DNA of 56,900 nucleotides, from the NCBI GenBank assembly GCA_019510485.1, contig JAEKKI010000145.1, positions 1 to 56,900 of the forward strand, read 5' to 3'. Below the pieces are notes generated by a model, which was not told the DNA's origin, searched no databases, and saw nothing but the letters and a program-made list of their open reading frames with translations. This document shows positions 1-56,900 of the stretch, one piece after another. The position numbers were made by a program, and so were the translations under genes. This DNA comes from Catenulisporales bacterium. Its GTDB lineage: Bacteria > Actinomycetota > Actinomycetes > Streptomycetales > Catenulisporaceae. Each line of letters opens with the position of its first letter. Within the stretch, counting starts at the first letter, position 1.

Positions 1-1
1 C

Positions 2-2824
<2,823 letters not shown>

Positions 2825-2921
2825 GTGACCGCCGCGGCGGTACGACGTCCGGCGGCGGCACGGAAAGGGCAGGTCGGACCCTCAGCGCGAATTCACAGGT
2901 GGACATGATGGACTACTCCCC

Positions 2922-3380
2922 ATGTCTGAACAGTTCGAAGTCGAAGAGTCCGGGCCGGACCGCCGCTCCGTCATGAAGGCCGCCGCCCTGGCCGCCGTCC
3001 CGGTCGCAGGGGTGGGCACGGTCGCCGCGTGCTCCTCCGGCGGCTCCGGGAAGTCCTCCGGCAGCGGCGGCGGGAGCGCCGGTATCACCGTGCCGTCCTC
3101 CTCGGTGCCGGTCGGCGGCGGGTTCGTCGACACGTCGAAGCTGGTCGTCGTGACGCAGCCGCAGGCCGGCGTCTTCAAGGCGTTCTCCGCCGTGTGCACA
3201 CACCAGGGCTGCACGGTCAAGGACGTGTCGAACAACCAGATCCACTGCCCCTGCCACGGCTCGATCTTCAGCGCGCAGGACGGCTCGGTCCTCAACGGAC
3301 CCGCCACCTCCCCGCTGGGCGCGATGCCCGCGACGGTGAACGGGGCGAACGTGGAGGTCGCCGGCACCGCCAAGAGCTGA
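2922..3380 (+). CDS. Rieske [2Fe-2S] protein with Tat/lipoprotein signal
   Basis: A 152-residue exported Rieske ferredoxin-like protein. The N-terminus has a twin arginine ([18 protein letters not shown]) followed by VAAC, which fits a Tat-exported lipoprotein. A Ser/Gly-rich linker follows. The two cluster-binding boxes are CTHQGC and CPCHGS, each giving one Cys and one His ligand, and the CPCHGS box continues into GSIFSAQDGSVLNGPA as in small Rieske proteins. The partner in electron transfer is unknown. A Rieske gene between uvrA and uvrC is a common actinobacterial arrangement and need not mean a role in repair. The ATG at 2922 is chosen because it puts the RR motif at the usual distance from the N-terminus. 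Confidence 0.92.
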   Translation: MSEQFEVEESGPDRRSVMKAAALAAVPVAGVGTVAACSSGGSGKSSGSGGGSAGITVPSSSVPVGGGFVDTSKLVVVTQPQAGVFKAFSAVCTHQGCTVKDVSNNQIHCPCHGSIFSAQDGSVLNGPATSPLGAMPATVNGANVEVAGTAKS

Positions 3381-3417
3381 CCCCAGCACGGATATCCACT
3401 GATACCCACTGACACCG

Positions 3418-3456
3418 CGCGGCCGGGAACTGTCTGCCCGGCCGCGTAGGCTTTTC
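3418..3456 (+). terminator. Intrinsic terminator after the Rieske gene
   Basis: A perfect 10-bp stem (3418-3427 with 3437-3446) encloses a 9-base loop, and is followed by TAGGCTTTTCCC. It ends the Rieske transcript, and its 3' side runs directly into the uvrC start region. Confidence 0.65.
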
Positions 3457-3458
3457 CC
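3447..3458 (+). promoter_or_regulatory. Putative -10 element for leaderless uvrC mRNA
   Basis: TAGGCT at 3447-3452 lies six bases before the uvrC GTG. There is no Shine-Dalgarno sequence between the terminator hairpin and the GTG. Together these suggest transcription starting at or very near the start codon. No convincing -35 is visible. This is inference from spacing only. Confidence 0.4.
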
Positions 3459-5450
3459 GTGGCAGATCCGGCAACCTATCGCCCCAAGCCCGGCGAGATC
3501 CCCACCTCACCGGGCGTCTACAAGTTCCGCGACCCGCACGGCCGGGTGATCTACGTCGGCAAGGCCAAGAACCTGCGGTCCCGCCTCACCAGCTACTTCC
3601 AGGACCTGGCGAACCTGCACGTCCGCACCCAGACCATGGTCACCACCGCCGCCGGCGTGGAGTGGACGACCGTCGGCACCGAGGTCGAGGCGCTCCAGCT
3701 GGAGTACACCTGGATCAAGCAGTTCGAGCCGCGCTTCAACGTCAAGTACCGCGACGACAAGTCCTACCCCTCGCTGGCGGTCACCGTCGGCGAGGAGTTC
3801 CCGCGCGCGCAGGTGATGCGCGGGCCCAAGCGGCCCGGCGTCCGCTACTTCGGCCCCTACTCCCACGCCTGGGCGATCCGCGAGACGCTGGACTCGCTGC
3901 TGCGCGTCTTCCCGATCCGCACCTGTTCCGCCGGCGTGTTCAAGCGCGCCGCGCAGACCGGCCGGCCGTGCCTGCTCGGCTACATCGGCAAGTGCTCGGC
4001 GCCGTGCGTGGGCCGGGTCAGCGCCGAGGAGCACCGGGCGATCGTCGAGGACTTCGTGTCCTTCATGGCCGGGCGCACCGACCGGTTCATCAGGGGCCTG
4101 GAAGAGGAGATGAAGGCCGCCGCCAAGGAGATGGAGTACGAGAAGGCGGCCCGGCTGCGCGACGACCTGCAGGCCCTGAAGCAGACGCTGGAGAAGAACG
4201 CGGTCGTGCTGGGCGATGGCACCGACGCCGACGTGATCGCGCTTGCCGAGGACCCGCTGGAGGCTGCGGTCCAGGTGTTCCACGTGCGCGGCGGCCGGAT
4301 CCGGGGCCAGCGCGGCTGGGTCGTGGACCGGGTCGAGGACGTCGACACCGCCGGGCTGGTCGAGCACTTCCTGCAGCAGCTCTACGGCTCCGAGCAGGGC
4401 GAGCCGGGCGTGGACACCGAGACCATCCCGCGCGAGATCCTCGTCCCGGAACTGCCCGACAGCGTCGAGGCGATAACGGTATGGCTCGCCGAGCGCCGCG
4501 CCGCGAAGGTCGAGATCCGCGTGCCCAAGCGCGGCGACAAGGCCGCGCTGATGGAGACCGTCGCGCAGAACGCCAAACAGGCTCTCGCCCTCCACAAGAC
4601 CCGCCGCGCCTCGGACCTCACCACGCGTTCGGTCGCGTTGCAGGAGTTGACCGACGCCCTCGGCATGGACCAGGCGCCGCTGCGCATCGAGTGCTTCGAT
4701 ATCTCGCACCTGCAGGGCACCAATGTGGTCGCGTCCATGGTCGTGTTCGAAGACGGTCTGCCGCGCAAAAGCGAATACCGGCGCTTCACGATCAAGGGCA
4801 GCGACGGGGCCGGGGCCTCCAACGACGATGTGCGCTCGATGCACGAAGTCGTCACCCGCCGTTTCAAGGCGTTCCTGAAGGAGCAGGAGGAGGCGAAGCT
4901 CCTCGATACGGAGACAGGTGAGCGCAAAAAGTTCGCCTACCCGCCGCAGCTGTTGGTGGTGGACGGCGGACAACCCCAGGTCGCCGCGGCCGCGGCCGCG
5001 CTGGCGGACCTGGAGATCAGCGACGTGACGCTGATCGGCCTGGCCAAGCGGCTGGAGGAGGTATGGCTGCCCGACGAGGAGGACCCGATCCTGCTGCCGC
5101 GCAGCAGCGAGGGCCTGTACTTGCTGCAACGCGTCCGGGACGAGGCGCACCGCTTCGGCATCGCCTTCCACCGGCAGAAGCGGTCCAAGTCGATGGTCGC
5201 CAGCGCCCTGGACGATGTGCCGGGTCTGGGGGAAGTGCGGCGCAAATCCTTGTTGGCGCATTTCGGAACATTGCGCAAACTGCGCACCGCGACCGTCGAG
5301 GAAATCTCCGAAGTGCCTGGTATCGGGCCCACGACCGCCCGGCAGATCCAGGCGGCGCTGGCCGAACTTCCGGTAAGTCGTGCAGTGAACGCCGCGACAG
5401 GTGAGATCCTGGAAGGGGGAGAGAGTGAGCCGAGGCCGGACGAGGAGTGA
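3459..5450 (+). CDS. uvrC: UvrABC excinuclease subunit C
   Basis: UvrC makes the two incisions around a lesion marked by UvrAB. The 663-residue protein has the family length and order: an N-terminal GIY-YIG nuclease ([20 protein letters not shown], residues ~20-39), a UVR helix near residue 225 ([14 protein letters not shown]), the RNase H-like C-terminal nuclease ([12 protein letters not shown] and [11 protein letters not shown]), and tandem helix-hairpin-helix motifs ([25 protein letters not shown]). The GTG at 3459 gives the usual [15 protein letters not shown] start. The gene overlaps rapZ by four bases, so the two are probably translationally coupled. Confidence 0.97.
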
Positions 5451-6532
5451 CGGGCGTGAGTGACGAGGACAGGCCGAGCGAGCAGGACCGGCCAGACGGC
5501 AGGGGCAGCTCCGGCGCGGCGGCGCCGCCGGACGCGCCGGACGCCGGCCAGGTCGAGGACGTCCCGGATACCCGGCACCGGCTGAACACCGACGCGGCCG
5601 ACCCGGCGGACCCGACCGATGACGCCGACGCCGACAGTGAAGACAGCGCCGACAACGCCGGCGAGGGCCTGCACGCCCCGGAACTGGTCATAGTCACCGG
5701 CATGTCAGGCGCCGGCCGCTCCACCGCCGCCAAGATCTTCGAGGACCTCGGCTGGTACGTCGTGGACAACCTGGCGCCGACCCTGATCGCGCCGATGGTC
5801 GATCTGGTGATGCGCGAGTCCGGCGGCACCGACCGGCTGGCGTTCGTCGTCGACGTGCGCGGCCGCGCCTTCTTCGACACCCTGCGCAGCACCCTGGACG
5901 AGCTGGACTCGGCCGGCCTGAACCACCGCATCATGTTCCTGGAGTCCGACGACGACGTCCTGGTCCGCCGCTACGAGGGCGTGCGCCGCCCGCATCCGCT
6001 GCAGGGCGACGGCCGCATCCTGGACGGCATCGCCCGCGAGCGCGAACTGCTGCGCGAACTGCGCGGCGAGGCCGACCTGGTGATCGACACCTCAGCCCGC
6101 AACGTGCACGAGCTGCGCGCCACCGTCGAATCCGCCTTCGGCGACCCCGGCGAGGTGCCGCTGCGCGCCACGGTCATGAGCTTCGGATTCAAATACGGAC
6201 TGCCCGTCGACGCCGACCTGATCGCGGATGTACGGTTCTTGCCAAACCCGCACTGGGTTCCGGAGCTCCGCCCGCACACCGGTCAGGACCCCGAGGTGAG
6301 CGGCTACGTGCTCTCCCAGCACGGGGCCAAGGAGTTCCTCGACCGCTACGCGGAGGTGTTGAACATCGTCACCGAGGGATACCGCCGCGAGGGCAAGCGC
6401 TACATGACCCTGGCGGTGGGCTGCACCGGCGGCAAGCACCGCAGCGTCGCCATGTCCGAGCAGATCGCCGCCCGGCTGTCCGCCGAGGGCGTGGACACCG
6501 TTGTCGTCCACCGGGACGCGGGTCGCGAGTGA
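5447..6532 (+). CDS. rapZ: RapZ-family nucleotide-binding protein (RNase adapter)
   Basis: A P-loop protein of the RapZ/YvcJ family, known as the RNase E adapter for GlmZ in enterics; its actinobacterial role is less defined. The conserved domain starts at about residue 78 with [15 protein letters not shown] (Walker A) and runs to the C-terminal [17 protein letters not shown] motif typical of the family. The first ~75 residues are an acidic, Pro/Asp-rich segment that looks disordered and is longer than in most homologues. GTG 5456 is an alternative start three codons in. It overlaps uvrC by four bases and precedes yvcK and whiA, the standard actinobacterial and firmicute order. Confidence 0.93.
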
Positions 6533-6550
6533 CGGCGGCTGGCTCCAGTG

Positions 6551-6638
6551 CAAGTGTCGGCTCCGCCGACAGCTCAGATCGGCTGAGACTCTCCTCTATG
6601 ACAAGTGTCGGCTCCGCCGACGGCTCAGATCGGCTGAG
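6551..6638. repeat. Double-hairpin repeat, two copies (rapZ-yvcK interval)
   Basis: Two near-identical units at 6556-6587 and 6607-6638, each preceded by CAAGT, 51 bases apart. Each unit is a GTCGGC-TCC-GCCGAC hairpin followed by a CTCAG-ATCGG-CTGAG hairpin. The second copy is the exact reverse complement of units in the gap-pgk interval. Confidence 0.85.
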
Positions 6639-6693
6639 CGCTTCGGCCGGGTTCGCGGGGGTGGTGCCGGGGTGGGGTGTGCGCCGGGACCAC

Positions 6694-6699
6694 TATCGT
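6694..6699 (+). promoter_or_regulatory. Putative -10 element for leaderless yvcK mRNA
   Basis: TATCGT lies six bases before the chosen GTG start at 6706, giving a likely leaderless message. This supports starting yvcK after the repeats. No clear -35 is visible. Confidence 0.4.
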
Positions 6700-6705
6700 C
6701 AAGCT

Positions 6706-7827
6706 GTGTCCGGTGCTCCGCACAGCATGCCCGGCGGCATCCCCGCCGCCGCCCCTGTCCAGCCGGCGCCCGGCGCCGTGACAAACGCGCCCGCGGCCGC
6801 CGCCGAGGACGCCCCCACCGTCGAGTTCAAAGCCTTCGCCCCGCCGCCCGGCGGCGCCCCGGCGCCCCGCGTCGTCGCGCTCGGTGGCGGCCACGGCCTG
6901 TACGCCACCTTGTCCGCGCTGCGCACCGTCACCGACGCGCTCACCGCGATCGTCACCGTCGCCGACAACGGCGGCTCCTCCGGGCGCATCCGCCGCGAAC
7001 TCGGCGGCCTGCCGCCCGGCGACCTGCGGATGGCGCTGGCCGCGCTGTGCGGCGACGACGAGTGGGGCCGCACCTGGGCCGACGTCCTGCAGCACCGCTT
7101 CGGCGGCCCCGCCGACGGCTCGCTGCACGGCCACGCCGTCGGCAACCTGCTCATCGCCGCCCTCTGGGAACGCCTCGGCGACCCGGTCGGCGCCCTGGAC
7201 TGGGTCGGCCGGCTGCTCGGCGCGCGCGGCCGGGTGCTGCCGATGTCCACCGTGCCGCTGGAGATCGAGGCCCTGGTGGCCGGAGCCGACCCCGCCGACC
7301 CGGCCGCCACCGGCGTCATCCGCGGCCAGCACGAACTCGCCGTCACCCCCGGCCGCGTGCGGTCGGTGCGGCTGAGCCCGCCGCGGCCCCCGGCCGCCCC
7401 GGACGCTGTCGCCGCGATCCGTGCCGCCGACTGGACGGTCCTGGGCCCCGGGTCCTGGTTCACCAGCGTCATCCCGCACCTGCTGGTGCCCGGGCTGGCC
7501 GCGGCCATGGCCGAGTCCCGCGCCCGCAAGCTGCTGGTCTTCAACCTGTCCCCGCAGCCCGGCGAGACCGACGGCTACACCGCCGAGCAGCACCTGGAGA
7601 TCCTCGCCGACCACTGCCCCGGCCTGCGCCTGGACCTGGTCCTGGCCGACGAGCTGTCCTGCGGCGCCCCGCGCGTCTACGTCCCGCTGGAGAAGGCCGC
7701 CGCGACGCTTGGCGCGCGCGTGGTGCTGGCGCCGCTGGCCGCGCCGTACCGGGCCGGGGACAAGAGCCCGCGGCACGACCACGCGCTGCTGGCGCGGGCT
7801 TTCCGCGGGGTGTTCGCCCAGGCCTGA
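6706..7827 (+). CDS. yvcK: YvcK/CofD-like protein (gluconeogenesis factor family)
   Basis: A Rossmann-type protein related to CofD 2-phospho-L-lactate transferase. YvcK proteins bind UDP-sugars and affect carbon flux and cell-wall precursor supply. The domain begins near residue 57 with VVALGGGHGLYATLSALR, then VTVADNGGSSGRIRRELG and PPGDLRMALAAL. The usual late-domain motif GPGSWFTSVIPHLLVPG is also present. The frame stays open upstream to 6529, but that stretch only translates the double-hairpin repeats. GTG 6706 is therefore preferred, with ATG 6727 as an alternative. The first ~55 residues are Pro/Ala-rich. It sits between rapZ and whiA as usual. Confidence 0.92.
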   Translation: MSGAPHSMPGGIPAAAPVQPAPGAVTNAPAAAAEDAPTVEFKAFAPPPGGAPAPRVVALGGGHGLYATLSALRTVTDALTAIVTVADNGGSSGRIRRELGGLPPGDLRMALAALCGDDEWGRTWADVLQHRFGGPADGSLHGHAVGNLLIAALWERLGDPVGALDWVGRLLGARGRVLPMSTVPLEIEALVAGADPADPAATGVIRGQHELAVTPGRVRSVRLSPPRPPAAPDAVAAIRAADWTVLGPGSWFTSVIPHLLVPGLAAAMAESRARKLLVFNLSPQPGETDGYTAEQHLEILADHCPGLRLDLVLADELSCGAPRVYVPLEKAAATLGARVVLAPLAAPYRAGDKSPRHDHALLARAFRGVFAQA

Positions 7828-8076
7828 GCGGCGGATGATCGAGGCAGTGTCCGTCGGGTAAGGGGCACTGTCCACCGGGTGAGAGGAACCGTTCGGCGGA
7901 TGATCGGGCACCCGATCGGTGCCATTAGGCCGAACGAGCGTCATCCGACCTCGTGAATGCGGCCGGTGGAAGCAGGCGCCGCCGCCCGGCGTTGGCTACT
8001 GTGGACCGGTCACGGGAAAGGTTTCAGCTCGGTGCGTTGAGCTGCGAGAACAGGCGAAAAAGGGGTAGACGGCGCT

Positions 8077-9276
8077 ATGGCGATGACGGCCGCGGTCAAG
8101 GACGAGCTGAGCCGCCTGGCGGTGACCAAGCCCTGCTGCCGCAAGGCCGAGGTGGCGTCGGTGTTCCGGTACGGGGGATCCCTGCACATCGTCGGCGGGC
8201 GCATCGCCATCGAGGCCGAGCTGGACACCGGCGCCGCGGCCCGCCGGCTGCGCAAGGACATCTGGGAGGTCTACTCCCACCGCGCCGACCTGGTCATCCA
8301 GTCACCCGGCGGGCTGCGCCGCGGCCACCGCTACCAGCTGCGGGTCACCGCCGGCGGGGAGGCGATGGCCCGGCAGATCGGCATGGTCGACGGCCAGGGC
8401 CGTCCGGCCTTCGGCCTGCCGCCGTACCTGGTCAACGGCCCGCTGTGCGACTGCGAGGCGGTGTGGCGCGGCGCGTTCCTGGCGCACGGCAGCCTCACCG
8501 AGCCCGGCCGCAGCTCCGCGCTGGAGATCACCTGCCCGAACATGGAGTCGGCGATCGCCCTGGCCGGGGCCGCGCGCCGGCTCGGCATCCCCGGCGCCAA
8601 GCACCGCGAGGTGCGCGGCAGCGACCGCGTGGTGATCCGGGACGGCGACGCCATCAGCGCGCTCCTGACCCGGCTGGGCGCGCACGAGTCGGTGCTGGCC
8701 TGGGAGGAGCGGCGGATGCGGCGCGAGGTCCGGGCCACCGCCAACCGGCTGGCCAACTTCGACGACGCCAACCTGCGCCGCAGCGCCCGCGCGGCGGTGG
8801 CGGCCGGGGCCCGGGTCTCGCGGGCGCTGGAGATCCTCGGCGACGACGCGCCGGAGCACCTGGCCGCCGCCGGCCGGCTGCGCCTGGACCACAAGCAGGC
8901 CTCGCTGGAGGAGCTGGGCACGCTGGCCGACCCGCCGCTGACCAAGGACGCCATCGCCGGGCGGATCCGGCGGCTGCTGGCGATGGCCGACCGGCGGGCC
9001 TTCGAGCTGGGGATCGACGGCACGGACGGGCCGCACCCGGCCGCGGGCCAGGCGTCCCCGGCGATCGCCGCGACCGGTCCGGAAGGCTCCATCGGACCGC
9101 AGTCGGTTCCCGCCGCGCAGGCTCCGCACGGCACCGCCGTGACGGTTCCCACGCAGGCCGGTGGCGTTTCGGCCGATTCCGCCGCCCAGCGTTCCCAAGA
9201 GCTACCGGCGAGTACGGATACTTCCATCGTCTCGCAGGTCGGGCCGGGTGCCCTCAGTTCCCCGGGTTCGCGATAG
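8077..9276 (+). CDS. whiA: WhiA sporulation/cell-division transcription regulator
   Basis: WhiA combines a degenerate LAGLIDADG homing-endonuclease fold with a C-terminal helix-turn-helix. With WhiB it activates the switch from growth to sporulation septation in Streptomyces. The protein opens [14 protein letters not shown], has the N-terminal [20 protein letters not shown] block, and the HTH region [22 protein letters not shown]. The WhiA core ends near residue 312 (RRAFELGI). A further ~85 residues rich in Ala, Pro, Gly, Ser and Thr follow, making it longer than the usual ~325 residues. ATG 8077 is preceded by an AAAAGGGG-like ribosome site. The 249-base interval from yvcK holds only short degenerate repeats (GCGGATGATCG twice). 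Confidence 0.95.
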
Positions 9277-10404
<1,128 letters not shown>

Positions 10405-10416
10405 AAAGCCACCTAT

Positions 10417-10460
10417 GCCCGCACGAGATCCCTCGGTAGAGGATCCTCGTGCGGGCTTTC
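10417..10460 (+). terminator. Intrinsic terminator after gap
   Basis: A GCCCGCACGAG stem pairs with CTCGTGCGGGC, and the inner part (ATCC with GGAT) also pairs with one bulge. TTTCTCG follows. It lies 12 bases after the gap stop codon. Confidence 0.8.
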
Positions 10461-10472
10461 TCGTGAAGAGGG

Positions 10473-10662
10473 GCTCAGCCGATCTGAGCCGTCGGCGGAG
10501 CCGACACTTGGAAAAAGAAGCAAGTGCTCAGCCGATCTGAGCCGTCGGCGGAGCCGACACTTGGAAAAAGGACAAGTGCTCAGCCGATCTGAGCCGTCGG
10601 CGGAGCCGACACCTGGAAAAAGAACAAGTGCTCAGCCGATCTGAGCCGTCGGCGGAGCCGAC
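10473..10662. repeat. Double-hairpin repeat array, four tandem copies (gap-pgk interval)
   Basis: Units at 10474-10505, 10527-10558, 10579-10610 and 10631-10662, with a period of 52-53 bases. Each is CTCAG-CCGAT-CTGAG followed by CC and GTCGGC-GGA-GCCGAC, two adjacent hairpins. Spacers are near-identical, of the type ACTTGGAAAAAG(A/G)ACAAGTG. Units match the rapZ-yvcK copies in inverted orientation. Confidence 0.9.
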
Positions 10663-10694
10663 GTTTGTAATAGAAAACAGACTAGGACTCAGTC

Positions 10695-11888
10695 ATGAAG
10701 ACCCTCGACGACCTCGACGTCGCCGGCAAGAAGGTCCTGCTGCGCTCGGACCTGAACGTTCCGCTGGACGGCGCCCGCATCACCGACGACGGCCGCATCC
10801 GGGCCTCCGTGCCGACCATCAACGCCCTGCTGGAAAAGGGCGCGCGGGTGATCATCGCGGCGCACCTGGGGCGGCCCAAGGGCGCGCCGGAGCCGAAGTA
10901 CAGCCTGGCCCCGGTGGCCGAGCGGCTCGGCGAGCTGCTGGACGTACCGGTCACGTTCGCCGCCGACACGGTCGGCGAGTCGGCGCGGGGTGCCGTGGCG
11001 GCGATGCCGGAGCGGTCCGTGGTGCTGCTGGAGAACGTCCGGTTCAACGCCGGCGAGACCGCCAAGGACGACGCCGAGCGCGGCGCCTTCGCCGACCAGC
11101 TCGCGGCGCTGGCCGACGTGTACGTCTCCGACGGCTTCGGCGCCGTGCACCGCAAGCACGCCTCCGTCTACGACATCGCCAAGCGGCTGCCCGCCGGCGC
11201 CGGCCTGCTGATCCAGGCCGAGGTGGCGGTGCTGAAGAAGCTCACCGACGAGGTGCAGCGGCCGTACGCGGTCGTGCTCGGCGGGTCGAAGGTCTCCGAC
11301 AAGCTCGCGGTGATCGCGAACCTGCTGGAGAAGGCCGACAGCATCCTGGTCGGCGGCGGCATGGTGTTCACCTTCCTGAAGGCGCAGGGCTTCGAGGTCG
11401 GCAAGTCGCTGCTGGAGGCGGACCAGATCGACACCGTGCGCGGCTACCTGCGGCGCGCCGCCGAGCGCGGCGTGGAGTTCGTGCTGCCGGTGGACGTGGT
11501 GGCCGCCACCGAGTTCTCCGCGAGCGCCGACCACGACGTGGTCCCGGCCTCGCAGATCCCGGCCGACCGCCTGGGCCTGGACATCGGCCCGGAGTCCGGC
11601 AAGCTGTTCGCCGGCAAGCTGGCCGGTGCCAAGACCGTGTTCTGGAACGGCCCGATGGGCGTGTTCGAGATGGAGCCCTACGCCGGCGGCACCCGCGCCG
11701 TGGCCCAGGGCCTGATCGACTCCGGCGCGTTCACGGTGGTCGGCGGCGGCGACTCGGCCGCGGCGGTGCGCCAGCTCGGCTTCGAGGAGTCGTCGTTCGG
11801 CCACATCTCCACCGGCGGCGGCGCGAGCCTGGAGTACCTGGAGGGCAAGACCCTTCCCGGCCTGGCCGTGCTTGAGGAAGGGAACTGA
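10695..11888 (+). CDS. pgk: Phosphoglycerate kinase
   Basis: Transfers phosphate from 1,3-bisphosphoglycerate to ADP. The 397-residue protein shows the expected N-terminal block ([15 protein letters not shown]), HLGRPKG, the ENVRFNAGE motif, [12 protein letters not shown] and the nucleotide-binding [14 protein letters not shown] and [14 protein letters not shown] motifs. ATG 10695 follows the last unit of the double-hairpin array by 32 bases, with a weak AGGAC ribosome site. It is followed two bases later by tpiA, so the two are co-transcribed. Confidence 0.98.
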
Positions 11889-11890
11889 GC

Positions 11891-12682
11891 ATGACCGAGC
11901 GCAAGCCCCTCATGGCGGGCAACTGGAAGATGAACCTCAACCACCTGGAGGCGATGAAGCACGTCCAGGAGTTGGCGTTCTCGCTGAACGACAAGGACTT
12001 CGACGCCGTCGACGTCGCGGTGCTGGTGCCGTTCACCGACCTGCGGTCGGTGCAGACCCTGGTCCAGGGCGACAAGCTGCGGATCCGGTACGGCGCGCAG
12101 GACGTCTCCGAGCACGCCTCCGGCGCCTACACCGGCGACATCTCCGCGGCCATGCTGGCCAAGCTGGACTGCGCCTACGTGGCCGTCGGCCACTCCGAGC
12201 GCCGGCAGTACCATGGCGAGACCGATGCCCTGGTGGCCGCCAAGGCGCTTGCCGCGGTGAAGCACGGCATCACCCCGATCATCTGCGTCGGGGAGCATCT
12301 GGACGTCCGCAAGGCCGGCGAGCACGTCGCGCATTGCGTCGAGCAGAGCCGCGGGTCGCTGGCCGGGCTGACCGCCGAGCAGGTCAAGGCCTCCGTCATC
12401 GCCTACGAGCCGGTCTGGGCGATCGGCACCGGCGAGGTCGCCACCCCCGAGGACGCCCAGGAGGTGTGCGAGGCGATCCGCGGCGAGCTGGCCTCGCTGT
12501 TCGACGCGGGTGTCGCGGCCGCCACCCGGATCCTGTACGGCGGCTCGGTCAAGGGCGCCAACGCCGCCGAGCTGATGTCCCAGCCGGACATCGACGGCGC
12601 ACTGGTCGGCGGCGCCTCCCTGGACGCGGCGGACTTCACCCGCATCGTCCGCTACCGCGATTCCGCCGTCGCCGCTGGCTGA
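11891..12682 (+). CDS. tpiA: Triose-phosphate isomerase
   Basis: Interconverts glyceraldehyde-3-phosphate and dihydroxyacetone phosphate as a TIM-barrel dimer. The 263-residue protein has the N-terminal MAGNWKMN with the active-site Asn and Lys, the catalytic His in VAVGHSERR, the catalytic Glu in [20 protein letters not shown] with the flexible loop, and the phosphate-binding [11 protein letters not shown] and GALVGGASL. It starts two bases after the pgk stop, with a GGAAGGG ribosome site inside the end of pgk. Confidence 0.98.
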
Positions 12683-12777
12683 GCGCGGCGGTGTGGCCGT
12701 AAGGTAGGGGGCGGGGTGTCCTGCGATGACGGACGCCTCGCCCTGTCGTCTCCCGATCAAGCGAGTGGACCGCCGAA

Positions 12778-13023
12778 GTGACTCTTTACCAGTGGATCGT
12801 CGCGGGCATCCTGGTCGCGACCAGCCTGCTCCTCATCATGTCGGTGCTCCTGCACAAGGGCAAAGGCGGCGGCCTGTCCGACATGTTCGGCGGCGGCGTC
12901 TCCGGCGGCCTGTCGGGGTCGTCCGTGGTCGAGCGGAACCTGGACCGGATCAGCGTCGTGCTGTCGGTCATCTGGATTTCCTGCATCGTCGCCCTGGGAC
13001 TGATGTACAAGCACAACTTCTGA
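12778..13023 (+). CDS. secG: Preprotein translocase subunit SecG
   Basis: SecG is the small accessory subunit of the SecYEG channel. The 81-residue protein has two membrane helices (residues ~4-24 and ~57-76) separated by a Gly-rich loop with the family motif LLHKGKGGGLSDMFGGG. Its place directly after tpiA is the usual actinobacterial one. GTG 12778 is the only start giving a complete first helix. A possible -10 (TAAGGT) lies about 75 bases upstream, after tpiA. Confidence 0.93.
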   Translation: MTLYQWIVAGILVATSLLLIMSVLLHKGKGGGLSDMFGGGVSGGLSGSSVVERNLDRISVVLSVIWISCIVALGLMYKHNF

Positions 13024-13037
13024 GTGGTTGACGGTGG

Positions 13038-13066
13038 GCGCCCGGCCGGATTCGGCCGGGCGCTTC
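13038..13066 (+). terminator. Intrinsic terminator after secG
   Basis: A perfect 11-bp GC stem (13038-13048 with 13053-13063) has a GATT loop and is followed by TTCGCCGTT. It ends the pgk-tpiA-secG unit 14 bases after the secG stop. Confidence 0.7.
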
Positions 13067-13197
13067 GCCGTTCTCGGCGCCGGGCGCGATGGGTGGAAAA
13101 CACCTAAGCCGAGACGTTCGTAATACGCGGCCGGTAGGCTGGCGCGCCCGTCGCCGGGCGACGTGCGCACCCGGCGACCGTATCCAAGGAGCCGTAC

Positions 13198-13266
13198 ATG
13201 GTCATCGGCCTCGGAGTGCTCGTGCTCGTCGTGATCGGGTTCCTCGTGTTGGCGAACCGCGACTGA
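13198..13266 (+). CDS. 22-residue predicted membrane peptide
   Basis: An ATG with a strong AAGGAG ribosome site (13186-13191), six bases upstream, opens a 22-codon frame encoding MVIGLGVLVLVVIGFLVLAN plus Arg-Asp. This is almost entirely one hydrophobic helix with a short charged tail. It is bounded by the secG terminator upstream and its own palindromic terminator 13 bases after the stop, so it looks like an independent small gene. I do not recognise a family. The alternative is a leader or chance frame, but ribosome site, start, helix and terminator are all correctly ordered. Confidence 0.5.
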   Translation: MVIGLGVLVLVVIGFLVLANRD

Positions 13267-13278
13267 TCGGTGCCGCGG

Positions 13279-13306
13279 CGCGAGGTCGTGACCTCGCGTT
13301 TCTTCT
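13279..13306 (+). terminator. Intrinsic terminator after the small membrane peptide
   Basis: CGCGAGGTC and GACCTCGCG are separated by GT (in practice a 7-bp stem with a 6-base loop), followed by TTTCTTCT. Confidence 0.6.
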
Positions 13307-13325
13307 GGGGCGAAGGCGGCGACGA

Positions 13326-13365
13326 CAAAGGCCGCCGCCTCCCGGGGGGAGTAGAGGCGGCGGCC
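13326..13365 (-). terminator. Intrinsic terminator of the NitT/TauT-type ABC operon
   Basis: A perfect 12-bp stem (13330-13341 with 13354-13365). On the minus strand it is followed by TTTGTCGTC. It lies 44 bases beyond the stop codon of the substrate-binding protein gene. Confidence 0.65.
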
Positions 13366-13408
13366 TGTCCCGGGCCGAGGGGAGAGCGCCCGGGCGTCTG
13401 CGACACCG

Positions 13409-14524
13409 TCAGCCGTTGCCGTCCGCCGGTGTCGTCGTGGTCGTGTACCCCTCAGACTTGTTCGCATTCAGCGCGAACTCATTCGTGAAGGTATCGCCCA
13501 GTTTCACCGAGTCGTCGGCCTGGCCGATCAGCTTCTCGGTGGCCAGGACCACCTTCGGGCCGCCGGCGGGCATGAGGCCGTCCGGGAGGAACTGGCCCTT
13601 GTCCTGGGTCAGGGCCGCGACGTAGTCGGCCTTGGTGATGATGGCGTTGTTCGTGTACTGCGCGGGCAGGGCGTCGGCGATCTCCTGCGGGGAGTGCGTG
13701 TTGATCCAGTGCATGGTGTCCACCAGGGCGTTCACCACGCGCTGGGTCTCGTCCTTGTGGCTGTTCACCCAGTCCGTGCGGGACAGCACGGCGGCCGCCG
13801 GCCAGGCGCCGCCCAGGGCCTTGGTGGCGCCGTCGACCGTGGCCAGGTCCACGGCCGAGTAGCCGAGGTTCTGCTTCTCGATGGCGGTGACGGTCGGCTG
13901 GGTGGTCATGACGCAGGAGATCGCGCCCTTCTTCAGGGCCGCGATGGCGGTGGAGCCCGCGCCGACGCCGGTACGGCTGAACTTGTCCTTCGCGACGCCG
14001 GCCTTCGCGGCGATCAGCTGGGTCAGGGTGTCGGTGCCCGAGCCGAGGTCCGTGACGCCCACCGTCTTGCCGGCGAAGTCGGTGCCGGCGTGCACGTTGC
14101 TGGTCGTGGCGCACATCTCGCGTTCGCCCGGGGCGCCGGACAGCTGCACCACCGACTCCACGGCCTTGTGCTTCATCTGGAAGTCGATCGTGTGGATGTA
14201 CCACGCGCCGGCCATGTCGACCTGGCCGGAGATCATCGCCTCCTCGGCGCCGACGCCGCCGTCCTGCTCGGTGCTCAGGGTGACGGAGACTCCGTACTTC
14301 TTGTAGAAGCCGAGCTGGTCGGCCAGCTTGTAGGGCAGGTAGATCTGCTTGTCCAGGCCGCCGACCATCAGCGACACGTGCTTGACGTCCTTCGGCGCGC
14401 CGGAGCCGGCGGCCGCGGCCGGGCCGCTGCCGCCGGAGCTCTTGGACGAGGAGCAGGCGGTCAAAGCGGTCAGGGCCAGCGCGCCGGTGGCGGCCAGTAC
14501 CAATGTCTTCTTAGCGGTGATCAC
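13409..14524 (-). CDS. ABC transporter substrate-binding lipoprotein (NitT/TauT type)
   Basis: Extracytoplasmic binding protein of the NMT1/SsuA-like class used for taurine, sulfonates, nitrate or pyrimidine precursors. The GTG at 14524 gives a 371-residue protein with a lipoprotein signal ending LTALTAC (Cys24), then a Ser/Gly linker and the family-type KHVSLMVGGLDKQIYLPYKLA opening and GFYKKYGVSVTLSTEQDGG. The reading frame remains open far upstream, but that part lies over the permease gene in another frame and is not coding. It is third in the minus-strand order ATPase, permease, binding protein. The substrate cannot be read from the sequence. Confidence 0.88.
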   Translation of the reverse strand: MITAKKTLVLAATGALALTALTACSSSKSSGGSGPAAAAGSGAPKDVKHVSLMVGGLDKQIYLPYKLADQLGFYKKYGVSVTLSTEQDGGVGAEEAMISGQVDMAGAWYIHTIDFQMKHKAVESVVQLSGAPGEREMCATTSNVHAGTDFAGKTVGVTDLGSGTDTLTQLIAAKAGVAKDKFSRTGVGAGSTAIAALKKGAISCVMTTQPTVTAIEKQNLGYSAVDLATVDGATKALGGAWPAAAVLSRTDWVNSHKDETQRVVNALVDTMHWINTHSPQEIADALPAQYTNNAIITKADYVAALTQDKGQFLPDGLMPAGGPKVVLATEKLIGQADDSVKLGDTFTNEFALNANKSEGYTTTTTPADGNG

Positions 14525-14568
14525 GACGGATGTCGCCTTTCTGGTGGGGGTGGGGTCCCGTGGGGGAG

Positions 14569-15441
14569 TCAGACGAGGACGCTCTCGGCCTGCGTCGTGG
14601 GGCGCCAGGCCAGCAGCCGGCGCTCGACGCGCTCGATGACGAACTCGACGATGAGGACCAGGGCGGCGATCACGAACATGTTCGCGAACACGCCGTCGGG
14701 GTCGAAGTTGCCCTGCGCGGACTTGATGAGCAGGCCCAGGCCGTGCTGGGCGCCGAGCACCTCCCCGACGACCGCGCCGACGATGGCGAAGCCGAAGGCG
14801 CTGTGCAGCGAGGCGATGATCCAGGTCATCGCCGAGGGCAGGGTGACGTGCCAGATCACGTGGCGGCGGCTGGCGCCGAGCACCTTGGCGTTGTTCAGCA
14901 CGTTGCGGTCCACCTCGCGCACGCCCTGGAAGGCGTTGAAGAACACGATGAAGAACACCAGCACCGCGGCCAGCAGCACCTTCGGGGTGATGCCGACGCC
15001 GAAGGCGACGACGAAGATGGCGCCGAGCACGATGCGCGGGATGGCGTTGACCACCTTGATGAACGGGTCCAGCACCTCGGCCAGGAACCGGTTCAGCCCC
15101 AGGGCGATACCCATCACGACGCCGACCCCGGTGCCGATCAGGAACCCGTACAGCGCCTCCTGCATCGTGGTCTCGATCTGCTGCGGGTAGGAGCCGAACT
15201 CGGTGCCGTTCTCGAAGTAGTCCCACAGCCGGTTCCAGATGCCGGAGGGCTGCGCGTAGAAGAACTTGTCGACCCAGCCGAGGCTGGTGAACAGCTGCCA
15301 GCCGCCGATGATGAGCACCGCGAGTGCGGCCCGGGCGCCCCAGACCTTGAGTTTGCGCAGGCGGAACGCCGAGGCGGCGCGGCGGGTGCGGTCGTCCGGC
15401 TTCCGCCGGCCGACGGCGACGGTGTCCTGAACGGTGCTCAT
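14569..15441 (-). CDS. ABC transporter permease (NitT/TauT type)
   Basis: Inner-membrane permease of 290 residues with about six hydrophobic helices. It carries the EAA-type loop DRNVLNNAKVLGASRRHVIW followed by HVTLPSAMTWIIASLHSAFG, which contacts the ATPase. A charged N-terminal tail (~40 residues) precedes the first helix. ATG 15441 overlaps the ATPase gene by four bases (ATGA), indicating translational coupling. With its neighbours it makes a complete importer. Confidence 0.92.
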   Translation of the reverse strand: MSTVQDTVAVGRRKPDDRTRRAASAFRLRKLKVWGARAALAVLIIGGWQLFTSLGWVDKFFYAQPSGIWNRLWDYFENGTEFGSYPQQIETTMQEALYGFLIGTGVGVVMGIALGLNRFLAEVLDPFIKVVNAIPRIVLGAIFVVAFGVGITPKVLLAAVLVFFIVFFNAFQGVREVDRNVLNNAKVLGASRRHVIWHVTLPSAMTWIIASLHSAFGFAIVGAVVGEVLGAQHGLGLLIKSAQGNFDPDGVFANMFVIAALVLIVEFVIERVERRLLAWRPTTQAESVLV

Positions 15442-16247
15442 GCGGCGGCTCCTGCCGTGCGGGCGTACGCGTGCTCGACCTCGTCGCGCAGCGTCGCCCA
15501 GATCTCGTGGTGCAGTTCCAGGAAGCGGGCGCCGAACCGGATCTCCTGCACGGAGCTGCGCGGCCGCGGGATGTCGATGTCGAAGACCTGCTTCACCGCA
15601 CCGGGGGAGGAGGTCATCACCACCACCCGGTCGGCCAGGGCGATGGCCTCCTCCAGGTCGTGGGTGATGAACAGCACCGAGGGCCGGCTCTGCTCCCACA
15701 ACCCGGTCAGCTCGTTCGACATGATCGCCTTGGTCTGCACGTCCAGGGCGCCGAACGGCTCGTCCATCAGCAGGACCCGCGGCTCGGTGATCCACGCCGC
15801 CGCCATCGCCACCCGCTTGCGCATGCCGCCGGAAAGCTGGTGCGGGTACCGGTCCTCGAACCCGGCCAGGCCCACGCGCCGGATCCAGTCGCGGGCCCGG
15901 GCCACGGCCTCCTTCTTCGGGACCTTGCGGAAGATCAGGCCCAGCGCCACGTTCTGCAGCACGGTCTTCCACGGCAACAGCGCGTCGGCCTGGAACATGA
16001 AGCCGACGCCGTCGGTGATGCCGTCGACCTCGCGGCCGTCCACCGACACCGTGCCGCTGCTGGGCCGGTCCAGCCCGGAGACCAGCGACAGGGTCGTGGA
16101 CTTGCCGCAGCCGGTGGGGCCGACGACGGCGCAGAACTGGCCGGGCTCGACCGTGAACGTCACATCGCGGATCGCGGTGAACACCTCACCGGAGGGGGTG
16201 AGGAACCGTTTGGTGACGTCCCGGATCTCGATCACGGTGCCTGCCAT
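15438..16247 (-). CDS. ABC transporter ATPase (NitT/TauT type)
   Basis: A 269-residue ATPase powering the importer. Walker A is VVGPTGCGKSTTLSLVSGL, the signature is LSGGMRKRVAMAAAW, and Walker B is VLLMDEPFGALD, followed by the H-loop FITHDLEEAIALADRV. The length and the FMFQADALLPWKTVLQNVALG Q-loop region are typical of SsuB/TauB proteins. First gene of the operon. The ~205-base gap to the divergent histidine kinase (16248-16452) must hold promoters for both sides and contains an oddly T-rich stretch near 16370-16410. Confidence 0.93.
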   Translation of the reverse strand: MAGTVIEIRDVTKRFLTPSGEVFTAIRDVTFTVEPGQFCAVVGPTGCGKSTTLSLVSGLDRPSSGTVSVDGREVDGITDGVGFMFQADALLPWKTVLQNVALGLIFRKVPKKEAVARARDWIRRVGLAGFEDRYPHQLSGGMRKRVAMAAAWITEPRVLLMDEPFGALDVQTKAIMSNELTGLWEQSRPSVLFITHDLEEAIALADRVVVMTSSPGAVKQVFDIDIPRPRSSVQEIRFGARFLELHHEIWATLRDEVEHAYARTAGAAA

Positions 16248-16452
16248 GGCATCGGTCTCCCTTGCTGTGCGGTACGGCTCGATGTGGCGTACGCCTCACT
16301 CGGTGGTGGCGTAGAGCGAAACTAGATCGGGAGCCGCTGTTACGTCGCCGTTTCGTGCGCAACCCGCGTTTGCTTCGTTACTCGCTGTTTTGCTCGTTTT
16401 GCTCACGCTCCGGACCCTTGTCCGAGCTGCGGAAACGGCACACAATCTGACG

Positions 16453-18096
16453 ATGCGGCGGGTATTGGGCAGGCGGAAGCTGAGCACCCAGATCTTCGCC
16501 AGCCAGGTGTCGATCCTGCTGGCGGTGGTGCTGGTGGGCTTCGGCCTGTTCGCGCGCGAGGAGCGGCATCAGCTGGACCGCCAATACATGGACCAGGCGT
16601 TACAAGTCGCGCAGACTGTGGCCGATACGCCGGAGGTCAAAACCTGTATCGAGTTCCCGTCGCCGGACTGTGACGGCAAACTCCAGGCGATCGCCGACAC
16701 GATCGAGCGGGACACCGATTCCGACTACGTGGTCATCGTCGACGAGAACCGGGTCCGCCACACGCATCCGAAGCCGGAGCTGCGCGGCCGGCCGCTGGAG
16801 GAGACCGTCCTGGTCACCAAGCCCGATGTCCGCTTCGACTCCGGCAGCGTCGGCGAGTCGGTCAACGGCCGCGTCCCGCTGATCGGACCGCTGGGCGTCC
16901 CGATCGGCGAGGTCTCCGTGGGCCGCACGGTCACCTCCGTCGCCGGCGTCTTCACCGGGCAGCTGCCGGTCTACGCCGCCTGGTTCGCCGTGGCCCTGGC
17001 CGTCGGCGCCGCCGCCTCCTACGTCCTGGCCCGCCGCCTGAAGAAGCGCACCTTCGGCCTGGAACTCGACGAGATCGCCAAACTGCTCCAGGAACGCGAG
17101 GCGGTCCTGCACGGCATCCGCGAGGGCATGATCGCCTTCGATCGCGCCGGCCGGGTCACCATGGTCAACGACGAGGCCCGGCGGCTGCTGGGCCTGCCGC
17201 TGTTCGGCGGCGTCGGCGGCCACCTGGCCGACGTGCTGCCGCCGGGGCGGCTGCGGGACGTGCTCTCCGGCGAGATCGAGGGCCAGGACCAGGTGGTGCT
17301 CACCGACGACCACTACCTGACCGTGAACCGGATGCCGGTGACGCTGGCCGGCCGGCCGCACGGCGCCGTGGTGACGTTGCGCGACCGCACCGAGCTGTCC
17401 GGACTGCTGCGCGAGCTGGACAGCGTCAACAGCCTCACCGACGCGCTGCGCGCCCAGCAGCACGAGTTCTCCAACCGCATGCACACCGTGGCCGGGCTGC
17501 TGGAGCTCGGCGAGACCGAGGAGGCGCTGCAGTACCTCACCGACCTGTCCGGTGCCGAGGCCGCGTTCGCCGAGTCGGTGCGGGCCCGGATCGCGCCGTC
17601 GGTGCTCGTCGGGCTGATCCTGGCCAAGGCCGCGGTGGCCGGGGAGCGCGGCGTGGAGCTGGAGCTGACCGAGGACACCTGGCTCGGCGACACGCCCGAC
17701 AAGGTGCAGGCGCTGACCACGATCCTCGGCAACCTGATCGACAACGCCTTCGACGCCGTCTCCGGGCCCGGTGTCGACACCGGCAAGCCCGGCCGCGTCC
17801 TGGTGGCGATCGTCGAGGACGACGACGGCGTCACCGTCCGCGTCGCCGACAACGGCCCCGGCATCCCGGCCGGCGCCGCCGAGACGATCTTCACCGACGG
17901 CTACACCACCAAGCCGGCCACCGGATCGCTGCGCCGGGGCCTCGGTCTGGCCCTGGTCCACCGGCTGGTTCAACGGCTCGGCGGGACCATCACGGCGACC
18001 GAGGGCCCCGGCGCGGTGTTCACCGTGCACCTGCCCAAGGCGATCGCGGTGCGGCGGGCGTTGCTGGGAACCGGCGGAGGGACGAGGACACGATGA
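16453..18096 (+). CDS. Sensor histidine kinase, CitA/DcuS family
   Basis: A 547-residue membrane sensor. Helix 1 (residues ~14-34) and helix 2 (~175-196) bracket a ~140-residue extracytoplasmic region of sCACHE type. A PAS domain follows (~215-320; ILHGIREGMIAFDRAGRV-like). The phospho-acceptor is in LRAQQHEFSNRMHTVAGLLE (His ~337), the pattern of CitA/DcuS kinases that sense di- and tricarboxylates. The ATPase domain has the N-box LIDNAFDAV, DNGPGIP and RRGLGLALVHRL. ATG 16453 starts just before the first helix; the frame is open further up without a ribosome site. It overlaps the response regulator by four bases. Confidence 0.92.
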   Translation: MRRVLGRRKLSTQIFASQVSILLAVVLVGFGLFAREERHQLDRQYMDQALQVAQTVADTPEVKTCIEFPSPDCDGKLQAIADTIERDTDSDYVVIVDENRVRHTHPKPELRGRPLEETVLVTKPDVRFDSGSVGESVNGRVPLIGPLGVPIGEVSVGRTVTSVAGVFTGQLPVYAAWFAVALAVGAAASYVLARRLKKRTFGLELDEIAKLLQEREAVLHGIREGMIAFDRAGRVTMVNDEARRLLGLPLFGGVGGHLADVLPPGRLRDVLSGEIEGQDQVVLTDDHYLTVNRMPVTLAGRPHGAVVTLRDRTELSGLLRELDSVNSLTDALRAQQHEFSNRMHTVAGLLELGETEEALQYLTDLSGAEAAFAESVRARIAPSVLVGLILAKAAVAGERGVELELTEDTWLGDTPDKVQALTTILGNLIDNAFDAVSGPGVDTGKPGRVLVAIVEDDDGVTVRVADNGPGIPAGAAETIFTDGYTTKPATGSLRRGLGLALVHRLVQRLGGTITATEGPGAVFTVHLPKAIAVRRALLGTGGGTRTR

Positions 18097-18821
18097 GCAC
18101 TGATACCGGCACCACCACCGCGGCCACCGCCGTCCGGGTCCTGGTCGTCGACGACGACTACCGGGTGGCGAAGATCCACGCCGCCTACGTCGACCGCACC
18201 GCCGGCTTCACGGTCTGCGGCCAGGCCCACTCCGCCGAGCAGGCGCTGACGGCCATCGAGGAGCTGCGGCCGGACCTGGTCCTGATGGACGTGTATCTGC
18301 CCGACGGCGACGGCCTCGGCGTGGTCCGCACGCTGCTCGAAGCCCGCCGGGGCGGCGCCGACCGGCCGCATCCGGACTTCGTCGTCATCACCGCCGCGCG
18401 CGACGTCAGCACCGTGCGGACGGCGATGCAGCTCGGCGCGGTCCACTACCTGGTGAAGCCGTTCGGCTATCCGGCGATGGCCGAGAAGCTGTCGTCGTAC
18501 CTGGACCTGCGGCGGCGGATCGAGACCTTGGACGACGCCGACCAGTCCGATGTGGACGAGCTGTTCGGTCTCCTGCGCACTCCCGGCCTTCCGGCCCAAC
18601 CGGGCAAGGGCCACTCGGCCCCGACCCTGGAACTGGTGCGCAACGCGGTGCGCGCGGCCGGCGGCGACATCTCGGCGGCCGAGGTGGCCGAGCGGGTGGG
18701 GATCTCCCGCCCGACGGCGCAGCGCTATCTCAGCTACCTGACTCGGCACGGCGTGGTCCGGCTCCAGCTGCGCTACGGCACCACCGGAAGGCCGGAGCAC
18801 CGGTATTCGGCGCTGGGCTGA
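18093..18821 (+). CDS. Response regulator, CitB/DcuR family
   Basis: Partner of the overlapping kinase. A receiver domain (residues ~10-130) has the acidic pair in VLVVDDDYRVAKIH, the phosphorylated Asp in LVLMDVYLPDGDG (~Asp66) and the Lys in YLVKPFGYPAM. A C-terminal winged helix follows (GDISAAEVAERVGISRPTAQ), the layout of CitB-type regulators of carboxylate uptake. Since the ABC importer is divergent and adjacent, it is the likeliest target, but this pairing is inference; CitA/CitB systems normally control carboxylate transporters of other classes. Confidence 0.93.
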   Translation: MSTDTGTTTAATAVRVLVVDDDYRVAKIHAAYVDRTAGFTVCGQAHSAEQALTAIEELRPDLVLMDVYLPDGDGLGVVRTLLEARRGGADRPHPDFVVITAARDVSTVRTAMQLGAVHYLVKPFGYPAMAEKLSSYLDLRRRIETLDDADQSDVDELFGLLRTPGLPAQPGKGHSAPTLELVRNAVRAAGGDISAAEVAERVGISRPTAQRYLSYLTRHGVVRLQLRYGTTGRPEHRYSALG

Positions 18822-19090
18822 AGCCGTTGGCAGCGGCGGTTTTCACGTAGTTTCACACCGGCGAGCCGGCCGAGGTTCAAACGTGGTTCACTGGACTCGC
18901 TTCGATAACGAAACCCTGAGTTCCGGCCTATTTTGTCCGTTTATCACAGCGCCAAGGCGGCGATTTCCGGCTGGTCCTGCTGAATCGCGCATCAGCACAT
19001 GCCTACACTGTCTGCACCGCAATCTCACAGGCGCTCGGGCACCTGCGGAGGCGCGGGGTGTGTAGATCGGAACCCAAGGGAGACCAGACA

Positions 19091-19426
19091 GTGGCAAGTG
19101 GAAACGCGATCCGAGGCAGCCGCGTCGGGGCGGGACCGATGGGGGAGGCCGAGCGCGGCGAAAGCGCCCCTCGGGTGTTCGTCTCCTTCTGGTGTGTGAA
19201 CAAGCACGAGACCAGGCCCTCGTTCGCCAGCGACGCGCAGATCCCCGACACCTGGGACTGCCCCCGCTGCGGATTCCCCGCCGGCCCGGACAAGGACAAT
19301 CCGCCGGCGCGCTCCCGCACCGAGCCCTACAAGACGCACCTGGCCTACGTCCGCGAGCGCCGCTCGGCCGAGGACGGCGACCAGATCCTGGCCGAGGCGC
19401 TGGCCAAGCTGCGCGGACAGATCTGA
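19091..19426 (+). CDS. rbpA: RNA polymerase-binding protein RbpA
   Basis: RbpA is an actinobacterial factor that binds RNA polymerase and principal sigma factors and stabilises open complexes. The 111-residue protein has the highly conserved opening MASGNAIRGSRVGAGPMGEA, the zinc-binding core (FWCVNKHETRPSFA, WDCPRCGFPAG), the basic linker and the sigma-interacting C-terminus (TEPYKTHLAYVRERRS to AKLRGQI). The first core zinc position reads CVNKH. GTG 19091 is chosen on homology and an AAGGGAG ribosome site at 19077-19083. The 269-base leader 18822-19090 contains a possible -10 (TACACT, 19004-19009) but no clear -35 or sigma-R type site. Confidence 0.96.
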   Translation: MASGNAIRGSRVGAGPMGEAERGESAPRVFVSFWCVNKHETRPSFASDAQIPDTWDCPRCGFPAGPDKDNPPARSRTEPYKTHLAYVRERRSAEDGDQILAEALAKLRGQI

Positions 19427-19444
19427 CTTCTTGTGGTGTGCCTC

Positions 19445-19482
19445 GCCCCGGCTCTTGGAATCCGTCGTACGGGAGCCGGGGC
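19445..19482. terminator. Terminator between rbpA and the convergent oxidoreductase
   Basis: GCCCCGGCTC (19445-19454) pairs with GAGCCGGGGC (19473-19482). It sits 18 bases after the rbpA stop and 20 bases beyond the stop of the minus-strand gene. U-tracts are weak on both sides. Confidence 0.5.
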
Positions 19483-19502
19483 TTCGGCCGTCTTCGCGCG
19501 CT

Positions 19503-21673
<2,171 letters not shown>

Positions 21674-21836
21674 GGTGCGGGCTCCTTTGCCTCGACGGTT
21701 GTGCCCGTCCATTCTCCCGCCGGGGACCGCCGCCGGGAAATGGGCCGTGGCCGCTATCGTTGGCTGCACGTGGTACCCGTGGTGGAAGGCGATCACGCGG
21801 GTGGCCGCGGGGGCTTCGTATGGGAGGAAAGTGCGC

Positions 21837-22616
21837 GTGACGGGGACGGCGACCGGACTGCGGACCGGTCTTCAGGAGCGGACCGCGCGGGCGGTGCCCG
21901 CCGAGCCCGAGCATGACCAGCGGGTCGGCGGCTGGTGGCTGCGGCATGCTCCGGGCTGCTCGTGGTGGGTGGCGTCGGTGCTGCCGCACGGCGGGAGCTC
22001 GCGCGCGGAGCTGGCCGAGCGGATCGAGGCGGCCGAGGCGTACTGCGCGGATCGGGGGATTCCCCCGCTGATCCAGATGACGCCGGGCGCCGCTCCGGCG
22101 GAGCTCGACGCGATGCTGGCGGCGCGGAGTTATGCGCGAAAGGCTTCTGTGTCGCTGCAGACCGCCGTGACGGCCGAGGTGCTGGCTTCGGTTCCGCAGG
22201 GTTCGTTGTCGGACGGTCCGCTGCGGGTGCGGCTGGAGGAGCGGCCGACGCGGGAGTGGTTCGAGGTCTGGCACGGGGTCGCCGGCGGGGAGAGCGAGCC
22301 GCAGTGGCGGCTGTTGCAGCGGATCTCCGAGCGCAGCGCCTATGCCAGCGTGCTGCTGGGCGACGAGGCGGTCGCGGTCGGGCGCGCGGTGGCTGAGGAC
22401 GGCTGGGCCGGGGTGTTCGGCATGGCGACGCTTCCGGCGGCGCGCGGCAAGGGCGCGGCCGGCGCTGTGCTCGCGGCGCTGGCGGACTGGGCCGCGGGGA
22501 ACTCCGCGGGGCGGATGTATTTGCAGGTGGAGCACGAGAACGAAGGTGCGTTCCGGCTCTATGGGCGGCTCGGGTTCAGCGAATTGTGCGCGTTCTCGTT
22601 CCGGGTGAAGGAGTAG
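21837..22616 (+). CDS. GNAT-family N-acetyltransferase
   Basis: A 259-residue protein. The C-terminal half is a GNAT domain with the acetyl-CoA loop ATLPAARGKGAAGAVLAALA and the late motif YLQVEHENEGAFRLYGRLGF, similar to RimI-like acetyltransferases. The N-terminal ~120 residues look like a degenerate second GNAT unit (WWLRHAPGCSWWVASVLPHG). GTG 21837 is chosen because GGGAGGAAA lies at the right distance; GTG 21831 is too close to it. Divergent from the disrupted oxidoreductase. Substrate unknown. Confidence 0.82.
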   Translation: MTGTATGLRTGLQERTARAVPAEPEHDQRVGGWWLRHAPGCSWWVASVLPHGGSSRAELAERIEAAEAYCADRGIPPLIQMTPGAAPAELDAMLAARSYARKASVSLQTAVTAEVLASVPQGSLSDGPLRVRLEERPTREWFEVWHGVAGGESEPQWRLLQRISERSAYASVLLGDEAVAVGRAVAEDGWAGVFGMATLPAARGKGAAGAVLAALADWAAGNSAGRMYLQVEHENEGAFRLYGRLGFSELCAFSFRVKE

Positions 22617-22641
22617 GGGCCCTCGTAGCTTCCGGCATTCG

Positions 22642-23307
22642 CTACCCGATCTTCAGCCCCAAATAGCCCGCCAATGCCGGCGCCAACTCCACGAGTTGTC
22701 CGCCGTCGATGGTGGCGCCGCGCAGTGCGTCGAACCCGGCTTTGAAATGCAGGCGTGCACCTCGCAGATCGACGTCGGAAAGCTTGGCCCGGCTGAAGTC
22801 GGCGTCTTCGAACGTACATCCGGGGAACCGCACCCGCGTCAGCTTCGCCCCGCCGAAGTCCACCTCGCGCAGCAGGCATTCGGTGAACACGACATCGGTC
22901 AACGCTGCGCCCCGGAAGTTCACCGCGTCGAGCTTCACCTGCTCGAAGTGCACCCGCCGCACGTCCGCGTCATGCCACTGCACGCCTGAGGCGACCCCGC
23001 GTACCACCTCGGCGTCTCGCCAATGCGACGCCGGCAACTCCGGTGCCAGGAGCCGCGAATCCTCGAACCGCACATCGGCGAAGATGGTGTTGCTCCACTC
23101 GCCGCCGGTCACCGTCACATCGGAAAGCAGGCACTGGCTGAAGCGCGCGTGCGTGGCGAACACGTCTTCCCAATTCAGGCCCTCGGCACGCTGGCACTCG
23201 TATTGCCCCTCGTCCCGCACCGGCGTGTCGAACATCGCCAGTTCGGACAGCGACGGCAGATCGGGGTGGGGGAGCGGGCTCGGCTTGGCGCTAGACATGC
23301 CGGTCAT
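22642..23307 (-). CDS. Pentapeptide-repeat protein
   Basis: A 221-residue protein built of A(D/N)LXX-like pentapeptides from about residue 60 on (VRFEDSRLLAPEL, AVNFRGAALTDVVF, EVDFGGAKLTRVRF, DADFSRAKLSDVDLRGARL). Such repeats fold as a right-handed quadrilateral beta-helix. Some members mimic DNA and protect gyrase (Qnr, MfpA), but most have unknown roles, and nothing here singles out gyrase. ATG 23298 (MSSAK) is an alternative start. It stands alone between the acetyltransferase and the peptide importer. Confidence 0.85.
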   Translation of the reverse strand: MTGMSSAKPSPLPHPDLPSLSELAMFDTPVRDEGQYECQRAEGLNWEDVFATHARFSQCLLSDVTVTGGEWSNTIFADVRFEDSRLLAPELPASHWRDAEVVRGVASGVQWHDADVRRVHFEQVKLDAVNFRGAALTDVVFTECLLREVDFGGAKLTRVRFPGCTFEDADFSRAKLSDVDLRGARLHFKAGFDALRGATIDGGQLVELAPALAGYLGLKIG

Positions 23308-23489
23308 TGTGTACCTTCGCTGTGACCCGCGAGGGTTTTATTTCGCGGAACACCAGGTCTCGTGGCGCTGTGATACATATGGTCGACGAAAGTTCCTCGC
23401 GAGTCCACGACGCCGGTTTGCTCGCGCCCCGGGGCACCTGCCTTATCGGGCCGCCAGTCAGACCGACGGCCCGCTCATCGCTCCCGTTT

Positions 23490-25241
23490 CTAGCTCCCGG
23501 TCACGAACCCCAAGTTCTCGTACACCGTGTCCTGCACCCCCGGCGCCCCGTAATTCGCCAGCTTCGAGTTCGTCGCCACAATCTGCGGCCGCTGATACAG
23601 CGGCACGATGGTGTCCAGTTTCCAGATCGCCGCGTCGGCCTGGTTCGCGTACTGGGTCGCCTGGTCGCGGTCCAGGGAGCTCAGCGCCTGCGTGAACAGG
23701 CCGTCGATCTCGGGACTTCCGAGCCGGCCGTAGTTCTGCTGGATGTTCACCTTGCCGTCGGCGCCGGTCGTCGGGTTGGCGAACACCGGTTCGGCGGTGC
23801 TGATCGGGTAGGCGTTGCCGCCCAGCACGACCGGGGCGATGTCGTAGTCGCCGGTTTCGACGTACTTGGTGTAGAAGTCGGCGCCGGGGACCGGGACGAT
23901 CGTGATCTGCACGCCGATGTCCCCGAGCTGGCTCTGGACGATCTCCGCCAGCTGCTTGGAGGTGTCGTTGGTGGAGGAGATGGTGAAGCGCAGGTTCAGC
24001 GTCTTGCCACCCTTGGTGCGGGTCTTGCCGCCGTCGGTGCTGACCCAGCCGGCCGCGTCCAGCAGCTGCTTGGCGCGCGCGGCGTCCGGCTTGCCGAGGT
24101 CGCCGGAGTTGTCCTGGTAGCCCTTCTGGTTGGTGAGCAGGATGTGGTTGTTCAGCGGGTCGGTGCTCACGCCCAGCGGGCCGACGATCGCGGTGTCGAT
24201 CTGCTTGCGGTTGATGCCGATGGTCAGGGCGTTGCGGACCTTGACGTCGGACAGCGGGCCGGTGCCGGCGCCGTTGAACGTCAGGTTCCCCCACACCGGG
24301 CCGGCCGCCTTGTGCACCGTCACGTTCGGCAGGTTCTTCACCCGCGCGTAGTACGCCACGTGCGCGCCGATGCCGTACTGCAGGTCGATCTCGTTGTTGG
24401 CGAGGGAGTCGCTCTGCGCGTCGGCGTCGATCGCCCGGAAGATGATCTTGTCCAGCTTGGCCTTGTCGCCCCACCACTTCTCGTTGCGCACCAGCGTCAG
24501 GGTCTTGGCGGTCTGGTCGATCGCGTCCAGCCGGAACGGCCCGTCGGCGGTCGGGATCGCGTTCTTGAAGTCGTTCTCGAACTTCTTCGGATCGCTGTTG
24601 GTCGCCGCCGGATACAGCGGCGAGAACAGGCCCTGCCACTCGCTGAGCGGCTTGGCGAAGGTGATCACGACTTCCTTGGCGTCCTTGCCGGGCTTGACGC
24701 TCGCGATCTGGTCGTAGCCGGCGGTTGCCGCGACCTGGAACGCCTGGTTCGTGCCGTTCAGCGCCTTCCACTGCGCCTCGAAATCGGCCTCGGACACCGG
24801 CGTGCCGTCGGACCACACCGCCTGCGGGTTCAGCTCCAGCGTCACGACCTGCTGCGGCGAGGACGCCACCTGGAAGGAGGCGACCAGGTTCTTGTTGTTG
24901 TGCGGCACGCCCTGCGCGTCGGCGTAGAACGGCTGCTCCAGGACCGCGCCCATGATGTCCGACACCGAGCCGTCGGGGCCGTCGACCTCGTTGTAGTTCA
25001 TCTGCTCCGGGATCGAGACCTCCGGCCAGCGCAGCGTGCCGCCGTCGGCGAGCTTGTCCCGCGGCTGCGGGTTGATGTCGTTTCCGACCTGGGTGTTGAT
25101 GTTCTTCGCCGGTTTGCCACCGGACGGCGTGCCGCTACTGCTCGACCCGCCCTTCGATGACGAACTGCACGCGCTCATTCCCAGCGCCAGTGCGGCCACC
25201 GCGGCCACGGCCGCCAGCCGGGATCGGGAATTGTGCGTCAT
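23490..25241 (-). CDS. ABC transporter peptide-binding lipoprotein (SBP_bac_5)
   Basis: Extracytoplasmic solute-binding protein of the OppA/DppA class, 583 residues. A lipoprotein signal ends GMSAC (Cys25) and is followed by a Ser/Gly/Thr linker. Family features include the N-terminal ADGGTLRWPEVSIPEQMNYN, AVWSDGTPVSEADFEAQWKAL and the C-terminal DAAIWKLDTIVPLYQRPQIV. ATG 25241 has an AAGGAGAT site seven bases upstream; the longer open frame has none. It is last in the minus-strand order permease, permease, fused ATPases, binding protein, which is unusual because the binding protein gene more often comes first. A GC hairpin at 23447-23473 may end the operon but has no U-tract. Confidence 0.92.
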   Translation of the reverse strand: MTHNSRSRLAAVAAVAALALGMSACSSSSKGGSSSSGTPSGGKPAKNINTQVGNDINPQPRDKLADGGTLRWPEVSIPEQMNYNEVDGPDGSVSDIMGAVLEQPFYADAQGVPHNNKNLVASFQVASSPQQVVTLELNPQAVWSDGTPVSEADFEAQWKALNGTNQAFQVAATAGYDQIASVKPGKDAKEVVITFAKPLSEWQGLFSPLYPAATNSDPKKFENDFKNAIPTADGPFRLDAIDQTAKTLTLVRNEKWWGDKAKLDKIIFRAIDADAQSDSLANNEIDLQYGIGAHVAYYARVKNLPNVTVHKAAGPVWGNLTFNGAGTGPLSDVKVRNALTIGINRKQIDTAIVGPLGVSTDPLNNHILLTNQKGYQDNSGDLGKPDAARAKQLLDAAGWVSTDGGKTRTKGGKTLNLRFTISSTNDTSKQLAEIVQSQLGDIGVQITIVPVPGADFYTKYVETGDYDIAPVVLGGNAYPISTAEPVFANPTTGADGKVNIQQNYGRLGSPEIDGLFTQALSSLDRDQATQYANQADAAIWKLDTIVPLYQRPQIVATNSKLANYGAPGVQDTVYENLGFVTGS

Positions 25242-25273
25242 AGTGCTGATCTCCTTATATAGGGGATGGGCGA

Positions 25274-27817
25274 TCATGCGGCGGTGCCGTGCGGGATCAG
25301 GGCGGGCGACCGGGCGCCCAGGTGGTGGCAGGCCGCAGACCGGCCCTCGCCGCCGACCGGCAGCAACGCCGGATCCTCGGTTTCGCAGCGCAGCCGGGCC
25401 TCGGAGTCCTCCAACGCCGCGTACAGCGGACATCGGCCACGGAACCGGCAGCCGCGCAGTGCGTTGGCGTCGCCGTCCAGCACCACCGGACTCGGCGGAT
25501 CGCCCGGCAGCACGATCCGCTCGCGACGTCGCTCGACCTCCGGGTCCGGCACCGGGACCGCCGACAGCAGCGCGCGGGTATAAGGATGCTGTGGATCCTT
25601 GAACACCGGGTCCGCGTCGCCGTACTCCACGACCCGGCCCAGATTCAGCACCGCCACGCGGTCGGCCACGTGCCGCACCACGGCCAGGTCGTGCGACACG
25701 AACAGATACGCCAGCCCCAGCTCGCGTTGCAGATCGGCCAGCAGGTTCAAGATCCCCGCCCGCACCGACACGTCGAGCGCCGACACCGGCTCGTCCAGCA
25801 CCACCAGCCGCGGCTCCAACGCCAGCGCCCGCGCGATCGCCACCCGCTGCCGCTGCCCGCCGGAGAACTCGCGCGGGAACCGGTTGGCGTGCGCCGGCTC
25901 CAGCCCGACCATCCGCAGCAGCTCCTGCACCCGGGGCCCGACTTTGCCGACCCCATGCGTGCGCAACGGCTCGGCCAGCACGTCCCCGACCGGCAGCCGC
26001 GGATCCAACGACGCCAGCGGATCCTGGAAGACCGCCGCGATCCCGGCCCGCAACGGCGCCGCCCGGCGCCGCACGCCCCGGCCCCGGTTCAGCGCCGCCA
26101 GGTCCTGACCCAGGACGCTGATGCTGCCGGACTGCGGGGTCCGCAGACGCAGGATCTCCATCACGGCTGTCGTCTTGCCGCTGCCCGACTCGCCGACCAG
26201 CGCCAGCGTGGTGCCCGGTGCGATGTCGAGACTGATGCCGTCTACGGCGCGGACGGTTCCGATGCGCCGGCGGAAGATCGAGCCTTTGCTGAGCGGATGG
26301 TGTTTGACCAGGTCGCGGACGATGAGGACCGGGTCGGTGGTGACATTCGGTCCAGCGGCGCCGGCCAAGCCGGCGAGGGCATCAGCAGCCTGTTCCGCCA
26401 GCGAACCGCGCACGACAGCCGTATCAGCCAGCTGATCAGCGGTCGAACCGGGCCGGACAACCGCCTCAGCTCGCCGACTCGGCGCGCCAATCGCGCTGCC
26501 GGACAGATCGGTTCGCGTACTTTGCGCATCGAGCGCTTCGGCGGCTGGATCTGGTCGCCGACCCGGTAGGTCCTCCGTGTCGGCCGCCTTATCGGTTCGC
26601 GGGTTCGGCAGGTCGGCCGCGTCGGCATCCGCATCGGTTTGCCGGCTCGGCACGTCGAGCGTGTCGACCGCCGGGTCAGCCTGCTGAATCGGGGCGCCGA
26701 CCCCGCGGCCAGCGTGATCGGTCGCCAGGCTCACGCCATCAGCCGCTCCGGCAACGCTCGGATCCACCGCCTCCCGCGGCGCCCCCGCCATCAGATCCAA
26801 CCCCTCCAGAACCCGATGACAAGCCGCCGCCCGCCCGCCCCCGATCTCCAGCAGCTCCGGTTCGACCGTCCGGCACCGGTCCACCACGAACTCGCACCGC
26901 GGCGCGAACGGGCATCCCGCACCCAGCTCCGTCAGCGACGGCGGCGCGCCCGGGATCGCCCGCAGCCGCGCCCCGCGCGCGGCGTCCAGCCGCGGCAGCG
27001 AGCTCAGCAGCCCGGCGGTGTAAGGCATCTTCGGTGCCGCGAACAGCTCCGGCACGGTCGCCGTCTCCACCGGGCGCCCGGCGTACATCACCGTCGCCCG
27101 GTCGGCGAAGCCGGCGACGACGCCGAGGTCGTGGGTGATCAGGACGATCGCCGCGCCGGTGGCCTGCTTGGCGGTGGCCAGCACCTCCAGGATCTGGGCC
27201 TGCACCGTCACGTCCAAGGCGGTGGTCGGCTCGTCGGCGATGATCACCTCCGGGTCGTTCGCGATCGCCATCGCGATCATCACGCGCTGCCGCATGCCGC
27301 CGGAGAACTCGTGCGGGAACGCCTGCGCCCGGCGCGCCGGGTCCGGGATGCCGACCAGCTCCAGCAGCTCCACCGCCCGCCGCAGCGCGGCATCCTGCGA
27401 CACGTCGCGGTGCACCCGGATCGCCGCCGCGATCGCCTCCCCGACCCGGTACACCGGCGTCAGCGCCGAAAGCGGGTCCTGGAACACCATCGCGATGCCG
27501 GCGCCGCGGACCCGCGACAGCTCCTTGTCGTTCAACCCCAGCAGCTCCCGGCCGCGGAACCGCACCGAGCCCGACACCCGGGCGTTGGTCGGCAGCAGTC
27601 CGATCACCGCCAGCGACGACACCGACTTGCCCGATCCCGACTCCCCGACGATCGCCAGCGTCTCCCCGCGCCGCACCCGGTAACTCAGGCCTCTGACGGC
27701 GTCGAGCCGCGTCCCCTTCTCGCCGGGGAACGACACCCGCAGATCCGCGACTTCCAGCACCGCGTCGTCGCCCGGGCCGAAGCCCGCGGTCCCGCCGGAT
27801 ACGAAGTCCCCGGTCAT
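25274..27817 (-). CDS. Fused dual ATPase of peptide ABC importer (OppD-OppF fusion)
   Basis: Two complete Opp-type ATPases in one 847-residue chain. Domain 1 (residues ~18-340) has Walker A GESGSGKS (58-65), signature SGGMRQRV, Walker [13 protein letters not shown], and the Opp C-terminal Cys block ([15 protein letters not shown]). Domain 2 (~494-847) has Walker A GESGSGKT, signature SGGQRQRV, Walker [13 protein letters not shown], and its own block ([11 protein letters not shown]). Between them lies a ~150-residue Asp/Ala/Pro/Arg/Thr-rich linker with loose repeats of the type DLPxxRTDxAAD, probably disordered. It overlaps the upstream permease by four bases. OppD and OppF are separate in most bacteria, though fusions are known. 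Confidence 0.93.
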
Positions 27818-28809
27818 GCCGCCACCTCCGCCGAACCCGACTCTGATGCCGATGCCGATGGCGATGCCGGTCCCGATTCCGACGTCCTGGACGCCGACGT
27901 CCCCGCCGCGTCATCCATCGCGTCCCGCAACCCGTCGCCGACGAACGCCACCGCCATCACCGTCAGAATCAGCATCAGCCCGGCCGGATAGAACAGCCAC
28001 GGGAACGAGATCGCCGAACTGGTCCCGTCGGCGATGATCGTGCCCAGCGACACGTCCGGCGGCTGCACCCCGAACCCGAAGTAGCTCAGCGACGTCTCGG
28101 CGATGATCGTGCCGCCGACGTTCAACGTCGCGTCGATGATCAGCAGCGAGGCCATGTTCGGCAGCAGATGCCGGCTGATGATCCGCAGCGGATGCACCCC
28201 CATGATCTCCGCCGCCGTCACGAACTCCCGCTCCCGCAGCGACCGCGCCAGCCCGCGCACCATCCGCGCCGTCACCATCCAGTTGAACGCCGCCAGCAGG
28301 ATCACGAACACCAGCCAGGTCCGGCCGTGGAACAGCGGCGAGGTGATGGCCAGGATCAGGAATGAGGGCAGCACCAGCAGCAGGTCCACGAACCACATCA
28401 GAACCCTGTCGGCCCATCCCCCGAAGTATCCGGCCGTCGCCCCGACGATCCCCGCGACCCCGGTCGACAACACCGCCGCGAGCAGCCCGATGATCAGCGA
28501 CTTCTGCAAGCCCCGCACCGTCTGGGCGTAGACGTCCGACCCGATCTGCGTCGTGCCGAACCAGTGCGTCGCCGACGGTCCGGTCAGGAAGTTCTCATAG
28601 TCCTTGTCCTTGTAGCCCCACGAGTTCAGATACGGCCCGATGAACGCCAGCGCGAACATCAACGCCAAGATCACCAGCCCGGCCACCGCCGGCTTGCGCC
28701 GCAGGAACCGCCGCAGCACGATCCGCCCCCGGCTCAGCGCCACCGGCTCGGCCGGGGGAAAAGCGGTGTCCTCCTCGAAGACCGCGAACTCCGTCTCCGG
28801 CGCCGCCAT
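27814..28809 (-). CDS. Peptide ABC importer permease, OppC type
   Basis: A 331-residue inner-membrane permease. An N-terminal cytoplasmic segment (~40 residues) is followed by an isolated first helix ([20 protein letters not shown]) and the main permease domain with [21 protein letters not shown] and the ATPase-contacting [20 protein letters not shown]. After the last helix comes a low-complexity tail rich in Ser, Ala, Glu and Pro that overlaps the fused ATPase gene start. ATG 28809 shares one base with the stop of the upstream permease gene (TGATG). Confidence 0.92.
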
Positions 28810-29789
28810 CACACACGCACCCGCGGATCCAGCAGGGCGTGCGCGATGTCCGACACCAGACCCGCGATCAGGACCAGCACCGCCGTGAACAACACCATCG
28901 CCGCCACCGCGTTCACGTCGGCCCGCCCGATCGCGTCCACGAACCACTCGCCCATCCCGTGCCAGCCGAAGATCTTCTCGGTGAACGTCACCCCGGTCAG
29001 CAGCAACCCCATCTGGTAGGCGAACAATGTCGCCATCGGTATCAGCGCCGTGCGCAGCCCGTGCTTCACCAGCGCCGGACCGCGCCGCATGCCGGTGGCA
29101 CGAGCCGTGCGGATGTAGTCGGCGCCGAGCACGTCCAGCATCGCCGAGCGCTGATACCGGCTGAACAGCGCCGCCTGGCCCAGCATCAGCGACAGCGTCG
29201 GCACCACCAGGTGCTGCGCACGGTCGGTGAGGTGCCGGACCCAGCCGCCGGCCAGACCCGGCGTGGTCTCGTTGGTATAGGGGAGCAGGGTCGTGCCGGC
29301 GGCCTGGTCGACCTTCACCGTGCCGATCTTCAGCAGCACGGCCAGCAGGAACACCGGCGCGGACAGCACCAAGAACGACAAGAACGTGATGGCGTGGTCC
29401 GACGGCCGGTACTGCCGGATCGCCGAGACGAACCCGAGCGCCACCCCGACCAGCGCGCCGGACGCCGTCCCGATCACCACCAGGCGCAGCGTCACGCCGG
29501 CCCGCCGCCCCATCTCCGCCGACACCGACGTGGCGTCGATGGTCTGGCCCAGATCACCGGTCACCACACCCTTGACCCAGTGCCCGAACCGGTCCGGCAG
29601 CGGCGTCTTGTCGTTCAGGTTCAGCTCGGTGAGCGTCGCGTCCACCGATGCCACCGGCGGCGGGGGCTGGCGCTGCGAGAAATGCTCGCGCGGGTTCAGG
29701 CTCGCCGCCGCCAGCAGATAGCCCAGGCACGTGGCTATGGTGATCAGCACCAGATAGTTGACGATCCTGCGCAGCAGGAATGGGCCCAT
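28809..29789 (-). CDS. Peptide ABC importer permease, OppB type
   Basis: A 326-residue permease and first gene of the importer operon. It has the OppB/DppB N-terminus (MGPFLLRRIVNYLVLITIAT), the periplasmic loop with NDKTPLPDRFGHWVKGVVTGDLG, and the ATPase-contacting DYIRTARATGMRRGPALVKHG. ATG 29789 has AGGAGCC about ten bases upstream; an earlier in-frame start at 29849 lacks a site. It pairs with the OppC-type permease just downstream. Confidence 0.92.
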   Translation of the reverse strand: MGPFLLRRIVNYLVLITIATCLGYLLAAASLNPREHFSQRQPPPPVASVDATLTELNLNDKTPLPDRFGHWVKGVVTGDLGQTIDATSVSAEMGRRAGVTLRLVVIGTASGALVGVALGFVSAIRQYRPSDHAITFLSFLVLSAPVFLLAVLLKIGTVKVDQAAGTTLLPYTNETTPGLAGGWVRHLTDRAQHLVVPTLSLMLGQAALFSRYQRSAMLDVLGADYIRTARATGMRRGPALVKHGLRTALIPMATLFAYQMGLLLTGVTFTEKIFGWHGMGEWFVDAIGRADVNAVAAMVLFTAVLVLIAGLVSDIAHALLDPRVRV

Positions 29790-29973
29790 AGCGTCGTGAG
29801 GCTCCTGTGTCGGGGCACGCTTGTGGCGTGTCGGAGGACAACATGGCAAGGCACTGATGTGGTTCTCGGACCGATCGGTACCCGAGAATCCCGGCTTATA
29901 TGCGGCAGCCCGCCTAAAGACCGGCCTGCCTTGGGCCGGAACTGTAGCGGCAAACCTCTATCGAACGCACGAA

Positions 29974-30010
29974 GCGCCCGATCCTCTCAAGATCCGAGAA
30001 GATCGGGCGC
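29974..30010 (-). terminator. Hairpin after the methyltransferase gene; otherwise featureless 301-base interval
   Basis: GCGCCCGATC (29974-29983) pairs perfectly with GATCGGGCGC (30001-30010), and the loop can pair further (TCTC with GAGA). It lies about 80 bases beyond the stop of the minus-strand methyltransferase. There is no U-tract, so it may be a weak terminator or an RNA-processing structure. The rest of 29790-30090 should contain the peptide importer promoter, but I see no convincing hexamers and no gene. Confidence 0.45.
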
Positions 30011-30090
30011 AGGTCCAAGATGTCAGGACACAGAACGATTCTGGCTACGAAGAATCCCGTATTCGATCGCGGTGAGCCGAGCGGGCGCTA

Positions 30091-30924
30091 TCAGGCCACG
30101 CACACGATTTCGCCGTGCACGACGTTGAACCAGCCGTCGGGCTGCTCGGCCCACTCCCGCCAACCGGCGGCGACCGCGTTCAGTTCCTCGGTGTACGCGA
30201 AACCGCAGCGGATGTACTGCTCCGCGGTCGACGACTTCGTGGTGCGATCGGCCCACAGGTCCGCCCACCACCGCCGCTCCGCGTCCGTGGCGTACACCCA
30301 CGACGAAGCGCTCGCCGTGACGTCCTCGGCGGCGAATCCGGCGGCCAGCGCCCACGAGCGCAGCCGGCGCCCGGCATCGGGATGGCCGCCGTTGAACGTC
30401 GCCAACTTCTGATACAGCCGCAGCCACTCGTCCACCGCCGGAGCTTCCGGGAACCAGCGGAAGCCGCCGTAGTCGCCGTCGCGGGCCGCGACCACGCCGC
30501 CGGGCTTGCAGACCCGCCGCATCTCCTTCAGCGCCAGCACCGGATCGGCGACGTGCTGCAACACCTGGTGCGCGTGCACGACATCGAAGCTGTCGTCGGG
30601 GAAGTCCAGGGCGTGGACGTCGGCGACCGCGAAGTGGACGTTGCCGATCCCGCGCGCCGCCACCTCGTCCTGCGCCAGCTTCAGGATGTCCTCAGAGACT
30701 TCCGTCGCGGTCACCGCGCCCGGCGCCACCGACTCGGCCAGGTCGGCGGTGATGGTGCCGGGCCCGCAACCCACGTCCAGCACGGACTTCCCGGTCGCCA
30801 GGTGCGGCAGGAGGTACGCCGCCGAGTTCGCCGCCGTCCGTGAACGGTGCGACCGGAGCACCGACTCGTGGTGGCCGTGGGTGTACGTGTTCTGCGGAGT
30901 CTCCGGTTTCGGCGTCGTCGTCAT
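30091..30924 (-). CDS. SAM-dependent methyltransferase (class I, UbiE-like)
   Basis: A 277-residue Rossmann methyltransferase. Motif I is VLDVGCGPGTITADLAESV (residues ~48-66), followed by the acidic VTATEVSEDIL, motif II-like VHFAVADVHALDFPDDSFDVVH, and HQVLQHVADPVLALKEMRRVCKPGGVVAARD, all typical of UbiE/MenG-like enzymes. The C-terminal half has an aromatic-rich segment (ERRWWADLWADR) that may cover the substrate. ATG 30924 is chosen to place MTTTPKPETP at the start. The substrate is not apparent. It is upstream of, and on the same strand as, the peptide importer but well separated from it. Confidence 0.87.
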   Translation of the reverse strand: MTTTPKPETPQNTYTHGHHESVLRSHRSRTAANSAAYLLPHLATGKSVLDVGCGPGTITADLAESVAPGAVTATEVSEDILKLAQDEVAARGIGNVHFAVADVHALDFPDDSFDVVHAHQVLQHVADPVLALKEMRRVCKPGGVVAARDGDYGGFRWFPEAPAVDEWLRLYQKLATFNGGHPDAGRRLRSWALAAGFAAEDVTASASSWVYATDAERRWWADLWADRTTKSSTAEQYIRCGFAYTEELNAVAAGWREWAEQPDGWFNVVHGEIVCVA

Positions 30925-30982
30925 GCCGGAGACTCTAACAAACATGACCGCCATTCGAGAAGATTCGTATCGCTATATGAGA

Positions 30983-31822
30983 TCAACTAAGGAAGAACTC
31001 TTCCACGACCCGCGCCACACCGTCCTCGTCGTTGCTCGCCGTGATCCCGCTCGCGGCCGCCTTCACCTGCTCGTCCGCGTTCGCCACCGCCCACGACCGC
31101 CCGGCCCAGCGCAGCATCGGCACGTCGTTCGGCATGTCACCGAACGCCACCACGTCCGCGGCGTCGATGCCGCGCGCCGCGCACCAGGCGGCCAGCGTCG
31201 AGGCCTTCGTGACCGCCGGCGGCCCCAACTCCAGCAGCCCGCGGTGCGTGGAGTAGGTGAGGTGGGCCAGCGTCCCCACGGCCGGCAGCGCCTCGGCGAA
31301 CATCGCGGCGCTGTGCCGCTCGCGGTCGGCGACCACGATCTTCAGCAGGGGCGCGCCCGCCAGCGAACCGGCCATCTCCTCGAAGCCGACGACGCGCCGT
31401 CCCGGATCGTCCTCGTCCATGTCGAACGGCGACAGCACGTACTCCGGCTCGCGCAGCATCCCGGTCGGCGTCTCCAGCGCGAACCGCGCCGCCGGCAGAG
31501 CGGTCCGCATGGCGGCCAGCAGTTCGGGCAGCGTCGCCGCCTCGAACGGCCGGAGGTCGTAGGCGAGCGCGGCCGCCAGGTCGTAGCACGCCGCGCCGTT
31601 GGAGGCGATGACGTGCGGCAGCCGCCCGAACGCCGGCGCCAGCCGGTCCAGCCACCGGATCGGCCGCGCGGTGACGGCGATGACGTGGACGCCGCGCTCC
31701 ATGGCCAGATCCAGGGCGGCCCGCGTGCGCGCGGAGGTGCTGCCGTCGGTGCGCAGCAGCGTGCGGTCCAGGTCGGTGGCGATGACTTTGGGAGGGTTCA
31801 CGCGATCAAGCGTGGCACGCAT
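30983..31822 (-). CDS. HAD-superfamily Cof-type phosphatase
   Basis: A ~279-residue Cof-type (HAD IIB) hydrolase, typically acting on sugar phosphates or nucleotides. Motif I is IATDLDRTLLRTDG, where Arg replaces the Gly more often seen in DLDGTLL. Motif II is VIAVTARP, and motif IV is VVAFGDMPNDVPMLRWAG, followed by AVANADEQVKAAASGITASN. ATG 31822 is preferred; the frame is open to 31867. Divergent from the STM4015-like gene. Confidence 0.87.
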   Translation of the reverse strand: MRATLDRVNPPKVIATDLDRTLLRTDGSTSARTRAALDLAMERGVHVIAVTARPIRWLDRLAPAFGRLPHVIASNGAACYDLAAALAYDLRPFEAATLPELLAAMRTALPAARFALETPTGMLREPEYVLSPFDMDEDDPGRRVVGFEEMAGSLAGAPLLKIVVADRERHSAAMFAEALPAVGTLAHLTYSTHRGLLELGPPAVTKASTLAAWCAARGIDAADVVAFGDMPNDVPMLRWAGRSWAVANADEQVKAAASGITASNDEDGVARVVEEFFLS

Positions 31823-31916
31823 GGTGTACCGACCGAAACGGGCTGCCATGCCATCCGCCGCGGGCATCGCCGCGATTCCGGCGCGCGCTGTCGGGCCGGG
31901 ACGATAGCGTGCCCGC

Positions 31917-32876
31917 GTGATTCAGGACTTCCGCCACGACGCCCTGGCGACCTTCCACGGTCTGCCGATCTTCGCTTTCGGGTTCGGTGAACCAGCCGAT
32001 CTGGAACCGGCCGGCGTCCCCGATGACATCGAGAAGTGGGCTTGGCACGTCGGCTGCACCGACTACGAGGGCCCCGAGGGCCCGCGGATCTGGGAGCTGT
32101 TCCTGGCCTCGGTCGACACCACCCGGATCAAGGCTCTGACGCTGGGCGCCTGGGAGTCGGAAATGGCCGGCGAGGGGCAGGACGCGTTCCAGGAGGCGGT
32201 GCTCGCCGCCGCCGATCGGTTCCCGGCCCTGGAGGCGCTGTTCGTCGGCGACATCCCCGCCGACAGGTCCGAGGTCTCCTGGATCGAGCAGGCCGATCCG
32301 GGACCGCTGCTGGCCGCCCTGCCCGAGCTCGTCGAATTCGGTCTGCGCGGCACGACCGATCTGACCATCGAGCCGCTCGCGCACGACCGCCTGCGCGAGT
32401 TGACCGTCCAGACCGGCGGGCTGCCTCCGCAGGTGGTCCGCGCCATCGGCGAGTCGCGCCTGCCCGCGTTGACCGCCCTGGACCTCTATCTCGGCACCGT
32501 CCACTACGGCGGCGGGGCGGAGCTGGAAGACCTGGCCGCCATCCTGTCCGGTGCGGCCTTCCCGAACCTGCGCCATCTGGGCCTGCGCAACGCCGAGGAC
32601 ACCGACAACCTGGCCGCCGCCCTCGCCCACGCCCCGGTCGTCGCCCAACTGGAATCGCTGGACCTGTCCCTGGGGATGCTCGGTGACGCCGGCGCCGCCG
32701 CGCTGCTCGCCGGGCAACCGCTGACCCATCTGCGGGCCCTGATTCTGCGCCACCACTTCCTGAGCGAGGAGATGATCGCCCGGCTCCGGGAAGCCCTGCC
32801 GGAGACCGACATCGACGTGGACGAGAAGCTCGGGGCCCGCGATGAGGACAACCGCTACATCGCAGTGGCCGAATGA
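31917..32876 (+). CDS. STM4015-like leucine-rich-repeat protein
   Basis: A 319-residue protein with irregular leucine-rich repeats in its second half (ALTALDLYLGTVH, FPNLRHLGLRNAED, LESLDLSLGMLGDAGAAALL, LTHLRALILRHHF). The opening (FHGLPIFAFGF) and overall form match, from memory, the family named after Salmonella STM4015, whose function is unknown. A -10-like TAGCGT lies six bases before GTG 31917, so the message is probably leaderless. It overlaps the next gene by four bases. The two belong to a set that in other genomes also includes radical-SAM and phosphatase-like genes, which are not present here. Confidence 0.7.
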   Translation: MIQDFRHDALATFHGLPIFAFGFGEPADLEPAGVPDDIEKWAWHVGCTDYEGPEGPRIWELFLASVDTTRIKALTLGAWESEMAGEGQDAFQEAVLAAADRFPALEALFVGDIPADRSEVSWIEQADPGPLLAALPELVEFGLRGTTDLTIEPLAHDRLRELTVQTGGLPPQVVRAIGESRLPALTALDLYLGTVHYGGGAELEDLAAILSGAAFPNLRHLGLRNAEDTDNLAAALAHAPVVAQLESLDLSLGMLGDAGAAALLAGQPLTHLRALILRHHFLSEEMIARLREALPETDIDVDEKLGARDEDNRYIAVAE

Positions 32877-33871
32877 TCATGCCTGCCAGTCCCCTGAACT
32901 GGGTCGTGGTCGTAGCCGACGGCGACCCGGTGCGAGCCGGGTGGAACCGGGCGGCGCAGGCGGCCGGGGTCGCCGCGCCGCGGTTCGTGACCTGGGCGTC
33001 GGTGCTTGCCTCCGAAGCCGGGTTCCGGCGCGGTGAACACGTGTTCTTCGAGCGCCTGCACGGGTGGCGGCCCTCGAATCCGGTCGGCGGCCAGCGGGCT
33101 CGCCACCAGGCGTTCGAGGCGGCGGTACGGCGGCTGGACGCGACCGTGGCCGAAACCGGGGCGGTCCTGGTCACGGCGCCGGAAACGGCCGTGCTGGCGC
33201 TGGATCGGAACGACCGGGACGCCTTCCTGCGCGAGCGCGGCGTCCCGGTCCTGGAGCCGTCGGACCCCATGCAGGCCGGAACCAACATCATGCAGCCCCG
33301 GTTCGCCGCGGCCGACGACTGGATCGCCGACCGTTCGCACACCACGTTGTATCCGCACTACACGCGCAGTGGCGTCGAGGTTCGGCGCGGGCCGGCCGAG
33401 TCCAGCGCGAACGCCCTGGACATCCGGAACATGGCCGAGATGCTGGAGCCGGACGGCATCCACGCCGTCGCCTGGCTGCACCGGGCCTACCTCGACAACG
33501 ATTTCTACGACATGCGCTTCGGGCTCGTCGACGGGAAGGTGACCCACGCCGCCGGCGTCGTCCGGGAGCGGATCATCGCCCGGGAATGGTACGGCGGCCG
33601 GCGCCGCGAGCTGGCGGACTTCCAGGACCGGTTCGGTGACGCACGATGGTCGAAGCTGGTGGCGCTGGCCGAGCGGACTGCCGCACTGTTCCCCGGTATC
33701 CGATCTCTGGGGGTTGACGTCATCCTGGACAACTTCGAGGCCGAGTACGTGTTCGACGTCAATCCCTTCGGCGCGCATCTGCCCGGACTGGTCGGCGATC
33801 CCGGCACGATCGGTGAGGGGGTATCGGTGCGGGCCGCGGTTCTGCGTTCGTTGTCATCTTCCGACCGATGA
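32873..33871 (+). CDS. STM4014-like protein (possible ATP-grasp fold)
   Basis: A 332-residue protein translationally coupled to the STM4015-like gene (ATGA overlap). The N-terminal part is a Rossmann-like segment (NWVVVVADGDPVRAGWNRAA). The centre has LDRNDRDAFLRERGVPVLEP, and the end has LGVDVILDNFEAEYVFDVNP, an arrangement like the metal- and ATP-binding end of ATP-grasp ligases (Asp/Glu followed by VNP). I recall this family as STM4014. Its reaction is unknown. Conservation of the pair suggests the LRR protein and the ligase-like protein act together. Confidence 0.65.
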   Translation: MIMPASPLNWVVVVADGDPVRAGWNRAAQAAGVAAPRFVTWASVLASEAGFRRGEHVFFERLHGWRPSNPVGGQRARHQAFEAAVRRLDATVAETGAVLVTAPETAVLALDRNDRDAFLRERGVPVLEPSDPMQAGTNIMQPRFAAADDWIADRSHTTLYPHYTRSGVEVRRGPAESSANALDIRNMAEMLEPDGIHAVAWLHRAYLDNDFYDMRFGLVDGKVTHAAGVVRERIIAREWYGGRRRELADFQDRFGDARWSKLVALAERTAALFPGIRSLGVDVILDNFEAEYVFDVNPFGAHLPGLVGDPGTIGEGVSVRAAVLRSLSSSDR

Positions 33872-33955
33872 GAGGCGAAGCCGGCTGATCGGTGAGCGAC
33901 GATCGCGCATGGCCCGCCGCCGCTCAATTCACCATCAGAGGGCATACTCTCACCC

Positions 33956-34846
33956 ATGACGCATCGCCGCCGCGACCCGTTCGTGTTCGCCGCCGTCATC
34001 GGCCTCGCCTTGGCTGTGACGGCGTGCCGTCCTACTTCCACCACCAAGAGCAGCGACGCCGAATCCATCGCTCCGGCCGCCTCGACGGTGGTCACGCACG
34101 CCCTGGACGCCAAGAGCGACCCGCACACGCTGTTCCACTCCGGCTCCGCCGGCACCGCGCCGATACCGTCCGGCTCGGCGGTGAACGGCAAGCTGAGCGC
34201 GCAGTCGTTCGACGGCATCCCCAAGGCCGGGCCCCTGTTCCTCGGCGTCGGCGGCGTGGCCTCGGCGCACTACTGCACGGCCAGCGTCGTACACAGCGCC
34301 TCCGGCGACCTGATAGCGACCGCGGCGCACTGCGTCCGTAACAAGATCTTCGGCGGTTGGCTGGACCACATCCTGTTCGTGCCCGGATACCACGACGACG
34401 TCGCGCCCTACGGTGTGTGGATCGCCACCACCGCCTACCTGGATTCGCGCTGGGTCGACTCGCAGAATCAGGACGCGGACATCGCGTTCCTCGCCGTTCG
34501 CAAGGCCGGCGGCGGATCGCAGACGTTGGAGAGCATCACCGGTGCCTCGACGTTCACCGCCTCGCCGGGCTACGCGAACGCCGTCAGCGTGGTGTCGTAC
34601 CCGCTGACGGCGTCCCGGCCGGTCGGCTGCGCCACCACGACGAGCAAGTTCAGCGCCGGCCAGCTGCGCCTGGACTGCTCGGGCCTGCCCGAGGGCGCCA
34701 GCGGCAGCCCGTTCCTGGCCGCCGGGAACCGGCTCGTCGGCGTGCTCGGCGGCTACCAGCAGGGCGGCGACACCTCGGACACCTCCTACAGCAGCTACTT
34801 CGACGAGCGGATCGCCGCGGTGTTCAAGACGGCGTCAGGGCCCTGA
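33956..34846 (+). CDS. Secreted trypsin-like serine protease (lipoprotein)
   Basis: A 296-residue exported protease. The signal peptide ends LAVTAC, a likely lipobox. A Ser/Thr-rich spacer follows, then a chymotrypsin-like domain with catalytic His in LIATAAHCV (residue ~125), Asp in NQDADIAFLAV and Ser in PEGASGSPFLA. Cysteines near the His and around the VGCATTT...LDCSGL segment could form disulfides. A -10-like CATACT lies seven bases before the ATG, so it may be leaderless. Convergent with the RecQ-like gene. Confidence 0.87.
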   Translation: MTHRRRDPFVFAAVIGLALAVTACRPTSTTKSSDAESIAPAASTVVTHALDAKSDPHTLFHSGSAGTAPIPSGSAVNGKLSAQSFDGIPKAGPLFLGVGGVASAHYCTASVVHSASGDLIATAAHCVRNKIFGGWLDHILFVPGYHDDVAPYGVWIATTAYLDSRWVDSQNQDADIAFLAVRKAGGGSQTLESITGASTFTASPGYANAVSVVSYPLTASRPVGCATTTSKFSAGQLRLDCSGLPEGASGSPFLAAGNRLVGVLGGYQQGGDTSDTSYSSYFDERIAAVFKTASGP

Positions 34847-34875
34847 GCGGCGGTGGTCCTCAGTCGAGATAACTG

Positions 34876-37011
34876 CTACGCCTGCACAGCCAACGCGAAC
34901 GGCAACACCGCGTCCGCCCCGGCCTGCCGCAGCATCCGCGCGGCCACCGTCATCGTCCAGCCGGTGTCGACGCGGTCGTCGACCAGCAAGATCGGGCCCT
35001 GATGCGCCGCCACCGCCGCCGCCAAATCCGCGCCGAGCACGAACGCGTCATGCACCTGCTTCAGCCGCTGCGCGCTGTTCCCGCGCGGAGCCTGTCCCGC
35101 ACCCGCGCCCGCCGGCGCGACCACGCCCAGATACTCCAGCCGGCCGAGCGCCGCGATCCGCTGCGCGGTGTCGCCGATCAGCACCGGCCGGCGGTGTGAA
35201 CCGATCGCCACCACCGCCGTCGGCCGCTCCTTCCAGCCCCACGCCGCCAGGACCTTCACGATGCCGTCCAGCATCGACGCCGGCAGCGGCTGGTCGGGGG
35301 AACCGTCGGCGAGCAGTTCGCGCAGCCGGGTGCCCCAGCCCAGGTCGGTGAGGCGGCCCAGGGCCCGGCCGGCCTGGGCGTTCTCGGCCGGCGGGATCTT
35401 GCCCGACAGCGGGACGCCGAGCGCCGACATGCCGGTCGGCCACATCTTGCGCGGCGCGATGAACACGCCCGGCGTGGCCAGCGCGGCCCGGGCCGCCTCG
35501 GCACCCTGCTCCGAGACGGTCGCGGCGAACCGGGCCCCGGCGCAGTTGTCGCACCGGCCGCAGGGTCCTGCGATGTGCGGGTCGTCCAGCTGGCGGCGCA
35601 GGAACGTCATCCGGCACTCGCCGGTGTGCTCGTACTCCAGCATCGCCCGCTGCTCCTCCTCGCGGGCGGCGGCCACGCGGTCGTAGCGTTCGGCGTCGTA
35701 CTCCCAGCTGAGCCCGGTCGACTCCCAGCCGCCCTTGACGCGCCGCACAGCGCCGTCGACGTCGAGGACCTTCAGCATCCCCTCCAGCCGCGTGCGCCGC
35801 AGATCGACGCGGGCCTCCAGCGCGGCGGTCGACAGCGGACGACCGGCGGCGGCCAGCGCGTCAAGGGTCTGGCGTACCTGCTCCTCGGGCGGGAACGCCA
35901 GCGAGGCGAAATAGCGCCAGATCGCCTGGTCCTCATAGCCCGGCAGCAGCAGCACCTCGGCGTGGTCGACGCCGCGCCCGGCCCGGCCGACCTGCTGGTA
36001 GTAGGCGATCGGCGAGTTCGGCGCGCCCAGGTGCACCACGAACCCCAGGTCCGGCTTGTCGAAGCCCATGCCCAGCGCGGAGGTGGCGACCAGCGCCTTG
36101 ACCCGGTTGGCCAGCAGGTCCGCCTCGGCTTCGCGCCGCTCGGCGTCCTCGGTGCGCCCGGAATAGGCGGCCACCTCGAACCCGCGCGAGCGCAGGAAGG
36201 CCGCGACCTCGTCGGCGGCGGCGACGGTCAGGGTGTAGACGATCCCGGAGCCGGGCAGTTTCGGCAGCTGCTCGGCCAGGAACGCGAACCGCTCCTCGGG
36301 ACTCCCGAGGCGCACCACGTGCAGCGCCAGGCTCTCCCGGTCCAGCGGGCCGCGCAGCACCAGCGCATCGGCGCCGCCGTCGGTCCCGAGCTGCTCGGCG
36401 ACGTCGGCGACCACCCGGGCGTTCGCCGTCGCGGTCGTGGCCAGCACCGGGACGCCGGGCGACAGGTCGGCCAGGAACGTGCGGATCCTGCGATAGTCGG
36501 GCCGGAAGTCGTGGCCCCAGTCGCTGACGGTGTGCGCCTCGTCGACCACCAGCAAGCCCACCGCCGAGGCGAGCTTCGGCAGCACCTCGTCCCGGAATTC
36601 GGGATTGTTCAGCCGCTCCGGCGAGATCAGCAGCACATCCACCGCACCGCCGGCGACCTCGCCCTGGATCTCCTCCCACTCGTGCAGGTTCGCCGAGTTG
36701 ATGGTGCGCGCCCGGATCCCGGCGCGCTCGGCCGCCTCGATCTGGTTGCGCATCAACGCCAGCAGCGGCGACACGATGACGGTGGGGCCGGCCCCGCGCG
36801 CCCTCAGCAGGGCCGTCGCCACGAAGTACACCGCCGACTTGCCCCAGCCGGTGCGCTGCACCACCAGCGCCCGGCGGCCCTCGACGACCAGGGCGTGGAT
36901 CGCGGTCCACTGGTCCTCGCGCAATCGAGCCGCCTCGCCGGCCAGGCGGCGCAGCAGCGCTTCAGCTTCGTCGCGGAGGGCGGGTTCGGGGGCCGGGGTG
37001 GTGTTGCTCAT
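34876..37011 (-). CDS. RecQ-like ATP-dependent DNA helicase with C-terminal phosphoribosyltransferase-like domain
   Basis: A 711-residue superfamily 2 helicase. Motif I is VVQRTGWGKSAVYFVATAL (residues ~50-68), motif II is LVVDEAHTVSDWGHDFRPDY with the RecQ aromatic-rich loop, and motif VI is YYQQVGRAGRGVDHAEV. The RecQ zinc module is present (CRMTF, CGRCDNCAG). No HRDC domain follows. Instead the last ~150 residues include ILLVDDRVDTGWTMTVAARM, the PRPP-binding signature of type I phosphoribosyltransferases. This is a helicase-PRTase fusion found in actinobacteria; the role of the second domain is unknown. Confidence 0.88.
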   Translation of the reverse strand: MSNTTPAPEPALRDEAEALLRRLAGEAARLREDQWTAIHALVVEGRRALVVQRTGWGKSAVYFVATALLRARGAGPTVIVSPLLALMRNQIEAAERAGIRARTINSANLHEWEEIQGEVAGGAVDVLLISPERLNNPEFRDEVLPKLASAVGLLVVDEAHTVSDWGHDFRPDYRRIRTFLADLSPGVPVLATTATANARVVADVAEQLGTDGGADALVLRGPLDRESLALHVVRLGSPEERFAFLAEQLPKLPGSGIVYTLTVAAADEVAAFLRSRGFEVAAYSGRTEDAERREAEADLLANRVKALVATSALGMGFDKPDLGFVVHLGAPNSPIAYYQQVGRAGRGVDHAEVLLLPGYEDQAIWRYFASLAFPPEEQVRQTLDALAAAGRPLSTAALEARVDLRRTRLEGMLKVLDVDGAVRRVKGGWESTGLSWEYDAERYDRVAAAREEEQRAMLEYEHTGECRMTFLRRQLDDPHIAGPCGRCDNCAGARFAATVSEQGAEAARAALATPGVFIAPRKMWPTGMSALGVPLSGKIPPAENAQAGRALGRLTDLGWGTRLRELLADGSPDQPLPASMLDGIVKVLAAWGWKERPTAVVAIGSHRRPVLIGDTAQRIAALGRLEYLGVVAPAGAGAGQAPRGNSAQRLKQVHDAFVLGADLAAAVAAHQGPILLVDDRVDTGWTMTVAARMLRQAGADAVLPFALAVQA

Positions 37012-37032
37012 GACGTCATTTGTACAGGTTCG

Positions 37033-37665
37033 CTAGGACAGCCGGCCCCGCAACAACCCAAGCAACGTCACGCTCAGCAGGTCAGCAGCCCGTTCCGGCG
37101 CCATCCGCCCCGCGTCGACCTCGACGACGGCGGCGTGCGCGAGCGCGTAGACGGACGTCATCAGCCACGGCAGCGGCAGGTCGGTCCGGAACTCGCCGTC
37201 CTCCCGGCCTCGCACGATCACCGCCTCGATGCGGGCGAACACCCGGTCGTGCAGCCGCCGCACCTTCTCCGGGCCGAGGTGGCGCGTGGCCGCTTCGAAC
37301 AGGCCGCGATAGCGGCCGAGGGCCCACCGCGAGTGCAGCAGCCGGTTCACGGCCTCGGCCGCCGGTCCCGCGTCCAGGTCCAGTTCCCCGAACGCGGCGT
37401 CGGTCTCGGCCAGCGACCGGGTCAGCAGCGCGTCGACGATGGCTTCCAGCGAATCGAAGTGCCCGTACACCGTCACCCGTCCGACGCCGGCCGCCTTCGC
37501 GATCTGCGTGACGGTCGCGTCGGGGCTGGTGGCGAAGCACCGCAGTGCGGCGTCCAGGATCGCGGAGATGGTGCGCTCGGCATCGGCGCGGCGGGGCGGG
37601 GTCGCCGCAGGGGCACCCGCCGCGCCGCCGCCCGAGCGCACCCGCCTGTCGGTCTTGTCGGCCAT
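37033..37665 (-). CDS. TetR-family transcriptional repressor
   Basis: A 210-residue regulator. After a ~28-residue Gly/Ala-rich tail comes the TetR HTH (ISAILDAALRCFATSPDATVTQIAKAAGVGRVTVYGHFDSLEAIVDAL, in pieces). The ligand-binding helices end with LPWLMTSVYALAHAAVVEVDAG. ATG 37665 is chosen; the frame is open upstream but overlaps the transporter gene. It follows the MFS transporter gene on the same strand and probably represses it through the palindromes at 39171-39241. Confidence 0.9.
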   Translation of the reverse strand: MADKTDRRVRSGGGAAGAPAATPPRRADAERTISAILDAALRCFATSPDATVTQIAKAAGVGRVTVYGHFDSLEAIVDALLTRSLAETDAAFGELDLDAGPAAEAVNRLLHSRWALGRYRGLFEAATRHLGPEKVRRLHDRVFARIEAVIVRGREDGEFRTDLPLPWLMTSVYALAHAAVVEVDAGRMAPERAADLLSVTLLGLLRGRLS

Positions 37666-37751
37666 GGCACTCAGCGTATGACCTCGGACGACACCGGCTC
37701 GATGATGGTCTCCGTTTCTAACTCCGGACACAAATCCCGTTTCGAACTCCC

Positions 37752-39152
37752 TCAGTGGACGAGCACCGGCGCCATCGCCGGATCCGGCCGCCCCGCCGGC
37801 AGCACCCGCAGCGCCGCGGCGGCCGCCACCGCCGCCACACCGGTTGTCACCGCGAACGCGGTGTGGAAGCCGCCGACGCCGGTCGCGGTCGGACCGATGC
37901 TGGAGGCGGCGAGGATGGAGGCGAGGGCCACCCCGCACGCCGAGCCGAGCTCGTGACCGGTGTTGACCAGCCCGGAGACCAGGCCGGCCGTGCTTTGCCC
38001 GGCGCCGTGCATCGCCACGGTCGTGGCCGTCACCAGCGCCATCCCGATACCGATGCTGAGCAGTACGAAGCCGGGCAGCACCGCCAGCGCCGCGTTGCCG
38101 GAGCCCGGCAACCGCGCCAGCAGCACGCCGCCCAGCGCCGCGGTCACGAACCCGGTGGCGGCCGAGCCGCGGAAGCCGAGGTGCCCGATCGTGTGCGAGG
38201 CGGCGTGCGCGCCGAGGCCGATCGCCACCGCCACCGGCAGGTAGACCACGCCGGTCTTCAGCGCCGAGTAGCCCGCGCGGTGCTGCAGGTACCACGAGAT
38301 GAGGAAGAATCCTGTGATCAGCACGATCGTCGCGGCGAACATGATCCCCGTCCCAGCCGCGACCGCACGGTCGAGCACGATCCCCGGCTGAAGCAGTGGC
38401 TCACGTGCGGCCCGCTCCACAGCGATCAGCACGCCGAGCGCCAACGCGGCGCCGGCCAGCGGCAGCAGCGTCCACGTCGTGGCCCAGCCGTCGCTGCCGG
38501 CGTGGATCAGGCCGTAGACCAGCAGCGCGACGGTTGTGGTAGCGGCGACGGCACCCGGCACGTCCACGTTCCGCAACGACCGTGCCGGTGCCGATGCCGG
38601 GACCAACCCCGGCAGCAGCAGGGCCACCATTACGCCGACCGGCAGGTTCACGAAGAACACCCAGCGCCATCCCGGCCCCGACGTCAGGGCTCCGCCGACC
38701 AGCACCCCCAGGGCCGCGCCGCCGCCGGCGATCGCGCCCCACACGCCGAGCGCCTTGGTGCGTTCGGCGCCGTGGAAAGAGGTGGTGACGATCGACAGCG
38801 CGGCCGGCGACAGCAGCGCCGCGGCCACGCCTTGGGCGGCCCGGCCGGCGATCAGTTGCCCGCCGGAGTGCGCCAGCCCCGACAGGAGCGATGCCGCGGT
38901 GAACGCCACCAGCCCGATGAGGAACGCACGCCGCCGGCCCAGACCGTCGGCGAGCCGGCCGCCGAGCAGGAGCAGACCGCCGAAGCACAGCGTGTAGGCG
39001 GCGGCGACCCAGGTCAGGCCCTGCCGGCCCAGGCCCAGATCGCGCGCGATCGAGGGCAGCGCCAGGTTCATTCCGGTGATGTCGACGATCAGCATGAACT
39101 GCGCCAGGCACAGCAGCGCCAGCGCGGTCCAGCGGTTGCGGGGTCCTTCCAC
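37752..39152 (-). CDS. MFS drug efflux transporter (EmrB/QacA type, 14 helices)
   Basis: A 466-residue proton-driven efflux permease. It shows the MFS motif A (GGRLADGLGRRRAFLIGLVA), motif C-like GPGWRWVFFVNLPVGVMVALL, the family opening RWTALALLCLAQFMLIVDITGMNLALPSIARDLG (in pieces), and about 14 hydrophobic helices. GTG 39152 has a GGAGGGAA ribosome site. Earlier in-frame starts would lie within the operator region. It is co-oriented with the TetR gene 86 bases downstream. The substrate is unknown. Confidence 0.9.
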   Translation of the reverse strand: MEGPRNRWTALALLCLAQFMLIVDITGMNLALPSIARDLGLGRQGLTWVAAAYTLCFGGLLLLGGRLADGLGRRRAFLIGLVAFTAASLLSGLAHSGGQLIAGRAAQGVAAALLSPAALSIVTTSFHGAERTKALGVWGAIAGGGAALGVLVGGALTSGPGWRWVFFVNLPVGVMVALLLPGLVPASAPARSLRNVDVPGAVAATTTVALLVYGLIHAGSDGWATTWTLLPLAGAALALGVLIAVERAAREPLLQPGIVLDRAVAAGTGIMFAATIVLITGFFLISWYLQHRAGYSALKTGVVYLPVAVAIGLGAHAASHTIGHLGFRGSAATGFVTAALGGVLLARLPGSGNAALAVLPGFVLLSIGIGMALVTATTVAMHGAGQSTAGLVSGLVNTGHELGSACGVALASILAASSIGPTATGVGGFHTAFAVTTGVAAVAAAAALRVLPAGRPDPAMAPVLVH

Positions 39153-39170
39153 GTGTTCCCTCCACCAGAT

Positions 39171-39194
39171 AACTCGAACAGTGATGTTCGAATT
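39171..39194. promoter_or_regulatory. Palindromic operator O1 (likely TetR site)
   Basis: A 24-base inverted repeat with left arm AACTCGAACA, centre GTGA and right arm TGTTCGAATT. It lies 19 bases upstream of the MFS start codon, at the likely transcription start. Confidence 0.65.
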
Positions 39195-39217
39195 AACGAT
39201 GCCCGGGGAGTGCCGGT

Positions 39218-39241
39218 AAGTCAAACGTGAGTGTTTGAGTT
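39218..39241. promoter_or_regulatory. Palindromic operator O2 (likely TetR site)
   Basis: A 24-base inverted repeat with left arm AAGTCAAACG and right arm GTGTTTGAGTT, matching O1 at most arm positions. Read on the minus strand it covers TTGACT, a possible -35 for the MFS gene. The centre is 47 bases from O1. Confidence 0.6.
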
Positions 39242-39321
39242 ATTGCGGTGCGGCGGACCCCCACTACCCTGGGAGGACTCGCCGGCGATCTGGCGACGCG
39301 GACCGTAGAACGAGGAAACCC

Positions 39322-41118
39322 ATGGCCAAGGCACTGTCGGAGACCCTGGCGGACGACGTCCGCGCCGCGCTGACGGCGGTGCTGGGCGACGCGGCGCGCG
39401 GCGCCGATCCGCTGATCCGCCCCTCCGATCACGCCGACTTCCAGGCCAACGGGGTGCTGCCGCTGGCGAAGGCCCTGAAGGGCAACCCGCGGGAGCTGGC
39501 TACGCGGGTCGCCGCCGCGCTGGTGCCGTCAGCTGGTGGCGCGGACGCCGACCCGCCGCCCGCCGCGACCTCCGGCGTCATCGCCGCCGTCGAAGTAGCC
39601 GGCCCCGGCTTCCTCAACCTCACCCTCACCGACACCGCCCTGGGCGCCCAGGCCGCCGAGCGCCTCGGCGACCCGCGCCTGGGCGTCCCGGCGGCCGGCG
39701 TCGGCCAGACCACGGTGATCGACTACTCTCAGCCGAACATCGCCAAGGAGATGCATGTCGGCCACCTGCGCTCGACCGTGATCGGCGACGCGCTGGTGCG
39801 GCTGCTGGAGTTCAACGGCCATACCGTCGTGCGGCAGAACCACCTCGGCGACTGGGGCACCCAGTTCGGGATGCTGATCCAGTACCTGGTCGAGCACCCT
39901 GACGCCCGGCTCGCCGACGTCGACCACTCCGGCGAGGCCGCCATTTCCTGGCTCACCGCTCTGTACCGCGACGCCCGCGCTGAGTTCGAGTCCGACACCG
40001 CGTTCGCCGACCGCGCCCGCAAGCGCGTGGTGACGTTGCAGGGCGGCGACCGGGAGTCGCTGGCCGTGTGGCAGAAGATGGTCGCGGAGTCAAAGCGCTA
40101 CTTCGAGGACGTCTACGCCCGCCTGGATGTGCGTCTGATCGACGCGGACGCGGTGGGCGAGAGCTTCTACAACCCCTACCTGGCCGAGATCGCCGCCGAC
40201 CTGGAGCGGCGCGGCATCGCGGTCTGGAGCAACGGCGCGCTGTGTGTGTTCTTCGACGACATCGCAGGTCCCGACGGCGAACCGGTGCCGCTGATCGTGC
40301 GCAAGAGCGACGGCGGCTTCGGCTACGCCGCCACCGACCTGGCCGCCATCCGCTATCGCGTCAACACGCTGAAGGCCGACCAGATCCTCTACGTCGTCGA
40401 CAGCCGCCAGGCCCTGCACTTCCGCATGGTGTTCGAGGCCGCGCGCCGCGCCGGCTACCTGCCGGAGCACGTGGAGGCGGTGCACGTGCAGTTCGGCTCG
40501 GTCCTGGGCCCCGACGGCAAGCCGTTCAAGACCCGCGCCGGCCAGACCGTGCGGCTGATCGAGCTGCTCGACAGCGCCGTCGACCACGCGGTGGCCACCG
40601 TCGAGGAGAAGAACCCGCAGCTGGACGCTTCACAGGCGCGCGCTGAGACCAGGCTGGTCGGCATCGGCGCGGTGAAGTACGCGGACCTGTCGACCTCGCG
40701 GACCAAGGACTACATCTTCGACCTGGACCGCATGGTGTCGTTGCACGGCAACACCAGCGTCTACCTGCAGTACGCCCACGCGCGGACCCACTCGATCCTG
40801 CGCAAGCTGCCGGCCGGCACGACGCCGCGCGTGCACGCCGGGGTGCCGCTGGAGCCGGCCGAGCGCAAGCTGGCGCTGCACCTGGACGACTTCGGCGCGA
40901 GCCTGGCCACGGTCGTGGAGAACTTCGAGCCGCATCGGTTGGCCTCGTACCTGTATGCGCTGGCCCAGACGTTCTCAGACTTCTACGACAACTGCCCGGT
41001 GGTGAAGGCGCCGACCGAGCCGGTGCGCGAGAACCGGGCGGCGCTGGTGCGGCTGACCGGGGACACGCTGAGGCTGGGGCTGGAATTGCTCGGGATCAGC
41101 GCGCCGGAGCAGCTTTGA
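39322..41118 (+). CDS. argS: Arginyl-tRNA synthetase
   Basis: Charges tRNA-Arg. The 598-residue class I enzyme has an N-terminal additional domain (residues ~1-105), the HIGH-type motif as [16 protein letters not shown] in a [13 protein letters not shown] context, the catalytic [14 protein letters not shown] segment and [17 protein letters not shown] in place of a canonical KMSKS, as is usual for ArgRS. A C-terminal DALR anticodon-binding domain follows ([46 protein letters not shown] in pieces). ATG 39322 has a GAGGAAA ribosome site. The frame is open to 39235, inside operator O2, and that extension is not used. Confidence 0.97.
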
Positions 41119-41163
41119 TGTGGCTCATGCAACCTGGAAGGCACCCGCCACCGTCTTAGGGGT

Positions 41164-41790
41164 GTGGGAGTCTTGCGGTGGACGTGGGATCGGAATTTTC
41201 GCCTTTTCCGCAATATTCGTAATATCCGTAATATCCGTGGGGCCGACCGGGTCACCACCGTCATGGTTGTCACCGCTGTGGTCGTCGCGCTCGTGGAGTT
41301 CATCGGCCGCAAGAGTGACACCACGCCGTCCGAGGGCTGCGCCGGGCAGGACGGCTGCTTCGCCTACCGAGGCGGAGTGCCGGTATTGGTGGCTGCCGGT
41401 GGGATGGTCGTATTAGGGATCGCTCTGCGCGTCCTGGAGGTTCGGGGCCGGGACCGGATAGCGTACGTGCTGTTCCCGGCCGGGCTGGCATGTGTTGTCG
41501 GCCTGCGCTATGTCAGATATCTGTTGGATCGCAGTATCGGAGTACCGGAGACGCTGTTCCCGTCCACCTTCGAGTGGATGGCCGCCGACGATCTCGTCCT
41601 CGCCGCGATCGCGGCCTTCGCAGCGCTCGTCACCGAGCCGACGTGGTCGGCGCTCAATGGGAAGACGGCGCTGAACTGGAAGACGGCGCTGAACGGAAAA
41701 TCGGTGGCACGCGTACTGGTCGGCCTCCTTCTCCTCGCCGGATTGTGGTCGGTCCTGATCGTGGTGCACGGCGACCCGTTGCGGGGCTGA
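41164..41790 (+). CDS. Hypothetical membrane protein with about five helices
   Basis: I recognise no family. A 208-residue frame with hydrophobic segments near residues 30-47, 75-96, 103-122, 140-157 and 184-203. The N-terminal stretch contains RNIRNIRNIR, from three perfect tandem copies of a 9-base unit. A second tandem pair (18-base period, coding for KTALN twice) lies near 41662-41694. GTG 41164 is uncertain: ATG 41263 would remove the repeat and begin at the first helix (MVVTAVVVALVEFIG). Isolated between argS and a convergent HAD gene. Confidence 0.5.
   Translation: MGVLRWTWDRNFRLFRNIRNIRNIRGADRVTTVMVVTAVVVALVEFIGRKSDTTPSEGCAGQDGCFAYRGGVPVLVAAGGMVVLGIALRVLEVRGRDRIAYVLFPAGLACVVGLRYVRYLLDRSIGVPETLFPSTFEWMAADDLVLAAIAAFAALVTEPTWSALNGKTALNWKTALNGKSVARVLVGLLLLAGLWSVLIVVHGDPLRG
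41212..41238. repeat. Three tandem 9-base repeats (AATAT(T/C)CGT)
   Basis: AATATTCGT followed by two AATATCCGT units, an AT-rich island in a very GC-rich setting. It lies either within the start of the membrane protein gene or just upstream of it, depending on the true start. Confidence 0.85.
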
Positions 41791-41823
41791 CGCGTCGGCG
41801 CGCCCTCAGTTTCCTCAGCTCCC

Positions 41824-42543
41824 TCAGCCCCGGGCGGCGAGCTTGGCGGCGCTCTGGATCGCGGCCAGCACGGCGGCGGTGTCGGCGAGATCGTCGAGCA
41901 CGACTTCGGCGCCCGCCTCGCGCAGCGCCTCGCTCGGCGTGGTGCCGCTGGCGACGGCCACGATCGCGGCGCCGTGCGTGAGCGCCGCTTCGACGTCGCG
42001 GACCGTGTCGCCGAGGATGACGGTGCCGGCGGGGGAGTACCGCTCCCCGTATCGGGCTTCGGTGCGGCGCCACGCGTGCGGGATCAGGGCGTTGCGTTCG
42101 AACTCGTCGTCGCCGTAGGCGCCGATGCCGAAGTCGACCCAGGTGTGCAGGTCGAAGGCCCGCAGCTTCATCTCCGCGACGCTGCGGACGTTGCCGGTGA
42201 GCACCGACTGCCGGCCGCCGCCCTCGGCCGCGATCGCCGCCAGGGCCGCGTGCGCTCCGGCCAGCGCGCGTCCCTGGGCCCGCATGTCCTCGGTGCGGTC
42301 GAGCAGCGCGCCCTCGATGTTCACCAGGAAGCGGGCGAGCAGCTCCGGTTCGGGTTCCACGTCGTGCTGGCGCAGCACCCGCGCAGCCATCGCGCGTTCG
42401 GTGAGGCCGTTGTAGGACATGTCGCCGCGCCAGTCCAGGCCGAGGGTGGCCCGCACGGCGTCGGCATACGCCCGGGTCGCCACGCCGGCCGTCACGATCA
42501 ACGTCTGGTCGATGTCCCACAGCACCAGCAGTCCGCCGCCCAC
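41824..42543 (-). CDS. HAD-superfamily hydrolase (phosphoglycolate phosphatase-like)
   Basis: A 239-residue HAD hydrolase with motif I LLVLWDIDQTLI, an all-alpha cap (RAYADAVRATLGLDWRGDMS), motif II SVLTGNV, and motif III/IV (KLRAFDLHTWVDFGIGAYGDDEFERN, VILGDTVRDVEAALTHGA). The third residue of motif I is Ile and the fifth Gln (DIDQT), as in phosphoglycolate-type members that replace the usual DxDGT Gly. GTG 42543 has AAGGAG six bases upstream. It is the last gene of a minus-strand run with the ABC-2 exporter, 11 bases after the permease stop. Confidence 0.85.
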   Translation of the reverse strand: MGGGLLVLWDIDQTLIVTAGVATRAYADAVRATLGLDWRGDMSYNGLTERAMAARVLRQHDVEPEPELLARFLVNIEGALLDRTEDMRAQGRALAGAHAALAAIAAEGGGRQSVLTGNVRSVAEMKLRAFDLHTWVDFGIGAYGDDEFERNALIPHAWRRTEARYGERYSPAGTVILGDTVRDVEAALTHGAAIVAVASGTTPSEALREAGAEVVLDDLADTAAVLAAIQSAAKLAARG

Positions 42544-42554
42544 ACGCTGCTCCT

Positions 42555-43292
42555 TCAGTCCGTCCGCCGCCGGAGGGTCGCGGCGCCGAGCGCCAGGGCG
42601 AGCACCCCCGCTCCGGCGATGATAGCCATGTCGGCGATCAGCCCGCCGGTCACGGAGGTGCTGGAGCTGATCTCGTCCATGGCGTCCACCGCGTACGACA
42701 GCGGCATCACGTCCGAGATCCATCGCAGCACGGTCTGCATCTGATCGCGGGACGTGAACAGCCCGCACAGCAGGAGCTGCGGCAGCACGAAGGCCGGCAG
42801 GAACTGCACCGCCTGGAACTCGGTCCGGGCGAAGGCGCTGCTGAACAGCCCGAGCGCCATCCCCAGTAACGCGTCCAGCACCGCCACCAGGAACACCGCC
42901 CACACCGGCCCGGACACCTTCAAGCCGAGCAGCCCGATGGTCAGGGCCGAGGCCAGCGCCGCTTGCACCAGCGCCACCGTCCCGAACGCGACCGCGTAGC
43001 CGGCCAGCAGATCGCCCTTGCCCAGCGGCATCGTCAGCAGCCGCTCCAAGGTGCCGGTGGTGCGCTCCCGGAGCATGCCGACCGAGGTGACCAGGAACAT
43101 CACGATGAACGGGAAGATGCCCAGCAGTGCGGCGCCGATGGACTGGAACACGTGCGGCGAGGCGTCGAACACCCACTTCAGCAGACAGATCAGGAGGCAG
43201 GGCACGACCAGCATGAGCGCGATCGTGCGCGGGTCGCGGCGCAGCTGCTCCAGCACGCGGCGCGCGGTGGCGGCGGTCCGTCGCAGGCTCAT
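42555..43292 (-). CDS. ABC-2 type exporter permease
   Basis: A 245-residue membrane protein with about six helices. It has the ABC-2 signature region GMLRERTTGTLERLLTMPLGKGDLLAGYAVAFG and late helices ending SYAVDAMDEISSS. An N-terminal cytoplasmic segment includes RRVLEQLRRDPRTIALMLVVP. ATG 43292 overlaps the ATPase gene by four bases. With that ATPase it forms a two-component exporter of the DrrAB kind, moving drugs or lipids outward. Confidence 0.9.
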   Translation of the reverse strand: MSLRRTAATARRVLEQLRRDPRTIALMLVVPCLLICLLKWVFDASPHVFQSIGAALLGIFPFIVMFLVTSVGMLRERTTGTLERLLTMPLGKGDLLAGYAVAFGTVALVQAALASALTIGLLGLKVSGPVWAVFLVAVLDALLGMALGLFSSAFARTEFQAVQFLPAFVLPQLLLCGLFTSRDQMQTVLRWISDVMPLSYAVDAMDEISSSTSVTGGLIADMAIIAGAGVLALALGAATLRRRTD

Positions 43293-44008
43293 GCCGAAGC
43301 CCCCACCAGGGCGAGGAAGGCCCCTTCGATGTCGTCGGCACCGGTCTGCTCCAACAGTGCCCGGGGCGTGTCGGAGGCGAGGACGCGGCCTTCGCGCATG
43401 AGCAGCAGCCGCGTGCAGCGCGACGCCTCATCCATGACATGACTGGAGACCAGGAGCGTCACCGGATCCTCGGCCCGCGCCAACCGGTGGAACAGCTCCC
43501 ACAGCTCGGCCCGCAGCACCGGATCCAACCCCACGGTCGGCTCATCCAGCACCAGCACCCGCGGCGCCCCCAACAGCGCCGCGGCCAACGACACCCGAGC
43601 CCGCTGCCCGCCGGACAACCGATCGACCCGCGCGTCCTCCTTTCCCACCAGGCCCACCGCATCGACCACCCGTTCCGGATCCGCCCGCGGCGCCCCCAAC
43701 ACCGCCGCGAAGTACCGCAGGTTCTCCATGACCGACAGATCGCTGTAGACCGAAGGAGCCTGCGTCATGTACCCGATCCGGTCCCGCAACACCGCGCTCC
43801 CCGCCGCCATCCCCAACACCCGTACCTCCCCGCCGGCGATCTTCTGCACCCCCACCACCGCCCGCAGCAGCGTGGTCTTCCCGCACCCCGACGGCCCCAG
43901 CAACCCGGTGACCGACCCGCTCGGCACCTGCGCACTGAGGTCGGGCAACACGGTCTGCCCGCCCCGGACCACGCGCAGGCCGCGGATGTCGACGGCGAAA
44001 TTCATCAT
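43289..44008 (-). CDS. ABC exporter ATPase (DrrA-like)
   Basis: A 239-residue ATPase. Walker A is GLLGPSGCGKTTLLRAVVGV, the Q-loop is IGYMTQAPSVYSDLSVMEN, the signature is LSGGQRARVSLAAALLG, Walker B is VLVLDEPTVGLDPVLRAELW, and the H-loop region is LLVSSHVMDEASRCTRLLLM. ATG 44005 is an equally good start. It lies 123 bases downstream of the TetR gene on the same strand, with a GC hairpin in the gap. Confidence 0.92.
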   Translation of the reverse strand: MMNFAVDIRGLRVVRGGQTVLPDLSAQVPSGSVTGLLGPSGCGKTTLLRAVVGVQKIAGGEVRVLGMAAGSAVLRDRIGYMTQAPSVYSDLSVMENLRYFAAVLGAPRADPERVVDAVGLVGKEDARVDRLSGGQRARVSLAAALLGAPRVLVLDEPTVGLDPVLRAELWELFHRLARAEDPVTLLVSSHVMDEASRCTRLLLMREGRVLASDTPRALLEQTGADDIEGAFLALVGASA

Positions 44009-44092
44009 GCGATGAGTTTCGCGTGGACGGGGTGCGGTGTCAAGAATCGGTGACGTGGGGTGACGGACGGGCCGATCGGCCGCCCTATGTGT

Positions 44093-44117
44093 AGCTCCCC
44101 ACCCCCGGTGGGGAGCT
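44093..44117 (-). terminator. GC hairpin between the TetR gene and the exporter operon
   Basis: A perfect 11-bp stem (44093-44103 with 44107-44117) and CCC loop. It lies 15 bases beyond the TetR stop on the minus strand, without a U-tract. It may separate regulator and transporter transcripts. Confidence 0.5.
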
Positions 44118-44131
44118 GGAAACAGCCCGGC

Positions 44132-44734
44132 TCAGACCGCGTCCACCGCCGGCCCCAACAACCGCTGCAACGCCGGCGCCAGCAAAGCGACCAACTCCTC
44201 AGCCCCCACCGAAGCCACCGGCTCCATCCGGATCACATACCGCGCCATCGCCAGCCCGATGATCTGCGCCAGCGCCATCTCCACCCGCGCCTCGGCATCG
44301 GCCCCGCCGATCCGCGCCGCCAGCGGCACCACCAGCCGGGGCCGCGCGAAGCCCCGCACCAGCGCGGCCATCTCCTCGTTCGACGTCACCGACCGCACCA
44401 CCGCCAGCAGCCGCTCCCGCGTCGGCGGCGACTCCCACAACGACACCACGAACCGGGCCAACCGCTCGCCGATACCCGCCGGGTCCCCGGCCGCGACGTC
44501 CTGCACCATCGCCGGATTCACCGGGAAGTCCAACGCCGCCAGGAACACCTGCTCCTTCGATCCGAAGTAGTGGTGCACCAGCGCCGAATCGACGCCGGCG
44601 ACGCGCGCGATACCGCGCACCGTCGCCCTCTCATAGCCACGGGAGGCGAACTCGGCGCGCGCCGCGTCCAGGATCTGGCCGCGGGTGTCGGCGGTGCCGG
44701 GGCGTCGGCCCGGGCGCTTGGCGGGGGCGGTCAT
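44132..44734 (-). CDS. TetR-family transcriptional regulator
   Basis: A 200-residue regulator with the HTH in ADTRGQILDAARAEFASRGYERATVRGIARVAGVDSALVHHYFGSKEQVFLAAL (in pieces), of the class with a VHHYFGSKEQ recognition end and the C-terminal RLVVPLAARIGGADAEARVEMALAQIIGLAMARYV, known as TetR_C_33-like in actinobacteria. ATG 44734 is chosen by homology. It probably regulates the ABC-2 exporter downstream. It is divergent from the racemase-like gene across 104 bases. Confidence 0.9.
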   Translation of the reverse strand: MTAPAKRPGRRPGTADTRGQILDAARAEFASRGYERATVRGIARVAGVDSALVHHYFGSKEQVFLAALDFPVNPAMVQDVAAGDPAGIGERLARFVVSLWESPPTRERLLAVVRSVTSNEEMAALVRGFARPRLVVPLAARIGGADAEARVEMALAQIIGLAMARYVIRMEPVASVGAEELVALLAPALQRLLGPAVDAV

Positions 44735-44838
44735 GATTCTCACAGTAGCCGCCGCGCCCGGCGCCACTGCCGGCACAGACCCGCCGGCCGCCGCATAATG
44801 ACCGACGATCACACCCCTCCCACCGCCCGGAGGCCCCG

Positions 44839-45594
44839 TTGCCCACCCCCACCCCCACCCACCGCCACCTCGGCATCCTGGCCCACTCCGCCGAAGGCGC
44901 CGCCCTGTCCTTCCAGACCTTCACCCGCGAAGGCTTCACGCGCCTGGGGCCCCACGCCCACCCCGACGTCACCCTGGACCTGATCCCCCTGTCCCGCTCC
45001 ATGCCGCACTGGGAATCAGGGGATCACCACGCTGTCCGCGCGATCCTGCGTGAGAGCGCCGACCGCCTCACCGCCGCCGGCGCCGACTTCTTCATCTGCC
45101 CGGACAACACCGCCCACCTCGCCTTCGAACTCGACGGCGACCCCTATCCGCTGCCGGGCCTGCATATCGCCGAGGTCGTCGCCGGCCACGCCGGCGCCCG
45201 CGGCCACCGCAAAGTCGGCATCCTCGGCACCCGCTTCACCATGGAAGGGCCCGTATACCCCCGGGCCCTCGCCGCCCGCGGTGTCCAGGCCGCCGCACCG
45301 GCCGAGGAAGACCGCCGTACCGTCGACACGATCATCTTCGATGAACTGGTCAACGGCGTCTTCACCGACGCGGCCCGCACCGCCTACCAGAAGGTGATCG
45401 CGAATCTCGCCGCGGCGGGCTGCGACGCGGTGGCGCTGGTCTGCACCGAGATCCCGCTCCTGATCACGTCCGACGACTCGCCCCTGCCGACCCTGGACTC
45501 CACCCGGCTGCAAGCGCGCGCCGCCTTCGAGGTGGCGATCGGCGCGCGCCCGCTGCCGACGTGGCGCGGCGGGCCGGTGACGCCACCGGTCTAA
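44839..45594 (+). CDS. Aspartate/glutamate racemase-family protein
   Basis: A 251-residue member of the Asp/Glu/hydantoin racemase superfamily, which uses two cysteines as acid/base pair. The second Cys is clear in AVALVCTEIPLL. At the first site the sequence reads ICPDNTAHLAF, so Asp occupies the position just before Asn-Thr where a racemase normally has Cys, and the nearest Cys is two residues earlier. It also has the opening HLGILAHSAEGAALSFQ and RKVGILGTRFTMEGPVY. TTG 44839 has GGAGG six bases upstream. It may be a racemase of altered specificity or a lyase-like relative. Confidence 0.8.
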   Translation: MPTPTPTHRHLGILAHSAEGAALSFQTFTREGFTRLGPHAHPDVTLDLIPLSRSMPHWESGDHHAVRAILRESADRLTAAGADFFICPDNTAHLAFELDGDPYPLPGLHIAEVVAGHAGARGHRKVGILGTRFTMEGPVYPRALAARGVQAAAPAEEDRRTVDTIIFDELVNGVFTDAARTAYQKVIANLAAAGCDAVALVCTEIPLLITSDDSPLPTLDSTRLQARAAFEVAIGARPLPTWRGGPVTPPV

Positions 45595-45599
45595 GCCGG

Positions 45600-46766
45600 C
45601 TAAAGAAGAGCTCTGATGCCCGCCGCGAGCCGGTCGTACTCCGCGGGAGCGTTGTAGATGTTCGCGCTGACCCGAAGCAGCGTACGGCCGTTCCACTTCG
45701 GCACCGACACCTCGACGCCGAGCCGGTCGGAGATCTCCGCCTGCAAGTCCCGCGGGTCGTCGAAGGCCACCGGCAGCGGCACCACGCGCATCGGCACGCC
45801 CGGATCGCCCGGTAGCGTCGCCGGGTCCACCTCCAGCGCCGCGGCCAGCGCCGCCTGGCCGTACTCGGCGAGCTTCACGTTGTGCTCGCGCACCCGCTGC
45901 GGGCCCAGCGCGCGCAGGAAACCGATGCCGTTCGGGCTGGCCAGTCGCGGCGTGTGGTCGACGGTGCCGACCTCTTCCAGGTTCAGCGGGAACTCGTCGT
46001 ACTCGTACCAGGAGACGATCGGGTTCCGCAGCGCCGACCGCCACTTCGGCGCGGCCCAGAACGCCGCCACCGACCGCGGCGCGAACCCCCACTTGTGCAG
46101 GTTGCCGCCCCAGAAATCAGGGTTCAGCGACGCCAGGTCGATCGGCAGCATCCCCGGCGCGTGCGCGGCGTCGACGACCACGACCACGCCGCGCTCCTGC
46201 AACGCCGGCACCAGTTCCTCGACGGGGAAACGCCGCGCCGTCATCGACGTGACGTGGTCGATCACCGCCACCTTCGTGCGCGGCGTCACCGCCGCCAGCA
46301 CCGCGGCGGTGATCCCGGCGGCGTCGGCCAGCAGCGGAATCTCGGCGGTCACCACCTGCGCCCCGACGTCCTTCGCCCGCCGCCGCGCCGCCCAGGTCGA
46401 GGTCTCGTACGCGTGGTCGGTGACCAGCACCTCGTCCCCGGCGGCCAGTGGCACCGAGGCCAACGCGATCGAGTTGGCGGCGGTGGCGTTGGCGACCAGC
46501 GCGACCGGGTCCCCGGCCGGCGCGCCGAGGAACTCCGCCGCGGCCCGGCTCGCCGTCGCCATCCCCGGCGCCAGCTCGCGGCGGAAGAAGCGGGTCGGAT
46601 TGGCGTTCATCCGGGCCTGCCATTGCGCCTGGTTCAGCAGCACGGTGCGCGGCGCGACGCCGAAGCCGCCGTGGTTGAGGTAGGCGTGGCCGGGTTGCAG
46701 GGCGTCGAAAAGGTCGCGGATTCCGCTCCAGTCGTCGCCCCAGAGCGGGTTGTCGAGGTTATCCAT
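45600..46766 (-). CDS. Class V aminotransferase (isopenicillin N epimerase-like)
   Basis: A 388-residue PLP enzyme. It has the N-terminal AYLNHGGFGVAP motif, ALVANATAANSIALASV, VVVVDAAHAPGMLPIDL (Asp that contacts the PLP pyridine) and the Schiff-base Lys in NLHKWGF. These are the features of the isopenicillin N epimerase/cysteine desulfurase-like class V group. ATG 46766 is chosen by homology; the open frame extends well upstream over the SPFH gene. It is convergent with the racemase-like gene, only five bases apart. Substrate unknown. Confidence 0.88.
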   Translation of the reverse strand: MDNLDNPLWGDDWSGIRDLFDALQPGHAYLNHGGFGVAPRTVLLNQAQWQARMNANPTRFFRRELAPGMATASRAAAEFLGAPAGDPVALVANATAANSIALASVPLAAGDEVLVTDHAYETSTWAARRRAKDVGAQVVTAEIPLLADAAGITAAVLAAVTPRTKVAVIDHVTSMTARRFPVEELVPALQERGVVVVVDAAHAPGMLPIDLASLNPDFWGGNLHKWGFAPRSVAAFWAAPKWRSALRNPIVSWYEYDEFPLNLEEVGTVDHTPRLASPNGIGFLRALGPQRVREHNVKLAEYGQAALAAALEVDPATLPGDPGVPMRVVPLPVAFDDPRDLQAEISDRLGVEVSVPKWNGRTLLRVSANIYNAPAEYDRLAAGIRALL

Positions 46767-46834
46767 GTCCGGTGAGCGTAACGTCCGGTGATCGCCGTCC
46801 CTAGAGCCACTTGGCCGCGCGTGGCTCGCGCCGG

Positions 46835-46859
46835 CCGGTGACCGGAAACCGGTGACCGG
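46835..46859. promoter_or_regulatory. Pair of 11-base palindromes upstream of the SPFH operon
   Basis: CCGGTGACCGG occurs at 46835-46845 and 46849-46859, 14 bases apart, followed by a CCGG half site. It lies 73-97 bases before the SPFH start and 30-55 bases before a possible -10 (TACGGT, 46890-46895). This fits a transcription factor site; the factor is unknown. Confidence 0.5.
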
Positions 46860-46931
46860 CAACCGGCGAACGCTGTCGTCGAGCCCTGCTACGGTTCCGA
46901 CACACATCGCACCGAAACAGGGGGTGGCACC

Positions 46932-48416
46932 GTGGCCGACCAGAACCGCAACACTTATCTTGACGACGTCTTGGCCCAGCAGGAGCAGTTGGAAGTCGAC
47001 TTGAGGTCCAAGAGTTCCCGCTACGGCGCAGCGGCCTCGACGGCACCGCCGCAGCCGCCGTCGGCGCCCGGCGCTCCCAAGCCCGCGCTGCTCGCCGAAC
47101 CGTCCCGGGCCGCGCCGGCCCCGGCCCGGGGACGTGCCGCGCGCCTGGAGCGGTTCGCCGCCGAGGCGGCCGCCGGCCGCACCGTGGCGCCGGCCGGGAC
47201 CAACGCCGTGGAAGTCCGCATCACCGGCGTCGGACGCTGGAAGACGGTGCTGGTGCCGCCGAACGCCTTCGTCGTCCACACCCGCCGCGGCGAGGACGAG
47301 CCCCGCCACATCGGCCTCGGCGTGTCGTTCCGTTACCGGCCGGCCACCGACTCGTTCCTGGTCGTGCCCGGCGCGATGCAGACCATCCTGCTCAACGCGT
47401 TCTGCATCTGCAGCGAACTGCAAGGCGTGCTGGTCCAGGCCTACGTGCAGTGGATCATCCAGGACTTCGCCACCGCCTACCGCAAGCTGGACTTCTCAGA
47501 CCCCGAAGACCCGATGCGGCTGGTGAACCTGCAACTGCGCGAGCAGGCCGAGGCCGCCATCAAGGACAAAGTCGCCACCATGAGCGTCCACGAGGTGCTG
47601 TCCGACCGGCAGCCGATCATCGAGGAGCTCACCGCCCGGCTGCGCGGCGTCGCCGAAGGCTCCGCCGAGAGCGCGGGCGACGGCTCCCGCGGCAACGCCG
47701 ACGGCGGCCTGGGGCTGCGCATCGTCACGGTGCAGATCAAGGAAGCGGTCGTCAGCTCCAAAACCCTGTGGGAGAACCTGCAAAAGCCTTTCCGCACCGA
47801 ACAAGCGCGGCTGGCGGCGCTGGCCGAACTGGCGGCCGAGGGCGCCGTCACCGAGAGCCGGATGGCCGAGGCCCGCAGGCAGGAGACCCGGCGCCTGGGC
47901 GACGAACGCGACCTCGGCGAGTTCCGCGCCACCAACGCCGCCCGCCAGTTCGACCGCGACAGCACGGAGCAGGCCCGCCGTGACGAGCGCACCCAGGAGA
48001 TCGCCCGCAAAAACGCGGACGCCGCCCACCAGACCCGTCGGCACGCGCTCGCCCTGGAACGGGAGCGGCACGAGCAGGAAAGCGTCATGGCCCGGCTGCG
48101 GCTGGAGGAGGAGCAGGAACTGGCCCGGCTGCGGCTGGAAGCCGAACTCGCCGCCGTCCGGTCCCGCCACGCCGCCGAGCACGAACGCCAGCTGATGGAG
48201 CTGGAACGCGAACGCGTACGCGCCGAGATCGCCAACGCCCGCACCGCCGCCGCCCTGCAAGCCGAGCTGATCGGGACGCTGCCGGACATCGTGGAGAAGC
48301 TGCCGGCGCCCTCGGAATACAAGGCCGTGACGGTCGGGGGATCCGACACCGCCTCACTCGCCGGGATCGTCGCCCAAGTGTCAGCGGTTGTCAGCGCCCT
48401 GAAAACGGCGGAATAG
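46932..48416 (+). CDS. Soluble SPFH (band-7) domain protein with long coiled coil
   Basis: A 494-residue protein. The first ~85 residues are Pro/Ala-rich with an opening MADQNRNTYLDDVLAQQEQ. An SPFH-like domain follows (~88-290: VLVPPNAFVVHTRRGEDEPR, VSFRYRPATDSFLVVPGAM, YVQWIIQDFATAYRKLDFSD, DKVATMSVHEVLSDRQ). Then comes a charged Arg/Glu/Ala coiled coil (~295-445) and a hydrophobic C-terminal end. There is no membrane helix, so unlike flotillins it is probably cytosolic or peripheral and oligomeric. GTG 46932 follows AGGGGGT. It is in line with the next gene and the two tRNA-like RNAs, with no terminator between. SPFH/slipin proteins are known neighbours of RNA-repair and Y-RNA loci in other bacteria, which is relevant here. 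Confidence 0.82.
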   Translation: MADQNRNTYLDDVLAQQEQLEVDLRSKSSRYGAAASTAPPQPPSAPGAPKPALLAEPSRAAPAPARGRAARLERFAAEAAAGRTVAPAGTNAVEVRITGVGRWKTVLVPPNAFVVHTRRGEDEPRHIGLGVSFRYRPATDSFLVVPGAMQTILLNAFCICSELQGVLVQAYVQWIIQDFATAYRKLDFSDPEDPMRLVNLQLREQAEAAIKDKVATMSVHEVLSDRQPIIEELTARLRGVAEGSAESAGDGSRGNADGGLGLRIVTVQIKEAVVSSKTLWENLQKPFRTEQARLAALAELAAEGAVTESRMAEARRQETRRLGDERDLGEFRATNAARQFDRDSTEQARRDERTQEIARKNADAAHQTRRHALALERERHEQESVMARLRLEEEQELARLRLEAELAAVRSRHAAEHERQLMELERERVRAEIANARTAAALQAELIGTLPDIVEKLPAPSEYKAVTVGGSDTASLAGIVAQVSAVVSALKTAE

Positions 48417-48524
48417 CGCAGCGGCGGAAATCGCCTACAAACAGCGCGAGGGCGTCTGCCATCATCGGGGCACCGCAGAACATCCACTTCACATTCAAGC
48501 AATCGATCTCAGGGGGATGTCACC

Positions 48525-49259
48525 ATGGCCACCAAGCTGAGCCAGATCATCGCGATCGAGAAGGGCGTCAAGAGCAAGTCCTACGCCGACCTCACCCAGG
48601 CCCACCACGACGTCCAGAAGCCGGCCCTGCTCACCGGCCTGACCCGCACCTACCAGCCCAAGGACGAGGACGGCGAGCAGCTCCCGCCGGAGTCCACCCG
48701 GGTCCAGGTCAAGGCCGAGGACGTGCTGCGCCAGATCGCCGCCAACCTCACCCGGCTGTTCGACGTCACCGCCACCAAGGACTGGGCCAACTGCACGGCG
48801 CGCGCCGACGTCGTGGTCGAGGGCCGCACCCTGCTGCGCGACGTCCCGGTGTCCTACCTGCTGTTCCTGGAGAAGCAGCTCACCGATCTGCACACCTTCG
48901 TCAAGAAGCTGCCGGTGCTGGACGCCGCCGAGTCCTGGACCCACGACCCGTCCACCGACTGGTACCGCACCGAGGCCGTCCGCACCCTGCGCACCAAGAA
49001 GGTGCCGCGCAACCACGTCAAGGCCGAGGCCACCGAGAAGCACCCGGCCCAGGTCGAGGTCTACTACGAGGACATCGCCATCGGCTACTGGACGCAGACC
49101 AAGTTCTCCGGCGCGCTGCCGGCGCAGCGGGTGAACGAGCTGGCCGAGCGGGTGGACAAGCTGAGCCAGGCGGTGAAGTTCGCCCGCGAGGAGGCGAACA
49201 CCTTCGAGGTCACCGACCAGCACGTCGGCGAGGCGGTATTCGGGTACCTGTTCGCCTGA
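48525..49259 (+). CDS. Conserved actinobacterial protein of unknown function
   Basis: A 244-residue soluble protein with no signal or membrane helix. I recognise it as a conserved actinobacterial family (MATKLSQIIAIEKGVKSK start; VTATKDWANCTARADVVV; SYLLFLEKQLTDLHTFVKKL; KKVPRNHVKAEATEKHPAQV; VNELAERVDKLSQAVKFARE) but know no function. It is rich in Lys and Glu with an even alpha/beta pattern. AGGGGGATGTCACC precedes the ATG. It lies 108 bases after the SPFH gene, and its stop is only 22 bases before the first tRNA-like RNA. The protein is a good candidate to bind or process those RNAs, but that is inference from position. Confidence 0.8.
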   Translation: MATKLSQIIAIEKGVKSKSYADLTQAHHDVQKPALLTGLTRTYQPKDEDGEQLPPESTRVQVKAEDVLRQIAANLTRLFDVTATKDWANCTARADVVVEGRTLLRDVPVSYLLFLEKQLTDLHTFVKKLPVLDAAESWTHDPSTDWYRTEAVRTLRTKKVPRNHVKAEATEKHPAQVEVYYEDIAIGYWTQTKFSGALPAQRVNELAERVDKLSQAVKFAREEANTFEVTDQHVGEAVFGYLFA

Positions 49260-49268
49260 TCGCTCCGC

Positions 49269-49274
49269 TAGGAT
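49269..49274 (+). promoter_or_regulatory. Putative -10 element for the tRNA-like RNA transcript
   Basis: TAGGAT sits seven bases before 49282, where the outer helix of RNA A begins. A start at 49281 or 49282 would match the folded 5' end. The -35 region is weak. Confidence 0.4.
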
Positions 49275-49281
49275 CGGCGGC

Positions 49282-49416
49282 GAGCGACCAAGCTTAAGAT
49301 GACGCTTGAGATTGAAAGACACCGTGACAGTGGGGGTTCGAATCCCTCTCTCCGCATAGCGTGCGGAGGTAGCCCAAGTGGTAGAGGCAGCGGTGAGCAG
49401 ACTCAGACTCTCGCTC
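49282..49416 (+). ncRNA. Permuted tRNA-like RNA, module A
   Basis: This folds as a tRNA whose halves are in reverse order. T-arm: stem 332-336 with 344-348 (last three digits, all 49xxx), loop TTCGAAT. Acceptor 3' strand TCTCCGC (349-355) is joined by ATAGCGT to the acceptor 5' strand GCGGAGG (363-369); seven pairs with one G-U, eight if A356-T362 is counted. Then TA (as tRNA positions 8-9), a D-arm with loop containing GTGGTAGA and a 3-bp stem (372-374 with 386-388), and an anticodon-type stem GCGGTG (390-395) pairing back to CACCGT (320-325). The variable loop is GACAGT. The ends extend outward: TTGAG (306-310) with CTCAG (402-406) and GAGCGA (282-287) with TCGCTC (411-416). There is no U33-like anticodon loop, so decoding is unlikely. 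The form resembles the tRNA-mimic part of bacterial Y RNAs. Confidence 0.82.
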
Positions 49417-49452
49417 CAAGCTAAGTCCTCGCCGTCCATCGCCGGATCGACC

Positions 49453-49560
49453 GGAAGCGGGTCTTTCACTGAGGTTGCAGGTTCGAGCCCTGTTCCCTGC
49501 TCCATCGTGCGGGGATAGCTCAATAGGTAGAGCGCAGTGTCATCAGGCTAATCCGCTTCC
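49453..49560 (+). ncRNA. Permuted tRNA-like RNA, module B
   Basis: The clearest of the two (positions 49xxx). Terminal helix of ten pairs: GGAAGCGGGT (453-462) with ATCCGCTTCC (551-560). Inner stem CACTG (467-471) with CAGTG (535-539), all Watson-Crick, in the place of the anticodon stem. Variable loop AGGTT, five bases as in class I tRNAs. T-stem GCAGG (477-481) with CCTGT (489-493) and loop TTCGAGC. Acceptor 3' strand TCCCTGC (494-500), then TCCA like a discriminator plus CCA, TCGT, and acceptor 5' strand GCGGGGA (509-515), seven pairs with one G-U. Then TA and a canonical D-arm GCTC-AATAGGTA-GAGC (518-533). Every tRNA helix is present with correct lengths, only permuted, with the acceptor end closed by a loop and the anticodon loop open. 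Confidence 0.87.
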
Positions 49561-49614
49561 TTAAACGCCATCGGCGTGCGCACAACGACGGCACCACGCA
49601 TTGAGCAGCGTGGA

Positions 49615-49656
49615 GAGGCCCAGGGCGGGCAAAACCCTGGGCCTCGCCCCTTTCTT
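49615..49656 (+). terminator. Intrinsic terminator of the SPFH/tRNA-like RNA unit
   Basis: GAGGCCCAGGG (49615-49625) pairs with CCCTGGGCCTC (49635-49645), a perfect 11-bp stem, followed by GCCCCTTTCTT. The 54 bases between module B and this hairpin contain a further GCGTG/CACGC pairing near 49574-49600. Confidence 0.85.
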
Positions 49657-50816
49657 CAGAGCTCTGGTTCCCCCAGGCCCGGGCCCGCGTACTCGCGCCC
49701 CTCGGCCTCGGCCAGCTTGCGCCCGGCGTTGAGCTGGAACGGGCTGATACCGCCGGCGTCCCACGGCCCCACGCTGCCGGCCGCGACCGCCTCGCCGCTC
49801 TTGTCCGGCAGCATCAGCTCCCGGCGAAGCACCGCCACCGGCTTGTCCGCCACGGCGAACCAGTCGGTCGCCATGAAGTCGTTGCTGCCCGTGCACAGCG
49901 CCGCCCGGCGCAGCGCGTCGCCGAAGCGCGCGGCCATCCCCGGCCGCGACAGGTGTCCCTTGTCCGCCTGGAACAGGCCCGCGCCGGAGGCCAGCGACCC
50001 GGTCTCGAACAGGCTCACCACCATCGCCAGCAGCGAGAACGCGTGCAGGTCGTCGTTGGCGCGGGCGATGAACGCGAAGACCTCGATCTCGGACTCCACG
50101 CGGGTGCCGTAGTCGGCCAGGATGTGGACCCAGTCGTGCTGCGCCAACAGCGGCGGGGCGGAGCCGGGGGAGCCCGGGAAGGAGAAGCCGCGGGATTTGT
50201 AGAAGTCATACACGCCGCGACCCAGGGTGCCGGCCGGCAGCTCGCCGAGGGAGGCCCACCGCGCCGCCAGCGCCGGGTCGTTCTCCACCGGCGTCCACGG
50301 GCTGTTGAGCGCGCCGTCGCCGACGTGCAGGTGATCGACGTGCGCCAGGTCGAAGTCGTGCAGATATCCGTTGCGGTCGAAGTCGATCGCGGCCAGCCGG
50401 CGACCGCTCTCGACGTGGCCGTGCAAGACGTCTTCCAGGTCGTCGTGCACTGACAGCTCAGCGGCGAACTCCGCCACCCGCGCCGCCACTGACACCGGCA
50501 GCGGATCCAGCACCAACTCGGCGGTCACCATCGTCTGCACGATCCGGCCCCGGAACGCCGCGTCGCGCCGATACAAGTCCTGCGCGAGATCCTGCGGACC
50601 ATAAGGCTTGACGGCCAACTCGGCCTGCACCGCCGCCGGATCGACGTCGAACCCGGTCAGCGAGTGGAACATCGCCGCCAGCAGCGTCTGCTGCAACCCG
50701 CTCAGACCGCCTTCCGGCGCCACCGCCGAGATCACGCCGCGCGCCACGCACGCGACCTCGGCAGCGTCCGGGGGCAGCAGCAGGACGGTGTCGGCATCGG
50801 GTAGGGGGACGGGCAT
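49656..50816 (-). CDS. Uncharacterised protein with HDxxH motif
   Basis: A 386-residue soluble protein; I do not recognise a named family. It starts MPVPLPDADTVLLLPPDAAEVAC (in part) and has a helical first half (GGLSGLQQTLLAAMFHSLTGF). The centre contains LLAQHDWVHILADYGTRVESE, an HDxxH metal-site pattern like that of Coq4-type proteins, followed by FAFIARANDDLHAFSLLAMV. A DRNGYLHDFDLAHVDHLHVGDG stretch upstream is rich in His and Asp. These suggest a metal-dependent enzyme, but no reaction can be assigned. Its stop codon lies within the end of the convergent terminator of the RNA unit. Confidence 0.65.
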   Translation of the reverse strand: MPVPLPDADTVLLLPPDAAEVACVARGVISAVAPEGGLSGLQQTLLAAMFHSLTGFDVDPAAVQAELAVKPYGPQDLAQDLYRRDAAFRGRIVQTMVTAELVLDPLPVSVAARVAEFAAELSVHDDLEDVLHGHVESGRRLAAIDFDRNGYLHDFDLAHVDHLHVGDGALNSPWTPVENDPALAARWASLGELPAGTLGRGVYDFYKSRGFSFPGSPGSAPPLLAQHDWVHILADYGTRVESEIEVFAFIARANDDLHAFSLLAMVVSLFETGSLASGAGLFQADKGHLSRPGMAARFGDALRRAALCTGSNDFMATDWFAVADKPVAVLRRELMLPDKSGEAVAAGSVGPWDAGGISPFQLNAGRKLAEAEGREYAGPGLGEPEL

Positions 50817-50908
50817 GCGCGGAGCCTTCCGGGTCGGCATCGTCGGCTTGACCGGTTCGCAGTGGCAGCGCACAGATCCCGGCTGGCTCAGCGATCGATC
50901 AGGAGCAA

Positions 50909-51352
50909 ATGGTAGTGGAACCGATGGACGGACCTGCGCGTCCAAGCCCTGTGAATCGACTACGTGTGGTCGGTGGTGATGGAACCCTCGACGGCCGTGT
51001 TGCCCTCGGCTTGGTGATCGGTGGTGTCTTACTGGCGGGGTGTGCGTCGTCGTCACCGCCGTCGGCCGAACCACTACGCCATCGAACGGGACCGGCGTCG
51101 CCGGTGCTCGGGACGCCTTATCCGTACGACTTGTACACGCACTGCGGCATCCAGGACGCCTACTTCGAGAACCACTGGTGGCAGGCGGACTCGCCGGCGC
51201 AGGACGATCCGAGCAAGGGCAGCAACCCGTATACCGGTTACCTGGCCGGCACCATGACTCTGATCTCGCCGACGGCGGCCCGCTTCGCCGGTCCACACGC
51301 GCTCGTGGCGACGTTCCATCCGCTCGACGGAACGCCTGAGGCTTGTTCCTGA
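50909..51352 (+). CDS. Hypothetical small lipoprotein
   Basis: About 147 residues with a hydrophobic segment ending VLLAGC, a lipobox, then a Ser/Pro-rich spacer and a small domain (GTPYPYDLYTHCGIQDAYFE and WWQADSPAQDDPSKGSNPYTGYLAG). This domain recurs in secreted actinobacterial proteins with an unassigned role. The start is uncertain: ATG 50909 is close behind AGGAG, while GTG 50915 is better spaced. Upstream residues make an unusually long n-region for a lipoprotein signal. Divergent from the HDxxH gene. Confidence 0.62.
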   Translation: MVVEPMDGPARPSPVNRLRVVGGDGTLDGRVALGLVIGGVLLAGCASSSPPSAEPLRHRTGPASPVLGTPYPYDLYTHCGIQDAYFENHWWQADSPAQDDPSKGSNPYTGYLAGTMTLISPTAARFAGPHALVATFHPLDGTPEACS

Positions 51353-51376
51353 CTCGCGTCGGAACCCGTTATTAGC

Positions 51377-51404
51377 TTGAGAATCAGAAACGGTCCGGTA
51401 GCGT
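51377..51404 (+). promoter_or_regulatory. Promoter of the serine hydrolase gene (leaderless)
   Basis: TTGAGA (51377-51382), 16-base spacer, TAGCGT (51399-51404). The predicted start falls on the ATG at 51411, giving a leaderless mRNA. Confidence 0.55.
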
Positions 51405-51410
51405 CCGCCC

Positions 51411-52532
51411 ATGGCCGAGATTCAGGGCACGTATGACAAACGCTTCGCCGCGGTCGCCGACACCCTCGCCGACCTGCTGGACCGGGACGACGTCGGCGCG
51501 TCGGCGGCGGTGTTCGTCGGTGGGGAACCGGTCGTCGACATCTGGGGCGGCCACACCGATGCCGACCGCACCTCTGCTTGGGACCACGACACCATCGTCA
51601 CGGTGATGTCCACGACCAAGACCATGACCGCGCTGTGCGCGTTGATCCTGGCCGACCGGGGTGAGCTGGACCTGTCCGCCCCGGTGGCCCGCTACTGGCC
51701 GGAGTTCGCCGCGGCCGGCAAGCAGGGTGTTCTCGTCCGGCACCTGCTGTCGCACACCGCCGGGCTGCCCGACTGGCCGGGGCCGTTGGTAGCCGATGAC
51801 CTGTACGACTGGACGGCCGTCACCTCGCTGCTGGCCGAGCAGGCGCCGCAGTGGGAACCGGGAACCGCGGCCGGATACCACTCCGTCACATTCGGCTTCC
51901 TCGTCGGCGAGGTCGTGCGCCGGATCACCGGACGCACGCTCGGCGAGTTCTTCGCCAGCGATGTGGCGGGCCCGCTCGGCGCCGACTTCCACATCGGCCT
52001 TCCCGCCGAACACGACCACCGCGTCGCGCAGCTCCTGCCGCCGCCGGGACAGACCGACGAGTTCTCCTCCGGATCCGCGGTGGACGGCGAACCGGACGCC
52101 GCCATCGGCGGCATCCGCGTGAAGGACGCGAACACCGCCGCCTGGCGTCGTGCCGAGGTTCCCGCCGCGAACGGCATCGGCAACGCCCGGTCCGTGGCGC
52201 TGGTGCAATCCGTGCTGGGGAACGGGGGAGTGACCCAAGGTGTGCGACTGCTGTCCGAGCGCGGGTGCGAACCTGCCTGGCGTGCGGAGTTCAGCGGCGA
52301 GGACCGGGTGATCGGCATCGCGTCGACCTACAGCGCCGGCTTCGGAGTGTTCGGCAGCACCTTCGGCTGGGGCGGTTGGGGCGGCTCGCTGGTCATGACC
52401 GACCCCGAGGCCCACCTGACCGTCGCCTACGTCATGAACCAGATGCTCGACCCGCGCCGGCAGAGCGACAACCGCGGGCTCAGCGTCGTGATGGCCGCCT
52501 ACGACGGCGTCCGTTCCCAGCTCCTCAGTTGA
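51411..52532 (+). CDS. Serine hydrolase, beta-lactamase/esterase EstB family
   Basis: A 373-residue class C beta-lactamase-like hydrolase. The catalytic SxxK is in TVMSTTKTMTALCALILAD (Ser67, Lys70), and the second-site Tyr is in AAGYHSVTFGFLVGEVV. The C-terminal FGWGGWGGSLVMTDPEAHLT supplies the third conserved motif region (usually HxG or WGG in this family). No signal peptide, so probably a cytoplasmic esterase or lactonase rather than a resistance beta-lactamase. It overlaps the convergent YbaK gene by eight bases. Confidence 0.88.
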   Translation: MAEIQGTYDKRFAAVADTLADLLDRDDVGASAAVFVGGEPVVDIWGGHTDADRTSAWDHDTIVTVMSTTKTMTALCALILADRGELDLSAPVARYWPEFAAAGKQGVLVRHLLSHTAGLPDWPGPLVADDLYDWTAVTSLLAEQAPQWEPGTAAGYHSVTFGFLVGEVVRRITGRTLGEFFASDVAGPLGADFHIGLPAEHDHRVAQLLPPPGQTDEFSSGSAVDGEPDAAIGGIRVKDANTAAWRRAEVPAANGIGNARSVALVQSVLGNGGVTQGVRLLSERGCEPAWRAEFSGEDRVIGIASTYSAGFGVFGSTFGWGGWGGSLVMTDPEAHLTVAYVMNQMLDPRRQSDNRGLSVVMAAYDGVRSQLLS

Positions 52533-53004
52533 CCGTGACGACCTCGCCGCCGGTCACCCGCACCAGTTCGCCGAAGGTGATGGCGAACACCGTGTGCGCG
52601 TGCCCGGCGGCGGCCCACACCTGCGGAAAAGCGCTCAGCGCCTGGTCGATGAGCGTCCGAACCGGAGCGGGGTGGCCGACCGGCGCGACGCCGCCGATGC
52701 GCTGCCCGGTGTGTTCGTACACGAACTCCTTCGACGCCCGGCCCAGGCTCGCCACACCCAGCGCGGCGGCCACCTTCGCGGTGTCCACACGGTGCGCGCC
52801 GGAGGTCAGCACCAGCAGCGGGGCGCCATCGGCGTCGAAGACCAGGCTGTTGGCGATGGCGCCGAGCTCGCAGCCGATCTGGTCGGCGGCGGCCTGCGCG
52901 TTCGGCGCCGACTCCGGAAGCACCACGACCTGCGGCTCGAAGCTCTTCGCGCGCAACTCCCGCTCGACGGCGAGCACAGCGGGGTGGTTCGAGATCCGTT
53001 CCAT
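52525..53004 (-). CDS. YbaK/ProX-type aminoacyl-tRNA deacylase
   Basis: A 159-residue protein of the YbaK/EbsC/ProX editing superfamily, which hydrolyses mischarged tRNAs such as Cys- or Ala-tRNA-Pro. Motifs are IANSLVFDADGAPLLVLTSG, the conserved Lys-containing RVDTAKVAAALG, and IGGVAPVGHPAPVRTLID with the catalytic GG-x-P-G region. ATG 53004 is chosen by homology. Its target tRNA is not certain; the form is nearer the trans-acting EbsC group than full ProRS-editing domains. Confidence 0.88.
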   Translation of the reverse strand: MERISNHPAVLAVERELRAKSFEPQVVVLPESAPNAQAAADQIGCELGAIANSLVFDADGAPLLVLTSGAHRVDTAKVAAALGVASLGRASKEFVYEHTGQRIGGVAPVGHPAPVRTLIDQALSAFPQVWAAAGHAHTVFAITFGELVRVTGGEVVTVN

Positions 53005-53056
53005 GCCCGCCGATATTAGTGCCGGGGTCGCTGCCGAGTCCGGCACAATACCGGCC

Positions 53057-53626
53057 ATGGAGTCGCAAGATCGGATCGTGGAGCCCACCGAGATCGTCGC
53101 CGGCCGGTACCAGCTGCGCCCGCCGTCGCTACGCGACGTGCCCGACATCGTGGCGATGGCCCGCGACGAGGTCATCCAGCTGTGGAACCCCGTGTCCTCC
53201 GGCGCCGACGAGGCCAAGGCCCTCGATTGGGCCGAGCGCTATGCGGACTGGGACGGTGGCACCCGTGCGCTGTTCTGCATCTACGAAGCCACCGCGGGCC
53301 GCCTGCTCGGCATGGTGTCCCTGCACAAGATCGACATCGAGAACTCCTTCGGCGAGCTGGGCTACCGCGTCGCGCCCTGGGCCCGCGGGCAGGGCGTCGC
53401 GACCACTGCGGTGCGCACCGTCACCGACTGGGCCTTCGGCTTCCTGGACCTGACCCGCGTGCAGCTGATCCACGCGGTCGGGAACGCGGCGTCCTGCCGC
53501 ATCGCCGAGAAGGTCGGCTACCGCCTGGAGGGCACCATGCGCAGCTCGTACCGCTACGGCGACGGGAAGCTGCACGACGAGCACATACACGGCCGGCTGG
53601 CCACCGACCCCTACCCGGCGACCTGA
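53057..53626 (+). CDS. GNAT-family acetyltransferase (RimJ/RimL-like)
   Basis: A 189-residue GNAT enzyme of the type that acetylates protein N-termini or small amines. It has YQLRPPSLRDVPDIVAMARD, the beta-bulge FGELGYRVAPWARGQGVATTA (acetyl-CoA loop) and LIHAVGNAASCRIAEKVGYR, as in RimJ/RimL. A -10-like CACAAT is seven bases before ATG 53057, suggesting a leaderless message. It shares the divergent interval with YbaK. Confidence 0.88.
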   Translation: MESQDRIVEPTEIVAGRYQLRPPSLRDVPDIVAMARDEVIQLWNPVSSGADEAKALDWAERYADWDGGTRALFCIYEATAGRLLGMVSLHKIDIENSFGELGYRVAPWARGQGVATTAVRTVTDWAFGFLDLTRVQLIHAVGNAASCRIAEKVGYRLEGTMRSSYRYGDGKLHDEHIHGRLATDPYPAT

Positions 53627-53628
53627 CT

Positions 53629-54165
53629 TCAGAAATCCCAGTCCAGCGCGGGCGGGATCACGCCCTCCCACGCCAGCAGCCACTCCTTCGTGCGCAGACC
53701 GCCCCCGAAGCCCCCGAGGCCGTCGGCCGCCAGCACCCGGTGGCAGGGCACGACGATCGGCAGCGGATTGCTGCCCATGATGCCGCCGACCGCCTGGGAC
53801 GCCGTCAACCCGGCGCCGGATCCCTTCGCCAGGTCGCCATAGGTCACGGTCTCCCCGAACGGCACCGCTGCCAGCAGCTTCAGCACCGTCAGGCGCAGGC
53901 CGTTCACGCCGTACCAGTCCAGCGCCAGGTCGAACGCGGTCCTGGTGCCGTCGAAATACTCGCGCAGCTGCTGCACCGCCTCGCCGAGCTGGGCCTCGGC
54001 GAGGCGGTCCGGCTTGCCGGCCTTGCCAGCCTGCTCCGGCACACCAGCCTGCTCGCCCTCGCCCTCGCCGGCCCGGTCATGGGGGAACTGGACCAGACGC
54101 AACCCGCGGGCCGTCGCCCCCACGGTCAGTGTCCCGATCGGCGTGTCCAGCAACGCGGTCTGCAT
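53629..54165 (-). CDS. ogt: Methylated-DNA--protein-cysteine methyltransferase
   Basis: A suicide enzyme that removes alkyl groups from O6-methylguanine. The 178-residue protein has the active site PIVVPCHRVLAADGLGGFGG with acceptor Cys, the DNA-binding region VPFGETVTYGDLAKGSGAG and TASQAVGGIMGSNPLP. An N-terminal insertion of ~20 residues rich in Gly, Glu and Lys separates the small N-terminal domain from the rest. ATG 54165 is preferred; ATG 54174 is possible. Convergent with the acetyltransferase, two bases apart, and divergent from the hydrolase. Confidence 0.94.
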   Translation of the reverse strand: MQTALLDTPIGTLTVGATARGLRLVQFPHDRAGEGEGEQAGVPEQAGKAGKPDRLAEAQLGEAVQQLREYFDGTRTAFDLALDWYGVNGLRLTVLKLLAAVPFGETVTYGDLAKGSGAGLTASQAVGGIMGSNPLPIVVPCHRVLAADGLGGFGGGLRTKEWLLAWEGVIPPALDWDF

Positions 54166-54188
54166 GCCTCCCATTGTGCCAACCGGGG

Positions 54189-54216
54189 CTGACAATCTGA
54201 TCGCCGGCGCTAAGGT
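54189..54216 (+). promoter_or_regulatory. Promoter of the alpha/beta hydrolase gene (leaderless)
   Basis: CTGACA (54189-54194), 16-base spacer, TAAGGT (54211-54216). The predicted start falls on or within two bases of ATG 54224, and no Shine-Dalgarno is present. Confidence 0.55.
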
Positions 54217-54223
54217 AACCGCC

Positions 54224-55090
54224 ATGGCCCAAGCCTCCGCGAACGGCGTCGAGCTCGAATACGACACCTTCGGCGACCCCGCCGCCGAGCCCCTGCTGCT
54301 GATCATGGGCCTGGGCACCCAGATGACGGCGTGGCCCGAGCCGTTCTGCCAGGCCATCGCCGACGCCGGGTTCCACGTCATCCGCTTCGACAACCGCGAC
54401 AGCGGACTGTCGACGCTCATCGAGGCGCCGCCGCCGGACTTAGGGGCGCTGCTCGGCGGCGACACCTCCGGCGTGCCGTACCTGATGTCCGACCTCGCCT
54501 CCGACACCGCCGGCCTGCTCGACGCCCTCGACATCCCGGCCGCTCACATCGTCGGCGCCTCCATGGGCGGCATGATCGGCCAGCAGCTGGCCATCGACCA
54601 TCCGACCCGGGTGCGGTCGCTGTGCTCGATCATGTCCACCACCGGCGCCCCCGGTGTCGGCCAGCCCGCCCCCGAGGCCATCCCGCTGGTGTTCACACCG
54701 GCGGCCACGACCCGCGACCAGGCCATCGACAACTCCCAGAAGCTGTTCGCGACAGTCGGCTCACCCGCGTATCCGACACCCGCCGCCGAGTTGCGTGCGC
54801 GCATCGGCGAGGCCTACGACCGGGCCCATCACCCCGAGGGCACGGCACGTCAGCTGGCGTGCATCATCGCCTCCCCCGACCGCACCGCGGGGTTGGCGTC
54901 GGTCACCGTGCCCGCGGCCGTCATCCACGGCGAGGCCGACAAGCTCGTCGACGTCAGCGGCGGCCACGCCACGGCGGCGGCGCTCGGCGTCACGCCGCTG
55001 ATCATCCCCGGTGCCGGGCACGATCTGCCGCAGGCGCTGTGGGAGACGTACGTCGAGGCGATCGTGGCGAACGCGCGGCGCGCGGCCTGA
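54224..55090 (+). CDS. Alpha/beta-hydrolase
   Basis: A 288-residue alpha/beta-fold hydrolase. It has the oxyanion-region LLLIMGLGTQMTAWPEPF, the FHVIRFDNRDSGLST turn, the nucleophile elbow HIVGASMGGMIGQQLA (Ser), the late acid in PAAVIHGEADKLVDV and the catalytic His in IPGAGHDLP. This set matches esterase/epoxide-hydrolase-like proteins related to the doxorubicin-biosynthesis RdmC/AknH methyl esterases, but the substrate is open. Confidence 0.9.
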   Translation: MAQASANGVELEYDTFGDPAAEPLLLIMGLGTQMTAWPEPFCQAIADAGFHVIRFDNRDSGLSTLIEAPPPDLGALLGGDTSGVPYLMSDLASDTAGLLDALDIPAAHIVGASMGGMIGQQLAIDHPTRVRSLCSIMSTTGAPGVGQPAPEAIPLVFTPAATTRDQAIDNSQKLFATVGSPAYPTPAAELRARIGEAYDRAHHPEGTARQLACIIASPDRTAGLASVTVPAAVIHGEADKLVDVSGGHATAAALGVTPLIIPGAGHDLPQALWETYVEAIVANARRAA

Positions 55091-55174
55091 GTCAGCCACG
55101 AACGTTGTCGCGACACGCATTCGGCCGGACCCGAATCTACTGCTGTGGCGCCTGCCGCCAGGTAGAACGGTGGC

Positions 55175-55612
55175 ATGCGACTTCTGGCCGACCTCACCGA
55201 CCACCTCGCCGAGACCGACCGGCAGCGCGTCCAAGCCCGCCTGCGCAGCAACCTGATGGCCTGGCTGACCACGGTGCGCACGGACGGCCAACCGGTCAGC
55301 GTCCCGGTCTGGTTCCTCGCCCGCGACGACGGCACGATCCTGATCTACAGCCGGCCCCACAAGGCCAAGCTGCACAACATCGCCGCCAACCCCAAGGTGA
55401 GTCTGGGCCTGGACGTGACCGACGTCGGCCGCGACGTCGTCCGCGTCGAGGGCGTCGCCCGCCACGAACCGACCCTCCCGAGCGCCGACCAGGACCCGGC
55501 CTACCGCGCCAAGTACGTCGAACGCATGGCCGCGTTGTTCGAGACCCCGGAGAACTTCGGCGAGCAGTTCAGCGCCGCGCTGGTGATCACGCCGACGAAG
55601 ATCTACGGCTGA
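55175..55612 (+). CDS. PPOX-class flavin/F420-dependent protein
   Basis: A 145-residue split-beta-barrel protein of the pyridoxamine-phosphate-oxidase-like superfamily, with LRSNLMAWLTTVRTDGQPVS, VPVWFLARDDGTILIYSRPH, KAKLHNIAANPKVSLGLD and VVRVEGVARHEPTLP. Many actinobacterial members of this size use F420 rather than FMN; the sequence alone does not decide. TAGAAC sits six bases before ATG 55175, consistent with a leaderless message. Confidence 0.87.
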   Translation: MRLLADLTDHLAETDRQRVQARLRSNLMAWLTTVRTDGQPVSVPVWFLARDDGTILIYSRPHKAKLHNIAANPKVSLGLDVTDVGRDVVRVEGVARHEPTLPSADQDPAYRAKYVERMAALFETPENFGEQFSAALVITPTKIYG

Positions 55613-55809
55613 GACTCCGGCCGCGCGGCTCGTTCGATCATCCAGTACATCTGCTTATGCACGACGCCTGACTCGATCGCGGCCACCGCCGCCTCGGCGG
55701 CGGCCCGGTCGAGGTGGCGGGACACCAGGAAGCGGTTGCCGTTGTCGTCCTGACGCCAGACCTCGAACACAGGGGCGGTGGACGCGTCCCCGTTTCCAGC
55801 TTCGTTCAC
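55603..55809 (-). CDS. Small conserved hypothetical protein
   Basis: A 68-residue protein with VFEVWRQDDNGNRFLVSRHL, then a helix (DRAAAEAAVAAIESG) and HKQMYWMIE, a pattern like a short SPOR-like alpha/beta unit seen in other actinomycetes. Function unknown. GTG 55809 has GGGAG upstream. The 3' end overlaps the PPOX gene by ten bases, tail to tail. Confidence 0.65.
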   Translation of the reverse strand: MNEAGNGDASTAPVFEVWRQDDNGNRFLVSRHLDRAAAEAAVAAIESGVVHKQMYWMIERAARPESQP

Positions 55810-55896
55810 GCCGCCCGCTCCCTGACAGTGTTATCTGGACAGTTCCCTCTCTGGGGGTGACTGTGCGTACCTCTTCCTGTGCCTACTGTGCCGGCC

Positions 55897-56644
55897 ATGC
55901 GTGTCGTCAAAGTGGTGGATGTGAAGCCCGGCCAGCCGAGAGTGCGGCTGGTCGACGGCTTCGGTGAGCCGGTGGCTCCGGTAGGCCTCTTCCTTGATGA
56001 TGCCGGACTGCCGGTGGACGCGTTCACGCCGGCACGGGTGATGGACTTTCTGGGCTGGCTGCGCCTGGTGTCCTCGGCGCGGCGGGCGCAGCGCTTGGAG
56101 CTGGGTGTCGTGGTTGAGGGCGGCCGGCTGCTGTCGGCGAAGACCTGCAACCCAGAAGGGCGCCCGGATGCAAAACATCATGAAGATCCTCGGGCACGCC
56201 AGCCCCGGGATGTCCATGACCTACACCCACATTTCCGACCCGTCGGTGCTGGCCGGCTACCAGGCGGTCCTGCAACCAGGGGCCGTCATCGCTGGACCGC
56301 TCGCCGAGACCCTGCGCGCCGGCCAACTCGACCAGGACGCCCTGGACTGGCTCCAGACCAACTTCTACAAAACCGAGCTGGAGCTGGGCCGGTGCCTGCG
56401 CCTGCCGCAGGAAGGTCCTTGCGAGTACGACCCCTATCTGACCTGCGCGAAGCTCGTCACCACGGCCCAGTACGCACCGAGGCTTCGCGACCGGCTGTGT
56501 GTCGAGGAGCAGCTGGCCGTCGATGCGGAGAATCGCGGCTGGGGCCGGGAAGTCGAGCGTCACGAGCGCACCGCCGACCGGCTGCGCGCACTGCTGGACG
56601 ACCTCGGCGAACCGCACGAGGTGCCGTGGGCGGACGAGGAGTGA
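55897..56644 (+). pseudogene. Remnant of a tyrosine recombinase/integrase
   Basis: Two parts of one gene in different frames. The first (from ATG 55897, to ~56130) encodes an integrase N-terminus: RVRLVDGFGEPVAPVGLFLD, AFTPARVMDFLGWLRLV. The second (from ~56168 to the stop at 56644) encodes the C-terminal end of a tyrosine recombinase: MQNIMKILGHASPGMSMTYT with the catalytic His and the nucleophile Tyr region, YTHISDPSVLAGYQAVL, then the Cys-containing tail (EGPCEYDPYLTCAKLVTTAQ) and GWGREVERHERTADRLRALL. The catalytic core between, normally 200 or more residues with the Arg and Lys residues, is missing. This marks an old mobile-element insertion near the window end. Confidence 0.75.
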
Positions 56645-56762
56645 CCGCCTGGTCGATCGCGTCGCGGCGGCGGTTATCAATCCGTGACCGCCCCGGCGGC
56701 AACCGGACGCGCTGCCGCCCGTCATGATCGGTGAGAGCACAATCCATCCGGGAGGGAACAGC

Positions 56763-56900
56763 ATGGCGCGAGTGCGCTTCACCGAGATCGTTGCTATCGC
56801 CGCATTGGCCGGAAGCCTTGCTGCATGCGGCAACACCTCGGCACCGACAGCAGCACCCGCAACCAGCACTTCGACTGAACAGGCAGGGCCCACCGCGTCA
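56763..56900 (+). CDS. Lipoprotein, N-terminal part (3'-truncated by window edge)
   Basis: ATG 56763 follows a strong GGGAGGGA site and opens a frame to the window end (46 codons). It begins with RFTEIVAIAALAGSLAAC, a signal peptide with a lipobox, then an Asn/Thr/Ser/Ala/Pro-rich stretch as found behind lipidated cysteines. The mature domain is outside the window. Confidence 0.7.
   Translation, partial: MARVRFTEIVAIAALAGSLAACGNTSAPTAAPATSTSTEQAGPTAS

Follow-up and report, generated by a model that had tools for sequence, protein, structure and literature searches.

Two circularly permuted tRNA bodies, module A at positions 49320–49395 and module B at 49467–49539, were found on the forward strand of the window (the whole stretch of 56,900 nucleotides that was analysed), within a predicted RNA of about 380 nt (49278–49657) that lies directly 3′ of a DUF7873 gene and comprises the two heads, a linker and 3′ hairpins, its ends being placed by conservation. 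This position behind DUF7873 is shared by bacteria and phages, compensatory changes occur in the head and terminal helices of the relatives, and the RNA is found where Ro60 has no match. On balance, we are inclined to the view that the two-headed RNA and the DUF7873 protein work together, the RNA being a Y-RNA-like scaffold that mimics tRNA and does not depend on Ro60, through a putative mechanism that is set out below.

The DUF7873 gene (48525–49259, forward strand; 244 aa; Pfam PF25283, 398 bits) is the constant neighbour of the RNA and its predicted protein partner. All elements of the RNA lie on the same strand, starting with a conserved 5′ element, GAGCG...AAGCTTAAGATGAC (49282–49303), which was recognised in alignments of the upstream segment and the linker, with the TYGCTC and TCAG motifs of the linker as candidate pairing partners. 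Module A, delimited by covariation in an alignment of its copies (A3) and by a tRNA-body descriptor, consists of CACCG, a T-arm (GGGGG-TTCGAAT-CCCTC), an acceptor (TCTCCGC-ATAGCGT-GCGGAGG), a 3-bp D-stem and CGGTG; in some Streptomyces loci (L022, L028 and L077) its tRNA-like tip is swapped for a short stretch, with the flanks and module B kept. The linker between the heads holds the motif CTCAGACTCTCGCTCCA (49402–49418), strongly conserved in the bacterial and phage alignments. The 5′ element and this part of the linker display the strongly conserved motifs AAGCTGAAACTGA and CAGAYTMTYGCTC, with several mutually complementary stretches in the window and its relatives. A pseudoknot between the two was considered and not adopted, the complementary motifs being present and the covariation too thin to settle the pairing. 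Module B is enclosed by an outer helix (49440–49445 with 49571–49576) that lies outside the coordinates of the initial annotation, was picked up in a column scan and is compensatory in six of six pairs, then by an internal loop in which the conserved strand ATCGACC (49446–49452), a putative protein site, stands opposite the conserved strand TTAAACGCCA (49561–49570), and then by a terminal helix (49453–49460 with 49553–49560), compensatory in eight of eight pairs. Two 3′ hairpins, CCACGC/GCGTGG and GAGGCCCAGGG/CCCTGGGCCTC (49594–49645), were seen in the fold and in the tails of relatives, the loop of the last one being GGATAY in several relatives and not in the window. The conserved single-stranded parts are the linker around TYGCTC, the internal loop (ATCGACC and TTAAACG) and, in several relatives, the GGATAY hairpin loop. 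A simple scan of 48400–49800 gave no intrinsic terminator and no sigma-70 promoter.

The complete permuted tRNA fold with a sealed acceptor stem that the initial annotation had described was borne out for module B, with canonical helices: an anticodon-type stem of 5, a variable loop of 5, a T-stem of 5 with the T-loop TTCGAGC, an acceptor stem of 7 (49494–49500 with 49509–49515) and a D-stem of 4, with GG in the D-loop. The 3′ half comes before the 5′ half, the order being anticodon-type stem, variable loop, T-arm, acceptor strand, the short apex TCCATCGT, acceptor strand, D-arm and anticodon-type stem. The terminal helix, which had been counted as ten pairs, covaries and has eight contiguous pairs and four more past a 4-nt bulge. 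Folded alone, 49440–49575 returned the module B helices at an unexceptional energy (z = −1.26, 21 of 200 shuffles as good). The whole region of about 380 nt folded with z = −3.04, but its minimum-energy structure cross-pairs the T-arms of A and B and does not form both heads, and the modules therefore rest on covariation and not on thermodynamics. The descriptor, written after the feature had been seen and requiring at least 6 of 7 acceptor pairs and at least 4 of 5 T pairs, scored 21 for B and 20 for A in the window, and in 200 dinucleotide shuffles of the window no hit reached 21 and two were at 20; the comparative evidence is stronger than this chance test. ARAGORN, and Rfam at curated thresholds, called nothing in the window. 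When the bodies were un-permuted by script with a placeholder loop, ARAGORN called one tRNA in each, and none in the bodies as found. At relaxed thresholds the Rfam YrlA model (RF02553) matched module B end to end at 35 bits and module A partially at 15.3 bits; the failure of module B to reach the gathering score of 69 is a weak test, since among ten Ro60 loci (L110–L119) YrlA matches were found just in L118 and L119, also sub-threshold (46.5, 43 and 31.7 bits). The initial annotation had left a choice between a Y-RNA-like mimic and a new class of permuted tRNA-like RNA; the YrlA-like fold held, whereas module B proved to be one half of a two-headed stretch whose constant neighbour, missed at the time, is DUF7873 and not Ro60.

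The TCCA noted earlier at the would-be 3′ end of module B is encoded but not conserved. CCA was present at the apex of 2 of 82 bacterial module B copies and of 17 of the 53 bacterial module A copies (the descriptor found module A in 53 of 82 bacterial loci), and on these counts CCA was rejected as a conserved end; phage copies of module A often encode ACCA. For module A, N73, the base after the acceptor strand, was A in 52 of the 53 bacterial copies; for module B it was U in 68 of 82 and G in 14. Judged by these positions, the heads look descended from two different tRNAs and would need no CCA end.

The proposed covariance model and search for compensatory changes in homologues were run with a positive outcome, the weakest helix being the anticodon-type stem (paired cells: 37% in A4, 66% in A3 and 71% in A6). 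The rows of A3 (31 rows, module A) and A4 (37 rows, module B) were hand-picked from loci where the descriptor scored, the bacterial share being 21 of 81 rows (the window and L002–L081). The non-bacterial rows of A4 were taken from 22 loci examined, minus L096, L097, L098, L100, L103 and L104; L100 had one module hit and L096 has nearly the same sequence as L095. With acceptor and T pairing inflated by this choice of rows, and the terminal helices lying outside the descriptor, 83.1% of the cells of A4 were paired, with compensatory change in 33 of 35 pairs, 268 compensatory cells versus 86.7 ± 8.9 when shuffled and a score of 0.591 versus at most 0.218 when slid, and 94.0% of the cells of A3 were paired, with compensatory change in 16 of 20 pairs and 83 compensatory cells versus 16.2 ± 3.8 when shuffled. 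The viral alignment A6, made up of 124 distinct rows with modules A and B mixed, fitted to the model structure and including weak matches up to E 0.1, had 89.1% of cells paired, compensatory change in 34 of 34 modelled pairs, 1115 compensatory cells versus 364.5 ± 17.7 when shuffled and a score of 0.518 versus at most 0.102 when slid; two D-stem pairs were just 60% paired in it. In an all-against-all column scan of the plain alignments, the acceptor, T-stem, terminal and outer helices of module B ranked highest.

A scan for DUF7873 gave at least 577 relatives, with 80 bacterial loci kept, and the same arrangement 3′ of the gene recurs in Catenulispora, Streptomyces, Kitasatospora, Actinacidiphila and Actinomadura. 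A model of module B (R1), of which the window is a training row (135.2 bits), matched all 80 bacterial DUF7873 loci (20 of them A4 training rows, one cut by a contig end) in addition to the window. Across 147 genomes of the order, every one of the 73 DUF7873 places was followed, 137–286 nt downstream and on the same strand, by an R1 match of at least 60 bits, counted as strong; 72 of the 73 were end to end and the one in G265 covered positions 33–123. Of the 74 strong matches, 73 sat behind DUF7873 in this way. The exception, G326:C309:22340–22498, is a single strong match to module B in a genome where DUF7873 gave no match. Among 246 genomes of the phylum, end-to-end R1 matches were found in exactly the six DUF7873 genomes, and 27 further genomes, without DUF7873, had core-type matches only (31–51 bits). 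The cis order of gene and then RNA fits a dedicated pair.

DUF7873 is also present in 73 phage records, and the gap that follows the gene holds heads, sometimes a single one, in phages infecting Arthrobacter, Gordonia, Rhodococcus, Pseudanabaena, Vibrio, Rhizobium and Klebsiella; the range covers actinobacteria and environmental viral contigs as well as phages whose hosts are actinobacteria, cyanobacteria, Vibrio, Rhizobium or Klebsiella. R1 matched 12 of 12 DUF7873 phage genomes (10 being A4 training rows). The distance between gene and RNA is larger in two phages, about 0.7 kb in PA-SR01 and about 2 kb in a Microcoleus phage. In Microcoleus phage My-WqHQDG, where the tRNA-mimic match is about 2 kb downstream of DUF7873, a HEARO RNA (129 bits; L104 3441–3650) was observed in between and is perhaps an insertion that separated the two. 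In a viral set selected on the protein alone, which holds near-identical pairs, 74 of 80 loci had a match downstream of DUF7873, six of these being core matches only; with training-row contigs and their recognised near kin taken out, 68 of 74 loci matched. Among the six loci without a downstream match, L164 and L179 were matched in another arrangement and in L170 the descriptor hit was partial; L145, L146 and L162 gave no match or descriptor hit downstream of DUF7873. ARAGORN called tRNAs in 35 of the 80 viral loci (137 calls in total, in stretches of up to 3.7 kb, any calls overlapping the RNA itself included) versus 9 of the 80 bacterial loci, whose stretch lengths are unlike the viral ones and where 4 of the 9 overlap the RNA itself; the placement of phage copies beside tRNA genes fits a role in tRNA handling during infection. 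By annotation, the loci of Mimi, Phendrix, NiceHouse and TM39 lie inside tRNA clusters and that of Pam2 lies outside. In the tRNA cluster of Gordonia phage Phendrix, a Rfam tmRNA match of 89 bits (L086 2075–2603) was observed that is absent from the annotated features shown.

DUF7873 was the sole protein family common to all 20 groups in a comparison of 41 loci, all of which had been chosen for DUF7873; the other frames shared among these loci overlap DUF7873 or the RNA, except for an endolysin in three groups. In the family, 6857 of 7999 scored candidates matched. The AlphaFold2 model of the protein is a confident mixed alpha/beta fold (mean pLDDT 90.7, pTM 0.74), and a structure search that included the PDB gave no significant relative and therefore no hint of RNA binding. 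A possible structural relative is A0A7M1RW91 of uncultured phage cr118_1 (BFVD; probability 1.00, E 0.033, TM 0.43/0.56). The literature search found no paper on DUF7873. A defence-system reading was set aside, the protein being without a PADLOC match. The SPFH (band-7) gene at 46932–48416, for which PADLOC gave one weak match (PbeC, E 0.0014), was dropped from the unit because upstream homologues were limited to two Catenulispora loci of the 41 tested. An annotated band-7 (SPFH) gene also occurs near DUF7873 in Rhodococcus phage NiceHouse (L087 5371–6243), as in the Catenulispora window. In L005, the known Streptomyces sRNA scr4677 (Rfam, 199.9 bits; 1830–2084, reverse strand) lies 5′ of the DUF7873 gene and is unrelated as far as seen.

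For the scaffold reading, the stretch would be transcribed together with the DUF7873 message or processed from it, and DUF7873 would bind the conserved internal loop, where ATCGACC faces TTAAACGCCA, and/or the linker. The sealed heads, neither charged nor decoded, may draw in tRNA-handling enzymes or keep them occupied; candidates are modification enzymes, PNPase-type exonucleases and tRNA nucleases. By analogy with YrlA, DUF7873 would take the place of Ro60 in a particle whose heads engage tRNA-handling enzymes, and during phage infection the RNA would serve to adjust or safeguard tRNA handling. A wider claim is put forward tentatively, namely that a new bacterial and phage RNA–protein particle may exist, in which a double-headed permuted-tRNA RNA and its dedicated DUF7873 form a Ro60-free counterpart of the Y RNA particle that, in phage tRNA clusters, may shield or steer tRNA handling.

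The same permuted module and the sub-threshold end-to-end YrlA match would also suit an ordinary YrlA-type Y RNA that serves Ro60 from a distance, with DUF7873 as a mere neighbour, an explanation considered improbable. The source genome does carry a Ro60 gene on another contig (C122). Two more single YrlA-like modules were observed in this genome, at L091 5036–5150 (reverse strand, 35.3 bits) and L092 5547–5656 (forward strand, 37 bits), on contigs C93 and C252, away from the Ro60 contig. In the 147 genomes, DUF7873 was found in 72 and Ro60/TROVE in 80, with both in 45, DUF7873 alone in 27, TROVE alone in 35 and neither in 40 (Fisher p = 0.069). The 45 shared genomes speak for a Ro60 Y RNA, but a TROVE match (E ≤ 0.001) was absent from 27 of the 72 DUF7873 genomes and from 11 of 12 DUF7873 phages. 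None of the 74 strong R1 matches lay within 2.5 kb of TROVE, whereas 52 of 60 among the weaker matches listed did, these 60 excluding module A hits beside strong matches and all being core-only except one in G354. That weak match (37.1 bits), near TROVE, aligns to R1 end to end and counts in favour of an ordinary Y RNA. Against it, Rhizobium phage TM39 (MN988559.1) keeps TROVE (129765–130511) and a core-only match of its own (128833–128903, 0.9 kb away) apart from the DUF7873 RNA (124570–124749), and the Ro60 and DUF7873 systems stand there side by side, separately. The RNA is most probably not an ordinary Ro60 Y RNA.

The main rival is that the heads are decoys that occupy or inhibit tRNA-cutting nucleases, above all in phages, and that DUF7873 stabilises the RNA; it is unlikely, and yet the most serious of the alternatives. 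It would suit the tRNA calls in 35 of 80 viral loci and the several annotated phage loci within tRNA clusters (Pam2 excepted), and competitive inhibition of anticodon nuclease is raised as a possibility for YrlA by Hughes et al. (PMC7790460). DUF7873 as the lone widely shared neighbour family argues against a decoy, as do the conserved linker and internal loops, which would exceed the needs of a mere decoy. Far less probable is that the heads mature into working permuted tRNAs once the acceptor apex has been cut and the ends rejoined for decoding: the acceptor, D, T and variable parts are tRNA-sized, N73 is nearly constant in each head and several phage A copies encode ACCA, but CCA stands at the apex of just 17 of 53 bacterial copies of A and 2 of 82 of B, and two covarying helices hold the open side where an anticodon loop is absent. 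With no anticodon loop, an open side closed off by covarying helices and an unconserved CCA, a decoding permuted tRNA is unsupported, in agreement with the earlier opinion that decoding is unlikely. Hardly credible at all is an origin by chance or from decaying tRNA genes, with the 3′ and 5′ halves of adjacent genes brought together. The YrlA model gave sub-threshold matches in 7 of 14 control genomes, R1 core matches of 31–51 bits turned up in 27 of 246 genomes that are without DUF7873, and four normal-order ARAGORN calls overlap the module A T-arm in the 80 bacterial loci; but for those four loci Rfam gave no tRNA at E values up to 1, no end-to-end match fell outside DUF7873 genomes in the 246, and every modelled pair of the viral set was compensatory. 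This origin was rejected as contradicted by the DUF7873-bound strong matches, the viral covariation and the 246-genome scan.

Y RNAs are understood as partners of Ro60, and here their rare permuted fold is doubled, has another constant protein neighbour and often occurs with no Ro60 match. If the proposed RNA–DUF7873 particle is real, the tRNA-mimic head would be a module used beyond Ro60, DUF7873 would gain its first functional lead, and the purpose of bacterial tRNA-mimic RNAs could then be tested in phages amenable to culture and editing.

In archaea and algae, circularly permuted tRNA genes are well established and need splicing. The RNA shares with them a 3′ half that precedes the 5′ half and the full set of tRNA helices, and differs in having covarying terminal helices in place of an anticodon loop and an unconserved CCA. 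Like tmRNA, it has a tRNA-like part within a longer RNA, but the Rfam tmRNA model was unmatched by the stretch in 17 loci, and the sealed acceptor would not be chargeable as it stands. ROOL and GOLLD are described in PMC12286853 as RNAs of phages and bacteria whose function is unknown and which often lie close to tRNA islands, many GOLLD RNAs exceeding 800 nt; the present RNA is shorter and tied to a protein gene, and the Rfam models of both gave no match at gathering score in the window or in 17 relative loci. The two-headed RNA, its partner gene and its phage spread were not found in Rfam 15 at curated scores, and no description of the RNA turned up in the literature searched. The fold class itself, the YrlA-like permuted tRNA mimic, is already known. 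PMC8394870 and PMC11472068 cite the structure of Salmonella YrlA (PDB 6CU1); the former reports that the stem tethers Ro60 and the tRNA-like head PNPase, and that YrlA is modified by DusA and TruB, and the latter that YrlA aligns with tRNAs as a circular permutation in a topology-independent superposition. With YrlA and the other bacterial Y RNAs of RF02553 the RNA shares a permuted tRNA-like domain of D, T and acceptor arms, a closed acceptor stem and an anticodon side that opens into a terminal stem with an internal loop. It differs from them in length (about 380 nt, by its predicted ends, versus the 90–150 nt given for YrlA in PMC8394870) and in outer parts of R1 that, G354 excepted, fail to match the weaker hits near Ro60, as well as in carrying two heads per stretch, in having DUF7873 and not Ro60 as its constant neighbour and in occurring where Ro60 is unmatched.
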